A DNA stretch of 64,000 nucleotides, taken from Acidobacteriota bacterium (GTDB taxonomy: Bacteria; Acidobacteriota; Terriglobia; Terriglobales; SCQP01). Below the pieces are notes generated by a model. That model made no database searches. It was not told the DNA's origin and saw only the letters and a list, made by a program, of their open reading frames with translations. A program made the position numbers and the translations under genes. This document shows, piece after piece, positions 1 to 64,000 of this stretch; the first letter of the stretch is position 1, and the number at the start of each line of letters is the position of its first letter. The stretch spans positions 1-64,000 of the forward strand of contig DAHUYO010000010.1 of assembly GCA_027315185.1 (NCBI GenBank). Reading direction: 5' to 3'.

Positions 1-2
1 GC

Positions 3-146
3 AAGACCCGCCTGGACCTCCCGTGGAACGCCTACTACGACAAGGAACTCGACGTCCGGTTCTCCCGGTCGTACGGGCCCGGCCGGTATGACGACCGCTA
101 TGAGCTGGAGGGGATCGACTACCCGGCCGGTTACGTCCGCTGGACC
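3..146 (+). pseudogene. Fragment of a bi-domain (zinc-alcohol-dehydrogenase / Gfo-Idh-MocA type) oxidoreductase
   Basis: The frame beginning at base 3 reads a segment containing SRSYGPGRYD, then IDYPAGYVRWT about ten residues later. This resembles the conserved stretch at the end of the dehydrogenase half of bi-domain oxidoreductases, where the usual form is roughly SRSYGPGRYDPNYE...DYPIGYVRWT. Similarity stops abruptly at the Thr near base 146. After that the frame stays open to 428, but only as antisense of the pilus operon. The gene is cut by the window on the left and by a junction on the right, so it cannot be functional as read here. Identification is by recall of family motifs; the exact substrate is unknown. 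Confidence 0.6.
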
Positions 147-295
147 GCCGCGTCGCCGTTACCGCCCCCGATCAAGTGGCCCAAGCGGTTGGAAATGCCC
201 TCCGCCCGCCATAGCAGCACGGCCGCCACAGCAACCAGAGCGGCCAGCGCGATCAATTGTCCCCGTGGGGTTGGCTTGGCGGCAGCGCGGCTCAT
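131..295 (-). pseudogene. Truncated gene downstream of pilO (single membrane segment)
   Basis: A 54-residue ORF starts with ATG inside the pilO stop (ATGA overlap), the same coupling used throughout this operon, so it is a real gene start. Residues about 14-29 form one hydrophobic segment (LIALAALVAVAAVLLW) after a short basic N-terminus, as in bitopic pilus-assembly proteins. Only about the first 49 codons belong to the pilus side. The last few and the stop come from the foreign oxidoreductase sequence beyond the junction near 146/147. In other genomes the gene after pilO is often pilP or another pilus component, but too little remains to name this one. Confidence 0.55.
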
Positions 296-885
296 TCCGC
301 ACTTCCCTTCGGCGCGGCTGGCGTCGCGGTTGCCGTCCGCACGTAGCTTTCCAATTGGATCGCCAGCGCCAAGCCGTTGCCCTGCGGACCATGATTCCGG
401 GTGGAGAGCGCTACTTGGCGGACGATGAAAAACATCGGCGCGCGTTCCACGTGGTTGATGAAGCGCACCAGCGCGGCGTACTGTCCGGTGACGCGCATGG
501 TGATGCTCAGCCGCCGCAAGCCCAAATGGGCGTTGCGTGCGGGATAGAAGTGAAACGAGGCGGCATCCACGCCGGTGGTCTGCGCCATGGATTGCAGCGC
601 TCCCAGCAGGCGGAAATCGGCGGTGCGCTCACCCGGCATGCCGGCCGTCAGCAGCCGCCGGGCCTGGCGCTGGCTGGTGCGGATTTCCCCTTGCAGCTTG
701 CGCAGCCCGGCGACCTGGGCGCGCAGGACGACATAACGCGATTGGGCCCGCGCCAGCGCCGTCCCCGCCTGCTCCCGGGACGGGCCGAATGGCGACAGCA
801 GGAACGCCAGCAACACGGCATCCGCCACGAGCAAGCCGGCGAACGCGATGCGCAGGCGCCGGCGCAGCTGGCCGGGCGGGTTCAT
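292..885 (-). CDS. pilO: Type IV pilus inner-membrane assembly protein PilO (GspM-like)
   Basis: This 197-residue protein has a short N-terminus, one membrane segment (about residues 13-32), a coiled-coil stretch (about 40-75) and a periplasmic ferredoxin-like domain. In that domain the stretch LSITMRVTGQYAALVRFINH is the typical PilO beta-alpha core that pairs with PilN. It bridges the cytoplasmic PilM ring to the outer-membrane secretin. ATG overlaps the pilN stop by four bases (ATGA), fixing the start. It follows pilN and precedes a truncated gene. Assignment rests on fold-level motifs and operon position, which agree well. Confidence 0.88.
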   Translation of the reverse strand: MNPPGQLRRRLRIAFAGLLVADAVLLAFLLSPFGPSREQAGTALARAQSRYVVLRAQVAGLRKLQGEIRTSQRQARRLLTAGMPGERTADFRLLGALQSMAQTTGVDAASFHFYPARNAHLGLRRLSITMRVTGQYAALVRFINHVERAPMFFIVRQVALSTRNHGPQGNGLALAIQLESYVRTATATPAAPKGSAE

Positions 886-1547
886 GGCCGCCTCCCGGGC
901 CGCGGATTGAACGCCTGCTGGCGCCGATCCGCGCTGGGGTGCAGGTCCGCCGGTCCTAGTTTGGGGCGATAAAAGGCGACGATCTCCAGCCGTACCGGCC
1001 GCCGGGCGGTTAGGCCCGTGGCGTCGTTGCTGGCGCCTGCTGTATGGCTGCTGACCTCGGAGAGTTGCGGCGCGGCGAAATCCGGAGCCTCCTCCATTTC
1101 ATGTAGAAAGGGCAGGGCGGCGGTGACGCTGGGAGCGGACACGAGGATCACCAATGCGGTTTTTCCGTGGCGCTGCGCCGGGCGCAGGGATAGCAGTTGC
1201 ACCTGGGACGGCAGCAACGCTTCCAGGCGCTCAAACAGCCGCGTCCAGCTCACGGCTTTCTGATCAATCAATTGATTGAGATAAGCCGCGCGATGCACGG
1301 CCGCCTGCGCGGCGGGTTGCCGCAACGCCGCCACCAGTTGCCCCCGCTGCCGCCGCAGCGGCGCCAGGCGAGCTTGCACCGCCGCGGTGCGCGCCCGCAC
1401 GGTCGCCGCGGAACGCCAATTGGTAAAGGTGATCGCCGCCAGCACCACCAGCGCCACCGCCGCCAGGGCGCAGGAGCCGCCCCAAATGATCCACGCCCGC
1501 CGCCGGTTCTCGCTTGGTTCACGGGCCAAGTTGAGGGCGAACCTCAT
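882..1547 (-). CDS. pilN: Type IV pilus inner-membrane assembly protein PilN
   Basis: This 221-residue protein begins MRFALNLAREP, matching the conserved short cytoplasmic PilN motif (I/L-N-L) that binds PilM. One membrane segment follows (about 22-43) and then a coiled coil with QARLAPLRRQRGQL. The C-terminal periplasmic domain has LPSQVQLLSLRPAQ, typical of PilN. The frame stays open far upstream, but the ATG at 1547 overlaps the pilM stop (ATGA) and places the motif at the extreme N-terminus, so longer starts are rejected. The C-terminal ~20 residues are unusually Pro/Arg rich. Confidence 0.9.
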   Translation of the reverse strand: MRFALNLAREPSENRRRAWIIWGGSCALAAVALVVLAAITFTNWRSAATVRARTAAVQARLAPLRRQRGQLVAALRQPAAQAAVHRAAYLNQLIDQKAVSWTRLFERLEALLPSQVQLLSLRPAQRHGKTALVILVSAPSVTAALPFLHEMEEAPDFAAPQLSEVSSHTAGASNDATGLTARRPVRLEIVAFYRPKLGPADLHPSADRRQQAFNPRPGRRP

Positions 1548-2557
1548 GCCGACGCTCCCGTGCCCGCCGCGCCTTCCACCTGGCCGGCTGATGCGGGCCG
1601 GGCGCCCATGGCGCCCTCGGTGGTGTCCGGCTGCAATGCTCCGGCCACGGCGAGGTGCGACTCCGCGCCACCCCAAGCCGATGCGCCGGTGCTGACGCGC
1701 GCCCAATCGCATTCCCTTTGCAGTTCCGCCACCACCGGTTCCGGAATGCCAAAGGTCAGGATGCGCGGCGCCACGATCCGTTCTTGCGGCGGAAGGTTGT
1801 CCAGAAAATCGCGGAAAAAGGCCGCCGAGGCATGGAGATCGTCGTAGACCAGCCCGTCGGCGGTGGGGATGACGCGAAACAGCCGCGGCAACTGCTCCCA
1901 CCCAAACCCGCTGGTTAAGGCGCCGGACCGCCAGCGCAGCAGCAGCGTGCCATGTCCCAGTTCCGCTCGGGCCATCAGCGCCGCCAGCCCGGCGGGCAGA
2001 ACCTGCGCCGCCCGTCCCCCGGCCGCTGCGAAGGCATCTTCATATTCATTCATGCGCTCCCGGCTGGCGGTCACCGCCACCACGCCTCGCCGCAGTCCGG
2101 AGCGCATGACCTGTACCGCCAGCGCGGCCTGCTCGGCGTCGAAGGGCAGCGTTTTGCGCAGGCGGAAGCGGACCAGCGCGTCCAGTTCCTCGGCGTGATG
2201 GGGCAGCTCCTCGAACTCCAGCAGGGCGACGCGCACGGCCAGATCCGGCAGCAGCAGCGCCGCGTCGCGGCCCGCGCCGCCGACGGCCTCCAAGCTTTGC
2301 CGCAGCGCCGCCACCAAACTGCCGGCGTCGGCGACATTGGTTTCGGTCAGTCCCGGCAGCACCGCTCCCGGCGGCAGCGGCCTTTCGGCCACCGTCGCCG
2401 GGCTGCTTCCCTGGCCGGGCCGCAGACGGGCCGCGACGACGCCGTCGGTGGCGATTTCCACCGCCACCTGCGGCGGCGGGGAGTCCAGCCAACTGGCGCC
2501 GCCGGTACGCCGCGGCGGCGGCGCCGCGCCAGCGGCATGGTGCAGGCCCCAGTTCAT
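1544..2557 (-). CDS. pilM: Type IV pilus assembly protein PilM (actin-like ATPase fold)
   Basis: This 337-residue cytoplasmic protein is the PilM/GspL-like member of the pilus platform. It begins MNWGLHHAAG and has a VAVEIATDGVVAARL strand resembling the first phosphate-binding strand of actin-like folds. LPDLAVRVALLEFEELP and LVRFRLRKTLPFDAEQA follow, the region conserved in PilM. It recruits PilN at the membrane and links to the motor. The ATG at 2557 overlaps the pilB stop (ATGA). The frame is open upstream to 2824, but that extension is antisense-like. The sequence diverges from proteobacterial PilM; operon context makes the call firm. Confidence 0.85.
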   Translation of the reverse strand: MNWGLHHAAGAAPPPRRTGGASWLDSPPPQVAVEIATDGVVAARLRPGQGSSPATVAERPLPPGAVLPGLTETNVADAGSLVAALRQSLEAVGGAGRDAALLLPDLAVRVALLEFEELPHHAEELDALVRFRLRKTLPFDAEQAALAVQVMRSGLRRGVVAVTASRERMNEYEDAFAAAGGRAAQVLPAGLAALMARAELGHGTLLLRWRSGALTSGFGWEQLPRLFRVIPTADGLVYDDLHASAAFFRDFLDNLPPQERIVAPRILTFGIPEPVVAELQRECDWARVSTGASAWGGAESHLAVAGALQPDTTEGAMGARPASAGQVEGAAGTGASA

Positions 2558-4209
2558 CGCGTCAGCTCGATGAACGTGACCTTGTTGATCTCGCGCAGCG
2601 TGGTCACGCCGTCGCGCACTTTGTCCAGCGCCGATTGCCGCAAAAACGTCATTCCTTCCTGCCGCGCGGTACGCCGGATTTCGGAACTCGGCCGCCGCGC
2701 CAGAATCATCTCCCGCACCGTGTCGGTCATCTCCAACAGTTCGTGAATCGCCGTCCGGCCGCGAAAGCCGGTGCCGGCGCAGTCCAAACACCCCGCGCCT
2801 TCGTAGAAATCCCGCTCCAGCCACTCCCCGTTCAGGCCGGAGGCTTCCAATTCGGCCCGGGAATAGCGCCGCGCCACCTTGCAGTTGGGGCAGATCATGC
2901 GCACCAGGCGCTGGGCCAGAATGCAGTTCAGCGAGCTGACGAAATTGTACGGTTCCACGCCCATGTTGAGGAAGCGCCCGATCACGTCCACCACGTTATT
3001 GGCGTGCACGGTGGTGAAGACCAGATGTCCGGTCAGGGCGGAGTTGATGGCGATCTGCGCCGTGTCGGTGTCGCGGATCTCGCCCACCATGATCTTGTCC
3101 GGGTCGTGCCGCAAAATCGAGCGCAGCCCGCGGGCGAAGCTCAGCCCCTTTTTCTCGTTGACCGGAATCTGCGTGACGCCCTTGAGCTGGTACTCCACCG
3201 GATCCTCGATGGTGATGATCTTGTCTTCGTCGCTGCGGATCTCGTTCAGCGCGGCGTAGAGCGTGGTGGTTTTGCCGCTGCCGGTGGGCCCGGTGACCAG
3301 CACCATGCCGTAGGGTTCGCGGATGTAACGCCGGAATTTGCGCAGCCCGGCGGCGTCGAAGCCCACCACGTCCAAGTTGAGGTGCTGGAACTTCTCGCTC
3401 ATCGCCTCCTTGTCCAGCACGCGCAGCACGGCGTCTTCGCCGTGGATGCTGGGCATGATGGAGACGCGGAAATCAATCGAGCGGCCCTTGTAGCGCACGC
3501 GGAAGCGCCCATCCTGCGGCACCCGGCGCTCGGCGATATCCAGTTCGCTCATCACCTTGATGCGGGAGATGATCGGCGAATGGAACTCCCGGGCGATCGG
3601 CGCCATGGCGGGATGCAGCACGCCGTCAATGCGGTATTTGACGATCACCTCGGCATCCCCGGTTTCAATGTGGATGTCGCTCGCGCGCCGCTCCAGGGCG
3701 GTGAAGATGGTGGTGTCCACCAGCTTGATGATGGGGCTGATGTCGCCGCCGGCGGTGAGCTTCTCGATGGAGATGGTCTCGTCCGGGTTGTCCTCCTCCC
3801 GGATGACGTCCAGGGTGAAGCCTTCGGTCGCCTCTTCCAGCACGCGCTGGGATTGCTCGGTTTTTTTGAGGATCTCCGCGACCTGCGCCAGCGTCGCCAC
3901 GCGCATCAGCACGCGGCGGCCGAGCAGCAGCCCCACCTCGTCAATCATCATCAGCTGGCTGGGGTCGGCGATGGCCACGGTGATGCTCCGCTCGTCGCCG
4001 GCCAGGGGCACGAAATTGTAGCGGAACATCAGGTCCACCGGCACGGTGCGGAACAGAGCCGGGTCAATGCGATAGTCCTTGAGGTCCACGAACTCGCAGC
4101 GGTACCGGCGCGCGAGCTCGCGGGCCCGCGCCGTTCCGTCGGCGGTCGTGCCCGTGGCCGGCGGTGGCGCGGCGCCGAGGGCGGCGGGCAGCGAGGGGGT
4201 GGGGTTCAA
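2554..4209 (-). CDS. pilB: Type IV pilus extension ATPase PilB (GspE family)
   Basis: A 551-residue hexameric ATPase that powers pilin polymerisation. The N-terminal MshEN/GspEN-type domain spans about residues 25-150. The core has Walker A GPTGSGKT near residue 308, the Asp box (ITIEDPVEY), Walker B (IMVGEIRD) and the His box (LVFTTVHANN). A tetracysteine zinc site (CPNC ... CLDC, about residues 435-475) is typical of GspE/PilB. No ATG precedes the conserved region. The likely start is TTG at 4209, which overlaps the pilC stop as TTGA, matching the coupled junctions downstream. PilT is not present in the window. Confidence 0.96.
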   Translation of the reverse strand: MNPTPSLPAALGAAPPPATGTTADGTARARELARRYRCEFVDLKDYRIDPALFRTVPVDLMFRYNFVPLAGDERSITVAIADPSQLMMIDEVGLLLGRRVLMRVATLAQVAEILKKTEQSQRVLEEATEGFTLDVIREEDNPDETISIEKLTAGGDISPIIKLVDTTIFTALERRASDIHIETGDAEVIVKYRIDGVLHPAMAPIAREFHSPIISRIKVMSELDIAERRVPQDGRFRVRYKGRSIDFRVSIMPSIHGEDAVLRVLDKEAMSEKFQHLNLDVVGFDAAGLRKFRRYIREPYGMVLVTGPTGSGKTTTLYAALNEIRSDEDKIITIEDPVEYQLKGVTQIPVNEKKGLSFARGLRSILRHDPDKIMVGEIRDTDTAQIAINSALTGHLVFTTVHANNVVDVIGRFLNMGVEPYNFVSSLNCILAQRLVRMICPNCKVARRYSRAELEASGLNGEWLERDFYEGAGCLDCAGTGFRGRTAIHELLEMTDTVREMILARRPSSEIRRTARQEGMTFLRQSALDKVRDGVTTLREINKVTFIELTR

Positions 4210-5408
4210 TGGATCTGCGCTCCCAAGGAAAAAATCGGCAGGTACAGCGAGATCAGCACCACGGCGACGATGCTGCCCACCACGATCAGAATCGCCGGCT
4301 CCAGCAGCGAGAGCAGCGTAGTTAGCGCCGTGCTGAGGTCTTCATCATAGAAATCGGCCACGCTGACCAGCATCTGCGGCAGCGCGCCCGTTCCTTCCCC
4401 GACCTCGACCATCTCGACCGCCAGCGTGGGCAGCACTTTGTGCTCGTTCAGCGCCTGGGAGAGCTGCTGGCCCTCCCGAACCCGCTGCGTGCCGGCCCGT
4501 AGGCCTTGGCGCAGATGGCGGCTGCGCAACGCCGATCCCGCGGTTTCCAGCGCCGCGGGCAGCGGAATCCCGCCTTGCAGCAGGGTCCCCAGCGTTCGCG
4601 ACAGCATCGCCGCTTGGTATTTCCACCACATTTCGCCGACCACGGGCACGTGCAGGAACGCGGTGTCAATGCGCGCGCCCAGCGGGGTTTTCTGCATGAT
4701 GAGCAGGAAGCCCGCCACGATGCCGACCAGCGCCAGCGGTGCCGCCCAAAAGTAATGCTTGGCCGCTTCGCCAAACGCCAGCATATACACGGTGATGGTA
4801 GGCAGCTTCGCCCCCAGCGAGCTATACAGCTTGCCGAAGCGCGGCACCACGAACGTGACCAGGAAGATCAGCACCACGAATACCATCACCAGCAGGAAGG
4901 CGGGATACACCAGGGAGCTGATGAGCTTGCGCCGGATCGAGGCCGCGAGCCGCTGGTATTGGTGGTAGCGGCGCAATACCTCTTCTAAATTGCCGCTGCG
5001 CTCCCCGGCCATCAGGGTAGTGGTATAGATTTCCGGGACGCCGGGCTGGCGGCGAAAGGCTTCGGACAACAAATCACCGCCCCGGATGCGCTCCAGCACC
5101 GCAGCCAATAGCGCTTGCAACTTCGGATCCCGCGCCCGTTTGGCTAACAGCTCCACGGCCCGCAGGATCGGCAGGCCGGCGTGAATTAAGGTGATGAATT
5201 GCTGGTTGAAGGTGAGAAATGTATCTTGCCGCACCCGCGCTTGGCGCTGCCGCCAACCGGCCAAGGCCCCGTGCCGCGGTTGGATGGAATAGACGAGGTA
5301 GCCTTGCTGCAGGAGCCGCTCGCGCAACTCCTTCTCGGTGGCCGCGTCCTCTGGTTGATGCAACCAATGGCCGCGTTCGTTCAACGCTCTGACCATGAAT
5401 TGGGGCAT
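4206..5408 (-). CDS. pilC: Type IV pilus inner-membrane platform protein PilC (GspF family)
   Basis: This 400-residue polytopic protein has two tandem GspF domains (about residues 65-190 and 265-390), each with the conserved stretch around FLTFNQQFITLIHAGLP. Three membrane helices are seen, at about residues 165-190, 215-240 and 370-395. It is the rotor-like platform on which PilB acts. The frame allows a TTG twelve codons earlier (5444), but ATG at 5408 (MPQFMVRALNERG) matches the usual family N-terminus and is preferred. It is the first gene of the minus-strand pilus operon. No clear Shine-Dalgarno sequence is visible before either start. Confidence 0.93.
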   Translation of the reverse strand: MPQFMVRALNERGHWLHQPEDAATEKELRERLLQQGYLVYSIQPRHGALAGWRQRQARVRQDTFLTFNQQFITLIHAGLPILRAVELLAKRARDPKLQALLAAVLERIRGGDLLSEAFRRQPGVPEIYTTTLMAGERSGNLEEVLRRYHQYQRLAASIRRKLISSLVYPAFLLVMVFVVLIFLVTFVVPRFGKLYSSLGAKLPTITVYMLAFGEAAKHYFWAAPLALVGIVAGFLLIMQKTPLGARIDTAFLHVPVVGEMWWKYQAAMLSRTLGTLLQGGIPLPAALETAGSALRSRHLRQGLRAGTQRVREGQQLSQALNEHKVLPTLAVEMVEVGEGTGALPQMLVSVADFYDEDLSTALTTLLSLLEPAILIVVGSIVAVVLISLYLPIFSLGAQIH

Positions 5409-5846
5409 GAAACAAATGGCTGCGGCGCCCGGCTCGGCCCGCAAGCGGTGCTACGGAAGAGGGTAGCTCGATTTTAGCATTAGCCCCGGAACGGAGGCGA
5501 TACTGCCCAGATTCCGGCCCGAAGGCTAGTGCGGGACGGCAGCGTATGGCACATTTGGTGCCAATTCGTTGGTGCGATTTGACGTGGATTTGACGTTCTC
5601 CGGATACAGCCTTGATTTTGGTTCGGTACGCTAAATCCAATCCTCAAGTAGTTCCTTCACTCACACCCAAAGCGGGAAGGGGTAATTCCCGCACGCAGCG
5701 GCCCTGCGGGTTCCCGACCCGCAGGGCCTTTTTTTATCCCGGGCCCGAAGGCGCTTCCAAAGCTGACGCGGGTCGTCCCTGCTCCCTACCGTTGGCGACT
5801 CTGGCGCCGGCTTTCGTTTTCTTTGTGGATGGGAGATGCTGAGTCC
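5409..5846. other. 438-bp divergent intergenic region between pilC and the GH18-like gene
   Basis: No convincing protein gene lies here; the short frames are shadows. It must carry the promoter of the pilus operon (minus) and of the GH18-like gene (plus). Two hairpins on the plus strand (stems 5672-5678/5686-5692 and 5700-5710/5718-5728) end in seven T residues, so a plus-strand transcript stops before the GH18-like gene. TTGACG-like hexamers occur near 5578-5596, but no good -10 partner is evident. A small RNA or an attenuated leader is possible. Confidence 0.6.
5700..5735 (+). terminator. Strong Rho-independent terminator without an upstream gene
   Basis: An 11-bp perfect stem (GGCCCTGCGGG at 5700-5710 with its complement at 5718-5728), a 7-nt loop and seven consecutive T residues form a textbook intrinsic terminator on the plus strand. 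The preceding hairpin (5672-5692, 7-bp stem, loop GGGGTAA) is immediately upstream. On the minus strand there is no U-tract, so it does not terminate the pilus operon. Confidence 0.85.
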
Positions 5847-6977
5847 ATGCGTAAACCGTTCGCGGTAGTGGCCGGCATTTTCGCCGGTGTCATTGCGGCC
5901 ATGGGGGCGCCGGGCGCGGCTCTGGCCGCGGCGCCGCCACAAGTGCTGATGTATGCCGTCAATAGTCCCGGATCGCTGGCCGATTTTGCGGCGCACGCGC
6001 GGCAAATTGACATCATCGCGCCCCAGGTTTTCGTGATGAACGGCAAGGGACAGGTGAGCGGTCAGGTGCCCGCCATCATCGCTCGCCTCGCCGCGCGGGA
6101 TCACATCAAGGTCATGCCGCTGGTGACCAACGCCGGGTTCAGCCTGGCGGTTATGGACGCGGTCCTGCATTCGCCGGCGGCCGAGCGCCGCATGATCGCG
6201 GAGCTGGCTCGCGACGGTCGCGTGGGCCATTGGTGGGGCGTGCAATTCGATTTCGAGCACATACCCTCCCGGGACCGCGCCCGATACAGCCGCCTGGCAG
6301 GCGAAGCGGAGCGCGCATTCCACCATGCAGGCCTGAAGTTCAGCGTCACCATCGTGCCGCGAATTTCCAGCAATCCGCGGGCGTTTTCCGCCGGTGGCTG
6401 GAAAACGTGGTCCGGGGTTTACGACTATCGTGCACTCGGCCGGCACACCGATTTCGTGACGGTGATGACGTATTCGGAGCACAGTGGCCTGACCGCGCCG
6501 GGGCCGGTCAGCGGCATGCCCTGGATCCGGGCCTGTGTACGCTACGCCCTACGCTTCATGCCGGCGTCGAAAGTGTCCATCGGAGCAGCGTTTTACTCGA
6601 CCGAATGGATGGCGCGGCCGGGCACGCCCGTTCCGCATGTGCCGGTGATTCCAGCCAAATATCAGCCATTGCGCCCCAGTCCCTGGAAAGCGCGGGGCGG
6701 CGGCAGCGCTTGGCTGGAGGCGCTATGGCGGCATTATCCCGGACATTGGGATCCGGCGCAGCAGGTCTATGTGACGATTCATCGCGGGCCCCAGGCGACA
6801 CGCGTGATCTGGTGGAGCCGCGCCCGTAGCTTCCAGGCGCTCTGGCGACTCACCCAACGGGAGCACTTGGCCGGCATTTCCGCCTGGAGGTTGGGGCAGG
6901 AGGATCCCAACGCTTGGCGCGTGCTGCCCGGCGCTGGAGGTGCCGCGCGAACGGCTTCCTCGGCTGTCGGCCGCTAA
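5847..6977 (+). CDS. Secreted GH18-like (YaaH/chitinase-fold) protein
   Basis: A 376-residue protein with a Sec signal peptide (MRKPFAVVAG then a hydrophobic run, cleavage after about residue 28, ALAA-APP). The mature part has the GH18 TIM-barrel pattern: IDIIAPQVFVMN, then WGVQFDFEHIP at the position of the GH18 DxxDxE catalytic strand (the usual DGIDIDFE), then FVTVMTYSEHS (beta-6 type, MTYD in relatives). The first Asp of DxxDxE is not conserved, but the terminal DFE acid is. The predicted role is hydrolysis or binding of peptidoglycan or chitin-like glycans. ATG at 5847 follows GGAGA 11 bases upstream; an in-frame ATG at 5829 would put extra residues before the signal peptide. Confidence 0.75.
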   Translation: MRKPFAVVAGIFAGVIAAMGAPGAALAAAPPQVLMYAVNSPGSLADFAAHARQIDIIAPQVFVMNGKGQVSGQVPAIIARLAARDHIKVMPLVTNAGFSLAVMDAVLHSPAAERRMIAELARDGRVGHWWGVQFDFEHIPSRDRARYSRLAGEAERAFHHAGLKFSVTIVPRISSNPRAFSAGGWKTWSGVYDYRALGRHTDFVTVMTYSEHSGLTAPGPVSGMPWIRACVRYALRFMPASKVSIGAAFYSTEWMARPGTPVPHVPVIPAKYQPLRPSPWKARGGGSAWLEALWRHYPGHWDPAQQVYVTIHRGPQATRVIWWSRARSFQALWRLTQREHLAGISAWRLGQEDPNAWRVLPGAGGAARTASSAVGR

Positions 6978-7237
6978 CCCGGCTCCCGGGCAAACCGAGC
7001 GCGACGGCCGCGGTCGCGGGGCATCGTCCCACGCGGCGGCGCTAGTTTCAGCATTCGCTTCCGCTTCGGGGCCCCGAGCAGCGCCGCGGCAGCGCCCAAC
7101 ATACTGGTCTTGGGGCCAGTGGCAGGCAGGGATACTGGCCGAAAACTGTCCTTCGCCAACCGACGCAAAACGTCCGCGCGGCCATAATCTGGCAGCTCCC
7201 GCCTAGTTTTGGCCATCAGGCGGGCACGCAGACGGGA

Positions 7238-8953
7238 ATGCTTCTGGAACTCGAAGAGCACAGCACGCCGGTGACCGGCGTGGGCAGCGCCGCGCCGGTG
7301 GCGGCCATCCGGGCCGAGTGGCTGGCATGGCTCTGCCGCGCGCGTTTCTGGGGCATCACGCTGGTGCTGGCGGTGGAGCTGCTGGTCGCGTTCCGCGATC
7401 ACGCGGAATGGTCCTCCCTGGCGCCGTTTTTGTATCTCATTGCCGCTTGGTACGGTATTGCCCTGATTGATCGCGCCTGGCTGCGTTCTGGCGCCCGCGT
7501 GGCCCCGCAAGTGTACGCGCAATTGGGGCTGGACATCCTGCTGGTCACCGCGGTGATCGCGGTGACCGGCGGCTACTCCAGCCTGCTGACGGAAATCTAC
7601 GCCTTGCTGGTGGTCGCCTCCGCCACGCTGCTGCCCCGCCGGGTGATCTACGCCATGGCCGGCGTCTGCGCGCTGGCCTATTGGGCGGCGGCGGAGGCGG
7701 CGCTGGCGATGGGCAGCACGGGCGCCGGCGCCAACGACCGCGCCATGGCGCTATCGGTCTTGCTCAACGGCTTGGCGTTTGTCGCGGCGGCGTATTTGGC
7801 GGAGTTGCTGGCTGGCAAGCTGATGGCCACGGGCCGGGAATTGCGCGAGCACCAGCATGTGCTGGCCAGCCTGCGGGCGCTGAACGACAACATCATCCGC
7901 TCCATGGGCGGGGGGCTGCTGACCACGGATCTGAGCGGTTGCGTCCATCTGGTGAACCCGGCGGCGGAGCGCATTCTGGAACAACCCGCCGAAGCCGTGC
8001 TGGGCCAGCCGGTGGAACGCGTGCTGGGCGCGGTTCCGGAGACCATGCTGGGGCGGCGCGGCGAGATCCGCATCAACCGCCATGGCCGCGAGAAAATCAT
8101 CGGCTTGACCGTGGTGCCGCTGAAGGTCAACGGCGCGACGGACGCCGGCCGCGTGATCCATTTCCAAGACTTGACCGAATTGCGGCGGCTGGAGCGGGAA
8201 CTGCGCCGCCGCGATCGCATGGCCGCCGTGGGCCGCATGGCGGCCGGCATTGCGCATGAGATTCGGAATCCGCTGGCTTCCATGGCCGGCTCGGTGCGCT
8301 TGCTGGCGCGCAGCGCCGCCCAGGATCCCGATCAGCAGCGGCTGGCGGCGGTGGTGGAGCGGGAATCGGAGCGGCTCAACCGCATCGTCGGCGAATTCTT
8401 GGGGTACTCGCGCGATTACCAGTACCACATGGCCGAGGTGGATCTGCGGGCGTTGCTGGAGGAGGTGCTGACCTTGGCGCAGCAAAGCCCCCGCCGCGAG
8501 GCAGGCATCCGCATCACCGCATCCCTGGGGACCGAGCCCGTCATTGTTTGGGGCGACGGAGACCGGCTCAAGCAGGTGGTCTGGAACCTCTGCGATAACG
8601 CCTTCAAGGCCATGCCCGAGGGCGGCACGCTGCGCATCACCGTGTCGCCGTCGTCCATGGGCGTGCGGCTGGAATTTCAGGATACCGGCCGGGGATTGAG
8701 GCCGGGTTCCGAGGAAGAAGTCTTCGAGCCCTTCCGCAGCGGCTTTAGCGAGGGCACGGGTTTGGGCCTCGCCCTGGTGTACGCCATCGTCGAGGCTCAT
8801 CAAGGAAAAATTTGGGCCGAGCCGCCCGCGGGGGGCGGCGCGCGGTTCGTGGTGCAGTTGCCGCTGGAGCGCGGCGCGCAGGGGGATTCCCCGGCGGGGC
8901 GCACCATCGCGGCGGAGGCCGCGGTCGGCCAGTTTATCCCATCCAGTTATTGA
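7238..8953 (+). CDS. pilS: PilS-type membrane sensor histidine kinase
   Basis: A 571-residue kinase. Residues about 25-185 contain roughly six membrane helices, the PilS-type sensor. A PAS domain follows (about 200-310, NDNIIRSMGGGLLTTDLSG). The HisKA box is MAAGIAHEIRNPLASM (phosphorylated His near residue 341). The HATPase domain shows N box NLCDNAFKA, G1 DTGRGL and G2 GTGLGLALV. It ends 11 bp before the NtrC-family regulator, forming a two-component pair. In Pseudomonas and relatives PilS senses pilin in the membrane; the nearby pilus operon makes that role likely here. The ligand is inferred, not seen. Confidence 0.88.
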   Translation: MLLELEEHSTPVTGVGSAAPVAAIRAEWLAWLCRARFWGITLVLAVELLVAFRDHAEWSSLAPFLYLIAAWYGIALIDRAWLRSGARVAPQVYAQLGLDILLVTAVIAVTGGYSSLLTEIYALLVVASATLLPRRVIYAMAGVCALAYWAAAEAALAMGSTGAGANDRAMALSVLLNGLAFVAAAYLAELLAGKLMATGRELREHQHVLASLRALNDNIIRSMGGGLLTTDLSGCVHLVNPAAERILEQPAEAVLGQPVERVLGAVPETMLGRRGEIRINRHGREKIIGLTVVPLKVNGATDAGRVIHFQDLTELRRLERELRRRDRMAAVGRMAAGIAHEIRNPLASMAGSVRLLARSAAQDPDQQRLAAVVERESERLNRIVGEFLGYSRDYQYHMAEVDLRALLEEVLTLAQQSPRREAGIRITASLGTEPVIVWGDGDRLKQVVWNLCDNAFKAMPEGGTLRITVSPSSMGVRLEFQDTGRGLRPGSEEEVFEPFRSGFSEGTGLGLALVYAIVEAHQGKIWAEPPAGGGARFVVQLPLERGAQGDSPAGRTIAAEAAVGQFIPSSY

Positions 8954-8964
8954 CACAAATCGCC

Positions 8965-10341
8965 ATGGCTCACTTGCTAATCATTGACGACGAACAATCC
9001 ATCCGCGAGATGCTGGACATCGCCCTGCGCAAAGAGGGCCACCAGGTTGAAACCGTGGGTACCGCCGCGGACGGGCGGCGCAAGCTGGAATCCGCCATTT
9101 TCGACCTGGCCATCTGCGACCTGCGCCTCAGCCCGCAGGACAACGGCCTCGACCTGCTCCGCTTCTCGCGGCAGCAGGATTCGGAGACGGCGTTCGTCTT
9201 CATCACCGGCCACGGCAGCATGGAAACCGCGATTGAAGCCATCAAGATTGGCGGCGTGGTGGATTACATCATCAAATCGCCGGATCTGGTGGACCGGGTG
9301 CTCTATACCGTGGCGCGGGCGCTGCATTTTCAGGAACTGAAGCGGGAAAACACTAGCCTGAAACGGGAGCTCAAGAGCCGCAACGAACTGGGCCATTTGA
9401 TCGGCAACAGCCCCGTCGTTGCCCAGCTCAAGGAATTGGTGCGGACGGTCGCGGCCACCGCCAGCACCGTGCTCATTCGCGGTGAAAGCGGCACCGGCAA
9501 GGAATTGGTCGCCCGCGGCATCCACGGCTGCTCGCCTCGCGCCGATCAGCCCTTCATCACGGTCAACTGCGGCGCCTTTCCGGAAACCCTGCTGGAAAGT
9601 GAACTCTTCGGTTACGTCAAGGGCGCCTTCACCGGCGCCAACAGCAACCGCCGCGGCCTTTTCGAGGCGGCCGATAAAGGCACGTTGTTTCTGGACGAGA
9701 TCGGCGAAATGACGCTGCCGATGCAAGTTTCGCTGCTCCGCGTATTGCAGGAACGCCAGGTGCGGCCGTTGGGCTCGTCCAACAACATTCCGGTTGACGT
9801 CCGCCTCCTAGCCGCGACCAACGCCGATTTGGAGAACGCGGTGCGGGACGGGAGGTTCCGCGAGGATTTGTACTATCGAATCAGCGTCATCCCCGTGGAG
9901 TTGCCCGCGTTGCGGGACCGGCGGGAAGACATTCCGCTGCTGGCCATGCATTTCCTCCGGCGTTTCGCCGCCGCGATGGGCAAGCCCGTCAGCAAATTCG
10001 ATCCGGCGGGCATGGCCCGCCTGGAAGCCTACGACTGGCCCGGCAACGTGCGGCAGCTGGAGAACGTCGTGGAGCGTGCCGTGGCGCTGGCGCAGGGCGA
10101 GACGGTCACGGTCGGGCCGCTACAGGCACGGCTCAATGGCAATGGCGCTACCGCCAACGGCGCCACCAGCGGACTGCCCCCGCTTCCGCCCGATGGATTG
10201 GAGCGCTTCATCGAGGATGTGGAGAAGCATTACCTCTCGGCGGCCCTGGGCCAGTCGGGCGGCGTTCGCACCCGCGCCGCCGACTTGCTCCGCATGTCCT
10301 ACCGTTCCTTCCGGCACTACGCGAAGAAATACAGCATCTAA
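8965..10341 (+). CDS. pilR: PilR-type sigma-54-dependent response regulator
   Basis: A 458-residue NtrC-family activator. The receiver domain (1-120) has acidic IIDDE and phospho-acceptor Asp in ICDLRLS. The AAA+ domain (about 145-380) has Walker A GESGTGKE, an intact GAFTGA loop for sigma-54 contact (GYVKGAFTGAN), Walker B TLFLDEIGEM and the GNVRQLENV helix. The C-terminal Fis-type helix-turn-helix covers about residues 410-458. The frame extends upstream into pilS, but MAHLLIIDDEQS at 8965 is the natural start. It probably activates the pilin promoter, which lies outside this window. Confidence 0.9.
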   Translation: MAHLLIIDDEQSIREMLDIALRKEGHQVETVGTAADGRRKLESAIFDLAICDLRLSPQDNGLDLLRFSRQQDSETAFVFITGHGSMETAIEAIKIGGVVDYIIKSPDLVDRVLYTVARALHFQELKRENTSLKRELKSRNELGHLIGNSPVVAQLKELVRTVAATASTVLIRGESGTGKELVARGIHGCSPRADQPFITVNCGAFPETLLESELFGYVKGAFTGANSNRRGLFEAADKGTLFLDEIGEMTLPMQVSLLRVLQERQVRPLGSSNNIPVDVRLLAATNADLENAVRDGRFREDLYYRISVIPVELPALRDRREDIPLLAMHFLRRFAAAMGKPVSKFDPAGMARLEAYDWPGNVRQLENVVERAVALAQGETVTVGPLQARLNGNGATANGATSGLPPLPPDGLERFIEDVEKHYLSAALGQSGGVRTRAADLLRMSYRSFRHYAKKYSI

Positions 10342-10478
10342 TCGGCACGGTGGGACGGCCGCTACCGTGATCGGGGCCGGGCCGCAACCGGGTGGATGCC
10401 GGGTCGAGCCGGCGCGGGACTTGCCGCCGGCTCTGGGTTCCCCGGGGCGCGCCACGTGCGCGCCGTAACCGCCGGCCG

Positions 10479-10724
10479 TTATTTCTCCAAGTTCAGTTCG
10501 CGCCGCAGGATCTGCGGGTCGAACGGGCTGCACGCAAAGTACCGCCCCTCAACCTCGAATGTCGGGACCTTGCGCTTGCCGCCGTTATTGGCGACGACGC
10601 GTTCGGCGGCGCCATCGCTCTCCTCGATATTGATTTCCTCGAAGCCGATGCCGCGCTCCTTGAGGAAGGCTTTGGCGCGGCGGCAATCCGGGCACCAACT
10701 GGTGGTGTACATACGAATGGCCAT
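10479..10724 (-). CDS. Glutaredoxin-family protein (dithiol CPDC)
   Basis: An 81-residue thioredoxin-fold protein with YTTSWCPDCRRAKAFLKERG; the active-site Cys pair is at residues 11 and 14. The cis-Pro motif KVPTF lies near residue 51. Cytosolic glutathione- or thioredoxin-linked thiol-disulfide exchange is the family role. The start is taken at MAIRMYTTSW (10724). An ATG five codons upstream (10739) is in frame but adds residues not usual for the family. The gene is flanked by mtaB on the opposite strand and appears monocistronic. Confidence 0.87.
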   Translation of the reverse strand: MAIRMYTTSWCPDCRRAKAFLKERGIGFEEINIEESDGAAERVVANNGGKRKVPTFEVEGRYFACSPFDPQILRRELNLEK

Positions 10725-10854
10725 AATCGAGGGTAGCATTGCATTCCATTGGATCGAGGACGCGTCCCGCTGGCGCCGCCAGCCCGCGGTGGGGCTGGCC
10801 GGTTGCTCCGGGCCTAGCCGCGAACACGCGCCATCGCCACCCTAAAATGGAGCC

Positions 10855-12114
10855 ATGGGGGCCGGAACCTTCCGCATCCATAACTTCGGCTGCCGCGCCA
10901 ACCAGGCCGACGGGTCCGCGATCGCCCGCGACTTCGCGGCGGCTGGCTGGCGGCCGGCCGAGCAGGCGGAACTGGTCATTCTCAATACCTGCACCGTGAC
11001 CGCCGCGGCCGACGCCGAAGCCCGACGCGCCATCCGCCACATCCGGCGAGAGCAGCCGCGCGCACGCATTTGGGTCACCGGCTGCTACGCGCAGCGCGCG
11101 CCGGAGGAGATCCGCGCCCTCGGCGGCGTCGAGCGGGTGGTCGGCCATGCGGAGAAGCTGGGGATCGCTTCACTAGCGGGCGCGGTGGCGCCCTCGTTGC
11201 ATCCGGCGGCGCTGCTTTCCGGCCGCACCCGGCCGCAGGTCAAGGTGCAGGACGGCTGCGGAAATGCCTGTTCGTTCTGCGTCATTCCCAGCGTCCGCGG
11301 CGGGCTGCAATCGCGGCCGGAGGCGGAGGTCGCCGCGGAAGTGGCCCGCTGGGCGGCGAACGGCGCGCAGGAGGTTGTCCTCACCGGCATTCACCTGGGC
11401 CAATGGGGCCGCGATCTGCCCGGACGGCCGGTGCTGAACGATCTGGTGCGGGCGATTTTGGCGGCCAGCGGCATTCCGCGTCTCCGCCTCAGTTCCATCG
11501 AACCAATGAATTGGACCGGGGATCTGATCTCCCTGCTCGCTTCCGAGCCCCGCTTGGCGCCCCACGCCCACGTCCCGCTGCAAAGCGGGTCGGATACGGT
11601 GCTGCGGCGCATGCGCCGCCGCTATCGGCCAAGCCACTACGCCCAGCGCGTGACGGAGATTCGCCGCCGCCTGCCCGCCGCGGCGATCGGTGCGGATGTG
11701 ATGGCGGGATTCCCCGGAGAGACGGAAGCGGAGTTCGAAGCATCGCTCGCGTTCATCGCCGGTCTGCCCCTGACCTACCTGCACGTTTTTACCTATTCGT
11801 CCCGGCCCGGAACGGAAGCCGACCGGCGCGCCGGGGAACCGGGCTGGGAGGCGGTTCCGGCGGTTGTGGCCGCCCGCCGGGCCGAGCGGCTGCGGGCGCT
11901 TTCGGAAACGCTGCGCGCGCGCTTTGCCCGCGCGTTCTGGGGCCGGGAACTCGACCTGCTGACGCTGGGGGAAACCCGCGGCGGCTTCACCCGCGCCCTG
12001 AGCGCCAACTTCTTGGACGTGTGGCTGGAGGGAATGTGGCCGCCGAATCGGCGGCAAAGCGCCCGGGTACGGCCGGGCGCCGGGCGGCGCCTGGAGGCCA
12101 GCCCGGCGGGCTAG
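10855..12114 (+). CDS. mtaB: tRNA (N6-threonylcarbamoyladenosine-37-C2)-methylthiotransferase MtaB-like
   Basis: A 419-residue radical-SAM methylthiotransferase. The N-terminal UPF0004 domain carries three cluster Cys (FGCRANQ, NTCTVT, TGCYAQ). The radical-SAM domain has the CxxxCxxC motif (DGCGNACSFC, near residues 138-145), and a C-terminal TRAM-like domain follows. It would convert t6A37 to ms2t6A37 in ANN-reading tRNAs, using two [4Fe-4S] clusters. FGCRANQADG at the N-terminus is characteristic of the MtaB subgroup rather than MiaB or RimO. The C-terminus is Arg/Pro rich and somewhat divergent. Confidence 0.88.
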   Translation: MGAGTFRIHNFGCRANQADGSAIARDFAAAGWRPAEQAELVILNTCTVTAAADAEARRAIRHIRREQPRARIWVTGCYAQRAPEEIRALGGVERVVGHAEKLGIASLAGAVAPSLHPAALLSGRTRPQVKVQDGCGNACSFCVIPSVRGGLQSRPEAEVAAEVARWAANGAQEVVLTGIHLGQWGRDLPGRPVLNDLVRAILAASGIPRLRLSSIEPMNWTGDLISLLASEPRLAPHAHVPLQSGSDTVLRRMRRRYRPSHYAQRVTEIRRRLPAAAIGADVMAGFPGETEAEFEASLAFIAGLPLTYLHVFTYSSRPGTEADRRAGEPGWEAVPAVVAARRAERLRALSETLRARFARAFWGRELDLLTLGETRGGFTRALSANFLDVWLEGMWPPNRRQSARVRPGAGRRLEASPAG

Positions 12115-12145
12115 CCCGCGGCTGATGACCGCGAAATTCATTTTA

Positions 12146-12161
12146 ATGACCGGATCGTCAT
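12146..12161. promoter_or_regulatory. Palindromic operator candidate upstream of tetR
   Basis: ATGAC-CGGATC-GTCAT is a 16-bp inverted repeat with 5-bp perfect arms, 13 bases before the tetR start codon in a locally AT-rich patch. TetR repressors commonly bind such palindromes beside their own promoter, so autoregulation of the efflux operon is inferred. No binding data; the site rests on symmetry and position only. Confidence 0.5.
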
Positions 12162-12173
12162 AAATGTGGTAGC

Positions 12174-12821
12174 ATGGTCTCGCTAATGCCGGTCGAGGGC
12201 AAAACCCGCCGCGAAGTGCTGACCGAGTTTCGCCGCGCCGAAATCCTGGCCGCCGCGCGCAAGGTCTTCGCCGCGCGCGGATTTCGCGCCGCCACCTTGG
12301 AGGAGGTCGCCGTGGAAGCGGGGCTGGCCAAAGGCACGCTGTATCTGTATTTCGACAGCAAGGAAGAGATGTTTTGGGCCATCTTCCGCGGCCGTGTCGC
12401 CGAGATGCACCGCCGGCTCCAGGCGGTCCTGAGCGAGCCCGGCGGCACTGCGGACAAGATCCGCGCCGGCCTGCGCGTGCGCTTCGAGCTGTTGCGCGAG
12501 GACCAGGACTTCATGCGCATCTACCTCACCGAGTTTGGCCAATGCATCTACGGCGGCCCTTGGGCCAAGGAGTTCCGCAAGCTGCACCTGGCCGGAGCGC
12601 GGCTTCTCGCGCCGGTGCTGGAGGAAGGGATCCGGCGCGGCGAACTGCGCGCGGTCCCGCCCTTGGAAACCGCGCTGGCGCTGATGGACCTGGTCAAGAG
12701 CACGGTCTCCTTGAAGTTGCTGGGCATGCACGAGAACCGCATTGACGTGGAACAGTTCATCTTTGATTTGTTTTGGCGCGGAGTACGGGCGGAAGGCGCC
12801 GCCGCCGAAGGAGGGCAATGA
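12174..12821 (+). CDS. TetR/AcrR-family repressor of the downstream efflux operon
   Basis: A 215-residue regulator. The N-terminal helix-turn-helix (about residues 22-68) has ILAAARKVFAARGFRAATLEEVA and GLAKGTLYLYFDSKEEMF, the classic TetR DNA-binding region. The C-terminal ligand domain is helical and variable. It is the first gene of an operon tetR-tolC-emrA-emrB; its stop overlaps the tolC start (ATGA). This layout predicts a drug- or metabolite-responsive autorepressor. A second in-frame ATG lies at 12186 and could be the true start. Confidence 0.9.
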   Translation: MVSLMPVEGKTRREVLTEFRRAEILAAARKVFAARGFRAATLEEVAVEAGLAKGTLYLYFDSKEEMFWAIFRGRVAEMHRRLQAVLSEPGGTADKIRAGLRVRFELLREDQDFMRIYLTEFGQCIYGGPWAKEFRKLHLAGARLLAPVLEEGIRRGELRAVPPLETALALMDLVKSTVSLKLLGMHENRIDVEQFIFDLFWRGVRAEGAAAEGGQ

Positions 12822-14353
12822 AAGGCGCCGCTGCGGTGCAGTTGAGGTTCCTGCCGGTTCGTTCGCGGTCCGGGATGCGCCCTGGCGCTGTGCGCAATGC
12901 CGCACGGCGGCTGCCGCTGGGCGTGGCGGTCCTGGCTGCCGCTGGGTTGGCCGCCGCGCCGGTATTCGCCCAAGGCCCGCCTTCGCCGGCTCAGCCCGCC
13001 TATGCTCCGGCGCCCGCCCCTAGCGTGTATCAGCCTCCCTCCTCGCCTGCGCAGCTCAGCGGCGGTGTCGCCCGCGGCCGGGTTCAGCCCGGCGTGATGG
13101 CGCTCAGCTTGAACGCCGCGATCCGCATGGGCCTGCGCAACAACCTGGCCGTGCTGCTGTCCTCCACGGCCTCGGAGCAAGCCCGCGCGGAGCGATGGCG
13201 CTCCTTGTCCGGCTTGCTGCCCAAAGTACAGGCAAGCGTTGGCGATGAGGAGACCAAGGAAAACCTGGCGGCGTTCGGATTCAGCTTTCCCGGCTTTCCC
13301 CAGATCGTCGGTCCCTTTCGCGTCTTTGACGCGCGGGGCTATCTCGACGTCCCGGTCTTGAACATCAGCGGCATCCAGGACCTGCGTGCCTCCGATGCCA
13401 GCCAGGCCGCCGCCGTGCATACCTATCAGCAAATGCGCAATCTGGTGGTGATGGCGGTCGCGGACCAATATCTGCTGGCCTCGGCCGATGGCAGCCGTGT
13501 CACCGCCGCCCAGGCGCAGCTGCGCACCGCGGAGCAATCCCTCGCCCAAGCCGAGGATATGTATCACGCCGGCACCGTCTCCGCCCTGGACGTCGTGCGG
13601 GCCAAGGTTCAGCGGGACCGCGAACGGCAGAATCTGATCGTGCGGCGCGACGATTGGGCTAAGCAAAAGCTGGCGCTGGCTCGGGCCATCGGCCTGCCCG
13701 CGGGCCAGGCCTACCGTCTGGCGCAGCCGATTCCCTACACGCCGGCGCCCAGCCTGACCGTGGACCGCGCTCTGGCGGAGGCGTTGCGGACAAGGCCGGA
13801 TTACATGGCTGCTCGCGAGTCGGTGCGCGCCGCGCAGTTGGCGGTCGCTGCAGCGCGGGACCAGCGCCTCCCGACCGCGGATTTCAGCGGCAACTGGGGA
13901 ACCATCGGCAACCGGATCACCAGCAACCATCCTACCTTCACGCTGGCGGGCCAAATCAATCTGCCGATCTTCGACGGCGGCGCGATTCATGCCGCGGAGA
14001 TCGCCGCCCACGCGCGGTTGCAGCAAGCCCAGGACCAGGCATCCGATCTTCGCGCCGCCATCGGCCAGCAGGTCCGCTCCGCGCTGCTCGACGTGCATGC
14101 CGCCCGGCAGCAAGTCGGCGTCGCCACCCAGGCGCGCCAACTGGCGCGGCAGGAACTGACCTTGGCCCGCGACCGCTTCCGCGCCGGCGTTGGCGATAAC
14201 TTGGAGGAAGTGGAAGCCGAGCAGGAAGTCGCGGTCGCCGAGGAGAACTACATCGGCAGTCTGTATAGCTTCAACGCCGCCAAAATCGAGTTGGCGCAGG
14301 CGCTGGGCGTGGCGCAAGCCTCGTACCGCAGCTTTTTGGAAGGAGCCAAGTAA
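12818..14353 (+). CDS. TolC-family outer-membrane efflux channel
   Basis: A 511-residue outer-membrane protein. It has an N-terminal basic region, a signal segment (LPLGVAVLAAAGLAAAPVFA, mature from about residue 51) and a Pro/Ala-rich linker. Two outer-membrane-efflux repeats follow, each with long helices such as QAQLRTAEQSLAQAEDMYHA and ARQELTLARDRFRAGVGD. It forms the trimeric exit duct for the EmrAB pump. The start at 12818 is decided by AAGGAGG at 12808-12814 and by ATGA overlap with tetR. It joins emrA by a one-base TAATG overlap. Confidence 0.92.
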   Translation: MKGAAAVQLRFLPVRSRSGMRPGAVRNAARRLPLGVAVLAAAGLAAAPVFAQGPPSPAQPAYAPAPAPSVYQPPSSPAQLSGGVARGRVQPGVMALSLNAAIRMGLRNNLAVLLSSTASEQARAERWRSLSGLLPKVQASVGDEETKENLAAFGFSFPGFPQIVGPFRVFDARGYLDVPVLNISGIQDLRASDASQAAAVHTYQQMRNLVVMAVADQYLLASADGSRVTAAQAQLRTAEQSLAQAEDMYHAGTVSALDVVRAKVQRDRERQNLIVRRDDWAKQKLALARAIGLPAGQAYRLAQPIPYTPAPSLTVDRALAEALRTRPDYMAARESVRAAQLAVAAARDQRLPTADFSGNWGTIGNRITSNHPTFTLAGQINLPIFDGGAIHAAEIAAHARLQQAQDQASDLRAAIGQQVRSALLDVHAARQQVGVATQARQLARQELTLARDRFRAGVGDNLEEVEAEQEVAVAEENYIGSLYSFNAAKIELAQALGVAQASYRSFLEGAK

Positions 14354-15669
14354 TGCCCACCCACGTCGAACCCTCGCAAAATCCCCCCTCCGCTCCCTCC
14401 AACGCCCCGGCCGCGCCCGACGCGCCGGCGCCGCAAGCCAAGCGCGGCGTCAGCCCCAAGACCAAACGATTGCTGTTGCTCGTCATTGCGGCCATTGTCG
14501 TTGCCGCGGTGGCGGGCTGGTATTTCTTTCTGCGCGGGCGCGCCAGCACCGACGATGCACAAATCGAGGCCCATATTGATCCCATCTCCCCGCGCGTGGC
14601 GGGAACGGTGACCCACGTCTACGTGCAGAACAATCAGTTCGTCCACGCCGGCCAGGTGTTGTTTACCCTGGACCCCAGCGATTACCGCCTCGCTTTGCAG
14701 CACGCCAAGGCCAGTCTGGCATCGGCGTACGCGGCGGCGTCTGGCGCCACCACAGGCATTCCCATCCAGCAAACCTCCAGCCACAGCAGCATCAGTTCCG
14801 CGCAGGCGGGCCTGATCACCGCCCGTGCCGAGGAGAGCCAGGCGGAGCAGAATCTGGCCTTGGCGGGAAGCCGGGAGCAGGCGGCGCGGGCCGCGGTTGC
14901 CGAGGCGCAGGCCAATGCCCGGCGTGCCGTCAGCGATGCCCGCCGCTACCGCCAACTGGTGGCCAAGAACGAGGTCAGCCGGCAGGCCTACACGCACATG
15001 GAAACCGCCGCCGCCGCCGCCCGGGCCGCCGTCCGCGCCGCCCAGGCCAACGAGGCCGCCGCCCGCAATGCCGTCGCCGCGGCCAGCGCCGGTGTTTCCG
15101 TGGCGCGGGGCCGGGTGGAGCAGGCGCTGGCCGCGGTGCGGCGCGCCGCAGTCGGCCCGCAGGAAGTGCGGGTCAGCCGTTCTCGTGCCGGCGAGGCGCA
15201 AGCGCAGGTGGCCTTGCGGCAGGCCGCGGTCGCGCAGGCCGAGTTGAACCTCGGCTGGACCGCCGTCCGCGCGCCCGTCTCCGGTTTGGTGGGCGACCGC
15301 CATGTCGAGGTCGGCCAAGCCATCGCCCCGGGCCAGCCCGGACTGGACATCGTGGAAAGCGGCCATCCGCTGCTGGACCGCTGGGTCGTCGCTAACTACA
15401 AGGAGACCGATTTGCAAGGTATGGCGCCCGGGCAGCGCGCTACCGTGCATGTGGACGCCTACAACGAAGATCTCAAGGCGAAGCTGAACTCCATCGGTTC
15501 GGCCACCGGCAGCCGGTTCAGCTTGTTGCCTCCGGAAAACGCCACTGGCAATTACGTCAAAGTGGTGCAGCGTGTCCCGGTCAAGCTGTTTTTTGATGCC
15601 GGGCAGAACGCAAAGCTGCAGCGCTTGCGCCCCGGCATGTCGGTTGAGGTGACGGTCTATACCCGCTGA
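14353..15669 (+). CDS. emrA: EmrA/HlyD-family membrane fusion protein
   Basis: A 438-residue periplasmic adaptor. It has a Pro/Ala-rich cytoplasmic tail (1-35) and one membrane helix (about 39-60). The biotinyl-lipoyl halves are IEAHIDPISPRVAGTV and LGWTAVRAPVSGLVG, separated by a very long Ala-rich coiled-coil hairpin (about 110-290). A beta-barrel follows (WVVANYKETDLQGM). The pattern TDDAQIEAHI is typical of EmrA. It bridges the EmrB transporter and the TolC channel. AAGGAG precedes the start; emrB follows after 61 bp. Confidence 0.92.
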   Translation: MPTHVEPSQNPPSAPSNAPAAPDAPAPQAKRGVSPKTKRLLLLVIAAIVVAAVAGWYFFLRGRASTDDAQIEAHIDPISPRVAGTVTHVYVQNNQFVHAGQVLFTLDPSDYRLALQHAKASLASAYAAASGATTGIPIQQTSSHSSISSAQAGLITARAEESQAEQNLALAGSREQAARAAVAEAQANARRAVSDARRYRQLVAKNEVSRQAYTHMETAAAAARAAVRAAQANEAAARNAVAAASAGVSVARGRVEQALAAVRRAAVGPQEVRVSRSRAGEAQAQVALRQAAVAQAELNLGWTAVRAPVSGLVGDRHVEVGQAIAPGQPGLDIVESGHPLLDRWVVANYKETDLQGMAPGQRATVHVDAYNEDLKAKLNSIGSATGSRFSLLPPENATGNYVKVVQRVPVKLFFDAGQNAKLQRLRPGMSVEVTVYTR

Positions 15670-15730
15670 GCACCCGCGGCGCCGCCCAGCGGCGCAGCCC
15701 GCCGGTGGAGGCCCGGCCTGAGGAGATTCG

Positions 15731-17296
15731 ATGGCGCAAAACTCGGCGGACCATCCGCTCATCAATCCATGGATCATCGCCATCACGGTCATGCTCAGCA
15801 CCTTCTTGGAGGTGCTGGACACTTCGATCGTCAACGTAAGCTTGCCGCATATCGCCGGCAGCCTTTCGGCGACCGTCAGCGAAGCCACCTGGGTCCTGAC
15901 CTCTTACTTGGTGGCCAACGCGATCGTCCTGCCGATTACCGGCTGGCTGGCGAATCAGTTCGGCCGCAAGCGCTTGCTGATCACCGCGGTCACCGGCTTC
16001 ACCCTCGCCAGTGCGCTCTGCGGACTGGCCCCCACGCTGCCGGCGCTGGTATTGTTCCGCATCCTGCAAGGCGCTTTCGGCGGCTCGCTTCAACCCATCT
16101 CCCAGGCCGTGCTGCTGGAGACGTTTCCACCCGAACAACGCGGCAAGGCGATGGGCTTTTGGGGTCTGGGCATCGTCGTCGCGCCGATCTTGGGTCCCAC
16201 CCTCGGCGGTTATCTCACGGACAGTCTGAGCTGGCGCTGGGTTTTTTACATCAACCTTCCCATCGGCGTCCTCGCGGTGGTGATGACGTACCTGTTTCTC
16301 TTTGACCCTCCATACATCAAGCGGTCGGGGGAAAAGGTAGATTATTGGGGCCTGGGCATGCTGGCGGTGGGCATTGCCGCGCTCCAGATCATGCTGGACA
16401 AGGGGCAGGAGCTGGATTGGTTCGGCTCGCATTTTATCCTGGCCTTGGCCGTGATCGCGGTGGTCGGCCTGGCGGCGTTCGTTGTGTGGGAGCTGGTCGT
16501 CGAACATCCCATCGTCAATCTGCGCGTCTTCAAAAACCGCACCTATGCCACCGGCGTGTTGCTGATGACCGTGCTCGGCTTCGTGCTCTACGGCAGTCTG
16601 GTGTTGCTGCCCATCTTCCTGCAAACGCTTTTGGGCTACACCGCCCTGGCGGCGGGGATTTGGACCAGTCCGCGCGGTATTGGCTCCTTGATCTTCATGC
16701 CGATTTGCGGCATTCTTCTCGGCCGGCGCTGGGATGCTCGCGGCCTGCTCACCTTCGGGGTTGTCACCGGAAGCCTCGCGCTCTACGCCTTCGCGCGGTT
16801 TGATTTAACCGTGTCTCCCTGGAACATCTTCTGGCCGCAGTTCATTCAAGGCATGGGAATGGCGTTCGTGTTCGTGCCGCTGACCACCGTCACCATGGAC
16901 CCGATTCCCAATGCCGAGATGGGCAACGCCACCAGCCTGTTCAACCTGATGCGCAACATCGGCGGCAGCATCGGCATCGCCTTCACCAGCGCCCAACTGG
17001 CGCAACGCGAGCAATTCCATCAGGAGCGCTTGGCTTCAAACCTCACGCCCACTCGTCCCGCCGTGCGGCAGATGCTGGCCGCCGCGCGGGCGCACTATAT
17101 GAGCCATGGCGCCAGTTGGTACACCGCCGGGCAGCAGGCCCTGGCCTCTTTGTATGGGACGCTGAGGCAACAGGCGGCGCTGCTCAGCTTCGTGGATGAG
17201 TTCTGGCTGCTGGCCACGGTATTCATGATCCTCACGCCTTTGATTTGGCTCATGCGCAGGCCGCGCTCCGGCGGCGGTCCGGTGGGCATGCACTAG
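15731..17296 (+). CDS. emrB: EmrB/QacA-type DHA2 drug:H+ antiporter (MFS, 14 helices)
   Basis: A 521-residue inner-membrane transporter. Motif D1 LEVLDTSIVNVSLPHIAGSL is in helix 1, motif A (GWLANQFGRKRLL) is between helices 2 and 3, and the antiporter motif C region (GLGIVVAPILGPTLGG) is in helix 5. All three are diagnostic of DHA2 proteins. About 14 hydrophobic helices are visible. It exports hydrophobic compounds coupled to proton influx through EmrA and TolC. AGGAGA lies nine bases before the ATG. It is the last gene of the TetR-controlled operon. Confidence 0.94.
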   Translation: MAQNSADHPLINPWIIAITVMLSTFLEVLDTSIVNVSLPHIAGSLSATVSEATWVLTSYLVANAIVLPITGWLANQFGRKRLLITAVTGFTLASALCGLAPTLPALVLFRILQGAFGGSLQPISQAVLLETFPPEQRGKAMGFWGLGIVVAPILGPTLGGYLTDSLSWRWVFYINLPIGVLAVVMTYLFLFDPPYIKRSGEKVDYWGLGMLAVGIAALQIMLDKGQELDWFGSHFILALAVIAVVGLAAFVVWELVVEHPIVNLRVFKNRTYATGVLLMTVLGFVLYGSLVLLPIFLQTLLGYTALAAGIWTSPRGIGSLIFMPICGILLGRRWDARGLLTFGVVTGSLALYAFARFDLTVSPWNIFWPQFIQGMGMAFVFVPLTTVTMDPIPNAEMGNATSLFNLMRNIGGSIGIAFTSAQLAQREQFHQERLASNLTPTRPAVRQMLAAARAHYMSHGASWYTAGQQALASLYGTLRQQAALLSFVDEFWLLATVFMILTPLIWLMRRPRSGGGPVGMH

Positions 17297-17304
17297 CCGC
17301 GAAG

Positions 17305-17375
17305 GTTTCCGTCGCGTGGATCGCGCCGTTTGCACTCGGGGCAAAGGCATCGCGAGGAGGCCACGACCTTCCGCC
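17305..17375. repeat. Dispersed repeat J, copy 1 (between convergent genes)
   Basis: About 46 bp around CGCGCCGTTTGCACT...GGCAAA resemble 22540-22605 at roughly three of four positions. Each copy can fold a short TTTGC/GCAAA stem. Both copies lie between convergently transcribed genes (emrB and the BNR gene here; the peroxiredoxin gene and ubiE there), which suggests a terminator-like or REP-like role. Confidence 0.4.
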
Positions 17376-17570
17376 GGGCGGGCTGGAGCGCTTGTACCCT
17401 CGCCGGCGGAACTGCATCCCGCGCGTGGGGGGCGGCGGCGACCCCTCACGATCTGGATCTACGGGTGAGCGCTGCGGCGAACGTGGCTCCGACACGCCAC
17501 GGCCACCGCCCGCGCGCCTGCGCTGAACCACCGGGGCGCCCGGCCCAGCCGTGCCGGCGCCCGCGCCCGG

Positions 17571-20500
17571 CTATTCGCCGGGCACGAACAGCGGCGGAAT
17601 GTGCGCCGCCTTCATCCGCCGGTTCATGGCGGCGAGGTCGCGCGTGCGGAGAGCTTCCCAGCGGGCCAGCGCGTGTTGCAGCTTGCCCAGCAGCACCTTG
17701 GCATAGGCCTGCTGCTGCGCCGTCGGCGCGTCTTCGCCGCTGTCCACGGCGTTTTCCAAATAGCCCAACTGGCTGTTCAACTCGATGGGATAGTTGAGCA
17801 TCTCCTCGCTGGCGCTAGCTTTGGTTTGATAGAAGCGGTTTTCGAGGGCCAGCACCTTGGCGTCAAGGCGCGCCGCCGCGGCTTTCACCGGCGCGGCCTT
17901 GGGGCCATTCGCCAGATGCGCGATCAGGGCGGTCAGCTCCTGATGCAGCGCCTGGAGTCCGAACACCGCGTCGTGATCGGCTTTCACCCCAGCGCGCAGT
18001 TGTTCCATCAAGCGGTGCTGCGCCGCCAGCGCAGCGCCGGACACGGGATGACGCGGATCGGGGCGGACGACCAGCGGCTGGCGGTAGGTGTGGCCGTCGG
18101 CCGTCAGCGCGATCGTATAACGCCCGGGAACCACGGAGACGCCGATGGAATTGCCTTCGTCGTAGATGGCGTTGAGGATCTCTTTCGGCTTCGGGCCGCG
18201 CAGATCCCAGACGAAGCGGTTCATTCCCGCCTTCGCCGGCAGAGCGGGCGGCGGACCGGCGCGATGCGCGTAGTAATCCTTCGGCGGCGGGGGCAGCTTG
18301 TGCTTGACGCTGGTGAACTGGCGAACCAGCCGTCCCTGCGCGTTGTAGATGTCCAGGGAAATCGGCGTCTTGGGCGCCGCCTTCAGGTAATAGTCGAGCA
18401 CCGCTCCAGAGGGCGGATTTTGCCCTGCCGCCATGCCCGGGCGGACATGGAAGCTGGGCAGGTGCATCTGATACGCGGTCTCCGGGCGGTAGAGGATCGC
18501 CGCTTGCGCCGCCATACCCACATGGATTTGCCGCAGTGGGCTCAAGTCATCCAGAATCCAGAACGACCGGCCATGGGTCGCCGCCACCAGCTCCCCATCC
18601 TGGATCGCCAAATCCCGAACCGGGACATGCGGCAGGTTGAGCTGTAGCGGCTGCCAATGCCCGCCATCGTTGAAGGAGACATAAACGCCCCGCTCCGTGC
18701 CGCAGTACAGCAAGCCGCGGCGCACCGGATCCTCGCGCACCACGCGCACCGGCCCCACTTTGGGTAGACCGTCCACATTTTCGGTCCAGGTCCGGCCGTA
18801 GTCGTGGGTAATGAAGATCAGCGGTTCCTTGTCGCCGTTTTTATACCGGTTCACCGCCACGTAGGCGCTGGCCGGATCGAACGGCGAGGCGTCAATCAGG
18901 CTGATATTGCTCCATGCCGGCAGCGTCGGCGGCGTCACGTTTCGCCAGCTCTTGCCGCCGTTGCGCGTGAGCTGAACCAGGCCGTCGTCGGTGCCCACCC
19001 AGATCTCGCCCGCCTGCTTGGGCGAAGGCGCGATGGTGAAGATCAGGTCGTAGTATTCGGCGCTGGCTTGGTCCTTGGTGATCGGACCGCCCGACGGCCC
19101 TTGCTTGCTCTTGTCGTTGCGCGTCAGATCGGGGCTGATGCGCCGCCAGCTCATGCCGCCATTGGTGCTCGCGAACAGATATTGCGCCGCGGTGTACAAC
19201 AGATGCGGGTTCTCGGGAGAGAAGATCAGGGGCGCGGTCCAGGTGAAGCGCAGCTTGCGGCCCGCCGCCGGCATTCCATCGGGATCTTCGGGCCAGACGG
19301 AAACGTCCTGGGCGATGCCAGTGTGCAAATTGAAGCGGGTCAGAATGCCGAAATAGGCGCCCGCGTAGACGATGTGATAGTTGAGCGGATCGGGGGCGAT
19401 ATAGCCGCTCTCTCCGCCGCCGACCGGATACCAATCCCGCTGGGTGATCGCACCCCATTTGCTGGCGCTGGCGATGGCGACCGACGAGTTGTCCTGCTGC
19501 GCGCCGTAGGCGTAGAAGGGATCCCGGTTGTCCAAGGCGACGTGATAGAACTGCGCGGTGGGCTGGTTGTCCAGCGTGCTCCAGCTATGCCCGTTGTTGA
19601 GCGAGATGGTCGCGCCGCCGTCGTTGCCCACGATCATCCGTTTGGAGTGCCGCGGCGCGATCCACATGGCGTGGTTATCGCCATGCGGCACGTGCATGCG
19701 ATGAAAAATTTCTCCGCCGTCGGTGGAGCGGTAGAAATTGACGTTCATCTCATAGACGGTGTTGGTTTTGACCGGGTCGGCCAGGATGGTGGTGAAGTAC
19801 CACGCCCGCTGCCGGAAGCTCTGCGAGGAATTCACCCGCTTCCAATGGCCGCCCAGATCGTTGGAAACGTACAGCCCGCCTTTCTTCGCTTCCACCTGCG
19901 CGTAGACCCGCTCGCCGTTGGCGGCGACCGAGACGCTCATTTTTCCCAGCACGCCAGCGGCGAAGCCGTGGCCATCCATTCGCTTCCAGGTAACGCCGCC
20001 GTCGAGGGAACGGTACAGCCCGCTGCCCGGTCCGCCGCTGACCAGCTTCCACGGCCAGCGCCGCACCTGCCACAGCGCCGCGAACAAGATATGCGGATTG
20101 CGCGGATCCATGGCGATGCTGGTGGCGCCCGACTGATCGTTCACATACAGCACCCGCTGCCAGGTTTTGCCCCCGTCCTCGGAGCGATACACGCCGCGTT
20201 CGGTGCTGGGCGCATACACGCGCCCCAGCGCCGCCACCCACAGGCGGTTGGGATCGTGCGGGTCCACCACGATGCCCGCGATGTGCCGCGTCTTGCGCAG
20301 CCCTATGCGCGTCCAGGTCCGCCCGCCGTCCACCGATTTGTACATGCCATCGCCGTAGGTGGTGTCGGTGCGCGGGTCCGATTCGCCGGTGCCGACATAG
20401 ATGACATTGGGGTCCGACGGCGCGACGGCGATGGCGCCGATCGCCTGCGTCGGTTCTTTATCGAAGATGGGCCGCCAGGTATTGCCGGCGTCGGTGGTTT

Positions 20501-20726
20501 TCCACACCCCGCCTGCTACCGCGCCTAGATAAAAGGTGTCAGGATGTCCCGGCACGCCGGTGACCGCCTCGGTGCGGCCGCCGCGGAAGGGGCCGATCAG
20601 CCGCCATTTCATGCCGTTGAACAGACTGGGGCTGACGCCGCCGCTCGGCGCCGCCGCCCACAGTCCCGCCGCCAACGCTAGGGCCACCGTCGCCAGCAGC
20701 CCGTACCGCCGCCAAACCTGGATCAT
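17571..20726 (-). CDS. Secreted VPS10/BNR-repeat beta-propeller protein
   Basis: A 1051-residue exported protein. It has an N-terminal signal segment (WRRYGLLATVALALAAGLWA) and then many sialidase-type BNR/VPS10 repeats of the form SxDGGxTW (for example SVDGGRTWTRI, SEDGGKTWQRV, TNGGMSWRRI), forming one or two beta-propellers to about residue 700. The C-terminal third is an Ig-like/helical domain ending without an anchor. Such proteins are common and often duplicated in Acidobacteriota; the ligand or enzymatic activity is unknown. GGGAG precedes ATG at 20726. The frame is open upstream to 21713, but that part is antisense to the AhpD-like gene. Confidence 0.86.
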   Translation of the reverse strand: MIQVWRRYGLLATVALALAAGLWAAAPSGGVSPSLFNGMKWRLIGPFRGGRTEAVTGVPGHPDTFYLGAVAGGVWKTTDAGNTWRPIFDKEPTQAIGAIAVAPSDPNVIYVGTGESDPRTDTTYGDGMYKSVDGGRTWTRIGLRKTRHIAGIVVDPHDPNRLWVAALGRVYAPSTERGVYRSEDGGKTWQRVLYVNDQSGATSIAMDPRNPHILFAALWQVRRWPWKLVSGGPGSGLYRSLDGGVTWKRMDGHGFAAGVLGKMSVSVAANGERVYAQVEAKKGGLYVSNDLGGHWKRVNSSQSFRQRAWYFTTILADPVKTNTVYEMNVNFYRSTDGGEIFHRMHVPHGDNHAMWIAPRHSKRMIVGNDGGATISLNNGHSWSTLDNQPTAQFYHVALDNRDPFYAYGAQQDNSSVAIASASKWGAITQRDWYPVGGGESGYIAPDPLNYHIVYAGAYFGILTRFNLHTGIAQDVSVWPEDPDGMPAAGRKLRFTWTAPLIFSPENPHLLYTAAQYLFASTNGGMSWRRISPDLTRNDKSKQGPSGGPITKDQASAEYYDLIFTIAPSPKQAGEIWVGTDDGLVQLTRNGGKSWRNVTPPTLPAWSNISLIDASPFDPASAYVAVNRYKNGDKEPLIFITHDYGRTWTENVDGLPKVGPVRVVREDPVRRGLLYCGTERGVYVSFNDGGHWQPLQLNLPHVPVRDLAIQDGELVAATHGRSFWILDDLSPLRQIHVGMAAQAAILYRPETAYQMHLPSFHVRPGMAAGQNPPSGAVLDYYLKAAPKTPISLDIYNAQGRLVRQFTSVKHKLPPPPKDYYAHRAGPPPALPAKAGMNRFVWDLRGPKPKEILNAIYDEGNSIGVSVVPGRYTIALTADGHTYRQPLVVRPDPRHPVSGAALAAQHRLMEQLRAGVKADHDAVFGLQALHQELTALIAHLANGPKAAPVKAAAARLDAKVLALENRFYQTKASASEEMLNYPIELNSQLGYLENAVDSGEDAPTAQQQAYAKVLLGKLQHALARWEALRTRDLAAMNRRMKAAHIPPLFVPGE

Positions 20727-20900
20727 TCGCTTTCTCCCGATGCCGTCCCAAGATGGAACCCCAAAGCATACCCCACAGCCCCCGGCGGCGGCTAATTGGT
20801 TTTGGGGGCTGGCGGTAGCCGCTTCTGGGCATTGTTTTCCTCCCGCGGCCGCGGGCATCCTGACACCGGCAGCCCGGTCGCGACGGAAATTCGGCAGCGG

Positions 20901-20935
20901 GACGCCCCGCCGTAGGCGGGGCTGGGTGCCGCGCG
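20901..20935. repeat. Dispersed palindromic repeat I, copy 1
   Basis: The sequence around GCCCCGCC-GTA-GGCGGGGC followed by TGGGTGCC matches the element at 42181-42220, with a shorter relative at 53920-53945. Here it sits in the 246-bp divergent region between the BNR gene and the selenoprotein candidate. Confidence 0.5.
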
Positions 20936-20972
20936 GGGCTATGGTGCTCCTCGCTAGAAGCGTTGGAGGCGA

Positions 20973-21587
20973 ATGATGGAAGTGATGTATCTCCCCGAAG
21001 TCGAAGCCGGGCCCGGCGGCGGACCCTACGGCGCCTTGGTCGCCGCCGCCCGCTCCCAGGGCGCGCAGCCGCCACAGATTTTCCACCTGTTCGCCTACCG
21101 CCCGGAGGCCACGCAGCACCTCGCCGCCTTCACCCAAGCCGTGCTGCGCGGCCCCTCGGACCTGTCCCCTGGGTTGCGCGAACTGATCGCCGCGTTTACC
21201 TCCCGCGGCAACGACTGCGAATTTTGAACCGGCAGCCACGCCGCGGTCGCGGCGGAACTGCTGGGCGATGCGGCGCGGGTACAGGCGGTGCTGGCGGATT
21301 TTCACCAAGCTCCGATCCCCGACGCTGAACGCGCGCTCTTCGCCTTCGTCGCGCGCCTCAACCGCGCGCCGGCCAGCATCACTGGCGCCGATGTCGCCGC
21401 CGTGCTCGCCGCCGGCTGGAGCCAATCGGCGGTGTACGACGCAATCACCGTCTGCGCCCTGTTCAACTTCTACAACCGTTGGATTGACGGCTCCGGCGTT
21501 CACGGCCTGACGCCGGAGGGCTACGCGCGATCCGCTCAGCGCTTGGTGCGCTTCGGCTATGGATCCGGACCTTCCGGCCAGCCATGA
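20973..21587 (+). CDS. AhpD-like (carboxymuconolactone decarboxylase family) selenoprotein, CxxU, read through TGA at 21225-21227
   Basis: A 204-residue protein interrupted by an in-frame TGA at codon 85. Both halves belong to one AhpD/CMD-type peroxidase-related protein. The active-site region reads Glu70 ... Cys82-Glu-Phe-[UGA85]-Thr-Gly-Ser-His89. The spacing Glu-12-Cys-x-x-Cys-x-x-x-His is that of AhpD (Glu118, Cys130, Cys133, His137 in the mycobacterial enzyme), so UGA occupies the peroxidatic Cys. A hairpin directly after UGA has the features of a bacterial SECIS (separate entry). GGAGG at 20965-20969 precedes two adjacent ATGs (20973, 20976); either could start. Predicted role: selenol-based peroxide or thiol redox chemistry, next to a 1-Cys peroxiredoxin. 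The alternatives are a pseudogene or a base error. Confidence 0.82.
21225..21264 (+). promoter_or_regulatory. UGA selenocysteine codon and bacterial SECIS element
   Basis: TGA (21225-21227) is followed by an outer 7-bp stem (21229-21235 with 21258-21264, one G-U), a 3x3 internal loop and an inner 6-bp stem (21239-21244 CGCCGC with 21249-21254 GCGGCG). The stem is capped by the tetraloop GGTC (21245-21248). The loop starts 17 nt after UGA, inside the range expected for bacterial SECIS, and the GGUC loop resembles the SelB-contacted loop of E. coli fdhF. All pairing was read directly from the bases. Confidence 0.82.
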
Positions 21588-21646
21588 TATGATCGTTTCC
21601 ATGGTCGCCCGGCGGATGTGTTGTTGTTGTGTTCCATCCCGCTCCC

Positions 21647-21727
21647 GGTGCGCCTGATCCCGTTTTTCGCACCTTCCGCCTTGGCGGAAGCCGATTTCCA
21701 ACAGGCCCACCAAACGGTGGGCTTTTT
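21647..21727 (+). promoter_or_regulatory. Structured leader (three hairpins) before the peroxiredoxin gene
   Basis: Three successive hairpins precede the peroxiredoxin gene: GGTGCG/CGCACC (21647-21652/21668-21673), CTTCCGCC/GGCGGAAG (21673-21680/21683-21690) and the terminator stem at 21705-21722. A TATGAT hexamer just after the upstream stop (21588-21593) is a possible -10, with no clear -35. The arrangement resembles an attenuator or an unrecognised riboswitch; it could instead simply end the upstream transcript. Confidence 0.4.
21705..21727 (+). terminator. Intrinsic terminator 24 bases before the peroxiredoxin start
   Basis: GCCCACC (21705-21711), loop AAAC, GGTGGGC (21716-21722), then five T residues. 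It is positioned between the selenoprotein stop (21587) and the peroxiredoxin Shine-Dalgarno sequence, so it either ends the first transcript or attenuates the second. Confidence 0.7.
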
Positions 21728-21751
21728 CATTTCTTGAAGGAGATACGGTTC

Positions 21752-22417
21752 ATGAGCATTGAAAATGGCGCCGCTCCCAGGAGCCTGCCCCGCATCAACG
21801 ATCCCGCTCCCGACTTCGAGGCGAAGTCCACGCAAGGGGTCATCCACCTTAGCGATTACAAGGGCAAATGGGTGATGCTGTTCTCCCATCCCGCCGACTT
21901 CACGCCAGTCTGCAGCACGGAGTTCATCCAATTCGCGCGCCGCTACGCGGATTTCCAGGCCCTGGGCGTGCAGCCCATCGGCGTCAGCGTGGACAGCATC
22001 TTTTCCCACATCGCCTGGATGCGCAATCTGGAGCAAAACGCCAAGGTCAAGGTGCAGTTCCCGGTGGTCGCGGATCTCGACACCCGCGTGTCGCAGGCCT
22101 ACGGCATGATCCATCCCGGCGCCAGCGACACCGCGCCGGTGCGGGCGGTCTTCTTCATTGATCCCAAGCAGGTCATCCGCGCCATTCTGTATTACCCGCA
22201 GTCCACCGGCCGCAGCGTGGATGAGATTCTGCGCGTCTTCGAGGCGCTGCAAACCACCGACGCGTACGGCGTTTCCACGCCCGCGGACTGGAAGCACGGC
22301 CAGAACGTCGTTCTGCCGCCGCCGCAAACCCAGGCCGATGCGGAAAAGCGCGTCGCCGACAGCAGCCTGAAGCAGCACGACTGGTTCCTGGCGGAGAAGG
22401 AGCTGGCCAAGAAGTAG
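21752..22417 (+). CDS. 1-Cys peroxiredoxin (Prx6 family)
   Basis: A 221-residue cytosolic peroxidase. The peroxidatic motif PADFTPVCSTE is near residue 46, with the conserved catalytic Arg in the later DLDTRVSQAYG region. The Prx6-type C-terminal arm is present (TPADWKHGQNVVLPPP). No second Cys is present, so recycling needs an external thiol or another partner. AAGGAGA lies eight bases before ATG at 21752. The neighbouring AhpD-like selenoprotein is an attractive but unproven reductant or parallel peroxidase, by analogy with AhpC/AhpD pairing. Confidence 0.94.
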   Translation: MSIENGAAPRSLPRINDPAPDFEAKSTQGVIHLSDYKGKWVMLFSHPADFTPVCSTEFIQFARRYADFQALGVQPIGVSVDSIFSHIAWMRNLEQNAKVKVQFPVVADLDTRVSQAYGMIHPGASDTAPVRAVFFIDPKQVIRAILYYPQSTGRSVDEILRVFEALQTTDAYGVSTPADWKHGQNVVLPPPQTQADAEKRVADSSLKQHDWFLAEKELAKK

Positions 22418-22806
22418 CCCGCCTGACTCGCGGCAACGTTCAAGTGCTTGGGCGCCGGCGGACGTTCGTCGCCGCCCGCCGGGGTCCCGCCGCGGCTCCG
22501 CTACGCGGGGCGCCCAGAACGGGGCGGCTTAGCCGGATGTTCGCCGTGCGCGGGGGTTCGCGCCGTTTGCACTTCAGGCAAAATCGGCGCGAGCTGGCCG
22601 CGACATGCGGCAGGGCGGCCAGCCCCAGGCCAGCGCAGCGTCTCGGCGCGGGCCGGGGGCCAACGGCGCCGGCAGGGCCCAGCGCCGGGGCGCGCCGGTA
22701 TCCGCGGCTGGCCGCCGCGACCCAGGGTGCGGTCTATCCCGCGGGCCGTTCATTGATCTCCGCCCAGGGGTTCGCTGTTCTGGCCCAGCTGCCCAGAACG
22801 GCACGT
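22418..22806. other. 389-bp spacer between convergent prx and ubiE
   Basis: No supported gene. It is GC-rich and contains one copy of dispersed repeat J (22540-22605). Short frames here are shadows without motifs or Shine-Dalgarno sequences. Confidence 0.6.
22540..22605. repeat. Dispersed repeat J, copy 2
   Basis: Contains CGCGCCGTTTGCACTTCAGG followed by CAAA and GGCGCGAG...GGCCGCGAC, aligning with 17305-17375. It lies between two convergent genes, like its partner. Confidence 0.4.
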
Positions 22807-23631
22807 TCAATTCGCTGGTTTTCGCGCGGTGTGCAGCGTGGCAATGCCGCCGCTGAGCCGCCGGAATTTCACTTCCGCAAAACCCGCCGTGGCCATCCAT
22901 GCCGCCAGCTCGCGCGGGGCGGGGAAGCGGTCCACCGAACTGGGGAGATAGCGGTACGGCTCGCCGCTGCCGGAGAGCCAGCCGCCGATGCGCGGCAGCA
23001 GGCGATGGAAATACCAGCCGTAGGCCGCGCGCAATCCGGGGATTGCCGGCTGGGAAAACTCCAGGATCGCGAGCACGCCTCCGGGCCGCAAGACCCGCGC
23101 GAATTCCGCCAGCGCGCCGCGGTAATCCGCCAAGTTGCGGAAGCCGAATCCGGTGGTCACCGCCGCCAGGGATGCGTCCGGCGCCGGTAGCCGCAGGCTG
23201 TCCGCCTCCACCCATCCCGCAACGCCGCCCGGGGCCCGCGCGGCGCGGCTCTTTTCGTTCGCCAGCACCAGCATGCGGTGGGTGAAGTCGCCGCCATAGA
23301 CGCGCCAGCCCCGCCGCCGCCGCGACGATCGGCGCGCCAGCGCCAGCGCCAAGTCGCCGGTGCCACAGCAAACGTCCCATAGCACCGGGGCGTCCTGGGC
23401 GGCTCCGGTCGCCGCCAGCATTTGGTCCACCGCCGCCGCCGTGCGCCAGCGCCAATAGACGTCCACGCCTAGCGACAGGAAATGATTGGCCCGGTCATAG
23501 CGGGGAGCGATGCGGTCGAACATTTGCCGCACGTACCGCGGCGCGTCTTCCGGCGCCACGCCGCTGGGCCGCGTGCCGGGCGCCGGGGACGCCGGCCGCC
23601 GAGCGCCAGAAGATGGTTTGGCGGCGCTCAT
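22807..23631 (-). CDS. ubiE: Demethylmenaquinone/ubiquinone methyltransferase UbiE/MenG
   Basis: A 274-residue class I SAM methyltransferase. UbiE signatures are YDRANHFLSLGVDVYWR (about residues 45-61), the SAM loop DVCCGTGDLALALARR, GGDFTHRML, the late motif TTGFGFRNLADYRGAL, and VLRPGGVLAILEFSQP. It would methylate demethylmenaquinone in menaquinone synthesis (or the ubiquinone precursor). The start overlaps the preceding gene by ATGA. The N-terminus carries a Pro/Ala-rich extension of about 30 residues; the frame runs much further upstream, but the coupled ATG at 23631 is preferred. Confidence 0.92.
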   Translation of the reverse strand: MSAAKPSSGARRPASPAPGTRPSGVAPEDAPRYVRQMFDRIAPRYDRANHFLSLGVDVYWRWRTAAAVDQMLAATGAAQDAPVLWDVCCGTGDLALALARRSSRRRRGWRVYGGDFTHRMLVLANEKSRAARAPGGVAGWVEADSLRLPAPDASLAAVTTGFGFRNLADYRGALAEFARVLRPGGVLAILEFSQPAIPGLRAAYGWYFHRLLPRIGGWLSGSGEPYRYLPSSVDRFPAPRELAAWMATAGFAEVKFRRLSGGIATLHTARKPAN

Positions 23632-24317
23632 CGTTGGGCCGGCGCGCCGAAATACGCGCCGTTCAACCGCGCCCGAAACGCCCGCCGCAGCGCTTCCATC
23701 GCCGCGCGGTAGCGGCGATGAAAGAGCACGCCGCGGATGCGCGAGCGCGCCTCCTGCGGCGCAAGGCTTGCGTATTGCGAGCGATGGCGCCGGTAATAGG
23801 CCGTCACCATGGCCGGCGGAATATCCGCCGCCCGCGCCTGCAGCCGCGCCAAAAAGGTCTGCACCAATAGCTTTTCTCCCAGAGCGCGCCACCGCTGCTG
23901 AAAGGCCGCGTTGTGTTGCAGGCCCGCCCGCCGCGCCGCCGCCAGCAGCATGGCGAAGCGCAGAAAGCTCCGCGCCTCCTGCCGCCGCAGCGCCGGCGGC
24001 AGCGACTCCGGCGCGGGCGCGTCCAGCGCCGCCAGCTTGCGGCGATACTCGGCCGCGCTGAGAGCGCGCCCGGCAATGACCATCGCCACCTGGCCACCGC
24101 TGCGCGTGGCGGCGGTCGCGGCGGCGGCTCCCGTCTGGTTGGCGGACGCTGCGCCCCTGGCTCGCGACTCGCGGGAACCCGCGGCCCCCGCCGCGGCGTT
24201 CGTCCGCGGCGGCATCGGCGCGCGCCCTTGCCCGGCCGCCGCCACCGCCAACAGCAGCGCCACCGCCGCCGCCGCGGCCGGCCCGAGCCTGCCCCATCTC
24301 GTCCCGCTGCTGGCCAT
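23628..24317 (-). CDS. SurA/PpiC-like exported protein lacking the parvulin domain
   Basis: A 229-residue protein with a signal segment (LGPAAAAAVALLLAVAAAGQG), an Ala-rich linker and a SurA-N-like helical chaperone domain (about 80-190: SAAEYRRKLAAL ... QEARSFLRFAMLLAAARRAGLQ). Its C-terminus (RLNGAYFGAPAQR) matches the end of the PpiC protein at 40365-41279 (HLNSAYFGGAPA), but the intervening PPIase domain is missing. So it looks like a PPIase-less paralogue, probably a periplasmic chaperone. It overlaps ubiE by ATGA and starts 32 bp from a divergent permease gene. Confidence 0.7.
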   Translation of the reverse strand: MASSGTRWGRLGPAAAAAVALLLAVAAAGQGRAPMPPRTNAAAGAAGSRESRARGAASANQTGAAAATAATRSGGQVAMVIAGRALSAAEYRRKLAALDAPAPESLPPALRRQEARSFLRFAMLLAAARRAGLQHNAAFQQRWRALGEKLLVQTFLARLQARAADIPPAMVTAYYRRHRSQYASLAPQEARSRIRGVLFHRRYRAAMEALRRAFRARLNGAYFGAPAQR

Positions 24318-24349
24318 CAGCTTTATAGTATGCAGGGGGCCATAGCCGT

Positions 24350-26755
24350 ATGATTCCGACGCTAGGCCAAAACATCTGCTACGCCCTTCGCCGCCTGCGC
24401 CGAGCGCCGGTCTTCACCGTCAGCATCGTCCTGACGTTGGCGCTTGGCATCGGCGCGACCACGGCCATGTTTTCCTTGGCGGAAGCCGCTTGGATCCGTC
24501 CTTTGCCATATCCTCACGCCGGGCGCTTGGTCAACATTTGGCTGCACAGTCCGCGCTACGCGCATCTCGACGTCGGCTTCCGTCGTGCGGGTGCGGCATT
24601 GGCGCGGCGGGCGCCGGCTTTAGGCCCCTCCGCCGAATACGTCGCCGGCCCGGCTGTATGGCGTCTCGCCGGCCGCCGCTTGCAGACCGACACCGCGCTG
24701 GTGTCGCGCCGCTTCTTCTCCCTGCTCGGCGCTGCCGTGGCCGCTCCATCCGGCCGATCCGCGGTGATCAGCCGCCAGATGGCCGTGCGTCTCGGTGGCC
24801 CGCGCGATGCCATTGGCAAGACGATTTGCCTTGGCGGCGCCGCTTTTACGGTCACTGGCGTCGTCCCGCGCGGTTTTGATTTCCCCACCCTTCTCATTCC
24901 TGGGTTTCCCGCCAAGACCAACATTTGGCTTGGCCTTTCCACCGCCCACCGTCGCCTTTTGACCAGCTTTGGCAGCGGTGACACGAGCGTCCTTGCCCGC
25001 CTGCGGCCCGACGGTACGCTGGCGCAACTCCAAGCGCAACTGGCGCCGCTCGACTCCCGGTTGCCCGCCGCCACCCGGCCCAGCCCCCGTTGGCGCCTCA
25101 TCGCGTTGCCGCTGGTTGCCGAGACCGTCGGTCATGCGCAAGCCCCGCTGGCCATCCTATTCGCCGCGACCATCTTGCTCTGGCTGATTGCCGTTGTTAA
25201 CGTTGCCCACCTACTGCTGGAGCGCGGCTGGCGCCGTGGGGGCGAATTCGGGCTGCGCATGGCTCTCGGCGCGGGCCCCGGCGCCATCATGGCGCTGACG
25301 CTGACCGAGGCTCTCCTGCTCGCCATTGCGGGGGGCGGGCTCGGCTTGGCATTAGCGTACGGAGCGCTGAAGGCGATCCGGCTCTTGGCTCCGCCGGGGT
25401 GGCTGCCGGCCGCGGCGCGGACCAACGGTCCGCTAGCGCTGTTTGCTTTCGGCGCCGCCCTGCTCACCGGTCTGATCGCGGGATGGTGGCCGGCGCGACA
25501 GTCGCTTCGCCGCGACCCGCAGGCGACCCTGCGAGGCGGCGGCCCGGGCACCGCCTCCGCCGGCTCCGCCACCGCCCGCCGCTTGCTGTTGCCCGCGGAG
25601 ATGGCCTTGGCCGCCGTGCTGCTGGTCAGCGCGCTAGTTTTGGTCCGCAGCTTTGCCCGCATCGCCGCCACGCCGGTCGGCCTCCGGACACGCCGCGTCG
25701 TCACCGCCTACCTCGCCATACCGAGGAGGGACTACCCGCATGCCAGCCAGCGCCTAGCCCTTTACAGGCAGCTGGTCCACCGCGCCCGCGCCATTCCGGG
25801 CGCCGCTGGTGCCGCGCTGACTGGCGCGCCGCTGCTGGCCGGCATGACTTTTTTCGAGCCGCCGGTCCATGCCGGGCGGGCCGTAGTAACGGGTTTCCAC
25901 CACCGCGCCGTTACCTCGGGTTATTTCCGCCTACTGGGCATTCCCTTGCTTCGTGGCCGGGATTTTTCCGCCGCTGACCGCCGTGGGACGCCGGAGGTGG
26001 CCATCATCAATCGCGCCTTCGCCCGCGAGGGGTGGCCGCACGGTGGAGATCCGCTCGGCCGGCAGATGGTCATCCACTGGCATGGCCAACTTTGGGCCGC
26101 GCGCGTAATCGGCGTCGTCGGCGACGCCCGCGACAACCGCCTCCGCGTCAGCGCCCCGCCCCCGGAGATCTATACCTCGCTGTTCCAAGATCTCCCGCGT
26201 TACACAGGTGTAGGCCTCCTGCTGCGCACGCGTGGCCCGGCGGCGGCGCATTGGCCCTATTGGCGCCGCGCGCTCCGGCAGCAGATCTGGTCAGTGCTCG
26301 GGTCCGTGCCCATCTCCTTCCTCCATCCCCTGTCCGCCGTGGTCGCCAAAAATCGCGCCGGTCCCCGCTTCCGCGCCGCTGTGCTCGCCGCATTTGCGTT
26401 TCTTGGGCTGCTTCTGGCCGCCCTTGGGGTCTACGGTGTTTTTGCTTACGCCGCGGCGCAGCGTAGCCGCGAGTTTGGGATTCGCCTCGCGCTCGGCGCT
26501 ACGCGCCGGGACCTGACCCGCATGGTCGGATTCGACGCGGTCCGTCTGATGGCCGCGGGTTTGGCAGTCGGCCTGCTCGCCGCCTGGTTCGCGGCCCGCG
26601 CCATGGCGCACTGGCTCTATGCCATCTCATCGGCGGACCCCGTGCCGTTCCTTGGCGCTGCGATGCTGTTAGCCGCCGCCAGCCTCGCTGCGGTCTATCT
26701 CCCCCTGCGCCGCGCCCTCCGCCTCGACCCCGCGCGCACGCTGCGCGAGCCCTAA
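24350..26755 (+). CDS. ADOP-type duplicated orphan permease (MacB/FtsX family)
   Basis: An 801-residue membrane protein containing two MacB_PCD-FtsX units. It begins with the typical ALRRLRRAPVFTVSIVLTLALGIGATTAMFSL. FtsX cores follow near residues 270-385 (RRGGEFGLRMALGAGPGAIM) and 680-790 (RSREFGIRLALGATRRDLTRM), with an MFS-like linker around 405-435 and about eight membrane helices. No ATPase gene is adjacent, as in the large orphan-permease family of Acidobacteriota. The transported substrate is unknown. It is the strongest taxonomic marker of the window. Few RBS features are seen (CAGGGGG about 15 bases upstream). Confidence 0.9.
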   Translation: MIPTLGQNICYALRRLRRAPVFTVSIVLTLALGIGATTAMFSLAEAAWIRPLPYPHAGRLVNIWLHSPRYAHLDVGFRRAGAALARRAPALGPSAEYVAGPAVWRLAGRRLQTDTALVSRRFFSLLGAAVAAPSGRSAVISRQMAVRLGGPRDAIGKTICLGGAAFTVTGVVPRGFDFPTLLIPGFPAKTNIWLGLSTAHRRLLTSFGSGDTSVLARLRPDGTLAQLQAQLAPLDSRLPAATRPSPRWRLIALPLVAETVGHAQAPLAILFAATILLWLIAVVNVAHLLLERGWRRGGEFGLRMALGAGPGAIMALTLTEALLLAIAGGGLGLALAYGALKAIRLLAPPGWLPAAARTNGPLALFAFGAALLTGLIAGWWPARQSLRRDPQATLRGGGPGTASAGSATARRLLLPAEMALAAVLLVSALVLVRSFARIAATPVGLRTRRVVTAYLAIPRRDYPHASQRLALYRQLVHRARAIPGAAGAALTGAPLLAGMTFFEPPVHAGRAVVTGFHHRAVTSGYFRLLGIPLLRGRDFSAADRRGTPEVAIINRAFAREGWPHGGDPLGRQMVIHWHGQLWAARVIGVVGDARDNRLRVSAPPPEIYTSLFQDLPRYTGVGLLLRTRGPAAAHWPYWRRALRQQIWSVLGSVPISFLHPLSAVVAKNRAGPRFRAAVLAAFAFLGLLLAALGVYGVFAYAAAQRSREFGIRLALGATRRDLTRMVGFDAVRLMAAGLAVGLLAAWFAARAMAHWLYAISSADPVPFLGAAMLLAAASLAAVYLPLRRALRLDPARTLREP

Positions 26756-26833
26756 TCCGGTGCGTCCTTGCCGCCGGGCGGCCGCTCGGCTACTATGAGC
26801 CGACCCCCGTAAAGGGGGGCGCGGGAGCAGGGA

Positions 26834-27250
26834 ATGGTGACCGACCTGGCATGGTTCTGGCTGACGTTGGCGGTGGTCGCGCTCATGGTCGAACTGCTGC
26901 ACCACACCTACTATCTGCTGGCGGTTGCAGCGGCTCTGTTCTGCGGCGCGGCCGTCGCCCTGTGGCCGCAATCCGGGCTGGCCGCGCAGTTGTGGGTGAT
27001 CGCCGGGACCGGCCTGGTAGGTTTGGACCTGGCCCGGATCGCGCGGCGGCGCTGGCTGCGCGCCGCGCCCAATTACGCCGCCGCCCAACCCGGCGCGGAG
27101 GTCCGCGTACTGCGCGCCGAGGCCGGCCGCCTGCGCGTGGCCTACCGCGGCAGCGAATGGGACGCCGTATATGACGGCCCGCCGCCGGCGCCCGGCGACC
27201 GCCTCAAGATCGCCGCCATGGAAGGCAGCCTGCTGAAACTGGTTCACTAG
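26834..27250 (+). CDS. NfeD-like membrane protein
   Basis: A 138-residue protein with two to three N-terminal membrane helices (about 5-30, 32-50, 52-70) and a small C-terminal OB-fold NfeD domain (RVAYRGSEWDAVYDGPPPAPGDRLKIAAMEGSLLKL). Short NfeD proteins are encoded beside SPFH/stomatin proteins and act with them in membrane-domain quality control. Exactly this neighbour follows 15 bp downstream. GGGAGCAGGG precedes the ATG. Confidence 0.88.
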   Translation: MVTDLAWFWLTLAVVALMVELLHHTYYLLAVAAALFCGAAVALWPQSGLAAQLWVIAGTGLVGLDLARIARRRWLRAAPNYAAAQPGAEVRVLRAEAGRLRVAYRGSEWDAVYDGPPPAPGDRLKIAAMEGSLLKLVH

Positions 27251-27265
27251 GGAGCGCACGCAGCC

Positions 27266-28225
27266 ATGTTCCTCATCGCCGCCATTGTCATCCTGCTCAT
27301 CGTCGTCTTGATCTTGGGCCAGGCGATTCGCATTGTCCCGCAGCAAAGCGCCTGGGTCGTGGAGCGCCTTGGCCGCTATCATGAGACGCTGACCGCCGGC
27401 CTCAATTTCTTGGTGCCCTTCGTGGATCGGCTGGCTTACCGCCATAACCTGCGCGAGGTGCCGATGGACGTGGCGCCGCAAGTGTGCATCACCAAGGACA
27501 ATACACAAGTGACCGTCGACGCCGTGCTCTATTACCAGATCACGGACCCCAAGCTGGCGTCCTACGGTTCCAGCGATTATCGCCTCGCCATCACCCAGTT
27601 AGCGCAGACCACGCTGCGCTCCGCGGTCGGCACGATGGACCTGGATGTCGTCCTCAGCTCCCGGGCCACCATCAACGCGGAGATCGTCCAGGCGCTGGAT
27701 GAGGCGGGCGTGGGCTGGGGCGTCAAGGTCCTGCGGTATGAGATCCGCGATATCACGCCGCCGGCGGCGATCGTCAAGGCGATGGAGCTGCAAATCACCG
27801 CCGAGCGGGAGCGGCGCGCGGTGGTGGCAAAATCCGAAGGCGACCGGGCGCAGCAGATCAACCTGGCCGAGGGCCAGCGGCAGGCGGAGATCAACCGCAG
27901 CGAGGGCGAGCAGCAGGCGGCGGTTAATCGCGCCACGGGTCAGGCCCAGGCTATCGAGCTGGTGGCCAAGGCGACCAGTAACGCCATCGCCACCATCGCC
28001 TCGGCCGTCTCCAACCCCGGCGGGCTGGAGGCCCTGCAACTGCAGGTGGCGCGAGATTATGTCGCGCAGTTTGGCAATATTGCCAAGGCGGGAACGATGG
28101 TGCTGCTTCCCGCTAACCTCGCCGACCTCGGCGGCCTGGTGGCGGGAGCACTGGAAATTATTCGCGCCGCCGACCCGAAGGCGTCGTCCGAGCCCAAGGC
28201 GCGCGCCGTATCCGCCGGGGGCTGA
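27266..28225 (+). CDS. SPFH/Band-7 protein (QmcA/stomatin-like)
   Basis: A 319-residue protein. The N-terminal membrane anchor is FLIAAIVILLIVVLILGQAI. The SPFH domain (about 25-190) has IVPQQSAWVVERLGRYHETL and DAVLYYQITDPKLASYG, and is followed by an Ala/Glu-rich coiled coil (about 175-235: EGDRAQQINLAEGQRQAEIN). It forms oligomeric rings at the inner membrane and pairs with NfeD, encoded just upstream. The likely role is membrane microdomain organisation or control of proteases. Confidence 0.93.
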   Translation: MFLIAAIVILLIVVLILGQAIRIVPQQSAWVVERLGRYHETLTAGLNFLVPFVDRLAYRHNLREVPMDVAPQVCITKDNTQVTVDAVLYYQITDPKLASYGSSDYRLAITQLAQTTLRSAVGTMDLDVVLSSRATINAEIVQALDEAGVGWGVKVLRYEIRDITPPAAIVKAMELQITAERERRAVVAKSEGDRAQQINLAEGQRQAEINRSEGEQQAAVNRATGQAQAIELVAKATSNAIATIASAVSNPGGLEALQLQVARDYVAQFGNIAKAGTMVLLPANLADLGGLVAGALEIIRAADPKASSEPKARAVSAGG

Positions 28226-28274
28226 CCCCGCAACCGGCGCTAGGGGTTCGGTCCCGACTTCATCCTCACATCGT

Positions 28275-28871
28275 ATGCGCGTCGAAACTTTTCCTGGCCT
28301 TTCACTGGCTGCCCCGGTCGCCATCGCTTGGGTCGCGTGGGTCGCTTGCGGCGTTTATTTTCTCGCCACCGCTCTCTTCACCAACCGCATTCGGGTTCGC
28401 GAGAAGGCTCCGCACCGCCTGCTCGACGCGCTGCTATTGTGGTCCGGCTACGCGTTTTTGTTCATCGGCGTTTCCCGCGCCGGCGCGCTTCAGGCCACGC
28501 TGGCCCACCACCCCTGGTGGCAATATGCCGGGGCCGCGGCCGCGGCCGCCGGGCTCACGCTCACCGTCTGGTCCCGCTTCGTCTTGGGCCGGTATTGGAG
28601 CGGGGTCGTCGCGCTGAAGCAAGACCACCGACTGGTGCAAAACGGACCCTATCGCCGCATCCGCCATCCGCTTTATACCGGCCTTATCCTAGCCGCAACC
28701 GGCACTGCCGTCGCCGCGGCCCAGCCATGGACGCTGCCCGGCGTTGTCCTGTTGACGCTGTGCTTTCTCCGCCGCGCTCGCCGGGAAGACGCCCTGCTCA
28801 GCCAGCACTTTGGGGTGGAGTTTGACGCCTACCGCCGGCAGACCGGCCAGTTACTTCCCCGCCTCGGCTAG
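28275..28871 (+). CDS. Isoprenylcysteine carboxyl-methyltransferase-like membrane protein
   Basis: A 198-residue protein with about five membrane helices. The ICMT-family C-terminal signature is LVQNGPYRRIRHPLYTGLIL and FDAYRRQTGQLLP, where RHP-Y binds SAM in relatives. Bacterial members methylate unknown lipid or small-molecule substrates. It starts 49 bp after the SPFH gene and may share its transcript. The ATG at 28275 gives a complete first helix; the frame open further upstream overlaps the SPFH gene and is a shadow. Confidence 0.84.
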   Translation: MRVETFPGLSLAAPVAIAWVAWVACGVYFLATALFTNRIRVREKAPHRLLDALLLWSGYAFLFIGVSRAGALQATLAHHPWWQYAGAAAAAAGLTLTVWSRFVLGRYWSGVVALKQDHRLVQNGPYRRIRHPLYTGLILAATGTAVAAAQPWTLPGVVLLTLCFLRRARREDALLSQHFGVEFDAYRRQTGQLLPRLG

Positions 28872-29239
28872 CGGCGGCCATCCCGCCGCTGCGCATGGCC
28901 TGCTGCGTTCGGAATAGAGGCCGAACGCAACCGGGCATGTTGCATCGCCGATCCTTTGTTTTCAATTGCGTGCGGGCTTAAATGCAACGTTTCGAGGGGT
29001 CCCCGCGCCAACCAATTTGGATGCCGCAACGCCTCGCGGGCCTGTCGTGTCCTATTGGTAGGCGGGCCCCGCGACGGGCGCAGCCCGAGCCGGCGAAGCC
29101 ACGCTCGGCGTGGCGCCAAGGAAAGCCACGCTCGGCGTGGCGCTAAGGAAAGCCAGGCTCAGCGTGGCGCTGAACGAAGCCAGGCACGGCGTGGCGGCGA
29201 TTGCACGACGCTAGGCGCCGGGGAGGGCTCCGCCTATTG
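28872..29239. other. 368-bp spacer with tandem palindromes
   Basis: No supported gene. It lies between the ICMT-like gene (plus) and a membrane protein gene (minus), i.e. convergent. An AT-richer portion is at 28940-28990, and a 27-bp tandem repeat array at 29094-29200 (separate entry). A frame across the array (28956-29243) looks like a by-product of repeat periodicity. Confidence 0.6.
29094..29200. repeat. Four tandem copies of a 27-bp palindromic unit
   Basis: Units start at about 29094, 29121, 29148 and 29176. The consensus is GAAAGCCACGCTCGGCGTGG followed by CGCTAAG. Each unit contains the hairpin GCCACG-CTCGG-CGTGGC (degenerate in copies 3 and 4). The 27-bp period is a multiple of three, so one frame shows a nine-residue repeat. 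The array lies between convergent genes. Confidence 0.85.
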
Positions 29240-29881
29240 CTAGATGCCGGCGGCGGCCTTGCCGGCGTAGTACCGTTGCGTGCGCGGCAGCCGCGTGGCG
29301 TTCAGCTCACCTGGCGGCAACGCCAGCCAGCGTCCCAGCCGCCACATCGCCCAGCCCGCCACCTGCGCCGGCACCACGGTCCAAATCGCCACATAGAACC
29401 ATGCCCGTTCCGCGCCCTCGCCCCGAGTGGAGCGCCGTGCCCGCGGCGTCCAATTCAGCCAGGTCGCCGCCACCACAGCCGCCGCCAGCAGCCAATACCA
29501 GCGGTCGTAGAGCACGCGCATCCGCCAAGGCCCGCCTCCCGCGGCGATGAGCAGGGCGATCAGGTTGAGTGCATACGGCACCAGCAAATCAATCCAGGCC
29601 GCGGTGTAGCAGACCACGCGATAGGACAGATTGGCTTGATCCACGCCGTAATAGGTGACATAGGGCCGATGTTCCGTGCCCGGCAGCCGCCCGGCCGCGC
29701 CGCGCCAGGCGCAGACCGCCGCCACGACCGCCAGCCATAACCAATGCCACCGGTTCGGCCCGTGCAGATAAAGCCGATAGGTCAGGGGACCCGGCAAGAC
29801 GAAGAACACCCACACCCAAATGGGGATGTGCAGTACGCGGTAATAACCCTTATTGCGTTCCCGTTCTACCGCTTTTTTCAT
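29240..29881 (-). CDS. Polytopic membrane protein of unknown function
   Basis: A 213-residue protein with a basic N-terminus (MKKAVERERNKGYYR) and about five hydrophobic segments: about 18-38, 47-60, 92-115, 125-142 and 165-185. Trp and Tyr are abundant. I recognise no family. It has complete start and stop, and codon use like its neighbours. It is transcribed divergently from the patatin gene, with a 64-bp shared promoter region containing TATAGT and TATATT hexamers. Confidence 0.7.
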   Translation of the reverse strand: MKKAVERERNKGYYRVLHIPIWVWVFFVLPGPLTYRLYLHGPNRWHWLWLAVVAAVCAWRGAAGRLPGTEHRPYVTYYGVDQANLSYRVVCYTAAWIDLLVPYALNLIALLIAAGGGPWRMRVLYDRWYWLLAAAVVAATWLNWTPRARRSTRGEGAERAWFYVAIWTVVPAQVAGWAMWRLGRWLALPPGELNATRLPRTQRYYAGKAAAGI

Positions 29882-29945
29882 GGCCGCTATCGTCCCCGCT
29901 CGGGTATAGTTCTGCCCAGTATATTTTGTGGCTGCGGTCGCTGTG

Positions 29946-31262
29946 ATGGATGTTCCCGCCGATGCCGCCCCATATCTGCCCGGCGCGACACGCGCCGGCG
30001 CCGGCCTGGCTCTTTCCGGCGGCGGGTTCCGCGCGACGTTATTTCACCTAGGGGCACTGCGCCGCCTGAATGAATACGGCCTGCTGACAGGTCTCGACAC
30101 CATCGTCGGCGTCTCGGGCGGTTCGATCGCCCTAGCCGCGCTGGCTACGGGCTGGCCTTCGCCGTCCGCGGCTAGCGCTGGAACCGCGGCAGGGACCGGC
30201 GCTGGGCGGGGTGGAGCGGACGCCGCGGCGCCGGTCCCGATCGCCGATTTCGATCGCCGCATCGCCCAACCGCTGCGCGACTTTACCGCCCGCAACATTC
30301 GCTCCGGCCCGCTATTTGGCGCCTTCCTGCCCTGGAATCTGCTACGCTCGCGCTCGAATACGGATTTGCTGGCCGCCCAGTACCGGCGCCTGACCTTGGG
30401 CCGCCAACTGCCCAGCCTGCCGGTCCGCCCGCGATTTTGTTTTGCCGCCACCGATGTCGCCTTCGGAATGGACTGGCGTTTTGAACGCGACCGCATCGGC
30501 GACTATGCCGCGGGCTATGCCGCGCCGCACGGCGCCAATGCCGATCTCAGCCGCGCCGTAGCCGCGTCCTCGGCATTCCCGCCGTACTTCAGCCCGTTGC
30601 GCGCCCGCGTGTCCCCGCGGGAACTCCATGGCGGCTCCGTTCACCCCGGACCCGCGCGCGACCGCGACGTCCGCGGGCTGCGCCTAGCCGACGGCGGCGT
30701 CTACGACAATCTTGGCCTGGAGCCGATTTGGCGCGACCATGCCTTGCTCCTCGTCAGCGATGGCGGCGCGCCGTTCGCCTTCGCCCCTGACGGCGGCATT
30801 TGGCTGAGCCAAATACGCCGTGACGTTGCGGTCATGGCCAACCAAACCACCGCCGTGCGCAAGCGTTGGCTGATCGCCAGTTTTCTTTCCGGACAAATGC
30901 ACGGCGCCTATTGGGGCATCGCCAGCGCCACCGCCCATTATCAGCCGGGCGCTCCCGGTTATTCCGCCGATCTCGCGGCGACTGTGATTGCCGCCATCCG
31001 CACCGACCTTGACGCCTTCAGTCCCGCCGAGGCCGCCGTGCTGCAAAATCACGGCTATTCCTTGGCCGACGCCGCTCTGCGCCGCCATCTCTCCAATTTG
31101 CTTCCTGCCCCGCTTCCCCCATTCGCGTGGCCGTATGCCGATTGGCGGGATGAAGCCAAGGTGCGGGCCGCCCTGGCGAAAAGCTGGCAGCAGACCGTTT
31201 TCGGCCGGCCCACCTATACTCCCGACCCGCCGCCCGCCCGCTCCGCGTCCACGCAGGCGTAG
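29946..31262 (+). CDS. Patatin-like phospholipase
   Basis: A 438-residue serine lipase-type acyl hydrolase. The oxyanion motif is LSGGGFRATLFHLGALRRL (residues about 25-43), the nucleophile elbow is GVSGGS (GxSxG, about 57-61) and the catalytic Asp is in LADGGVYDNLGLEP (DGG type). The catalytic Ser-Asp dyad is therefore intact. No signal peptide. The start is taken at ATG 29946; a GTG six codons upstream (29928) is possible. The gene converges on ftsA. The substrate is presumably membrane phospholipid, and a role in defence or lipid turnover cannot be distinguished. Confidence 0.9.
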   Translation: MDVPADAAPYLPGATRAGAGLALSGGGFRATLFHLGALRRLNEYGLLTGLDTIVGVSGGSIALAALATGWPSPSAASAGTAAGTGAGRGGADAAAPVPIADFDRRIAQPLRDFTARNIRSGPLFGAFLPWNLLRSRSNTDLLAAQYRRLTLGRQLPSLPVRPRFCFAATDVAFGMDWRFERDRIGDYAAGYAAPHGANADLSRAVAASSAFPPYFSPLRARVSPRELHGGSVHPGPARDRDVRGLRLADGGVYDNLGLEPIWRDHALLLVSDGGAPFAFAPDGGIWLSQIRRDVAVMANQTTAVRKRWLIASFLSGQMHGAYWGIASATAHYQPGAPGYSADLAATVIAAIRTDLDAFSPAEAAVLQNHGYSLADAALRRHLSNLLPAPLPPFAWPYADWRDEAKVRAALAKSWQQTVFGRPTYTPDPPPARSASTQA

Positions 31263-31291
31263 GCGGCCGTGCTGGGCCCCGCGGCAGGCAT

Positions 31292-32503
31292 TCAGTCCAA
31301 AAAGCGGCGCGCCCGGTCCAGCCACTTCTCCCAGGGTTTGCGGGGCGGCGGACGATGATATCGCACCCGGTGCCCATAACAGCACGCCCCATCCAGAAAG
31401 CTGTATTCCGGGGCGGCCAGGCTTTGCGGCATGCCATTCACCAATTCCGGCGCCGTCACCCGCACCGGCATTTCCAGCCCTTCTTCCAGCAATTCCGCGA
31501 AGCCCGCCAGCTTGCCGCCGCCGCCGGTCAAATAAATCCCCGCGCCCAGGCCGCGCAGCAAGCCCGCGCGGGTCAAATCGTCGCGCAGCAGTTGCGTCAG
31601 TTCCCGCGCCCGGCTCTCGAGGCACTCGCAGATCCGCCGCTGCGGCAGCTCGCGCGCCGGCCGGCCCGCCAGGCTGGGCGCTTCCACCAGCGTGGCGTCA
31701 TTAATGTCCGCGGCGGTGGCATAGCCGAACGCCAGTTTGATCCGCTCCGCCTCTTCGCGGGGGATGTTGAACGCGATCGCCAAGTCGTTGGTGAAGTGCT
31801 CGCCGCCGACCGGAATGGCGGTGGCGTGGAACGGCGCGCCGTGCAGGTAGGCCATCAGGCTGGTCGAGCCCGCCCCGATGTCCACCACCGCGACGCCCAT
31901 CTCCCGGTCTTCGGCCTTCAGCAAGATCTCCGCCGAAGCCAACGGCGCGAAGATGATCTCTTCCACCTCCAGGCCGGCGCGGTTGGCCACCAGCACGGCA
32001 TTGTGCTGCGCCACCGCCGCCACGGTTAGGATGAAGACGCGCGCCTCCAGGCGGCTGGCCAGCATGCCCACCGGGTCGCGCACTCCGCCCTGGCCATCAA
32101 GCACGAACTCCTGCGGCAGCACGTGCAGCATTTCCCGGTCGCTGGGCAGGTCCAGGTTCCGCGCCAGCTCCAGCGCCCGCCGCGCGTCGTCCCGCGTCAC
32201 CTCCCGGCTGCGCGACGCCAGCGCCACCCCGGCTTGGCTGGCCAGCGCCATGGGCTGGGCGCCGGTCAGGCTAAGAAACACACGTTCCAGCGGGAAGCCC
32301 GTCCGCGCCTCGACCAGCGCCGCCGCTTCCTTCACCGCCTCGGTGGCGAAGTCCAACTGAACCACTTGGCCTTTGCGCAGTCCCCGCGATTCCACCTCGC
32401 CATGCGCCAGGTAGTGCAGCGCGCCATCGCGTTCTTCGCAGACCGCCAGCACGGTCTTGGCGGTGCCGAGGTCGAGTACGGCCAACGGTGCGGCGGGCGG
32501 CAT
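31292..32503 (-). CDS. ftsA: Cell division protein FtsA
   Basis: A 403-residue actin-like ATPase that tethers FtsZ to the membrane. Phosphate 1 motif LAVLDLGTAKTVLAV, phosphate 2 VVDIGAGSTSLMAY and adenosine motif YLTGGGGKLAGFAELLEE are all present. The FtsA-specific 1C domain (SHS2) lies at about residues 70-160. The C-terminus (PWEKWLDRARRFLD) resembles the amphipathic membrane-targeting helix. ATG 32503 is used; an upstream TTG (32530) adds nine residues. It ends the murG-murC-ftsQ-ftsA cluster. ftsZ, usually next, is absent and a convergent patatin gene follows. Confidence 0.94.
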   Translation of the reverse strand: MPPAAPLAVLDLGTAKTVLAVCEERDGALHYLAHGEVESRGLRKGQVVQLDFATEAVKEAAALVEARTGFPLERVFLSLTGAQPMALASQAGVALASRSREVTRDDARRALELARNLDLPSDREMLHVLPQEFVLDGQGGVRDPVGMLASRLEARVFILTVAAVAQHNAVLVANRAGLEVEEIIFAPLASAEILLKAEDREMGVAVVDIGAGSTSLMAYLHGAPFHATAIPVGGEHFTNDLAIAFNIPREEAERIKLAFGYATAADINDATLVEAPSLAGRPARELPQRRICECLESRARELTQLLRDDLTRAGLLRGLGAGIYLTGGGGKLAGFAELLEEGLEMPVRVTAPELVNGMPQSLAAPEYSFLDGACCYGHRVRYHRPPPRKPWEKWLDRARRFLD

Positions 32504-32595
32504 GGGCGTGCGAACAGGGATAACCTTCAACTTACCATGCGTTTCCCGTGGTTCCCCGCCGCCGGCGGCGGCGGCGCCCGCGCGAACCGTGCGCC

Positions 32596-33537
32596 TTATT
32601 GCGTTCGCTTGCGCGCCGTGCCGCTTTGCCCCGAATCCAAAATTGCCTGCCCGGGATACCGCAGGTTCACCGAGCGCAGATTCGGATACTCCGACCGCCA
32701 GGTGGCGATGTGCGCCGCATACAGGCGGTATCGCGCCAAATAATCCTGATTTCCCAGCTCCAGCCGGATCGTCTCTCCATCCCGCTGCGGCAATGCAAGG
32801 ATGGTGTTGGCCGGGTCGGCCACGTCCACCTCGGAAATCTCCGCCTCCACCCGAGCGGGCGCCAGCGCGTCCTGCACCGCCAAGAACTGCGCCACCTGCG
32901 CCTGCCGCTCCTCCCGCGCCCCGGGGCCGAATTTCAGTCCGGTCAGCACCGGAAACTGATACTGCGCCCGCGGCGGCAGGGGCAGCAGAGCGCCCTTCGC
33001 ATCAATCAGCATCAGTTGCGTGCCCCGGCGCGCGAACGCCACCGGCTTGCGCTGCCGCAACTGCACGCGCAGATGATCCGGCCAAATCCGCAGCACCGCC
33101 GCGCGCCGCACCCAAGGGAGCTTTTCCAGCGCCTGCTCGCGCGCCGCCAGCGGAATGAAATAGATATTGCGCCCGACATCCGCCGCGAAGATCGAGCGCA
33201 CCGCGGACCGGCGCACCATCGGGGCTCCGGAGACCGCAACATCGCGGGAACCGTTCAGCACGAAGGCGGGGCTGGTCGTCGCCACACGGTAGATGACCCA
33301 CGCCATCACCAAGACCGCCCACAGCGGCCACAGACTCCGTAGCCCGCGGACCACGCGGGCGGCGATTGCCGCTTCCCGCCGCTGCCGTACCCGCACCGGG
33401 CGCGTGCGCCGCCGATAGCCGCCGCCCGCGCCTTCGCCGCCAGCGTCGCTGGCGGCGTCCAACTCCTCGGGCGCCGCCGCCCGCGACGGACTTGCGTCGT
33501 CGCGCGTCGGGGCATCGGATGCTGGCCGCTTCGGCAT
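32596..33537 (-). CDS. ftsQ: Cell division protein FtsQ/DivIB
   Basis: A 313-residue bitopic protein. It has a long basic, Ala-rich cytoplasmic tail (1-65), one membrane helix (LWPLWAVLVMAWVIYRVAT, about 69-87), a POTRA domain (ISGAP-like start, VGRNIYFIPLAAREQALEKLPWVRRAAVLRIWPDHLRVQLRQ in part) and a beta domain. It organises FtsB/FtsL and peptidoglycan synthesis at the septum. It lies between murC (63 bp) and ftsA (92 bp), the classic dcw order. Confidence 0.93.
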   Translation of the reverse strand: MPKRPASDAPTRDDASPSRAAAPEELDAASDAGGEGAGGGYRRRTRPVRVRQRREAAIAARVVRGLRSLWPLWAVLVMAWVIYRVATTSPAFVLNGSRDVAVSGAPMVRRSAVRSIFAADVGRNIYFIPLAAREQALEKLPWVRRAAVLRIWPDHLRVQLRQRKPVAFARRGTQLMLIDAKGALLPLPPRAQYQFPVLTGLKFGPGAREERQAQVAQFLAVQDALAPARVEAEISEVDVADPANTILALPQRDGETIRLELGNQDYLARYRLYAAHIATWRSEYPNLRSVNLRYPGQAILDSGQSGTARKRTQ

Positions 33538-33600
33538 ATGTGCAATTGTTCCGCGGGCGGCGGCGGAAATCGCTTTCCCGCCGCGGGCGCCCGCACCACC

Positions 33601-35079
33601 CTATCCGCGCCGCGCCGCCGCCTGCACCACCGCCGTGGGCCGCAGTTTCAGTCCCGCCAGCAGCTTCTCCGCCAGGGCCGAAACGTTGCCCGCTCCCTGC
33701 GTCAGGATCACGTCGCCGGGGGCCGCCAGCTCGATCGCCCGCGCCACCGCCGCCGCGGCGTTGGGGGCATATTCCGCCGCCACGCCCGCCGCCTGCAAAT
33801 CCGCGACCAATCCCGCCGAGGTGACGCCGGGGATCGCCGCTTCGCTAGCGGGATAAATATCCAGCAAGATCACTTGATCGGCCGCCGCCAGCGCCCGCAC
33901 GAACTCCTGGTGCAGCTTCTGCGTTCGCGTGTACCGGTGCGGCTGGAAGATCATCACGATGCGGCCAAATCCGCAACTTCGCGCCGCGGCCAGCGTCGCC
34001 GCGATCTCCGTGGGGTGATGGCCGTAGTCGTCCACCACGGTCACACCGCCGACCACGCCCTTGCGCTGGAAGCGCCGGTCCACGCCGCCGAACTCGGCAA
34101 TCGCCGCGCGGATCGTCTCCAGGTCGCAACCCAGCAGCAGCCCCGCCGCCACCGCGGCGGTCGCGTTCAGAGCGTTGTGGCGCCCCGGCGTCTTCAGGCG
34201 GAAGCGGCCCAGCTCCTGCGGGCAGGGCTGCTGCGCCGCCGCTTGGAAGAACTCCGCCGCCGCCGGCGTTGCGCTCAGGCTGAACTCGACCGACCAGGGC
34301 TCCAGGCGCAGATCGCTGACCCGCAGTTCGTTGCCCGCCTCGGAGCCGTAGGTCAGCACCCGCCGCTGGATGCGCGGCAGGATTTCCCGCGCCGCCGCTT
34401 CATCTCCGCCGATCAGCACGGCGCCATAGAACGGCACCCGCTGCGCGAAGGCGACAAAAGCCGACTGAATGTCCTCCAGGTCGCGGTAGCAATCCAAATG
34501 CTCCCGGTCCAGATTGGTAATCACGCTCAGAATGGGCGAGAGCGACAAAAACGACCGGTCGCTTTCATCCGCTTCCGCCACCAAATATTCCGATTTGCCC
34601 AGCCGCGCATTCGACCCCAGCGCGTCCACGCGCCCGCCGACGACCACCGTCGGGTCCAGGCCGCCCGCCGCCAGCAGGTGCGCGATCATCGAGGTCGTGG
34701 TGGTTTTCCCGTGCATGCCGGCGACCGCAATGCCGAATTTCAGGCGCATCAACTCGGCCAGCATCTCCGCCCGCGGAATCACCGGCGCCTTGTGCGAGCG
34801 CGCCGCCAGCACCTCGGGATTGTCCGCCGCCACGGCGCTGGAGACGACGACGACCTCCGCGCCGTCGGCGTTCTCGGCGGCGTGGCCGAAGTAAATGCGC
34901 GCGCCCAGCCGCGCCAGCCGGTCGGTCACCGGCGACGGTTTCAGATCGCTGCCGCTGACCGGCCAACCCAGCGTCAGCAGCACCTCGGCGATGCCGCTCA
35001 TGCCGATGCCGCCGATGCCGACAAAATGAACCCGCCGCGCTTGGGAAAAGTGCATCATCGTTGCGTTTCCGCCTGTCAT
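33601..35079 (-). CDS. murC: UDP-N-acetylmuramate--L-alanine ligase MurC
   Basis: A 492-residue Mur ligase. The N-terminal Rossmann motif is HFVGIGGIGMSGIAEVLL. The ATP P-loop is GMHGKTTTTSMI (near 125). The central region includes EADESDRSFL and NLDREHLD, and the C-terminal domain has VVDDYGHHPTEI and FQPHRYTRT. It adds L-Ala to UDP-MurNAc in the cytoplasm. Start ATG 35079 overlaps the murG stop (ATGA); an in-frame ATG at 35058 is closer to the usual N-terminus. No murB or ddl lies between murC and ftsQ. Confidence 0.97.
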   Translation of the reverse strand: MTGGNATMMHFSQARRVHFVGIGGIGMSGIAEVLLTLGWPVSGSDLKPSPVTDRLARLGARIYFGHAAENADGAEVVVVSSAVAADNPEVLAARSHKAPVIPRAEMLAELMRLKFGIAVAGMHGKTTTTSMIAHLLAAGGLDPTVVVGGRVDALGSNARLGKSEYLVAEADESDRSFLSLSPILSVITNLDREHLDCYRDLEDIQSAFVAFAQRVPFYGAVLIGGDEAAAREILPRIQRRVLTYGSEAGNELRVSDLRLEPWSVEFSLSATPAAAEFFQAAAQQPCPQELGRFRLKTPGRHNALNATAAVAAGLLLGCDLETIRAAIAEFGGVDRRFQRKGVVGGVTVVDDYGHHPTEIAATLAAARSCGFGRIVMIFQPHRYTRTQKLHQEFVRALAAADQVILLDIYPASEAAIPGVTSAGLVADLQAAGVAAEYAPNAAAAVARAIELAAPGDVILTQGAGNVSALAEKLLAGLKLRPTAVVQAAARRG

Positions 35080-36257
35080 TCCATGCCGCGCGGGGCGGCC
35101 TGCGCCCCGCCCGGCGCTTCCTCCAGCACCAAATCCGCGATCGCCGCCGCGGCGCCGGGCCGGGCCCATTGCCGCACCGCCGCGGCCATCGCCGCGCGGC
35201 GCTCCGGCGCCGCCAGCAGGCCTTCGATTTCCGCCGCCAGCCGCGCGCCGCTCAAATCTTTTTGCTCCAAGACCGCCGCCGCGCCAGCCGCCTCATAGGT
35301 GCGGGCGTTGCGCAGTTGGTGGTCGTCGGCCGCGCCGGGGAAGGGAATCAGCACCGCCGCCCGTCCCGCCGCCGCCAGCTCCCCCAGCGTGCTCGCCCCG
35401 CTGCGGCAGACCACCAGCGCCGCCGCCGCCATGGCTCCGGACATGTCGTCAATAAACGGCCGCACCGTGATTTCCGTCGTCGTCACCGTCGGATCGCCCT
35501 TTCCGCGCGCCGCTTCGCCGGCGCCGCCAGCCGCCGCAACTTCCACTCCTGCTTGCCGATACAACCCCAGCACTCGATTATATTCACCCCCTCCGGTCTG
35601 ATGAATCGCCCGGATTCCCAATCCCTTGGCATTCCAGATGCGCGCCGCCTCCACCATGGCCAGGTTGATGGCCCGGGCGCCTTGGCTGCCGCCGAAGACC
35701 AACACCAATGGCGGGGTTTCGGGCGCCTGGTCCGCCGCGGCGAAAAACGCCTCCCGCACCGGGACTCCGGTGACCACGCCGCGCCGAAACTGCCGCGCCG
35801 TCTCAGGAAAGGCTACCGCCGCCGCATCCGCCCAGCGCGCCGCCAGCCGGTTCGCCAGGCCCGCCCGGGCATTGATTTCCAGCAGCACCACCCGCCGCTT
35901 GGCCCGGGCCGCCGCCAGCAGCATCGGCCCGCTGGCGTAGCCGCCGATGCCCAGCACCACCGGCGCCGCCGTTGCGCGCAGAATCCGCCGGCACTGGCTC
36001 ACCGCTTTGGGCAGGGCGCGCAGCGTGCGCCAGGTCTTTCGCCAGCCCACCTGCTTCAGACCGCCGACCTCGATCAGCTCCAAATCAAAGCCCGCCGCCG
36101 GCACCAGCGTCCGCTCCACGCCCCGCGCCGTGCCCACGAAGATGATGCGCCGCACCCCGCGCGCCACCAATTCGCGCGCCACCGCCAGTCCGGGAATCAA
36201 ATGTCCTCCAGTGCCACCGCCGGCGATGATTACGGTGTCGACGCCCGTTTGCCCCAC
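35076..36257 (-). CDS. murG: UDP-GlcNAc--lipid I transferase MurG
   Basis: A 393-residue GT28 glycosyltransferase making lipid II. N-terminal IIAGGGTGGHLIPGLAVA and IGGYASGPMLLAA are the two acceptor-side G-loops. The donor site has LVFGGSQGARAIN and CRSGASTLGELAAAGRAAVLIPFP. The start is uncertain. No ATG lies close to the conserved core; GTG at 36257 gives a 5-residue lead before VDTVIIAG, and an ATG at 36320 would add 21 more residues. It is the first gene of the minus-strand dcw fragment. Confidence 0.95.
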   Translation of the reverse strand: MGQTGVDTVIIAGGGTGGHLIPGLAVARELVARGVRRIIFVGTARGVERTLVPAAGFDLELIEVGGLKQVGWRKTWRTLRALPKAVSQCRRILRATAAPVVLGIGGYASGPMLLAAARAKRRVVLLEINARAGLANRLAARWADAAAVAFPETARQFRRGVVTGVPVREAFFAAADQAPETPPLVLVFGGSQGARAINLAMVEAARIWNAKGLGIRAIHQTGGGEYNRVLGLYRQAGVEVAAAGGAGEAARGKGDPTVTTTEITVRPFIDDMSGAMAAAALVVCRSGASTLGELAAAGRAAVLIPFPGAADDHQLRNARTYEAAGAAAVLEQKDLSGARLAAEIEGLLAAPERRAAMAAAVRQWARPGAAAAIADLVLEEAPGGAQAAPRGME

Positions 36258-36588
36258 GCCGCAGTGTAGCCCAGGGCGGCTCAGCCGCCCAGCTCCTCGC
36301 GGGCGCTGCGCGGTGTGCATCGGGAGGCAGCCGCGGTGCAGCCGGGGCGACGCGGCCCGAGGCTGTCCGTGCCTGAGGTCAAGGCGCAGCCCGCGCCGAT
36401 GCATGGAGGCTATTTGGGGGGCGCGGGCGGCCTGGCTGAGCCCCGGCGGCGGGGGGCCAGCGGCCCGCGCTCCCAGGGGCAGCCGCGCCGGTGTCAGCGT
36501 GGGACATTCTGACCGGCTGCCGCGCGGCATTCCCAGCGCGCCGTCAAATTGGCGGCAGAGCCGCGGCACCCGATGCCAGGGCGCGCGG
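36258..36588. other. 331-bp spacer upstream of murG
   Basis: No gene or clear signal seen. It should contain the murG-murC-ftsQ-ftsA promoter. The murG frame remains open through it to 36722, but the composition looks non-coding. The SAM-hydrolase gene ends at its right edge. Confidence 0.5.
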
Positions 36589-37371
36589 CTAAGCCTTGAC
36601 CACGACCTCCGCGCCGCGCTCCGCGCCGGCCAGTCTCGCCGCCGCCGCCTTGTGCGCGGAGACCTCCAAATACCCCGCCGAACCCCACAGCGCGAACAGC
36701 CGCCCCGCCGCCGGTTCCTCATAGTCCGAGCGCAGCGCGGTCACGGTGGCGTTCCCCACCGTCAGCTGCAACTCCGCCGGCGCCTTCAGAGCCGGCACAT
36801 CCTCGCGCCGCAGGTTCGTGATCAGATTGCCGAACCGGTCGGTCTTCAGCACGATGCCGTGCACCCCGTCCGCATCCTTCCGCGGCTTGGGCAGCGTGAA
36901 GCGGATGAAATCCTTGATCTCGTCCCCAAAATTGTCCGTCTCGACCCCCTTGGCCAGCCACGCCGCCGCCGGCGCAAAGATGTCCCGGCCATGGAACGTC
37001 TCCGCCACCTGCGGCAAAAAATAATGCGTCGCCGTCATGTGCCGCACCGTGACGGACTCCTCGCGGTCGTAGACCAGCGACAGCACGCCGTTGTCCGGAG
37101 CGATGAAATAATGATTGCCCGCCCGCGCCAGGATGGGCCGCCGGGGCGTCCCCACCCCAGGATCCACCACCACCACGTGGATCGTGTCCGCCGGGAAATA
37201 GCTGTACGCCTGCGCCAGCGTGTACGCGCCGTCCAGCAAGTCGAAAGGCGCGACGCCGTGGCACAGGTCGAGGATGCGCGCCTCGGGAGTGATGCTGGCG
37301 ATCACGCCTTTCATCGCCCCAACGTAAGGATCGGAAAAGCCGAAGTCAGTGGTCAGCGTAATCAGGCTCAC
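36589..37371 (-). CDS. SAM hydroxide adenosyltransferase (DUF62 / SAM hydrolase)
   Basis: A 260-residue protein of the fluorinase/chlorinase/SAM-hydrolase superfamily. It has ITLTTDFGFSDPYVGAMKG at the N-terminus, HVVVVDPGVGTPRRPI, FIAPDNGVLSLVY, FHGRDIFAPAAAWLA and TDRFGNLITNL. These are the family motifs for SAM binding and water activation (Asp-Arg-His). It cleaves SAM to adenosine and methionine. GTG start at 37371 with GGAG adjacent. It is monocistronic upstream of the dcw fragment. Confidence 0.93.
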   Translation of the reverse strand: MSLITLTTDFGFSDPYVGAMKGVIASITPEARILDLCHGVAPFDLLDGAYTLAQAYSYFPADTIHVVVVDPGVGTPRRPILARAGNHYFIAPDNGVLSLVYDREESVTVRHMTATHYFLPQVAETFHGRDIFAPAAAWLAKGVETDNFGDEIKDFIRFTLPKPRKDADGVHGIVLKTDRFGNLITNLRREDVPALKAPAELQLTVGNATVTALRSDYEEPAAGRLFALWGSAGYLEVSAHKAAAARLAGAERGAEVVVKA

Positions 37372-37736
37372 TCCGGCATCCTAAACCGGATCGGCCTCTC
37401 CCGGCCACCGTACCGAGGCCCAGTACCGCGCCGCCGAGCGCGCCGCCGGCGGCGCCAGCGCCGAGCCGGGCCAGCCGCTGGGAGGCCGCCGCCGGCCGCG
37501 GGGCCACGGCAAGCGGCGCGGCCGGCAAGATGCCGGCGCTCCCATGGAGAGCGCCGCGGCACCCCTGGGCACGGCAAGCGGCGCGGACGGCAGCGCCGCG
37601 TACGTAGGAGGGCGCCCCGCGCCCATCGCAGTCGGGCGCGGGTAAATCGCGGAGCCATGCGGCGGGCGGCGCCAGACCGGCGCCAGACCGGCCGCCAGAC
37701 CGGCGATGATTCGGCTGTTATCATCGGAGATTCCCC
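37372..37736. other. 365-bp divergent spacer with repeats upstream of purB
   Basis: No supported gene. It contains a copy of the CCGGCAAGATGCCGGCGCTC repeat (37522-37543) and a short tandem CGGCGCCAGAC-type repeat near 37670-37705, just before purB. Promoters for purB and for the divergent SAM-hydrolase gene must lie here but cannot be pinpointed. Confidence 0.5.
37522..37543. repeat. Dispersed repeat G, copy 1
   Basis: CCGGCAAGATGCCGGCGCTC followed by CC matches 49568-49590 with one mismatch. It has a small CCGGC/GCCGG palindrome. Confidence 0.55.
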
Positions 37737-39029
37737 ATGATTCCCCGCTATACCCGACCCGAGATGGGCCGCATTTGGTCCGAGCAATTTCGCTTCGAGC
37801 AATGGCTTGAAGTCGAAGCCACCACGGCGGAAGTGGAAGCCGAGCTGGGCATGATTCCCGCCGAAGCCGCCCGCGCCATCCGCCAGCGCGGCGGCTTCGA
37901 CCTCCAGCGCATCCACGCCATTGAGGCCGAAGTTCGCCACGACGTGATCGCCTTTACCACCGCGGTGGCGGAAAAAGTCGGGCCCGAAGCGCGCTTCCTG
38001 CATTACGGCCTGACCTCCAACGACGTTGTGGACACGGCCCAGGCGCTGCAAATCCGCGCCGCCGCAGCGCTGCTGCGCCAGGGCTTGGAAAAGCTGGGCG
38101 CCGTCCTGGCGCGCCGCGCGCAGGAATTCCGCGCCACGGTCATGGTCGGGCGCACGCATGGCATCCACGCCGAGCCCATCACCTTCGGCCTGAAGTTCGC
38201 CATTTGGCATCAGGAAAACCGCCGCAACCTCCAGCGCCTGGCTGCCGCCGCCGAGGATCTGCGCGTGGGCAAAATCAGCGGCGCGGTCGGCACCTATGCC
38301 CATCTCGGCCCCGACGTGGAAGCCAAAATCTGCCGGCGTCTGGGCCTGGAGCCCGCGCCGGTCAGCAACCAGGTGATCCAGCGCGACCGCCATGCCGCCT
38401 TTCTCTGCGCCCTGGCCATCGCCGCCTCCACGCTGGACAAAATCGCCGTCGAGATCCGCCATCTGCAGCGCACCGAGGTGCGGGAGGCGGAAGAATATTT
38501 CGCCGCCGGGCAAAAGGGCTCGTCGGCGATGCCGCACAAGCGCAACCCGGTGACCTGCGAGCAGATCTCCGGCTTGGCCCGCGTGGTCCGCGCCAACGCT
38601 CAGGCGGCGCTGGAAAATATCGCCCTTTGGCATGAGCGCGACATCAGCCACAGCTCGGTGGAGCGCGTCATCCTGCCGGATTCCTGCATTCTTCTGGATT
38701 ACATGACCGCGAAGATGACCAACATCGTGGAGAAGCTGGTCGCCTATCCGGAGCGCATGCGCGCCAATCTGGAATCCACGCACGGCTTGGTCTTTTCCGG
38801 CCAGCTGCTGCTGGATCTGGCCGAATCCGGCATGTCCCGCGAGGACGCCTATCGGTTGGTGCAAAAGCATGCCATGGAAAGCTGGCGCAGCGGAGCCGAC
38901 TTCCGCGCCCTGATCGAAGCCGATCCGGAAATTTCCGGCCGCGTGCCCAAGGAAACCATCGCCGCCGCCTTCGACCTCAATCGCCATCTGCGCCACGTGG
39001 ACGCGCTCATCACCCGCGCCTTGGCCTAG
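37737..39029 (+). CDS. purB: Adenylosuccinate lyase
   Basis: A 430-residue fumarase/aspartase-superfamily enzyme catalysing two steps of purine synthesis (SAICAR to AICAR, and adenylosuccinate to AMP). Motifs are HYGLTSNDVVDTA, VGRTHGIHAEP and the signature loop GSSAMPHKRNPVTCE. The catalytic His and Ser of these loops are present. Length is normal for the bacterial class. ATG at 37737 matches the usual start (IPRYTRPEMGRIWSEQ). rnhA follows after 93 bp. Confidence 0.97.
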   Translation: MIPRYTRPEMGRIWSEQFRFEQWLEVEATTAEVEAELGMIPAEAARAIRQRGGFDLQRIHAIEAEVRHDVIAFTTAVAEKVGPEARFLHYGLTSNDVVDTAQALQIRAAAALLRQGLEKLGAVLARRAQEFRATVMVGRTHGIHAEPITFGLKFAIWHQENRRNLQRLAAAAEDLRVGKISGAVGTYAHLGPDVEAKICRRLGLEPAPVSNQVIQRDRHAAFLCALAIAASTLDKIAVEIRHLQRTEVREAEEYFAAGQKGSSAMPHKRNPVTCEQISGLARVVRANAQAALENIALWHERDISHSSVERVILPDSCILLDYMTAKMTNIVEKLVAYPERMRANLESTHGLVFSGQLLLDLAESGMSREDAYRLVQKHAMESWRSGADFRALIEADPEISGRVPKETIAAAFDLNRHLRHVDALITRALA

Positions 39030-39122
39030 CCCGCACCAGCGCGGCCGTCAATCTGGAGCGGGCGCGCCGCAGCCGGGTTGGTCGCCCGGCCCGCGAAGTT
39101 CAAGCTCCCGTTTCCATCTCCC

Positions 39123-39578
39123 ATGCCCGCCGCATCCAAATCCGCCGTTACGCTCATCACCGATGGGGCCTGCCTGGGCAATCCCGGCCCCGGTGGCTGG
39201 GCCTATATCCTCCGCTTCGGCGATCAGTTCAAGGAAGCTTCCGGCGGCGATCCCGCCACCACCAACAACCGCATGGAGCTGACCGCGGTCATTTCCGGTC
39301 TGGAAGCCCTCAAGCGCCCCTGCGCGGTTGCCGTCGTAACCGATTCCCAGTACGTCCGCCAGGGCATCACGCAATGGATGCGGCAATGGAAGCGCAATGG
39401 CTGGCGCACCGCGGCCAAGGAGCCGGTCAAAAATCAGGACCTGTGGCAGGCGCTGGATTTAGCTCTTCAGCCGCACCAGGTCGAATGGCATTGGGTGAAG
39501 GGCCACGCCGGCCACGCCGACAACAATCGCGCCGACGAACTGGCCACCGCCGCCGCCCGCGCCGCGGGCCGGAGATAG
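39123..39578 (+). CDS. rnhA: Ribonuclease HI
   Basis: A 151-residue RNase H. The catalytic acids appear as D in [18 protein letters not shown] in [17 protein letters not shown] in [12 protein letters not shown] and D in [11 protein letters not shown]. The basic protrusion ([20 protein letters not shown]) is present, as in E. coli. It removes RNA from RNA-DNA hybrids. The start at 39123 ([11 protein letters not shown]) is preferred over an upstream alternative start at 39078. Confidence 0.96.
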
Positions 39579-39671
39579 CGCGGGCGCCACTCGTCCGGCT
39601 GGGGCCGCGGCCGCCGCGGGGTGATGCGCCGCCTCATTGCGCTGCCCCAACCGTTGTTATTCTGTCCCCCT

Positions 39672-40064
39672 ATGGTTACCTACCGTTCCGGCCAGCCGCC
39701 CGCCCTGGATGCCGTCATCGCTCTGTATCAAGCCGCGCCGCTGCGCCGTCCGATGGATAATCCGCCGCGCATTCGCCAAATGTTCGAACGCGCCAACCTG
39801 ATCTGGACCGCTTGGGATGGCGACCGCCTGGTGGGCCTGCTGCGGGGATGGACCGACGGCGCGTATCACGGTTACATCTGCGATTTGGCGGTGGACCCGA
39901 ACTATCAAAAGTCCGGCATTGGCAGGGAGTTGCTGCGCCGCGCGACCGAAGGCAACGGGCAGGTGGAGTTCATCCTGCGCGCCGCCGTCACGGCGACGGA
40001 CTACTACGCTCACGTCGGCTGGCAAAAAGTCGAAAACGGATGGTTCCAGCCCCGCACCGCGTGA
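39672..40064 (+). CDS. GNAT-family N-acetyltransferase
   Basis: A 130-residue single-domain acetyltransferase. ICDLAVDPNYQKSGIGRELLRRA is the acetyl-CoA binding motif A, preceded by LIWTAWDGDRLVGLLRGWTDG (beta-2 to beta-4). The C-terminus has FILRAAVTATDYYAHVGW. The substrate is unknown. ATG at 39672 places the GNAT fold at the N-terminus; an in-frame ATG at 39621 adds 17 unlikely residues. Confidence 0.88.
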   Translation: MVTYRSGQPPALDAVIALYQAAPLRRPMDNPPRIRQMFERANLIWTAWDGDRLVGLLRGWTDGAYHGYICDLAVDPNYQKSGIGRELLRRATEGNGQVEFILRAAVTATDYYAHVGWQKVENGWFQPRTA

Positions 40065-40090
40065 ACATTTGCCGCAGCGGCCCGGAGTCG

Positions 40091-40255
40091 CGCGGGATTG
40101 GCAGCCGGGACCGCCGGGGCAGCCGAGGACGGCAACCCTACCAGCGCGTGGCAACGAGGAACCTGGGATGGGCGTCCTCGCCTGTCTGTCCTTTGCCCAC
40201 GTGGGCCGCGCGGGATTGGCAGCCGGGACGGCTACCCTACCAGCGCGTGGCAACG
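40091..40255. repeat. Dispersed repeat F, two direct copies 118 bp apart
   Basis: CGCGGGATTGGCAGCCGGGA occurs at 40091 and 40209. CCCTACCAGCGCGTGGCAAC with its flanks occurs at 40131-40156 and 40230-40255 with one mismatch in 26. Between them, GGGATGGGCGTCCTCGCCTG (40166-40185) recurs inverted at 56600-56623. The core folds as AGCCG-GGA-CGGCT. It fills the spacer between the acetyltransferase and ppiC genes; no gene is supported from 40065 to 40364. Confidence 0.8.
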
Positions 40256-40364
40256 GAGAAAATGGGACGGGCGGCGCAACGAGTAGGCTAGGTGGAAGCC
40301 CCTAATCACCCCTACGCTGGGCCCGGCCGCCAACGCGACACCGTTTCCATGCTTCAATAGGCAA

Positions 40365-41279
40365 ATGTGCATCCGTTCCTTTGCCCGCCGTCTGGCCGTG
40401 CCGGCCGCAGCGGCCTTTGCAGTTTCCGTCCTTGCCCTTGGCGCCCAGACCACGCCTTCCGCAACTCCCGCCGCCCCAGCTACTGCGCCCAGCACCGTGG
40501 TGATGACGGTCGGGTCCACCCACGTCACCGCGGGCGAATTTGACGCTCTGATCGCCGGGCTGCCGGACCAGGTCCGCGCGCAGGCCGAGTCCAATAAGCG
40601 AGCCGTGGCCGAGCAATACGCTCACATCCTCGCGCTGGATGCAGCCGCCCGCGCCCAGCGCCTGGACCAGGACCCGAGCTTTGAGGCGCACCTGCGCCTG
40701 ATGCGGGAGAACGCGCTGGCCCAGGCCCTCATCGCCCATCTGGTTTCCGAGGCGCATCCCAGCCCGGCGGCGGTTGCGGCGTTTTACCAGGCGCATCATC
40801 AGGATTTCGAGCAGGTCAAAGTCCGCCACATTCTCATCACCGACACCGCGACCCCGAACGCCCAGAGCAAGCGCACGCCCGCCGAAGCTAAGGCGCTGAT
40901 TGACCGCATCGCCGCCAAGCTGAAAGCCGGCCAGCATTTTTCCGCCTTGGCGAAGCGCTACTCCGACGACCCCGGCTCCAAGAACAAGGGCGGGGAACTG
41001 GGCTATCTCAACCACGGCCAAACCGTTCCTTCCTTTGACAAGGTCGTCTGGTCGCTCCAGCCCGGCCAGGTCAGCGCGCCGTTCAAATCCCGCTTCGGCT
41101 ACCACATCGTGCAAGTGCAGGCGCGCAAGACCCAGCCGCTAGCGTCGGTGCAGTCGAAAATTGAAAAGGCGTTGGTCAACCAAAAGGTGCGCCAGGAAAT
41201 TCAAGCCATCTCCGCCGCCCATCCGGCGCATCTGAACTCCGCCTACTTTGGCGGGGCTCCGGCCGCGCCGAAGCTCTAA
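40365..41279 (+). CDS. Exported PpiC/parvulin-type peptidyl-prolyl isomerase
   Basis: A 304-residue protein with a signal peptide (ARRLAVPAAAAFAVSVLALGA, cleaved near residue 28), a SurA-N-like domain (about 45-140) and a parvulin domain (about 150-260). The parvulin domain has VKVRHILI, FSALAKRYSDDPGSKNKGGELGYL and FGYHIVQVQARK. It probably folds outer-membrane or periplasmic proteins. It is followed by a large bidirectional hairpin terminator. The tail (HLNSAYFGG) is shared with the PPIase-less paralogue at 23628-24317. Confidence 0.94.
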   Translation: MCIRSFARRLAVPAAAAFAVSVLALGAQTTPSATPAAPATAPSTVVMTVGSTHVTAGEFDALIAGLPDQVRAQAESNKRAVAEQYAHILALDAAARAQRLDQDPSFEAHLRLMRENALAQALIAHLVSEAHPSPAAVAAFYQAHHQDFEQVKVRHILITDTATPNAQSKRTPAEAKALIDRIAAKLKAGQHFSALAKRYSDDPGSKNKGGELGYLNHGQTVPSFDKVVWSLQPGQVSAPFKSRFGYHIVQVQARKTQPLASVQSKIEKALVNQKVRQEIQAISAAHPAHLNSAYFGGAPAAPKL

Positions 41280-41293
41280 GCGCCGTTTCGCGG

Positions 41294-41334
41294 AATACGG
41301 GGCCGCCGCGCAGCGCGCGCGGCGGCCCCGTATT
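41294..41334. terminator. Bidirectional hairpin terminator between ppiC and the Sel1 gene
   Basis: An 18-bp perfect inverted repeat (41294-41311 with 41317-41334, arm starting AATACGGGGCCGCCGCGC) encloses a 5-nt loop, in the 105-bp gap between convergent genes. T-rich flanks are weak (CATTTA), so termination may be partly structural, but the position is ideal. Confidence 0.75.
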
Positions 41335-41384
41335 CATTTAGGGATTGCGAGAGGTTTCATTCCGGGGTTTCGATCGGCGGCTGA

Positions 41385-42263
41385 TCAGGGCTTCCTTGCC
41401 TCTTTGCGTGGCGCCATGATCGCCCGGGCTTCGCGGCGCGCCGCGCGGCGCTGCGCCGTGCTCAGCCGCCGTCCCAATTCCCGCGCGCGCGCCGCCGCGG
41501 TTTTGCTCTGCCGTCCCGCCAGCCAGTACCAAAGGTAGGCGTGCCGCGGATTCCGCGGCACGCCGTGTCCCGCGGCATACAAATCGCCCAGCCAGCGCTG
41601 CGCCAGGGCATTGCCGCCGCGCGCCAGGCGCCGCAACCAATGCGCCGCGTCGCGGTAATCCCGGCCTGGCGGCGGGCCGATTTCCAATTCCGCTAGATTG
41701 AGCTGGGCGTCGGCGGACCCATGCCGCGCCGCCCGCCGGTACCAGCGTTTGGCGGCGGGGATGTTTTTCGCCACGCCCTCGCCGGCGGCGTAGAGCGCGG
41801 CCAAGCTGGCCTGCGCATCCGCCAGCCCTTGCTTGGCGGCGCGCCGGTACCACTTCACCGCCTGGGCATTGCTGCGCGCTACCCCCTGGCCCAATTGGTA
41901 CATCACCGCCAGGCTCAGCTGCGCCTTGGCCCAGCCGCGCTGCGCCGCGATGTGATACCAATGCGCCGCCCGCGCATAGCTCTGCGGGACCCCGCGCCCC
42001 TGGTCATAGGCCACTCCCAGCCCATAAGCGCCCTGCGCGCTGCCATGGTCCGCCAGCCAGCGCAGCAGCCGCAGGTTGTTCTGCGTGCGGTTTTGCCGCC
42101 GCGCGGGCAGCGGCGCGGTCAAATGTTGCGGCCCGGCCGCGCGCGTAAACACGGTCCAGCCCCGCATGTTGGGAACGCCGGACGCCCCGCCTAAGGCGGG
42201 GCTGGTGCCCGCGCCGGTCAATGAGGAGAGCGCGAGCAGCGCGGCGGCAAGAAAAGCCAGCAC
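41385..42263 (-). CDS. Sel1-repeat (TPR-like) protein
   Basis: About five Sel1 repeats of ~36 residues are present (for example GAYGLGVAYDQGRGVPQSYARAAHWYHIAAQRGWAKAQ in parts, AQASLAALYAAGEGV, AQRWLGDLYAAGHGV), making an alpha-solenoid for protein interaction. The likely start is GTG at 42263, giving a hydrophobic export signal (VLAFLAAALLALSSLTGAG). An ATG at 42169 (MRGWTVF) would remove it. Part of this leader is encoded by dispersed repeat I, so the N-terminus is uncertain. Convergent with ppiC and divergent from the NtrC-family regulator. Confidence 0.82.
   Translation of the reverse strand: MLAFLAAALLALSSLTGAGTSPALGGASGVPNMRGWTVFTRAAGPQHLTAPLPARRQNRTQNNLRLLRWLADHGSAQGAYGLGVAYDQGRGVPQSYARAAHWYHIAAQRGWAKAQLSLAVMYQLGQGVARSNAQAVKWYRRAAKQGLADAQASLAALYAAGEGVAKNIPAAKRWYRRAARHGSADAQLNLAELEIGPPPGRDYRDAAHWLRRLARGGNALAQRWLGDLYAAGHGVPRNPRHAYLWYWLAGRQSKTAAARARELGRRLSTAQRRAARREARAIMAPRKEARKP
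42181..42220. repeat. Dispersed palindromic repeat I, copy 2 (inside the Sel1 leader)
   Basis: GACGCCCCGCCTAAGGCGGG followed by GCTGGTGCCCGCGCCGGTCA. It contains the perfect hairpin GCCCCGCC-TAA-GGCGGGGC and matches 20901-20935 and the second half of 53920-53945. Read on the minus strand it encodes LTGAGTSPALGG of the Sel1 protein leader. Confidence 0.65.
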
Positions 42264-42416
42264 GCAGGTATCATAACAACCAGAGGCGGGCCGGCCGCCC
42301 AGCTGGGGGCAGCGCGGATTGCGCGGCTGCCGCCGGGCGGCAACGGCGGGCAAGCAGCGGCCGCCGGCCGGCGCGAACGCCATCGGACGGCCGAAAATAT
42401 CGCCGCCGGGAAGATC

Positions 42417-43814
42417 GTGGAAATCGCAGGGACGCGCGTGGGGCAGGAAACCATCCTGATTGTGGACGACGAACAGGGCATTCGCGAATCCCTGTCCGGG
42501 GTTCTGCGCGATGAAGGCTTCGCCACCCTCACCGCCGCCGACGCCGCCGCTTGCCGGCACATCGTCGCCGAGCGCCGTTGCGATCTGGTCCTGCTGGATA
42601 TTTGGCTGCCCGACATGGACGGCCTGGAGCTGCTCAGCCAGCTGCGCGCCGCCAACGGCGGCCCGGCCCCCGCCGTCATCGTCATCAGCGGCCACGGCAC
42701 CATCGAAGCCGCCGTCCGCGCCACCAAGCTCGGCGCCTTCGACTTTTTGGAAAAGCCGCTGAGCGTCGAGCGCACCCTGCTGGCCGTCCGCCACGCTCTG
42801 GACCAGCGCCGGCTACAGCATGAAAACCTGGAACTGCGCCGCCAGTTCGCCGCCAGCGCCGAACTGGTCGGCAACAGCGTTCCGGTCCGCGCCCTGCGCC
42901 AGCAGATCGGCGTGATGGCCGGCACCAACGGCCGCGTCTTGATCTATGGCGAAAGCGGCGCCGGCAAGGAGCTGGTCGCCCGCGCCCTCCATGCCCGCGG
43001 CGAACGCGCCGAGCGGGCCTTCGTCGAGGTCAACTGCGCCGCCATTCCCGAAGAACTGATCGAGAGCGAGCTCTTCGGCCATCTGCGCGGCGCGTTTCCG
43101 AGCGCCGCCGAAGCCAAGCTGGGCAAGTTCAGCCGCGCCGACGGCGGCACCTTGTTTCTGGATGAAGTCGGCGATATGAGCCTGAAGACCCAGTCCAAGG
43201 TTCTGCGCGCCTTGGACGAGGGGCGTTTCCATCCCCTCGGCTCGCATGACGCCGTCGCCGTGGATGCCCGCATCATCGCCGCCACCAATAAAAACCTGGA
43301 AGAAGAGATTGCGCGCGGCAACTTCCGCGAGGACCTCTTCTACCGCCTCAATGTCATCCCCTTTTATGTTCCGCCTCTGCGCGAGCGCCGCGAAGACATC
43401 CCCCTCCTGGCCGGCCATTTTCTGCATGAGTTTGCCGCCGCCTACGGGCGGAAATGCAAGGAGATCGCCGCCGATGCCGTCGCCGCCCTGGCCGCCTACA
43501 ACTGGCCGGGCAACGTCCGCGAACTGCGCAACGTCATCGAGCGGGTGGTCATCCTTAATCCCGCCGCCCGCGTCATCGAGCGCCGCCATCTTCCCCCCTT
43601 GCTGTTCCGCGGCTCCCGCCCCCGCGCCCGCGCCGAGTTTGCCACCTTGCATGAAGCCCGCGTCCACTACGAGCGCGAATACATTCTTCGCAAGCTGGAG
43701 GAAAACGGCGGCAACATGACCCGCGCCGCCGAGGTCCTCGGCTTGGAGCGCAGCCATCTCTATCGCAAAATGAAAAGCCTGGGCCTGCACGCCCCGGAAT
43801 CGCCGCCCGAATAG
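42417..43814 (+). CDS. NtrC-family response regulator with degenerate GAFTGA loop
   Basis: A 465-residue protein. The receiver domain has ILIVDDEQGIRESL and phospho-Asp in LVLLDIWLPDMDG; this and the overall sequence are NtrX-like. The AAA+ domain has Walker A GESGAGKE, Walker B TLFLDEVGDM and WPGNVRELRNVIERV. The C-terminal Fis-type HTH is NMTRAAEVLGLERSHLYRKM. The sigma-54 contact loop reads RGAFPSAAEA instead of the canonical GAFTGA, so activation of sigma-54 polymerase is doubtful. The start is GTG 42417 after GGGAAG; another GTG is at 42438. No sensor kinase is adjacent. Confidence 0.9.
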   Translation: MEIAGTRVGQETILIVDDEQGIRESLSGVLRDEGFATLTAADAAACRHIVAERRCDLVLLDIWLPDMDGLELLSQLRAANGGPAPAVIVISGHGTIEAAVRATKLGAFDFLEKPLSVERTLLAVRHALDQRRLQHENLELRRQFAASAELVGNSVPVRALRQQIGVMAGTNGRVLIYGESGAGKELVARALHARGERAERAFVEVNCAAIPEELIESELFGHLRGAFPSAAEAKLGKFSRADGGTLFLDEVGDMSLKTQSKVLRALDEGRFHPLGSHDAVAVDARIIAATNKNLEEEIARGNFREDLFYRLNVIPFYVPPLRERREDIPLLAGHFLHEFAAAYGRKCKEIAADAVAALAAYNWPGNVRELRNVIERVVILNPAARVIERRHLPPLLFRGSRPRARAEFATLHEARVHYEREYILRKLEENGGNMTRAAEVLGLERSHLYRKMKSLGLHAPESPPE

Positions 43815-43881
43815 CGGCACCACGCGCGCACCCGCCCGCGCGCGCCATGAATGTGAACTTGAAGTTTGCAACGCTAACCCA

Positions 43882-44865
43882 ATGCGCGACAGCCATCAGC
43901 GCGAAATTCACGACCTGCGCCTTTCCGTCACCGCGCGCTGCAACTATCGCTGCGTCTACTGCCGCGCCGGGGAGGAAAGCGCCCAGCCTCCGGGCGAGCT
44001 GTCCTGGGAGGACCTGGAAGCCATCGCCCGCGCCTTCGCCGCGCTCGGCATCCGCAAAATCCGCCTGACCGGCGGCGAACCTCTGCTGCGCCCCGGCTTG
44101 GCGGCATTCGCCGCCCGCCTCCAGGACCTGCAACTGGAGGATGTCGCCCTCACCACCAACGGGCACCTATTGGCGGAGCAAGCCGAAAGCCTCCGCGCGG
44201 CCGGCGTTCGCCGCGTGACCATCAGCCTGGACAGCGTGCAGCCGGAGAAATTTGCCCGCATCACCCGCGTGAAGAACGGCTTCGCACGGGTCATGGCCGG
44301 CATTGACGCCGCCTGCGCCGCCGGCCTTGGCCCGGTCAAAATCAACGCCGTCCTTTTGCGCGGATTCAATGACGACGAAATCGAGGCCTTCGCCGTCCTG
44401 GCCCGCCGTGGCCAGGTGGTGGTCCGCTTCATCGAGTTCATGCCGCTGGAGGAAGGCCGCGTCTGGTCGCCGGAGCTGGTCGTGTCCATGGCAGAGATTT
44501 TGCAGCGCCTTGCCGCCAGCTACCCGGTGGTGGAAGTTCCCGGCGCCGCCAGCGAGACCGCCCGCCGCTTCCGCTTCGCCGACGGCGCTCCCGGCGAGAT
44601 CGGCATCATCGCCCCCGTCACTTCGCCCTTCTGCGGCCAGTGCAGCCGCATCCGCGTCACCGCCGACGGCAAAATCCGGACTTGCCTGTTTTCCCTGCGC
44701 GAGTGGGACCTGACCGCCGCTCTCCGCGCCACCACCGCCGCGGAACGCGACGCCGCCCTGCGCCGCCGCATCCTGGAGGCGGTCGAACGCAAGGAAGCCC
44801 GCCATCATATCGGCGAGCCCGGCTTCGTCCGCCCGGGCCGCGCCATGGTGCAAATCGGCGGCTAG
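43882..44865 (+). CDS. moaA: GTP 3',8-cyclase MoaA (molybdenum cofactor synthesis)
   Basis: A 327-residue radical-SAM enzyme. The N-terminal cluster motif is TARCNYRCVYC (CxxxCxxC), with SAM motif RLTGGEPLLR. The C-terminal [4Fe-4S] site is CGQCSRIRVTADGKIRTC, and the protein ends IGG, the conserved C-terminal Gly-Gly needed for activity. It converts GTP to 3',8-cH2GTP, the first Moco step. No other moa genes are adjacent and no Moco riboswitch was recognised in the 67-bp leader. Confidence 0.96.
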   Translation: MRDSHQREIHDLRLSVTARCNYRCVYCRAGEESAQPPGELSWEDLEAIARAFAALGIRKIRLTGGEPLLRPGLAAFAARLQDLQLEDVALTTNGHLLAEQAESLRAAGVRRVTISLDSVQPEKFARITRVKNGFARVMAGIDAACAAGLGPVKINAVLLRGFNDDEIEAFAVLARRGQVVVRFIEFMPLEEGRVWSPELVVSMAEILQRLAASYPVVEVPGAASETARRFRFADGAPGEIGIIAPVTSPFCGQCSRIRVTADGKIRTCLFSLREWDLTAALRATTAAERDAALRRRILEAVERKEARHHIGEPGFVRPGRAMVQIGG

Positions 44866-45143
44866 GGCGGCGGGCCGCCACCGCGGCTAGTGGGGCGGGC
44901 CCCATGGACCGCGCGGCAGGCCCGCGGCCATCGCCGCCGCTCGCTCGCTCCCCGCCGGCTGTCGGCAACACGCGGCGCCGCGCCGCACGCTCCGGGAGCC
45001 GCTTGCCGCACCATTGCCCCTCGTCGCACCCCGCGCCGCAGCCCGCGACGCACCGCGACGCCCAGCGGACCCCGGGGCGCCCGGCGAGGGACACACTCCG
45101 CGGGCTTCGCCCTCGGCGCGGCCTTTCCATGATGGTCTAATGG

Positions 45144-46469
45144 ATGTCTATGGCTTCGGAAGCCGCTCCGCCCTTCATCGAGATTCGCCACGCCGGCGAG
45201 CACGCCGGCCAGGAAGTCCGCGTCCGCGGCTGGCTGTATAACCTGCGCGAAAGCGGCAAGCTGCTATTTCCCATCCTGCGCGACGGCACGGGCCTGATGC
45301 AGGCCGTGCTGTTCAAGAAGAACGTCCCGGAAGCCGTCTTCGAACAGGCCCGCCACCTAACCCAGGAAAGCTCCCTGGAGATTCGCGGCGTGGTCCGCGC
45401 CGAGCTCCGCGCGCCGGGCGGCTTTGAACTCGATGCCCGCGACTTGACCGTCTACGACGCCGTTCCCGCCGAACATCCCTATCCCATTACCCCCAAGGAA
45501 CACGGCATCGAGTTCCTGATGGAGCACCGCCATCTTTGGCTGCGCAGCCAGCGCCAGGTGGCCATCCTCCGCATCCGCCATCAGGTCATCCGCGCGGTGC
45601 GGGAATTTTTCGACAACGACGGCTTTATCCTCGCCGACGCCCCCATCCTGACTCCCGCCGCCTGCGAGGGCACCTCGACGCTGTTCGAGGTGGAATATTT
45701 CGGTGACAAGGCCTATCTGACGCAGTCCGGCCAACTGTACGCCGAAGCCACCGCCATGGCCCTGGGCAAGACCTATTGTTTCGGCCCGACCTTCCGGGCG
45801 GAAAAAAGCAAGACGCGCCGCCATCTCACCGAGTTCTGGATGGTCGAGCCGGAGGTCGCCTTTGCGCAACTGGATGACGTGATGCACCTGGCCGAGCGCC
45901 TGGTCGCCCACGTCGTCACCAGCGTCCTGGCGCATTGCCGCTCCGACCTCGCCGCGCTGGAGCGCAACACGGCGCCGCTCGAAAACGTCGCCCTCCCTTT
46001 TCCCCGCATCACCTACGACGAAGCCGTCGAACGGATCCGTGCCGCCGGCGGAACGATGGAATACGGCACCGACCTGGGCGGCGGCGATGAGACGATTCTC
46101 GCCCAGCAGTTCGACCGCCCGGTGATGGTGCACCGCTATCCCGCCAAGGTGAAGGCGTTTTACATGCAGCCCGACGCTGAGCGCCCCGACCTGGCGCTCT
46201 GCGTGGACATGCTGGCGCCGGAAGGCTATGGCGAAGTCATCGGCGGCAGCCAGCGCATACACGATCTCGAACTGCTCCGCGCCCGCATCCGCGAGCAGAA
46301 TCTTCCCGAGGAAGCCTTCGGCTGGTATCTCGACCTGCGCCGCTTCGGCACGGTGCCGCACGGCGGTTTCGGCATGGGCATCGAGCGCGTGGTCGCCTGG
46401 CTCTGCGGCATCGAACACGTGCGCGAAACCATTCCCTTTCCCCGCACCATCTATCGGCTCTTTCCCTAG
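45144..46469 (+). CDS. asnS: Asparaginyl-tRNA synthetase
   Basis: A 441-residue class IIb synthetase. The OB-fold anticodon domain (1-110) has [16 protein letters not shown]. The catalytic core has motif 2 [22 protein letters not shown] and motif 3 [26 protein letters not shown]. The FPR ending and the [22 protein letters not shown] segment distinguish AsnRS from AspRS. Adjacent ATGs at 45144 and 45150 are both possible starts. The stop is followed within seven bases by a terminal inverted repeat that frames the next gene. Confidence 0.96.
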
Positions 46470-46475
46470 GGACGC

Positions 46476-46500
46476 GGGACGGGGGACGAGGGACGGGCAG
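46476..46500. repeat. Left arm of a perfect 25-bp inverted repeat
   Basis: GGGACGGGGGACGAGGGACG followed by GGCAG is the exact reverse complement of 47057-47081. The two arms enclose 556 bp holding the four-helix-bundle gene. The G-rich GGGAC motif continues in degenerate form to about 46545. Confidence 0.88.
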
Positions 46501-46573
46501 AGAGGGAAGCGGGACAAGGGAAGCGGGAACAGGGGCGAGGGAACCAGCCGAAAGTGCGGGCGCTGCGCTGAGG

Positions 46574-46966
46574 CTAGTCTGGAACGCTGGGCGCGCCGCG
46601 GCCAGCAGGGGCGGCGAGCGCCACGTGCAGCCTTCGCAACTGCCTGCCCAGCATTTCGGCGTGAGCCTCCAGCAGAGCAGCGGCCTCGCCAGCGGAGCAA
46701 TACCCAAGCCGGGCAGCCAGCCGCACCTGCGTCTCGAGTTCCGCAAGCGAACCCTGCGCGAGGGCGAGAAAGTGGAGGTATTCCCGGCGGGACGGTCTCT
46801 CGTAGCCCTCGGCGATGTTGCACGGCACCGAAACCGCCGCCCGGCGCATCTGCCGCGCCAGGCCGAACCGCTCCTCGCTGGGCAGGCGATGGGAGAACTG
46901 GTAGACCGCGCATGCCAGATCCATAGCGCCACTCCAAACGCGGAGATCCTGGAAGCCCTTTGGCAT
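46574..46966 (-). CDS. Four-helix-bundle protein (S23 / 23S-rRNA intervening-sequence family)
   Basis: A 130-residue all-helical protein. The N-terminal FQDLRVWSGAMDLACAVYQ and the hallmark QMRRAAVSVPCNIAEGYERPSRREYLHFLALAQGSL are typical of the TIGR02436-like family, related to diversity-generating retroelement accessory proteins (Avd). Members form pentameric barrels and bind nucleic acid; the cellular role is mostly unknown. ATG at 46966 matches family starts; an in-frame ATG at 47014 is less likely. It sits alone on the minus strand between asnS and rocF, inside perfect inverted repeats. Confidence 0.88.
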   Translation of the reverse strand: MPKGFQDLRVWSGAMDLACAVYQFSHRLPSEERFGLARQMRRAAVSVPCNIAEGYERPSRREYLHFLALAQGSLAELETQVRLAARLGYCSAGEAAALLEAHAEMLGRQLRRLHVALAAPAGRGAPSVPD

Positions 46967-47056
46967 GCGAAGCACCCAGCTTGCCCCTGGCTGTTCTAAA
47001 TCAAAAGACCCCATTCGGGTGGCCGCCGTCCCTCCCCATCCGAGTGCCCGTTCCTG

Positions 47057-47081
47057 CTGCCCGTCCCTCGTCCCCCGTCCC
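47057..47081. repeat. Right arm of the perfect 25-bp inverted repeat
   Basis: CTGCCCGTCCCTCGTCCCCC followed by GTCCC is the exact reverse complement of 46476-46500, located 24 bases before the rocF start codon. No target-site duplication was found outside the arms. Confidence 0.88.
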
Positions 47082-47105
47082 TCGCCCCTTGTGTAAACTC
47101 GTTGC

Positions 47106-48020
47106 ATGGCTGCCCGCCGCATCCGAGTTATCGGCGTTCCGCTGGATTTAGGCCAGGACCGCCGCGGCGTGGACATGGGCCCGTCCGCGGTCCGCGTCGC
47201 CGGGCTGGCCGCCCGCCTGGAGGGTTTGGGCTTCTCCGTCGAGGACGCCGGCAACGTCATCGTGCCGATGCCGGAGCAAAAAGCGCCGGGCAATCCCAAG
47301 GCCAAATACCTGAAGGAAATCGCCGCGACCTGCAAGAAGCAGGCCGAGTGGGTGCTGACGACGCTGGAGGACGGCGCCCTGCCCTTGGTGCTGGGCGGCG
47401 ACCATTCCATCGCCGTCGGCACGGTCAGCGGCGTCAGCGAGTTCTATCGCCGCCGCCAGCAGCGCGCGGGCCTGCTGTGGCTGGATGCCCACGGCGACTT
47501 CAACACCCCGGAAACCACACCCAGCGGCAACATTCACGGCATGCCGCTGGCTTGCCTGCTGGGAATCGGCCCCAAGGAGTTGAGCGGCCTATTCGGCTTC
47601 GCCCCCAAGGTCGCCGCCGAAAATACCGTACTGATCGGCGTGCACGACCTGGACGCGGAGGAACGGCGACTGCTCCGGCAAACCGGCGTCAAGGTCGCCA
47701 CCATGCGCGACTTGGACGAGCGCGGCATGCGCGCGGTCTTGGAGGAGGCCATCGCCGTCGCCACCAACGGCGCCGAGGGCTTCCATTGCTCCTTGGACAT
47801 GGACTTCATTGACGCCGCTTTCGCGCCCGGCGTCGGCACCCCGGTGCGCGGCGGGGTCACCTACCGCGAAGCCCATCTGGCGATGGAGATCATCGCGGAC
47901 AGCCATAACCTACTTTCGCTGGAGGTGGTCGAGGTCAACCCGGTCTTGGATGAGCGCAACCGCACCGCCGAACTGGCCGTGGAATTGATCGCCAGCGCGC
48001 TAGGCAAGAAAATCTATTGA
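47106..48020 (+). CDS. rocF: Arginase (RocF type)
   Basis: A 304-residue ureohydrolase. Its start is very similar to Bacillus RocF (IRVIGVPLDLGQDRRGVDMGPSAVR). The binuclear Mn2+ ligands are in GGDHSIA, LDAHGDFNTPE and SLDMDFID, and the substrate loop has SGNIHGMPL. It hydrolyses L-arginine to ornithine and urea. Length is normal for arginase. No other arginine-catabolic gene is next to it; htrA follows after 87 bp. Confidence 0.92.
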   Translation: MAARRIRVIGVPLDLGQDRRGVDMGPSAVRVAGLAARLEGLGFSVEDAGNVIVPMPEQKAPGNPKAKYLKEIAATCKKQAEWVLTTLEDGALPLVLGGDHSIAVGTVSGVSEFYRRRQQRAGLLWLDAHGDFNTPETTPSGNIHGMPLACLLGIGPKELSGLFGFAPKVAAENTVLIGVHDLDAEERRLLRQTGVKVATMRDLDERGMRAVLEEAIAVATNGAEGFHCSLDMDFIDAAFAPGVGTPVRGGVTYREAHLAMEIIADSHNLLSLEVVEVNPVLDERNRTAELAVELIASALGKKIY

Positions 48021-48107
48021 GCGCCGTCCGCCGCGCGGCCGGCAGCCGCAACACCGCACGCGACCCATCCCCAATCCAACCGACCGACCGAGTACTTACC
48101 TAAAACC

Positions 48108-49295
48108 ATGCCTGAATCTCCCGACTTTCCGCCGCGCCATTCCGGCTTCCGCGCCCTCCGCCCCGTCGTCCTCGCCGTGCTGCTGGCCGGGGCCTTCGTT
48201 TTTTACACGACCGTCCTGCACCGCCATTCGCGCTTCGGCCCCGCGAACGTCAAGCTGATCGAAGCGGCGCCGCAAACGCAGTTCCGACCCACCGAGCTGC
48301 GCGACATGCAGATCTACCGCGATGTCCGGCCCGCGGTGGTCAGCATCACCACGCGGCTCGAGCAATGGAGCCTGCTTTTCGGCCCGGTGCCGGAGGAAGG
48401 CCAAGGCTCCGGCTTCATCCTCAACTCCAACGGCTATATCCTGACCAATTTCCACGTCATCCGCGGCGCCACCCGCTTGCGCGTCTCGGTCACCCCCGCC
48501 GCCAACCAAACCCGCAACTACACCGCCCGCGTGGTCGGCACCGCGCCGGGACTGGATCTGGCCGTCATTCAAATTCCCGCGCGCAATCTGCCCACCGTCA
48601 CGCTGGGCTCCTCGCAGCATCTGCAAGTCGGCCAAGCGGTGCTGTGCATCGGCAATCCCTACGGCCTGCCCGGGACGATGACGCACGGCATCATCAGCTC
48701 CCTGCGCACCGTGCGCGACCCGAATGCGGGCGTTGACATCGTCAACGCCATTCAAACCGACGCGCCGGTCAACCCCGGCAACTCCGGCGGTCCCATGCTC
48801 AACTCCGTCGGCCAGGTCATCGGCATTGACAGCGCTATTCTGTCGCCCACGCACAGCAACATCGGCATCGGCTTCGCCATTCCCATCGACCAAGCCAAGG
48901 CCGTTCTCCACGACCTGATCACCTACGGCCATGTCGAGCGCCCCACGCTCGGCATCCAAGACTACCCGGTTACTCCCTACATCGCCCAGCAACTGGGCTT
49001 GCCGGTGGACCATGGCGTGCTGGTGCTGAAGGCCGCGCCCAATTCGCCCGCCGCCCGCGCCGGCATCCGCGGCGGAACGCAGCCAGGCTATATCGGCAAC
49101 ACTCCAGTCAAGTTCGGCGGCGACGTCATCGTGGCCATCAACGGCGTCAGCGTGCACGACCCCTCTGATGTTGCCCGCATCCTGATCACTCACCACGCGG
49201 GGCAAACGGTTCGCGTCACGCTGTACCGCGGCGACAAAAAGATGACCATCCCCGTCGTTCTCGGCCGCGCCGACGGCGGCGCAGGCTACGTCTAG
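48108..49295 (+). CDS. HtrA/DegP-family serine protease with one PDZ domain
   Basis: A 395-residue S1C protease. It has an N-terminal membrane anchor (LRPVVLAVLLAGAFVFYTTVL, about 19-39). The catalytic triad is His in LTNFHVI, Asp in GLDLAVIQI and Ser in PVNPGNSGGPML. One PDZ domain covers about 285-385 (LGIQDYPVTPYIAQQLG ... VIVAINGVSVHDPSDVARIL). The predicted place is the periplasmic face of the inner membrane, like DegS, with quality-control or sigma-signalling roles. Confidence 0.95.
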   Translation: MPESPDFPPRHSGFRALRPVVLAVLLAGAFVFYTTVLHRHSRFGPANVKLIEAAPQTQFRPTELRDMQIYRDVRPAVVSITTRLEQWSLLFGPVPEEGQGSGFILNSNGYILTNFHVIRGATRLRVSVTPAANQTRNYTARVVGTAPGLDLAVIQIPARNLPTVTLGSSQHLQVGQAVLCIGNPYGLPGTMTHGIISSLRTVRDPNAGVDIVNAIQTDAPVNPGNSGGPMLNSVGQVIGIDSAILSPTHSNIGIGFAIPIDQAKAVLHDLITYGHVERPTLGIQDYPVTPYIAQQLGLPVDHGVLVLKAAPNSPAARAGIRGGTQPGYIGNTPVKFGGDVIVAINGVSVHDPSDVARILITHHAGQTVRVTLYRGDKKMTIPVVLGRADGGAGYV

Positions 49296-49497
49296 CTGAG
49301 GTCTCGAGCGCGTGCCGGGCCTGGGGGCGCGGGTCGCCGGCCCGCGGCGGCTTTCTGGGGACCGAGCGCGGTGAACGACCCGCCGCCGAGCGAAGGGCGA
49401 ATGGGCAGCGCGCCACTCGCGACCGGCCGAAGCGGCGCCGGCGCATGAACACGGGCGCCTCGGCCGCCATCCGGGCTGTCGCTTCCCGCCGCTAGGA

Positions 49498-49550
49498 GGG
49501 CGACGGCCCCGCCGCTGGCGGGACACTGTCAGAACACGAGTGCGCACGCA
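49498..49550. repeat. Dispersed repeat E, copy 1
   Basis: 53 bp matching 63678-63730 at 49 of 53 positions, including CCCCGCCGCTGGCGGGAC and ACACGAGTGCGCACGCA. Both copies are in intergenic spacers. Confidence 0.85.
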
Positions 49551-49567
49551 GGGCGGGGGCGAACAGG

Positions 49568-49590
49568 CCGGCAGGATGCCGGCGCTCCCG
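49568..49590. repeat. Dispersed repeat G, copy 2
   Basis: CCGGCAGGATGCCGGCGCTC followed by CCG, near-identical to 37522-37543. Confidence 0.55.
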
Positions 49591-49694
49591 TCAAGGCGCT
49601 GTCTTTTCAGCCGCTGCGGGGACGCGCACGGGGGTATGCCTCTGGCTTGGGTGGCGGCCGCGCTCAGCGCGGCCGGCGCGGCGCGTGCGTGATC

Positions 49695-49919
49695 CTAGGT
49701 TTGGTCTTCCGGCGTCTCCGGCGGGCGATCCTCGCCGCCTTCCGCGAACGGCGCGGGCGTCGAGATCACGTACTCGCCGCCCGCCCAGTTCGCCAAATCC
49801 TGTTGCCGGCACCGCTGGCTGCAAAAGGGAAATTCGGGCGTGTGTGGACCGTGCAGCCGCCCGGCCGGCCGCCGGCAAATGGGGCAATGCACCATCCGGC
49901 CAGTGTCTTCCCCTCCCAT
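49695..49919 (-). CDS. yacG: YacG-like zinc-ribbon DNA gyrase inhibitor
   Basis: A 74-residue protein with Cys pairs CPIC (residues 12-15) and FCSQRCRQQDLANW (Cys 33 and 37), the YacG zinc site and its conserved downstream helix, then GGEYVIS. In E. coli YacG binds GyrB and blocks DNA binding. The start may be ATG 49919 or the in-frame ATG at 49895 (MVHCPIC), the latter closer to typical family length. The acidic Pro/Glu tail is usual. Confidence 0.9.
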   Translation of the reverse strand: MGGEDTGRMVHCPICRRPAGRLHGPHTPEFPFCSQRCRQQDLANWAGGEYVISTPAPFAEGGEDRPPETPEDQT

Positions 49920-49983
49920 ATCCCTACTTTAGCTCCGGGCCCGGCGGCCAGGCGCGGCGGGCAGTTGCAGCTCTGGCTCCGGG

Positions 49984-50727
49984 TTATTCGCGGGCGAAAG
50001 CGCTAAATGCGAGGACGACGGCCAGCGCGGCGATGGGCAGCAGCAGCGCCTTGGCGCCCCAGGCCGGTTTGCCGGCGGCGCCGGCGATGACGCCCGCGAA
50101 AAAGGCAGTCCAGATGCCAGCGGCGATGAAGGCGTGGCGCAACCGGGCGTGTCCGGCCCGGCGGCCGGCAGCGTCGAGGGCGCGGAGGGAATACAAATAC
50201 TGCACCGTCCCTTCGCTGAAGGTGTTCAGCGCGCCGGTGAAATAGGTGGTCGCGATGGGAATGTCGCCGACGCGGGTGACGGCGATGGTTTGCAGGCCCA
50301 TGGCCAGCACCGGCAAGGCCACGACGGCCCAGCGCAGGCCGCCGCGGACGTCCAGCACATGGCCGCGGGTCAGGGTGGCGGCGGCGGCCAGGAAGCCCGC
50401 GAGCAGCACGATCTCCAAAATCAGCAGCAGGCGCGCGCCATGATGGCGGTTGCGGCGGCTGTGCTCCATGATGGCGGCGCCGGCCAGCATGCCGGCCACG
50501 AACATCGCGATCGGCCAGCCGTACCAGGCGACGTGACGCCACCGGCCGACGGACAAAAACAGCCCGAAGCGGGCGGTATTGCCGCTTTGGTGCGCGGTGA
50601 AGACGCGCGCCAGGAACAAATAGCCGAACGCGTCCACGAAACCCGCCGCCCAGGCCATCAACGCCGCCAACCCGAGCTGGCCGCGCCAGGAGGCGGCGGG
50701 CGGCGGAATGGGATGCGCATGCGCCAT
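49984..50727 (-). CDS. DUF1275 (YoaK-like) membrane protein
   Basis: A 247-residue protein with about six helices. Family hallmarks are GFVDAFGYLFLARVFTAHQSGNTARFGL and VLAMGLQTIAVTRVGDIPIATTYFTGAL. The function of the family is not established; a transporter-like role is only a guess. ATG at 50727. It has no close operon partner and is separated from yacG by 64 bp. Confidence 0.88.
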   Translation of the reverse strand: MAHAHPIPPPAASWRGQLGLAALMAWAAGFVDAFGYLFLARVFTAHQSGNTARFGLFLSVGRWRHVAWYGWPIAMFVAGMLAGAAIMEHSRRNRHHGARLLLILEIVLLAGFLAAAATLTRGHVLDVRGGLRWAVVALPVLAMGLQTIAVTRVGDIPIATTYFTGALNTFSEGTVQYLYSLRALDAAGRRAGHARLRHAFIAAGIWTAFFAGVIAGAAGKPAWGAKALLLPIAALAVVLAFSAFARE

Positions 50728-51206
50728 CGCCGCCTATTGTACTGGGCATTGCTTGGCGCGGGCCCCGGCGCGGCTGCCCACCCCAACGCGCGCCGCTGCG
50801 CGTTGGGGACCCCGGGTGCGCCGCGCGTCCCGCTTACGCGGCGGCTGGGCCGGGGACCCCAGCCCGCCCCAGCCCAGCCGACGCGTCGCTCCACCCCAAG
50901 GCGCACCGCTGCGTGTTGGGGACCCCGGCTTTGGGGGCCGCGCCTCGTCGCTGCTGGGCGGGCCGCAGCGATTGCCAGCGCGCCTGCGGCGCCGGGGAAT
51001 CTCGCGGCCTCTCCGCGCCCGCTTTGCTCCCCGAGCCAATGGCGCGGCCCCCGCGAATGGAATCCGCGTCGCGGACCGCCCGGGTGCGTGGCGGGCGGGG
51101 TGAACCGGCGCGGCAGGGCGCTGCGGTTGTCGGCGCGCGCCTCCGCGCGCGCGGGCGTCGTTCGCGCGCCGGCCATACCCAGCGGCTGGGCCACCGCCCA
51201 TGCGCC
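50728..51206. other. 479-bp GC-rich spacer with palindromic repeats
   Basis: No supported gene. Two copies of a 37-bp palindromic element (50779-50815 and 50892-50928) are present, and the remainder is very GC-rich without recognisable signals. All frames crossing it are Arg/Pro/Ala-rich shadows. Confidence 0.6.
50779..50928. repeat. Repeat H: two 37-bp palindromic copies
   Basis: Copies at 50779-50815 and 50892-50928 differ at three positions. Copy 1 forms a perfect 11-bp stem CCCCAACGCGC/GCGCGTTGGGG around GCCGCT. Both are followed by ACCCCGG. REP-like. Confidence 0.75.
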
Positions 51207-51437
51207 CTATGGGCGCGGCGGTTCGCCGGATTCTTCCCGATACTCCCTGGCGCCGGTGGCGTCATTGACCCACACGCGCATCAGCCGTCCGGTGCCCGGA
51301 TCGCGAAACACCTCCGGCGTCGGCTTTGCCGCGCCCGCGCCCGCTCCGCCGGGCGTTCCGCCGCCGGTGTACCGCCGGCGGTCCATGGCGAAATACAGCC
51401 CCACCACGACCGCGATCACGATCACCGCAATCCACAT
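51207..51437 (-). CDS. Small single-pass membrane protein
   Basis: A 76-residue protein with an N-terminal helix (MWIAVIVIAVVVGLYFAM), a basic stop-transfer (DRRRY), a Gly/Ala linker and a polar C-terminal domain (PTPEVFRDPGTGRLMRVWVNDATGAREYREE). Family unknown to me. The start is decided by GGAG six bases before ATG 51437. The longer frame from 51494 lacks such a site. Confidence 0.68.
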   Translation of the reverse strand: MWIAVIVIAVVVGLYFAMDRRRYTGGGTPGGAGAGAAKPTPEVFRDPGTGRLMRVWVNDATGAREYREESGEPPRP

Positions 51438-51563
51438 GGCTAGCTCCGTCGCATCATGAAGTTCCCATCGCACCGCCATCCGCCCCAAGCCCAAAACGCA
51501 GCCAGGCGGGGCGCCACGCCGCGCGGCGCGCCGTGGCGCACGGCAGACAGCGGCGCCGCCGGC

Positions 51564-51893
51564 CTACGCCGGCGGCGCGGGATCCAGCACCACCGCCGTC
51601 CCATACGCCACCACCTCGGTCATCGTCTGGCCCATCTCCGAGGAATCGAAGCGCATCATCACCACCGCATTCGCCCCGACCAGGCGCGCGTTCTCGATCA
51701 TGCGGTCCAGCGCGTGCCGCCGCGTGTCCTCGACCAGCCGGGTGTATTCGGTGATCTCGCCGCCGCCCAGCGAACGTAGCGCCGCGCTGACGTTGCCCAC
51801 CAAACTGCGGCTGCGCACCACCACGCCGAAAATCTGCCCCTTGACCGCCGTCACCCGATACCCCGGCACGTTTTCCGTCGTCGTCACAAGCAT
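51564..51893 (-). CDS. YbjQ/UPF0145 family protein
   Basis: A 109-residue protein of the YbjQ (DUF74) family: MLVTTTENVPGYRVTAVKGQIFGVVVRSRSLVGNVSAALRSLGGG appears in order. ENARLVGANAVVMMRFDSSEMG and EVVAYGTAVVL follow. Members form pentamers and have been called heavy-metal-binding, without firm function. ATG 51893 is the family start; upstream extension to 51950 is not conserved. It lies between the small membrane protein gene and sir2. Confidence 0.9.
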   Translation of the reverse strand: MLVTTTENVPGYRVTAVKGQIFGVVVRSRSLVGNVSAALRSLGGGEITEYTRLVEDTRRHALDRMIENARLVGANAVVMMRFDSSEMGQTMTEVVAYGTAVVLDPAPPA

Positions 51894-51986
51894 CCCAGTC
51901 GCCTCCGGCGCGGGCGCCTCACCACCGCCCCGCGCCGTTGACAATAGCACGAGCGGGGGGCGGGGGGCGCGGCGCTGCGACCCGCC

Positions 51987-53261
51987 CTAGGCGCCGACTG
52001 GCGCGACCCGGTCAGCGAAGGCTTTGAAGCCGTCCCAGTGGGCCTCGACCGAACCCGGCGGGAGGTCGAGGGTTTCGGCCACGCGGCCCAATAGCCCGTC
52101 GTCCTGGCCCAGGGAGACCAGCACGGCCCTGGGCGGCCGAGCCGGCCGGCCCTGCCTTGCCTTGCGGATCAATTCGCGCTGGTTCCCGTCGGTTGTAGGC
52201 GCGCTCCAGCCGATGACGAATATCTCGTGAGCGCCATGCAGTACCTCGGATTCGAGGTGGGCGGTTCCAGCGACCGCGGTTGGTGGCACCTCAGCCTTGG
52301 CGGGCTCCGCTGGGGGCACGATGTAGCACTGGACGTCTCCCGAGGCAGCCGGGGCGCCCCAGCGAACGTGGTTGAAAGTGCCCGCCAGGTCGCAGCTTCG
52401 CAGGCGGCCGCAATGGTCCATGGGGATTATCACTGGCTCGTCGCAGAACTCAAGTCCGGACCCGCCCTGGTTGTAGGGCTGCCGCAGTGGCAGAAGCCAG
52501 TTCACGGAGCCGTGCGGCTTTAGGATCCAACAGTCCGAAGCCGCCTCCTTGATCGGGACGGTTGTCGGGACCTGGGCCGCGCCGCCCGGGGCGCCGCCGG
52601 CCACCGCGCGGGGATCCGCGATGAGGCCGTGGCCGGCTTTGAAACCGTAGCCGGTACTGGGATGCCACCGCACCTTGGCGCACGACTGCACCGCGCGGTC
52701 TAGCAAGAGGTCGTAATTGAAGCTCACGAAGTCGTGCCGACCGCCCAAGGCGAAGCGTGCGCGCAGGAACCGCTCCAGGGGGTTCAGGTCGGCATTCCAG
52801 CCGAGGAGGAAAAACAGCCGCGCGATGGCGTAGCGGAACTGCTGCGCCAAGCGCCCGGGCCCGCCGCCCGCCGCCGCGCGGTTGGGCTCCTCAGGGTTGT
52901 CGGCTCTTCGGAGCAGGTCCTCCACGGACTCGGGGTCCCGGCTGCAAACCGCCGCTGCGAGCCGGCGGAGCGCTGCGCGCCGTTCGAGATCGCTCGGCGC
53001 GGGCAACCCGATGATGTCCCAGTATTCCCCGGCGGCGACCCTCGCCTCCTCCGGCTCGGAACAGTACAGGCACCGACCCTTGCCCGCCCCTTCCGCCAAC
53101 GCCAGCAGCTTCGCGATGACGGCGTCGTCGTATTTCAGCGCGTAGTCCGCCATGACCTGCATGAAATCCCCCATCAGCGGAATCGGATAACCGGGCCGTT
53201 GGAGGGATCGGGACAGACCTGCGCCGATGAAATACACCGAATTGTTTCCGGTCGCCTGCAT
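51987..53261 (-). CDS. Stand-alone SIR2-like domain protein (possible defence or NAD-consuming enzyme)
   Basis: A 424-residue soluble protein. SIR2-fold motifs are NSVYFIGAGLSRSL (GAGxS, NAD-binding loop), HDFVSFNYDLLLDRAV (NYD motif) and ILKPHGSVNWLLPL (catalytic-type His). A C-terminal strand IFVIGWSAPTTDGNQREL resembles the closing Rossmann motif. CLYC plus further Cys suggests a possible metal site. Such proteins degrade NAD in several antiphage systems, but no partner gene is adjacent. A 23-bp palindrome sits seven bases upstream of the start, where the Shine-Dalgarno site should be. A RelBE pair is encoded upstream on the same strand. Confidence 0.75.
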   Translation of the reverse strand: MQATGNNSVYFIGAGLSRSLQRPGYPIPLMGDFMQVMADYALKYDDAVIAKLLALAEGAGKGRCLYCSEPEEARVAAGEYWDIIGLPAPSDLERRAALRRLAAAVCSRDPESVEDLLRRADNPEEPNRAAAGGGPGRLAQQFRYAIARLFFLLGWNADLNPLERFLRARFALGGRHDFVSFNYDLLLDRAVQSCAKVRWHPSTGYGFKAGHGLIADPRAVAGGAPGGAAQVPTTVPIKEAASDCWILKPHGSVNWLLPLRQPYNQGGSGLEFCDEPVIIPMDHCGRLRSCDLAGTFNHVRWGAPAASGDVQCYIVPPAEPAKAEVPPTAVAGTAHLESEVLHGAHEIFVIGWSAPTTDGNQRELIRKARQGRPARPPRAVLVSLGQDDGLLGRVAETLDLPPGSVEAHWDGFKAFADRVAPVGA

Positions 53262-53268
53262 GCCGGGG

Positions 53269-53291
53269 CGCCCCGCCCGTCGGGCGGGGCG
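53269..53291. repeat. Palindrome immediately upstream of the SIR2-like gene
   Basis: CGCCCCGCCCG-T-CGGGCGGGGCG is a perfect 11-bp stem with a one-base centre. On the minus strand it ends seven bases before the ATG and leaves no visible Shine-Dalgarno sequence. It is related to the GCCCCGCC hairpins of repeat I. Confidence 0.75.
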
Positions 53292-53386
53292 TTAGGGGGG
53301 AGTGTACCACCGGGCGCAGCGGGGCCGGCCGGGTGCGGGCGGCGATGAGGCCAACCTGGTTGCCGCTCCGCGCGCTGGGGCCGGGC

Positions 53387-53656
53387 TCAGCGATAGATGT
53401 CCTTCCGGTGTCCGACGCGCAGGATCAACACGACCTGGCGGTCATCCTCGATTTTGCCCAGCAGCCGGTAGTCACCGACGCGGTATTTCCAAAACTCCCC
53501 TAGCCGGGATCCGTGCAGCGCCTGGCCGATGGCGCGCGGGTCGTCCCGTCCCGCTACGCGCTCGCGCAAAAAGCTCAGAATTCGCCGCCGATTCTGTGGG
53601 TCCAGGCCGGCGAGTTCCCGTTCCGCGGATTCCGCCAGTTCAACCTTCCATGCCAT
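53387..53656 (-). CDS. RelE/ParE-superfamily toxin
   Basis: An 89-residue protein with the RelE fold order: VELAESAERELAGLDPQNRRRILSFLRERV, then ALHGSRLGEFWKYRVGDYRLLGKIEDDRQVVLILRVGHRKDIYR. The C-terminal Arg-x-Gly-His-Arg-x-x-x-Tyr resembles the catalytic residues of ribosome-dependent mRNA endonucleases. Its start overlaps the antitoxin gene by 17 bases, the usual antitoxin-first order. Confidence 0.93.
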   Translation of the reverse strand: MAWKVELAESAERELAGLDPQNRRRILSFLRERVAGRDDPRAIGQALHGSRLGEFWKYRVGDYRLLGKIEDDRQVVLILRVGHRKDIYR

Positions 53657-53864
53657 GGCGTTTCATGGCGTCGTCGAGCGGGACACGGCGCTCTTCGCCC
53701 CGCTGGACGCGCTCAAGCGCCTGCTCGGCCAAATAAAGGTCTTCCATGTCGTCCAGGTATTCGAGGATCGCCTGGCGGGCGTAGAAGGTCTTGGTCCGGC
53801 CGGTGCGCCGCGCCAGCCGCTCCAGGCGCTTCTCAATGGACGGTGGCAGTCGAATCGCAATCAT
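53640..53864 (-). CDS. Ribbon-helix-helix antitoxin (RelB/CopG-like)
   Basis: A 74-residue protein beginning MIAIRLPPSIEKRLERLARRTGRTKTFYARQAI, a ribbon-helix-helix DNA-binding domain. An acidic toxin-binding tail follows (EYLDDMEDLYLAEQALERVQRGEE). It neutralises the RelE toxin encoded downstream and probably represses the operon. Two near-identical 12-mers (GCAATCATCGCG at 53857 and GCAATCATAGCG at 53881) flank the start and may be operator half-sites. ATG 53864 is used; a longer frame to 53909 includes the operator. Confidence 0.92.
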   Translation of the reverse strand: MIAIRLPPSIEKRLERLARRTGRTKTFYARQAILEYLDDMEDLYLAEQALERVQRGEERRVPLDDAMKRHGMEG

Positions 53865-53919
53865 CGCGTAACCCCGCAATGCAATCATAGCGCCCGGGCC
53901 CGTTTGCACGTCTCCCGGT

Positions 53920-53945
53920 GGCGGGGCTGGGGCCCGCGCCGGTCA
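53920..53945. repeat. Dispersed repeat I, partial copy 3 (overlaps the yraN stop)
   Basis: GGCGGGGCTGGGGCCCGCGC followed by CGGTCA matches the right half of 42181-42220 and supplies the yraN stop codon. Confidence 0.5.
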
Positions 53946-54461
53946 GTGGAAGGCGTCGCGGAGGAGTTCGATCTCCGGCCGGGGCTGATCGGGACCGTAG
54001 ACGGAGACCACGTCGAAGCGATAGGCGCAGCGCCAGCCGCGCAGGCGCAGATAGTTTTTGGCGCCGGCGATTAGGCGGCGGCGCTTGCCGCGGTGCACCG
54101 CCCGCTCGGCGGCGAAGCCCGCCTGGCGGCGCGCCCGCGTCTTTACCTCCACGAACACCAGCGTTCGGCCCTGCCAGGCGATCAGGTCCATTTCCGCCCA
54201 GCGCCGCCCGGCGAATTGCTGCCGCAGGTTGGCGGCGATGATGCGATAGCCTTGCCGCTCCAGAAACGCCCGGGCGCATTCCTCGCCGCGCCGCCCGATG
54301 CGGCGGTGGGCCGCCTCGGCCGGCGGCGGCGTGGCGGGCCCGCGGAGGCGGCATGCCGTTCGCGCCAGGGCCTGCCCGCAGCGCTCCCGCAGCCGCGCCC
54401 ACCAAGGGCGGGCGAAGGCGACGGCTTGCCGCCGCACGGGGTTCAGCCGGGAGCGCCGCAT
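53943..54461 (-). CDS. yraN: YraN/UPF0102 endonuclease-like protein
   Basis: A 172-residue protein. The C-terminal 115 residues are the UPF0102 restriction-endonuclease-fold domain: RRGEECARAFLERQGYRIIAANLR, then AEMDLIAWQGRTLVFVEVKTR (the D-ExK type site) and AERAVHRGKRRRLIAGAKNYL. Its biological role is not settled; it is often near rnhB and DNA-processing genes. The first 50 residues are Arg-rich and unusual. ATG 54461 is preferred, but the true start could be later. Confidence 0.9.
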   Translation of the reverse strand: MRRSRLNPVRRQAVAFARPWWARLRERCGQALARTACRLRGPATPPPAEAAHRRIGRRGEECARAFLERQGYRIIAANLRQQFAGRRWAEMDLIAWQGRTLVFVEVKTRARRQAGFAAERAVHRGKRRRLIAGAKNYLRLRGWRCAYRFDVVSVYGPDQPRPEIELLRDAFH

Positions 54462-54708
54462 ATCGGTAGTGTTGCCGCTGGTGGCTGTTGGGGCGACGGC
54501 AAATCTACCTTCGGCCGTCGTCCCGCTTCCCGCTTTGGAACTGCCGGGATGTCGGCGCTCGCGGCAGGGCACTGGCTTTTCGGCAGCTGCGGGACCGGCA
54601 GTTCCGCCGCCCGGAGGGCGACGGCACGCAGGGCAAGAGCCCTACCCCACGGGCGCGGCGCCGGCACGCAGGGGCAACGATGCGAAAATTGCCGCAGGAG
54701 GTTCGCAC

Positions 54709-55377
54709 GTGCAGCCGACACCGCCGCCGTGGCGCTTGCGCGTGGCGCAAGAGGAAGACATTCCCGCCATCGGCGCGCTGATCGCCGCCTCCGTGCGCGG
54801 CCTCAGCTGTCCCGAGTACAGCCCCGAACAGCGCGAACGGGCGCTGGAAACCGTCTTCACCGTGGACACGCGGCTGATCGCCGACGGAACTTATTTCGTG
54901 GCGACAGTTCCCGGGGAGGAAGTCGCCGACGGCGGAGCAACGCCGGTCGCCGCTGGCGCCGCGGCGGCCGGCGCCGCGGCCGCCGGGAAATCCCCCGTGC
55001 TCGCCGGTTGCGGCGGCTGGAGCCGGCGCAAAACGCTCTTCGGCGGCGACCTGCACGCCGTGCGCGACGATGGCTGGCTGGATCCCGCCAGCGACGCCGC
55101 TAAAATCCGCGCCATCTTCGTCCATCCCCGCTGGGCGCGGCAGGGCGTGGGCGGCGCGCTGCTCCGCGCCGCCGAAGCCGCCGCGACCGCCGCCGGTTTC
55201 ACGCAACTGGAGATGGGCGCCACGCTGACCGGAGCTCCGCTCTATCGCCGCGCGGGATACGCGGACGTCCAGCGGGTGGAGGCGCCCATTGGCGGCGGCC
55301 TGACGCTGCCGGTCATCTTGATGGCCAAGCGCCTGCCCGCGGCGGCCGGCGCGGGCAGCGCCACGGGAGGGAGATAG
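54709..55377 (+). CDS. GNAT-family N-acetyltransferase
   Basis: A 222-residue acetyltransferase: RVAQEEDIPAIGALIAASVRGLS at the N-terminus and the acetyl-CoA loop IRAIFVHPRWARQGVGGALLRAAE near residue 155. A low-complexity Ala/Gly insert (about 75-100) lies between strands. No ATG is suitable. GTG at 54709 is fixed by AGGAGG at 54696-54701, seven bases upstream. The gene ends four bases before the LigD-polymerase start, so the two are co-transcribed. Substrate unknown. Confidence 0.87.
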   Translation: MQPTPPPWRLRVAQEEDIPAIGALIAASVRGLSCPEYSPEQRERALETVFTVDTRLIADGTYFVATVPGEEVADGGATPVAAGAAAAGAAAAGKSPVLAGCGGWSRRKTLFGGDLHAVRDDGWLDPASDAAKIRAIFVHPRWARQGVGGALLRAAEAAATAAGFTQLEMGATLTGAPLYRRAGYADVQRVEAPIGGGLTLPVILMAKRLPAAAGAGSATGGR

Positions 55378-55381
55378 AAAG

Positions 55382-56515
55382 ATGTCTCGCGCCCGCCCTC
55401 CAGTCCGGAAGACCTCCGAGCGGAAAGCCTATCGGCGGGAAGCCGCCAAGCCCGTGGTCCGCCGCGCGGCTTGGCGCGGCGCCCCCGGCCAGCTCCGCGA
55501 CGCCGCCCTGCGCCGCCAGCCCGGCCGCCAGCTGCTAGGCCCGCTGCCGCTGCCGACCGGCGCGGCCGGCGGGGTGCTCGACGTGGACGGCGCCGCGGTG
55601 CCGCTCAGCAATCTCGGCAAAATCTATTTCCCGGCGCAGGCCGGCGCGCCGGCGCTGGCGAAGCGCGACCTGCTGGATTACACGCACGACGTCGCGGAAT
55701 TCCTGCTGCCCCATCTGCTCGATCGTCCCTACACGCTGAAGCGCTTTCCCGACGGCATGCGCGGCAGCTATTTTTTCCAAAAGGAAGCCGGCAGGCAGAT
55801 GCCCGCCTGGGTGCGGACGCAGGCGATCCGCGCCGAGGGCGAACGCCGCCGCATCAACTTCGTTTTGTGCAATGACCGGGCCACGCTGCTCTATCTGGTC
55901 AACCTCGGCTGCATTGATCACAACGCCTGGATGAGCCGCGTGCAATCGCCCGCCGAGCCCGATTTCATCCTCCTGGACCTGGACCCCGGCCCGCGCGCCG
56001 GCTTCGATCGCGTGGTGCGCGTGGCGCGGGAGCTGGGCCGCATCTGCGACGCCGCCGGCATCGTGGCGCTGCCCAAAACCAGCGGTGCGACCGGCATGCA
56101 CCTCTTCATTCCCCTGGCGCCAGGCCACACCTTCGCGCAAAGCGCCCGCTTCGCGGAGATTTTGTTTCGGCACGCCGCCGCCCGGCTGCCGGACATCACC
56201 ACCGGGGAATGGGCGCTGTCCCGCCGTCCCAGCGACCGCGTGTTTCTCGATTGGCGGCAAAACGCCCGCGGCAAGACCGTGCCGCCGCCTTATTCTCCGC
56301 GCCCGCGGCCGGGCGCGCCGGTCTCCACGCCGCTGCGCTGGGCGGAGGTCAAGCCGGGCCTGGATCCCGCCCAGTTCACCATCCGCAATCTTCGCCGCCG
56401 TCTGGCCCGGCTGGGCGATCTGTTCGCCCCCGCCCTGCCCGGTAGCGGCCAGGGCCAGCAGATCGCCGCCATGGTGGAAGGGTTGGAGCGCGCCAAGCTC
56501 CCTCGCGCCGGCTAG
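55382..56515 (+). CDS. Stand-alone LigD polymerase-domain (archaeo-eukaryotic primase) protein
   Basis: A 377-residue protein with a basic tail (1-60), then the LigD-POL domain: LSNLGKIYFPAQ, LKRFPDGMRGSYFFQKEAG, the metal-binding DLDPGP (DxD), TSGATGMHLFIPL and FLDWRQNARGKTVPPPYSPR. In bacterial end joining this domain adds nucleotides at broken ends. Neither ligase nor phosphoesterase domains are fused, and no ku or ligase gene is adjacent. Overlaps in function with the NAD ligase gene further right are not implied. Confidence 0.92.
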   Translation: MSRARPPVRKTSERKAYRREAAKPVVRRAAWRGAPGQLRDAALRRQPGRQLLGPLPLPTGAAGGVLDVDGAAVPLSNLGKIYFPAQAGAPALAKRDLLDYTHDVAEFLLPHLLDRPYTLKRFPDGMRGSYFFQKEAGRQMPAWVRTQAIRAEGERRRINFVLCNDRATLLYLVNLGCIDHNAWMSRVQSPAEPDFILLDLDPGPRAGFDRVVRVARELGRICDAAGIVALPKTSGATGMHLFIPLAPGHTFAQSARFAEILFRHAAARLPDITTGEWALSRRPSDRVFLDWRQNARGKTVPPPYSPRPRPGAPVSTPLRWAEVKPGLDPAQFTIRNLRRRLARLGDLFAPALPGSGQGQQIAAMVEGLERAKLPRAG

Positions 56516-56526
56516 CAGCGGAGATT

Positions 56527-56625
56527 GTAGGGTAGCCGTGCTCGGCTGCCCAGCTAAGCTGCCGTCCTCGGCTGCCAATCCCGCGCGGGCAAGAGGCGGA
56601 CAGGCGAGGACGCCCATCCCACTTT
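56527..56625. repeat. Dispersed repeat F, inverted copy
   Basis: Reverse-complement similarity to 40091-40229. The modules CCTCGGCTGCCAATCCCGCG and CAGGCGAGGACGCCCATCCC both occur inverted. It lies between the LigD-type gene and the GH9 gene. Confidence 0.75.
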
Positions 56626-56691
56626 CTTCGCTGCAACGCCGGCCACCGCCGGCACGGTATATACTCACCCGTCGCACCCGAAGAACATCCC

Positions 56692-58578
56692 ATGCGCTTT
56701 CGCACTCTTCGTCACCTCGCCGCCGCCAGCCTGTTCCTCGTTTTCGCCGCGCCGCCGCGGGCATGCGCGGCGAACACCGCGCCCCTCCTGCGCGTGCTGG
56801 TCAATCAAGTCGGCTACACGCCCGGCGCGCGCAAGGTGGCGATCATCGAAGGCAATCCCGGCGACCATCCTCGCCGCTTCGTCCTCATCAACGCCGCCAG
56901 CGGCGCGGTCGTCCTGCGCGGCCGCCTTCAGCCCGCGGGGCAAGTCTACAATTGGCGCCAGCGCCTGCCCTCTGGCCGCCATCGGCCCTGGCTGTTTTGG
57001 CGGGCGGACTTCTCGGCCGTGCGGCAAACGGGCCATTACATTCTGCGCGTCGGCCACGGCCGGCAATTGGCCCAGTCCTGCCCCTTCGCCATCCAACATG
57101 ACGTTCTGGCGCGCAACACCCTTTCCAACGTCATCTATTACTTCAAGGGCCAGCGCGCCAGCGGCGACTTCAACCGCGCCGACGGGCACATCCCCGACCC
57201 GGCGCATCCCGGACATTTTTTGAATTTGCGCGGCGGCTGGTACGACGCCACCGGCGATTACGGCATTCATCTCTCCGAGCTGGGCTTCACCAACGTCTTC
57301 GACGTCCAGCCCGTTCCCCTCACCACCTGGAGCCTGCTGGCCACCTACCGCGTGCTGGAGGCCCGCCATAACCCGAACTTCACCCAGTACGAGCGCCGCT
57401 TGCTGGATGAAGGCTTGTACGGCGCCGACTTTTTGGTGCGGGCGCAGCGCCCGGGCGAATCGTTCGTTCCCGGCATCAGCGCGCCGGGCGTACACAAATG
57501 GGCCCGCGACCGGCGCATGGACAACCCCGCCTACCGGCCCGCGATCAAGACCAAACCCACCAGCGCCGGCGGCGTGCTGGCCCATTCCGCGCCGCTGCCC
57601 TACCAGTACCAAATCAGCTTTCGCGCCGGCGGCGGCATGGCCGTCGCCGCCTTGGCCCTGGCCAGCACCATGCCCCCGGACGGGCATTTCTCCCCGGCCC
57701 GCTACCGCCAGGCGGCGGAGTCGGCGTTTCATTTTCTGCAAACGCATAACCGGGCGATGAACGGCGGGCCGCCGAATCTGCTGGATGACTACTCCGCCCT
57801 GCTGGCGGCCACGGAACTCTACCGCGCGACGCACCACGCGGCCTATCTTGCCGCCGCCGATCATTGGGCCGGCGCCATGGAGGCGCGGCTGATCACCCGC
57901 GGTCCCTACCGCGACTATTGGCAGGTCGCCTCCGGCCCACGGCCGTTCTTCCATCCCGTGGATGCCGGCCTGCCCGTGGTCAGCCTATTGCAATACGCCG
58001 CCATCGCAGGCCCGGCGAATCGCCGCCGCGCGCTGGGCGCCGTGCGCCGCTCCCTCCAGTTCGAGCTGTGGGTCACGCATCAAGTCAACAACCCCTTCGG
58101 CTACGCCCGCCAGTTGGTGCAGATGGGCCGGCACGGCAAAATCCGCACCGCCTTCTTTTTCCCCCACGACACCGTCACCGCGCCCTGGTGGCAGGGGGAG
58201 AACGCCCGCCTCGCCTCGCTCGCCGCGGCGGCGCGGCTGGCCGCGCCCTACTTCCGCCAGGACCGGAAGTTCCACGCCGCGCTGGAGCGCTACGCCTGGG
58301 ACCAGCTGGACTGGATCCTGGGCCGCAATCCCTACGGCGCCTGCATGCTGAACGGCAGCGGCCATGGCAGCGCGCCGTACATGTTCTTCCGGTCCTGGCA
58401 ATACACCAGCGCCCCCGGCTCCATCGTCAACGGCATTACCGCCGGCCTGCACAGCGAGGATGGCATCGCCTACAACCTCGGTTACGCCATTACCGGCAAG
58501 GACACCGACTGGCGCTGGACCGAGCAGTGGCTGCCGCACGCCGCCTGGTATCTCTACGCCGCCAGCCAGCCGCATTAG
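56692..58578 (+). CDS. Secreted GH9 glycoside hydrolase (endoglucanase/cellobiosidase type)
   Basis: A 628-residue protein. It has a signal peptide (HLAAASLFLVFAAPPRACA, cut near 27), an N-terminal CelD_N Ig-like domain (LLRVLVNQVGYTPGARKVAII, about 30-125) and a GH9 (alpha/alpha)6 barrel. The catalytic Asp pair is in RGGWYDATGDYG, the later GH9 signature is NPYGACMLNGSGHGS, and the proton donor Glu is in WRWTEQWLPHAAWYLY. It is predicted to hydrolyse beta-1,4-glucans outside the cell. Monocistronic. Confidence 0.93.
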   Translation: MRFRTLRHLAAASLFLVFAAPPRACAANTAPLLRVLVNQVGYTPGARKVAIIEGNPGDHPRRFVLINAASGAVVLRGRLQPAGQVYNWRQRLPSGRHRPWLFWRADFSAVRQTGHYILRVGHGRQLAQSCPFAIQHDVLARNTLSNVIYYFKGQRASGDFNRADGHIPDPAHPGHFLNLRGGWYDATGDYGIHLSELGFTNVFDVQPVPLTTWSLLATYRVLEARHNPNFTQYERRLLDEGLYGADFLVRAQRPGESFVPGISAPGVHKWARDRRMDNPAYRPAIKTKPTSAGGVLAHSAPLPYQYQISFRAGGGMAVAALALASTMPPDGHFSPARYRQAAESAFHFLQTHNRAMNGGPPNLLDDYSALLAATELYRATHHAAYLAAADHWAGAMEARLITRGPYRDYWQVASGPRPFFHPVDAGLPVVSLLQYAAIAGPANRRRALGAVRRSLQFELWVTHQVNNPFGYARQLVQMGRHGKIRTAFFFPHDTVTAPWWQGENARLASLAAAARLAAPYFRQDRKFHAALERYAWDQLDWILGRNPYGACMLNGSGHGSAPYMFFRSWQYTSAPGSIVNGITAGLHSEDGIAYNLGYAITGKDTDWRWTEQWLPHAAWYLYAASQPH

Positions 58579-58627
58579 GCCGCCGTCCGGCTGCCGCAGC
58601 GTCCTAGGCCCGCCCCCGCGCCGCTTG

Positions 58628-58665
58628 ACCCATATAGCCATATTTGGTGATATGGTTACCCATAT
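58628..58665. promoter_or_regulatory. AT-rich operator/promoter island of vapBC
   Basis: ACCCATAT is repeated directly at 58628-58635 and 58658-58665, and GCCATAT-6-ATATGGT forms an inverted repeat at 58637-58656. It overlaps the vapB start and contrasts with the GC-rich surroundings. It is likely bound by the VapBC complex, as in other autoregulated modules. A GTGATATGG start region may also allow an ATG at 58652. Confidence 0.6.
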
Positions 58666-58906
58666 GAAGACCACGGTGGAGCTTCCCGACGCGCTGTTCC
58701 GGCAGGCGAAGCGGGTCGCAGCGGCGGAGAAAATCACCCTGCGGGAGCTGATCGAGCAAGGCCTGCGCCGCCAGCTTGAGGAGCGTCCGCGCCGGCCGTT
58801 CAAGCTGCGGCCGGTGGTTTTCAGCGGCGGCGGCATGACGCCGGAGTTCGAGGACGCGTCGTGGGACAAGATTCGCGCCGCGATTTACGAGGGCCATGGC
58901 GGTTGA
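58664..58906 (+). CDS. vapB: VapB-type antitoxin
   Basis: An 80-residue protein starting MKTTVELPDALFRQAKRVAAAEKITLRELIEQGLRRQLEE, a ribbon-helix-helix/VapB2-like domain. A toxin-wrapping tail follows (FKLRPVVFSGGGMTPEFEDASWDKIRAAIYE). It neutralises the PIN toxin encoded next. The stop overlaps the toxin start as TTGA. An in-frame ATG at 58652 adds four residues. Confidence 0.92.
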   Translation: MKTTVELPDALFRQAKRVAAAEKITLRELIEQGLRRQLEERPRRPFKLRPVVFSGGGMTPEFEDASWDKIRAAIYEGHGG

Positions 58907-59337
58907 TCGCCTGCGACACCAACCTGCTGGTCTACTCCTCGCTCGGGGATAGTCCCTGGCATGCCCGCGCGCTGGCCGCGCTGACCGCCCTGGCGGAAGG
59001 GGCCGAGGACTGGGGAGTGCCCTGGCCCTGCGTCCACGAATTTCTCGCGGTAGTCACGTCGCCCCGCATATTTCAACGTCCCACGCCGATGTCCCAGGCT
59101 TTGGCCGCGTTCGTCGCCTGGCGGCGTTCGCCGGCCCTGCGCCTGCTGGCGGAGGCGCCCGGCTATGACGCCGCGCTGGAGCGGGCGCTGGCGGAATCCC
59201 GCGCCGCCGGACCGCTGGTGCATGACGCCCACATCGCGGCCCTCTGCCATCTGCATGGCGTTCGGGAGCTTTGGACCGCGGACCGGGATTTCAGCCGCTT
59301 TCCCTCCCTGCGCTGCCGCAACCCGCTCGTCGGGTGA
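58903..59337 (+). CDS. vapC: VapC-type PIN-domain toxin RNase
   Basis: A 144-residue PIN protein. The acidic metal site is Asp in IACDTNLLVYSS, Glu in CVHEFLAVVTS, Asp in LVHDAHIAALCHLHG and Asp in WTADRDFSRF. Members cleave tRNA or rRNA. No ATG fits; TTG at 58903 overlaps the vapB stop (TTGA) with GAGGG eight bases before it. This is the third coupled TTG or ATG-type overlap style seen in the window. Confidence 0.92.
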   Translation: MIACDTNLLVYSSLGDSPWHARALAALTALAEGAEDWGVPWPCVHEFLAVVTSPRIFQRPTPMSQALAAFVAWRRSPALRLLAEAPGYDAALERALAESRAAGPLVHDAHIAALCHLHGVRELWTADRDFSRFPSLRCRNPLVG

Positions 59338-59385
59338 TAACGCCCGCGGTTGGCGTCGAAGCGCCGCACGGGCCGCAGCGTGTCG

Positions 59386-60408
59386 CTAGGTGGCGCGGCG
59401 CGCGGACGGCGGCGCGCCGGCGGGGCTGCGCAAAATCTCCTCGGCCAAGGTGAACGGATCGCGGCGGCGGCTTTCGATATCTCCGGCCAGCCGCTCCCAA
59501 TCTTCCGCGCCCAGGCGCGGCGCCACCCAGGTCTGATAGGCGCGGTCGCGCAGCATGCGTTCCAATTGCTGCCGCCAGCGGCGGCGGCGGCGCGCCGCGC
59601 CGCGGCCCTCGGCGGCCAAAAAATCCAGATAGGCGCCGATGGCGGCTTGCAGTTCGGCGATGCCCTTGGCCTCGGTGGCGACCGTGGGGATGATGGGCGG
59701 CCGCCAGCCATCCTCGCGGTGCGCCAGGCCGAGGATGGCGCGCAGTTCCTGCTCCAGCCGCTCCGCTCCGCGGTCGGCTTTGTTGATGACGAAGATGTCG
59801 GCGATTTCCATGACGCCGGCTTTCAGCGCCTGCACCTCATCGCCCATGCCGGGCACCAGCAACAGCAGCGTGACATCGGCGAGCTGGACGATGTCCACTT
59901 CGTCCTGGCCCACGCCGACGGTTTCGATCAAGATGCGGCGCCGCCCGGCGGCGTCCAGCATCCACGCTGCTTCCGAGGTGGCGGCGGCGAGCCCGCCCAA
60001 GCAGCCGCGCGTGGCCATGCTGCGGATGAAGACGCCGGGATCGGCGTGATGGCGCTGCATGCGGATGCGGTCGCCCAAAATGGCGCCATGCGTGAACGGG
60101 CTGGAAGGGTCCACGGCGAGAACGCCGACGGTTTCACCCCAATGGCGATAGGCGGCGGCCAGCTCCGCCACCAGCGTGCTCTTGCCCGCGCCGGGCGCGC
60201 CGGTGACGCCGATCAGGGCGGCGGCGCCGCTGTGGGGAAACAGCGCCTTCAGCAACGCCTCGGCCTGCGGCCCGTCGCTTTCCACCAAGCTGAGGCCGCG
60301 GGCCAAGGCGCGGGCGTCGCCGCCGCGGATGGCCTCCGCCCAGGCGGCGATCTTGGCGGCGTCCGCCGTGGGCGGCGCGGGCGTGGTGGGCTGGGGCGGC
60401 GGGGGCAT
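59386..60408 (-). CDS. meaB: MeaB/ArgK-family G3E GTPase
   Basis: A 340-residue GTPase chaperone of methylmalonyl-CoA (or related B12-dependent) mutase. Walker A is GVTGAPGAGKSTLV. FTHGAILGDRIRMQ and the switch region IETVGVGQDEVDIVQLADVTLLLLVPG are family signatures, with base-recognition NKAD. ATG at 60408. No mutase or B12 gene lies in the window, so its client is elsewhere. It converges with vapC. Confidence 0.94.
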   Translation of the reverse strand: MPPPPQPTTPAPPTADAAKIAAWAEAIRGGDARALARGLSLVESDGPQAEALLKALFPHSGAAALIGVTGAPGAGKSTLVAELAAAYRHWGETVGVLAVDPSSPFTHGAILGDRIRMQRHHADPGVFIRSMATRGCLGGLAAATSEAAWMLDAAGRRRILIETVGVGQDEVDIVQLADVTLLLLVPGMGDEVQALKAGVMEIADIFVINKADRGAERLEQELRAILGLAHREDGWRPPIIPTVATEAKGIAELQAAIGAYLDFLAAEGRGAARRRRRWRQQLERMLRDRAYQTWVAPRLGAEDWERLAGDIESRRRDPFTLAEEILRSPAGAPPSARRAT

Positions 60409-60518
60409 GGCAAAAGCGGTATAGGGTCTTAGAGTAGAGCATTGCGCCGCCGGCGGCAGCCCGCGAGCACACCGCGGTGCTGTTCGCGATGGCCCTGCCA
60501 GCTATGGTTCTGCTTGCT

Positions 60519-61055
60519 ATGGTCCTGCTTACCATCGGACACTCCAACCGACCGTGGGACGATTTCCTGGCGCTGCTCGGAGCCAACGCCGTCGGCCGCC
60601 TAGTGGACGTCCGCACCGTGCCGCGGTCGCGCCACAATCCGCAGTTTGGGCAGGAGGTGATGCCCGCCGCGCTGGCCGCCGCGGGCATCCTCTACGTCCA
60701 TATGGCCGCGCTGGGCGGCCTGCGCCAAGCGCGGCGGGATTCCATCAACACCGGCTGGGAAAATACTTCCTTTCGCGGCTTCGCGGATTATATGCAGACG
60801 CCGGAGTTCGCCGCCGGCATCGCGGAGCTGCTGGCGCTGGCCGGCGAGCCGCCCAGCGCCGCCGCGCCGATGACCGCGGTGATGTGCGCCGAGGCGGTGC
60901 CCTGGCGCTGCCATCGCTCCCTCATCGCCGACGCCCTGCTGGCTCGCGGCATCGCCGTCGAGCACATTATCGGCCCCGGGCGGCGGCGTCCGGCGCGGCT
61001 GACGCCCTTCGCCCGCGTGGACGGCGAGCGCGTCACCTATCCGGCTGCGGAGTGA
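60519..61055 (+). CDS. DUF488 family protein
   Basis: A 178-residue protein with LTIGHSNRPWDDFLALL at the N-terminus, VDVRTVPRSRHNPQF and ALGGLRQARRDS, typical of DUF488, plus a CAEAVPWRCHRSLIAD motif with two Cys. Function unknown; some members are linked to nucleic-acid or DNA-repair contexts. The start is unclear. A 15-bp tandem duplication (GCTATGGTTCTGCTT-like) creates ATGs at 60504 and 60519. The latter gives the family-like N-terminus; 60489 and a GTG at 60477 are also open. Confidence 0.84.
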   Translation: MVLLTIGHSNRPWDDFLALLGANAVGRLVDVRTVPRSRHNPQFGQEVMPAALAAAGILYVHMAALGGLRQARRDSINTGWENTSFRGFADYMQTPEFAAGIAELLALAGEPPSAAAPMTAVMCAEAVPWRCHRSLIADALLARGIAVEHIIGPGRRRPARLTPFARVDGERVTYPAAE

Positions 61056-61126
61056 ACGGGGCCCAGCGTGATGGACGGCCGGGACGGCTGTCCCGCCGCG
61101 GCGGGGCCCGCGCCTACCGCCTCGAA

Positions 61127-61151
61127 TTGACAGCCGGGACGGCTATCCTAC
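61127..61151. repeat. Dispersed repeat F, short copy
   Basis: TTGACAGCCGGGACGGCTAT followed by CCTA matches 40215-40237 with two differences. It keeps the AGCCG-GGA-CGGCT hairpin, between DUF488 and ligA (convergent). Confidence 0.6.
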
Positions 61152-61191
61152 TGCCCAGAGCCAGGCGGCGCCGCGACCAAAGCCCTCGATC

Positions 61192-63615
<2,424 letters not shown>

Positions 63616-63677
63616 TCAGCGCGGGAAAAGCGGGAGGCGCGGCGCGGCACACCGGCTATCGGTTCCCGCTGTCCGGG

Positions 63678-63730
63678 GGGCGACAGCCCCGCCGCTGGCG
63701 GGACGCGGTCAGGACACGAGTGCGCACGCA
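63678..63730. repeat. Dispersed repeat E, copy 2
   Basis: Matches 49498-49550 at 49 of 53 positions. It lies in the 287-bp spacer between ligA and ilvD, which otherwise shows no gene. Confidence 0.85.
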
Positions 63731-63839
63731 CGTCAGGCGCGCTATCCCACCTGCGACGCCGGCAGGTGGAGTAGGGCTCTGGCTTGCGTGCGGTCGCGCT
63801 CGGCGCGGCCGGGTCGGGGAACGTCGCGCGGGCGCGGGG

Positions 63840-64000
63840 TTAGCGCGGGGGGCGGGTGATGGCGCCTTCGGCGGGGGAGGCGACGAGGGCGGCGTATTTG
63901 GCGAAGACGCCGGAGGCGTAGACCGGGGGCCGCGGCTGCCAAGCGGCGCGGCGGCGGGCCAGCTCGGCGTCATCGAGTTCGACGCGCAGGGAGCGCTGGG
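63840..64000 (-). CDS. ilvD: Dihydroxy-acid dehydratase IlvD, C-terminal end (partial)
   Basis: The last 53 codons of a gene entering from the right edge. It reads [20 protein letters not shown], then [26 protein letters not shown] and stop TAA. The pattern LDxELARRRAxWxPPxPxYxxGVxxKYAxLVSSAxxGAVT is the conserved C-terminus of IlvD/EDD dehydratases. It catalyses the third common step of branched-chain amino-acid synthesis. The active-site Fe-S ligands lie outside the window. The frame has no initiator, so ORF listings may miss it. Confidence 0.87.

Follow-up and report, generated by a model that had tools for sequence, protein, structure and literature searches.

An AhpD-Like Gene with an In-Frame UGA in an Acidobacterial Genome: A Predicted CxxU Selenoprotein and Its Hairpin

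The Locus and Its Reading Frame

The window, a stretch of 64,000 nucleotides, comes from a soil-type acidobacterial MAG of 3.77 Mb (86% complete, 263 contigs). On its plus strand, positions 20973–21587 hold a single AhpD/CMD-family protein whose frame, as read from sequence and translation, is interrupted only by a TGA (21225–21227) and ends with another TGA (21585–21587). Translation table 11 divides this region into two ORFs of 84 and 99 aa, exactly the fragments that an earlier note on this DNA had expected from standard gene callers. The joined protein scores 103.4 bits against TIGR01926, above the curated cut-off of 81.8, whereas the portions before and after the UGA reach 24.6 and 60.6 bits, respectively, which agrees with that note's view of one protein split by the TGA. 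The 204-residue read-through product also matches the Pfam CMD family with 40 bits. The features of the locus are collected in Table 1.

Table 1. Features of the AhpD-like gene and its mRNA hairpin
Feature	Coordinates	Strand	Basis
Sec-containing AhpD-like gene (TIGR01926, CMD fold), 203–204 aa, predicted	20973..21587	+	Joined-frame homology; likely start ATG 20976
GGAGG ribosome-binding site	20965..20969	+	Read directly from sequence
In-frame UGA, predicted selenocysteine, residue 85, CxxU motif CEFU	21225..21227	+	Aligned loci and Sec machinery
TGC, Cys82, predicted resolving cysteine	21216..21218	+	Invariant in 87/87 Sec homologues
Bacterial SECIS upper hairpin CGCCGC-GGUC-GCGGCG, apical loop 21245–21248	21239..21254	+	Folding, conservation, covariation
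Lower stem CCGGCAG/CUGCUGG, 21229–21235 with 21258–21264	21229..21264	+	Predicted in window only

The frame, coordinates, and active-site spacing given in the earlier note hold, with one small correction to the start. ATG 20976 is a likelier start than 20973 because it lies 6 nt after the GGAGG sequence and because residue 2 is where the majority of homologue matches set in. Adopting this start lowers all residue numbers by one; the numbers used here count from 20973. A long antisense ORF (17571–21713, minus strand) covers the same stretch and is rejected as a high-GC artefact, since all homology lies on the plus strand.

Active Site and Fold

Glu70, Cys82, UGA85, and His89 reproduce the spacing of the AhpD active site (Glu-x11-Cys-x2-Cys/Sec-x3-His), as had been claimed from the sequence. 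Homologues were drawn from 80 loci of a GTDB contig scan and from a 399-genome sample of the class, and none of the 87 distinct Sec homologues departs from E70, C82, and H89. In Mycobacterium tuberculosis (Mtb) AhpD (1knc, 1gu9), the active site Glu118/Cys130/Cys133/His137 has the same spacing as E70/C82/U85/H89, with Sec in the window protein in place of Cys133. His132 of Mtb AhpD, which adjoins the second Cys of its pair, is Phe84 in the window protein, so the proton relay differs in part from that of the Mtb enzyme. Mtb AhpD is only a remote fold match (E about 1–3).

The AlphaFold2 model of the protein (mean pLDDT 93.6) has the all-helical AhpD-like fold, and its best Foldseek matches are the AhpD-like structures 2prr, 6k40, 3c1l, and 2oyo. 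By sequence, the closest PDB relatives are AhpD-like as well: 6k40 (E 6e-20) and 2oyo (E 3e-17). The Cys-form AhpD-like structures 6k40, 2oyo, 3c1l, 2prr, and 2pfx share the fold with TM 0.71–0.79 on the query; they carry Cys rather than Sec and are 21–29% identical to the window protein in the structural alignments. In the alignments with 6k40, 2oyo, and 3c1l, CxxC stands where the window protein has CxxU, and the E and H residues are aligned. The family NF041238, AhpD_rel_CFYUT (seleno)protein, likewise has an AhpD-like domain with CxxU but is a different, longer family (357 positions), against which the window protein scores 42 bits with a cut-off of 175.

Proposed Function and Mechanism

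The region very probably encodes an AhpD-like thiol/selenol redox enzyme in which UGA85 is read as Sec by means of the downstream hairpin. SelB, recruited by this mRNA hairpin, would bring Sec-tRNA(Sec) to UGA85, and the active site of the resulting full-length protein would combine Cys82-x-x-Sec85 with Glu70 and His89, which occupy the AhpD proton-relay positions. By homology, Sec85 would attack a peroxide or disulfide substrate, Cys82 would resolve the Sec85 intermediate as a selenenylsulfide, and the enzyme would be re-reduced by a thiol system. The putative substrate is either an organic hydroperoxide or a peroxiredoxin that acts as partner.

The gene may instead encode a true selenoprotein with a role other than that of a peroxidase or Prx reductase, such as dehalogenase- or decarboxylase-like chemistry of the kind found in other enzymes of the CMD fold, Bmp8 among them. 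This alternative is unlikely, albeit one to be reckoned with. The CMD fold hosts varied reactions, the debrominase Bmp8 (6ohi, 6ohj) is among both the fold and the sequence matches, although these are weaker, and the gene neighbours are not conserved. Against it stand the CxxU motif and the E and H residues spaced from it as in AhpD, together the signature of thiol-redox chemistry, and the AhpD-like identity of the top fold and sequence matches.

Neighbourhood clustering of the 80 loci found no neighbour shared by more than 11 of them; in 11 loci, for which Corallococcus is the representative, an alpha/beta hydrolase lies upstream. A peroxiredoxin gene (21752–22417) follows the AhpD-like gene only in the window genus (L020, L021, L050, and L051), and a terminator-like hairpin separates the two genes. 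Since the association is confined to one genus and interrupted by this hairpin, an operon with the peroxiredoxin was rejected as functional evidence.

The SECIS Hairpin

Counted from the UGA, 46 nt form a structure of -25.8 kcal/mol (z -3.45) that includes a hairpin of 6 pairs with a 4-nt GGUC loop at a spacing of 17 nt from the UGA. Published bSECIS criteria call for a loop of 3–9 nt, an upper stem of 4–16 bp, a distance of 16–37 nt from the UGA, and an MFE of at most -7.5 kcal/mol, with G in the first two loop positions and the pattern N1-G[G/U]N-N2 in which N1 and N2 are paired (PMC13188914). The window hairpin falls within all of these limits.

Among 76 distinct Sec sequences, the six pairs of the upper hairpin are nearly invariant, the second loop base is always G, and all 7 pairs are kept in 67. 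The closing pair 21245–21248 is G-C in 41 of the 76, A-U in 28, and G-U in 4; both of its bases are third codon positions, and the G-C/A-U covariation is synonymous. A Watson-Crick closing pair occurs in 69/76 sequences versus a mean of 37.6 and a maximum of 50 in 1000 shuffles that redealt synonymous codons among the sequences, ignoring relatedness. As a further control, Cys homologues from the same class and the same protein family keep on average 3.9/7 pairs versus 6.83/7 in Sec sequences (uncorrected for relatedness) and are without the hairpin. This covariation at synonymous sites amounts to a natural experiment on keeping an mRNA hairpin within a coding sequence. The lower stem is not conserved in the family and was therefore left out of the SECIS element, for which it is probably not essential. 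Rfam at gathering thresholds gives no match in the window, a result with no bearing on this element.

Selenocysteine Machinery and the Decoding of UGA

The genes that the earlier note had proposed as a check are present in the genome: the assembly contains matches to SelA (529 bits), SelB (300 bits), and SelD (365 bits) and a tRNA-Sec with anticodon UCA (67 bits), on which ARAGORN agrees. No formate dehydrogenase above its family cut-off was found in the 86%-complete assembly to explain the retention of this machinery.

The frame would be open under any code in which TGA is a sense codon, and UGA85 could thus specify Trp or another standard residue in a recoded genome or through a natural suppressor. 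This possibility is very remote given that selA, selB, selD, and tRNA-Sec(UCA) all occur in the genome together with a tRNA-Trp bearing the anticodon CCA, that UGA terminates the same gene at 21585, that homologues lacking UGA nearly all have Cys at this position, and that a SECIS hairpin lies downstream. Selenocysteine insertion at residue 85 is the decoding to which these features point.

Conservation of the UGA

Some homologue is present in 226 of the 399 sampled genomes of the class. The sources of homologues are Acidobacteriota, Myxococcota, and Gemmatimonadota, along with one bin each under the labels Planctomycetota and Cyanobacteria; they include the myxobacterial isolates Corallococcus, Myxococcus, Pyxidicoccus, and Archangium. 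Codon 85 is TGA in 96 of 100 aligned loci and TGC in the other four, one of which is a distant paralogue. At the protein level, residue 85 is Sec in 87 of 108 distinct homologues, Cys in 20, and Ser in 1, in line with the Sec or Cys that the earlier note had suggested looking for. Cys82 is absent from 2 of the 21 non-Sec homologues.

TGA is a stop codon in table 11, and a mutation to TGA could have truncated the gene such that only the 84-aa fragment is made. This is very improbable: the identical codon occurs in those 96 loci across several phyla, synonymous sites preserve the hairpin, and the half downstream of the UGA is conserved. In comparisons of the window gene with its nearest relatives, dN/dS is 0.16–0.19 after the UGA and 0.09–0.28 before it, values that argue for purifying selection on the downstream half and against the decay that had been named as a refuting observation. 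A sequencing or assembly error masking TGC or TGT is the least probable reading of all, for although the MAG containing the window is fragmented, TGA is also found in the independent same-genus assemblies G355, L050, and L051 (the copies in G355 and L050 are 96–97% identical to the window gene), in a further MAG, and in isolate genomes of Corallococcus, Myxococcus, and Archangium. A decayed gene and a sequencing error are thus effectively excluded, and reading of UGA85 as Sec is the preferred interpretation.

In the class sample, SelA was detected in 69 of 72 genomes with the Sec form versus 7 of 17 with Cys or Ser forms only, a contrast for which Fisher tests ignore relatedness. The Sec-form MAGs without a detected selA (G148, G299, and G393) are fragmented, with 77–98% completeness, and incompleteness is the simplest reading of its absence. 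A FastTree count gives five label changes with Sec as the root state; the tree is midpoint-rooted, so the direction of the Sec/Cys changes is tentative. In one homologue, L145 (genome G063), TCC (Ser) occupies the Sec/Cys position; the relatives closest to it have Cys, and no selA was detected in its genome.

Relation to Known Selenoproteins

Listings of AhpD-like CxxU selenoproteins from COG2128/TIGR01926 go back to 2005, with 27 sequences in one account (PMC1088965) and 299 in another (PMC2398784). TIGR01926 with CxxU also appears in a selenoproteome table (PMC13188914), one published TIGR01926 example is MCB9421940.1, and the family is covered in a further source (PMC9312934). These listings substantiate the statement in the earlier note that AhpD-like proteins are among the predicted bacterial selenoprotein families. 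A count of acidobacterial selenoproteins dates from 2006 (PMC1794560). The published members share with the window gene the NCBIfam model, the CxxU motif, and a bacterial SECIS; they derive mostly from marine metagenomes, whereas the clade of the window gene is large and mostly from soil. No mention of the acidobacterial/myxobacterial clade was found in the literature searched on AhpD-like selenoproteins. The assignment of the window gene and its clade to an already known kind of selenoprotein, as a new member, is well supported.

A broader proposal is doubtful. It holds that this clade of AhpD-like selenoenzymes, absent from the literature found, has Sec as its apparent ground state, which Cys or Ser replaced some five times, in many cases upon loss of the sel genes; that it would be one of the main ways in which Acidobacteriota and Myxococcota of soil use selenium; and that in the window genus the protein would be a selenol reductase dedicated to the neighbouring peroxiredoxin.

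A gene caller ending at the UGA would split an active-site selenoenzyme across a large, mostly soil bacterial group. The matched Sec and Cys forms make the gain from Sec directly testable.

Further Observations in the Genome

A search with NF041238 found a second AhpD-like gene in the same genome (C182:28459–29031, equivalent to L182 1516–2088). It has a UGA in the CxxU motif GCFYUVESH, scores 104 bits to TIGR01926, and carries a SECIS-like hairpin with a G-first loop 3′ of the UGA; the in-frame TGA is found in all 8 genomes with a match. In the SelD gene (L017; C208:30955–31887, minus strand), the codon for the catalytic Cys/Sec residue is an in-frame UGA (...MAKAAGUASKL...), and SelD is itself a predicted selenoprotein. 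Together with the window gene, these bring the number of predicted selenoproteins in the genome to three or more.

Upstream of the peroxiredoxin gene, a short ORF at 21601–21657 encodes MVARRMCCCCVPSRSRCA followed by a stop and contains four consecutive Cys codons. An intrinsic-terminator-like hairpin (21703–21724) lies just before the peroxiredoxin start, and the two elements together look like a cysteine-sensing transcription attenuator; no description of such a Cys-run element for this phylum was found in the literature searched. L021 and L050 carry the MVARRMCCCCVPSRSRCA ORF unchanged, and ORFs with comparable Cys runs precede peroxiredoxin genes by 140–200 nt in L161 (MLNSMFTLCCCCCIPARVR), L167 (MTTISNTLSLRCCCCGCLAGVRG), and L174 (MLNPTSMCCCCRCGFARV).

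Follow-up and report, generated by a model that had tools for sequence, protein, structure and literature searches.

Bacteria insert selenocysteine (Sec) at a UGA codon by means of SelB, which brings Sec-tRNA(Sec) and recognizes the loop of a SECIS hairpin. AhpD-like selenoproteins with a CxxU motif were reported in 2005 from the Sargasso Sea, where 27 sequences were counted (PMC1088965), and the Global Ocean Sampling study of 2008 gave 299 and 70 sequences in two AhpD-like families (PMC2398784). A 2026 review lists AhpD-like selenoproteins under TIGR01926 (PMC13188914), and an earlier paper indicates that selenoproteins were already known in Acidobacteria by 2006 (PMC1794560). AhpD-like TIGR01926 CxxU selenoproteins have thus been in print since 2005, and the kind itself is not new; with the term sets used, our literature search found no paper on acidobacterial or CMD selenoproteins. 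The bacterial SECIS consensus in the review is a small loop with a G in the first two positions on an upper stem of 4-16 bp (PMC13188914), with 16-37 nt between UGA and loop and an MFE <= -7.5 (section 5 of the same source). In the SECIS of Escherichia coli fdhF, as described in PMC8659212, G23 and U24 lie in the loop, U17 and G23 are SelB-binding sites, and the bulged U17 is required.

Here we analysed a 64,000-nt stretch of an Acidobacteriota genome (the window; GC content 68%), in which a UGA at position 21225 is very probably (about 95%, as judged from sequence comparison) decoded as Sec through a hairpin directly downstream, in an AhpD-like redox enzyme and at its active site.

An in-frame UGA in an AhpD-like gene

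The gene, the codon, and the neighbor discussed below are as follows.

20976-21587, + strand: AhpD-like/peroxidase-related (CMD domain) predicted selenoprotein gene; start 20976 or 20973; stop TGA 21585-21587
21225-21227, + strand: in-frame UGA (predicted Sec), residue 85 counted from 20973; motif C82-E-F-U85, with E70 and H89
21752-22414, + strand: 1-Cys peroxiredoxin gene (AhpC-TSA, 1-cysPrx_C), shortly after the predicted selenoprotein gene

With UGA taken as Sec, the frame 20976-21587 encodes 203 residues, and because most homologues align from residue 2, the ATG at 20976, which lies behind GGAGG, is favored as the start. In profile searches the protein scored 103.4 bits against TIGR01926 (peroxidase-related enzyme; curated cut-off 81.8) and 40 bits against PF02627 (CMD; cut-off 23). 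The AlphaFold model (mean pLDDT 92.8) has the AhpD fold, its best Foldseek matches being the AhpD-like structures 6k40, 3c1l, 2prr, and 2oyo, with 6k40 at the top (E 1.7e-8, TM 0.74/0.80), and the putative enzyme class is likely peroxide or disulfide reduction.

A search of genomes from 84,980 species found 207 relatives, of which the best 80 were examined; 396 genomes drawn from the phylum added 13 close matches. Together these make 93 rows at >=180 bits, contributed by Acidobacteriota, Myxococcota, Gemmatimonadota, and a planctomycete MAG; Corallococcus and Myxococcus are among the named organisms with close Sec homologues (L024-L029, L050-L052), in which Sec would lie in an NxCxFU peptide. 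Homology runs unbroken across the TGA in these 93 rows, the codon at this site being TGA in 87 and TGC in 6. E70, C82, U85, and H89 are retained in all 87 Sec rows, and the protein sequence 3' of the UGA stays conserved as well (FNFYNRW). We take the four residues to be equivalent to the relay Glu-Cys-Cys-His known from mycobacterial AhpD, in which case U85 would be the nucleophile.

A functional link with the 1-Cys peroxiredoxin in the form of a conserved operon was considered and rejected, the adjacency being found only in L021 and L022 of the 93 loci, some of which are incomplete. Between the two genes, at about 21704-21731, a GC-rich inverted repeat is followed by a T run; this resembles an intrinsic terminator, and the selenoprotein and peroxiredoxin genes may therefore be transcribed separately.

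Folding of the hairpin and chance expectation

The hairpin comprises the following elements.

21239-21244, + strand: 5' arm of the SECIS inner stem; 71-75 of the 75 distinct sequences from Sec homologues retain the pairs, with third-codon-position covariation
21245-21248, + strand: SECIS apical loop (GGUC), separated from the UGA by 17 nt; GU enclosed by the outer bases, which covary as a G-C/A-U pair
21249-21254, + strand: 3' arm of the SECIS inner stem, 6 bp with the 5' arm; same basis as the 5' arm
21229-21235, + strand: 5' arm of a lineage-specific outer stem, 7 bp; 14 and 11 of 75 distinct sequences retain its innermost pairs
21258-21264, + strand: 3' arm of the outer stem, lineage-specific; same basis as its 5' arm
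21236-21238 and 21255-21257, + strand: 3x3 internal loop, from the fold of 21225-21264

The first-pass annotation had drawn a 7-bp outer stem, a 3x3 internal loop, a 6-bp inner stem, and a GGUC loop 17 nt after the UGA, and folding of 21225-21264 reproduced this structure exactly (MFE -24.7 kcal/mol, z -3.79; 1 of 200 shuffles equally good), the GC-rich inner stem being unbroken over its 6 bp and free of any bulge. Folding of 21225-21290, which it had proposed as a check, gave instead z -1.05 and favored a rival fold, so that folding energy alone was rejected as proof. Counting the U of UGA as 0, the pair probability of the inner stem is 0.97-1.0 in four of the eight spans tried (0..40, 0..100, -60..100, and -150..150) and <=0.01 in the spans 0..66, 10..100, 12..60, and 12..100, in which a downstream rival pairing prevails. 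Scanned against Rfam with gathering scores as thresholds, the window gave no match, which tells little about a SECIS here.

The caution that a GC-rich background makes stems easier to form was well placed: a loose bSECIS-like rule is satisfied by 290 of the 1209 TGAs on both window strands, and the terminal TGA of the selenoprotein gene itself also satisfies it. Taken with the span-dependent folding, this means that the fold alone would not decide. The exact class of the hairpin, defined by a 17-nt spacing, a 4-nt loop carrying G in its first two places, and 6 Watson-Crick pairs, is found after 2 of the 1209 TGAs (both window strands) and, when positions of any kind were sampled, at 10 of 18270. 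Under a synonymous null, in which the peptide was held fixed and codons were drawn from local usage, all three third-position pairs form in 1.9% of draws, and together with the outer stem in 0.095%; an MFE <= -24.7 was reached in 13 of 5000 draws.

It might be asked whether the functional SECIS is the whole two-stem structure, 7-bp outer stem included. This variant of the main reading draws on the rarity of the outer stem and third-position pairs together under the synonymous null and on the behavior of the inner stem, which wins in the spans that contain the outer stem, except 0..66, and loses where the outer stem is cut; it is nevertheless unlikely, since the innermost two outer pairs are lost in most homologues, as listed above, and since, by analogy with what is known for E. 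coli, a ribosome at the UGA should melt the outer-stem region. As a conserved element the outer stem was rejected on the same counts. Of the well-formed SECIS proposed from the first reading, the inner stem with its GU loop was thus found to be conserved, and the 7-bp outer stem was not. The 40-mer with the outer stem is the same in L021 and L022, two near-identical relatives, as in the window, and in this lineage the outer stem may help the inner stem against the rival fold.

Covariation among homologues

The peptide at the hairpin is mostly HAAVAAE. Since the first two bases of Ala codons are self-complementary, the RNA can be tested only at the third-position pairs 14-29, 17-26, and 20-23. 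The counts were made on 124 rows minus 30 under 180 bits minus the window itself (L101), the 87 Sec rows among these giving 75 distinct 40-mers. Pairs 14-29, 17-26, and 20-23 are Watson-Crick in 66, 68, and 68 of the 75 distinct sequences, where 24.7, 26.0, and 26.9 would be expected from the codon usage of the same genes outside the stretch, and where the maxima over 20000 simulations were 41, 42, and 45; this null ignores shared descent and is built on each gene's own codon usage, so that GC content is allowed for. The outer pair of the loop is G-C or A-U in 67 of 75 sequences and G-U in 4. All 60 distinct sequences with Ala-Val at the loop carry either GCGGTC (38) or GCAGTT (22), with no mixed form, and the commonest Val codon elsewhere in these genes is GTG (348/712). 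In the 94-row tree, at least nine changes fall at position 20, and position 23 followed it in 3/3 independent pairs on well-supported branches (sign test p 0.25, the pairs being too few for significance); pairs 14-29 and 17-26 are less variable on the tree, and wobble forms are present. The compensatory changes that the first-pass annotation had suggested looking for in UGA homologues are therefore present, as covariation of third-position pairs at synonymous sites.

These data bear on the view that the TGA arose from TGC by sequencing error or nonsense mutation in a broken or Cys gene, the hairpin being a by-product of Ala-rich, GC-rich coding. The base composition and the frequency with which TGAs pass the loose rule make such a by-product conceivable, as does the self-complementarity of GCN GCN GTN GCN GCN at codon positions 1 and 2, by which four of the seven pairs (the six of the stem plus 20-23) lie at non-third positions and are fixed by the peptide. 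The view is very improbable nonetheless, given that 87 of the 93 close rows, which span several phyla, share the TGA, that the third-position covariation is far above the expectation from codon usage, and that pairing is lost in Cys forms with HAAV peptides. It had been argued from the window alone that a random base error would not be expected to place a hairpin at this point, and the shared TGA and covarying pairs agree with this.

Cys forms and Sec machinery

The stem is broken in 6/6 TGC rows. In the span 12..60, the inner-stem probability is <=0.04 in all six Cys rows and >=0.5 in 65 of the 87 Sec rows (median 0.99); it falls below 0.5 in the other 22 Sec rows, the near-copies L021 and L022 included. 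HAAV is kept in four of the six Cys rows while the stem is lost; hence, keeping the peptide is not enough to maintain the hairpin. Homologues with TGC that keep the identical hairpin had been named beforehand as the result that would speak against a SECIS, and all six have lost it. Pairing kept by compensatory change where the codon is UGA and lost where it is Cys is the behavior of a bacterial SECIS, and we regard this comparison of homologues, rather than folding, as decisive for the hairpin. The tree requires two changes between Sec and Cys, which we infer to be losses of Sec. Two of the Cys rows, L079 and L092, come from one MAG and carry Thr in place of the first Cys of CxxC (C82); they may be divergent paralogues. 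Another, L108 (G086:C4:512524-513099), is a Cys form in a genome with selA, and its inner stem, one mismatch short of five-bp pairing, is perhaps a decaying SECIS.

The source genome (3.77 Mb, 263 contigs, 86% complete) encodes selB (300 bits), selA (529 bits), and selD (365 bits), all over their cut-offs, together with a tRNA-Sec with anticodon tca found by ARAGORN, in agreement with the first interpretation of the UGA as Sec. The selD gene (G000:C208:30955-31887) has one in-frame TGA, followed by GUCCAAC-GGU-GUUGGAC, and is likely a selenoprotein gene itself (KAAG-U-ASKL, with this 7-bp GGU hairpin after the TGA). The same genome harbors a second, distant AhpD-like gene (G000:C182:28597-29010) with a TGA at the same codon, after which comes a 7-bp hairpin with a GUU loop (ACGCAGA-GUU-UCUGCGU).

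Across the 65 genomes of the phylum with a match, counting a TGA of distant rows at any codon, selA is over the cut-off in 36 of the 41 genomes with a TGA-bearing match versus 5 of the 24 without (Fisher p 8e-8, a value that ignores kinship). The five TGA-bearing genomes in which selA was not over the cut-off are G057 (72% complete), G080 (75%, fragments), G266 (72%), G140 (91%), and G341 (97%). Among the searched genomes of named loci, selA is over the cut-off in 14 of 15. The exception is Roseisolibacter sp. H3M3-2 (L072), where the TGA gene is accompanied by a selB match and the genome search gave no selA match, which may reflect a gap in the draft or another route to Sec-tRNA. A MAG labelled Cyanobacteria (L054) encodes a protein identical to that of L103 (G167), a genome of the phylum of the window, and the selA matches of the two genomes have the same contig number, coordinates, and score; the organism label of L054 is therefore probably wrong.

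Strong hairpins 3' of a stop can have other roles, and a real hairpin serving translational pausing or mRNA stability next to a UGA that terminates a truncated protein would be one such case, yet this has hardly any probability here, with the protein conserved downstream of the UGA (FNFYNRW), the hairpin gone where the codon is Cys, the TGA co-occurring with selA, and spacing and loop matching those of fdhF.

Discussion

The reading frame, the constraint on the RNA, the Sec machinery, and the AhpD fold can each be read from the sequences compared here, and together they argue for decoding of the UGA as Sec; SelB binding, Sec insertion, the roles of individual residues, and a peroxidase or disulfide-reductase activity are predictions built on them. 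In the mechanism that we propose, SelB carrying Sec-tRNA(Sec) would bind the hairpin 21239-21254 through its GU loop, and Sec would be delivered at the UGA instead of release factor. The product would be an all-helical AhpD-like peroxidase-related enzyme with a redox center C82-x-x-U85 and a proton relay of E70 and H89, in which U85 would replace the second, nucleophilic Cys of CxxC, and C82 would resolve.

More tentatively, and with somewhat less than even confidence, the unit recognized by SelB in this group may be N1-G-[U/G]-N2, that is, GU (or GG) enclosed in a covarying G-C/A-U pair, the stem having no bulge. In that case the SelB of Acidobacteriota and Myxococcota could dispense with the bulged U needed in E. 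coli when it reads the SECIS; dependence of the enzyme on Sec would explain why nearly the whole subfamily retains it, and the Cys forms would have arisen by loss. The gene offers a simple way to test whether other phyla need the bulged U. Automatic annotation could truncate this gene at the UGA or label it a pseudogene, a doubt that the analysis lifts. The 87 Sec and 6 Cys rows also form a clean natural data set in which synonymous covariation, and not folding alone, supports a bacterial SECIS.

With respect to described families, two models that NCBI names as (seleno)proteins are distant matches, AhpD_rel_CFYUT (NF041238) at 42.1 bits, far under its cut-off of 175, and the YciW-related NF053654 at 22.8 bits, far under its cut-off of 310. 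The gene in the window shares with the TIGR01926 CxxU family the family model over cut-off, the CxxU motif, and a predicted SECIS directly downstream of the codon, whereas its close homologues are mostly from Acidobacteriota and Myxococcota, not marine reads, with Sec in 87 of the 93 examined. The hairpin agrees on every point with the bacterial consensus as given in the review (GGUC, 6 bp, 17 nt, -24.7 kcal/mol over the 40 nt), and the covarying pair round GU resembles the N1-N2 pair of that consensus (PMC13188914). The view, held from the outset, that spacing and loop suit SelB is borne out by fdhF: the GGUC loop is identical, the spacing differs by one base (18 nt in fdhF versus 17 nt in the window), and the G and U of the loop occupy the places of G23 and U24 as described for fdhF (PMC8659212), whereas the bulged U17 of fdhF is absent from the hairpin in the window. 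The locus thus belongs to a kind of selenoprotein already known, to which it adds one well-supported member.
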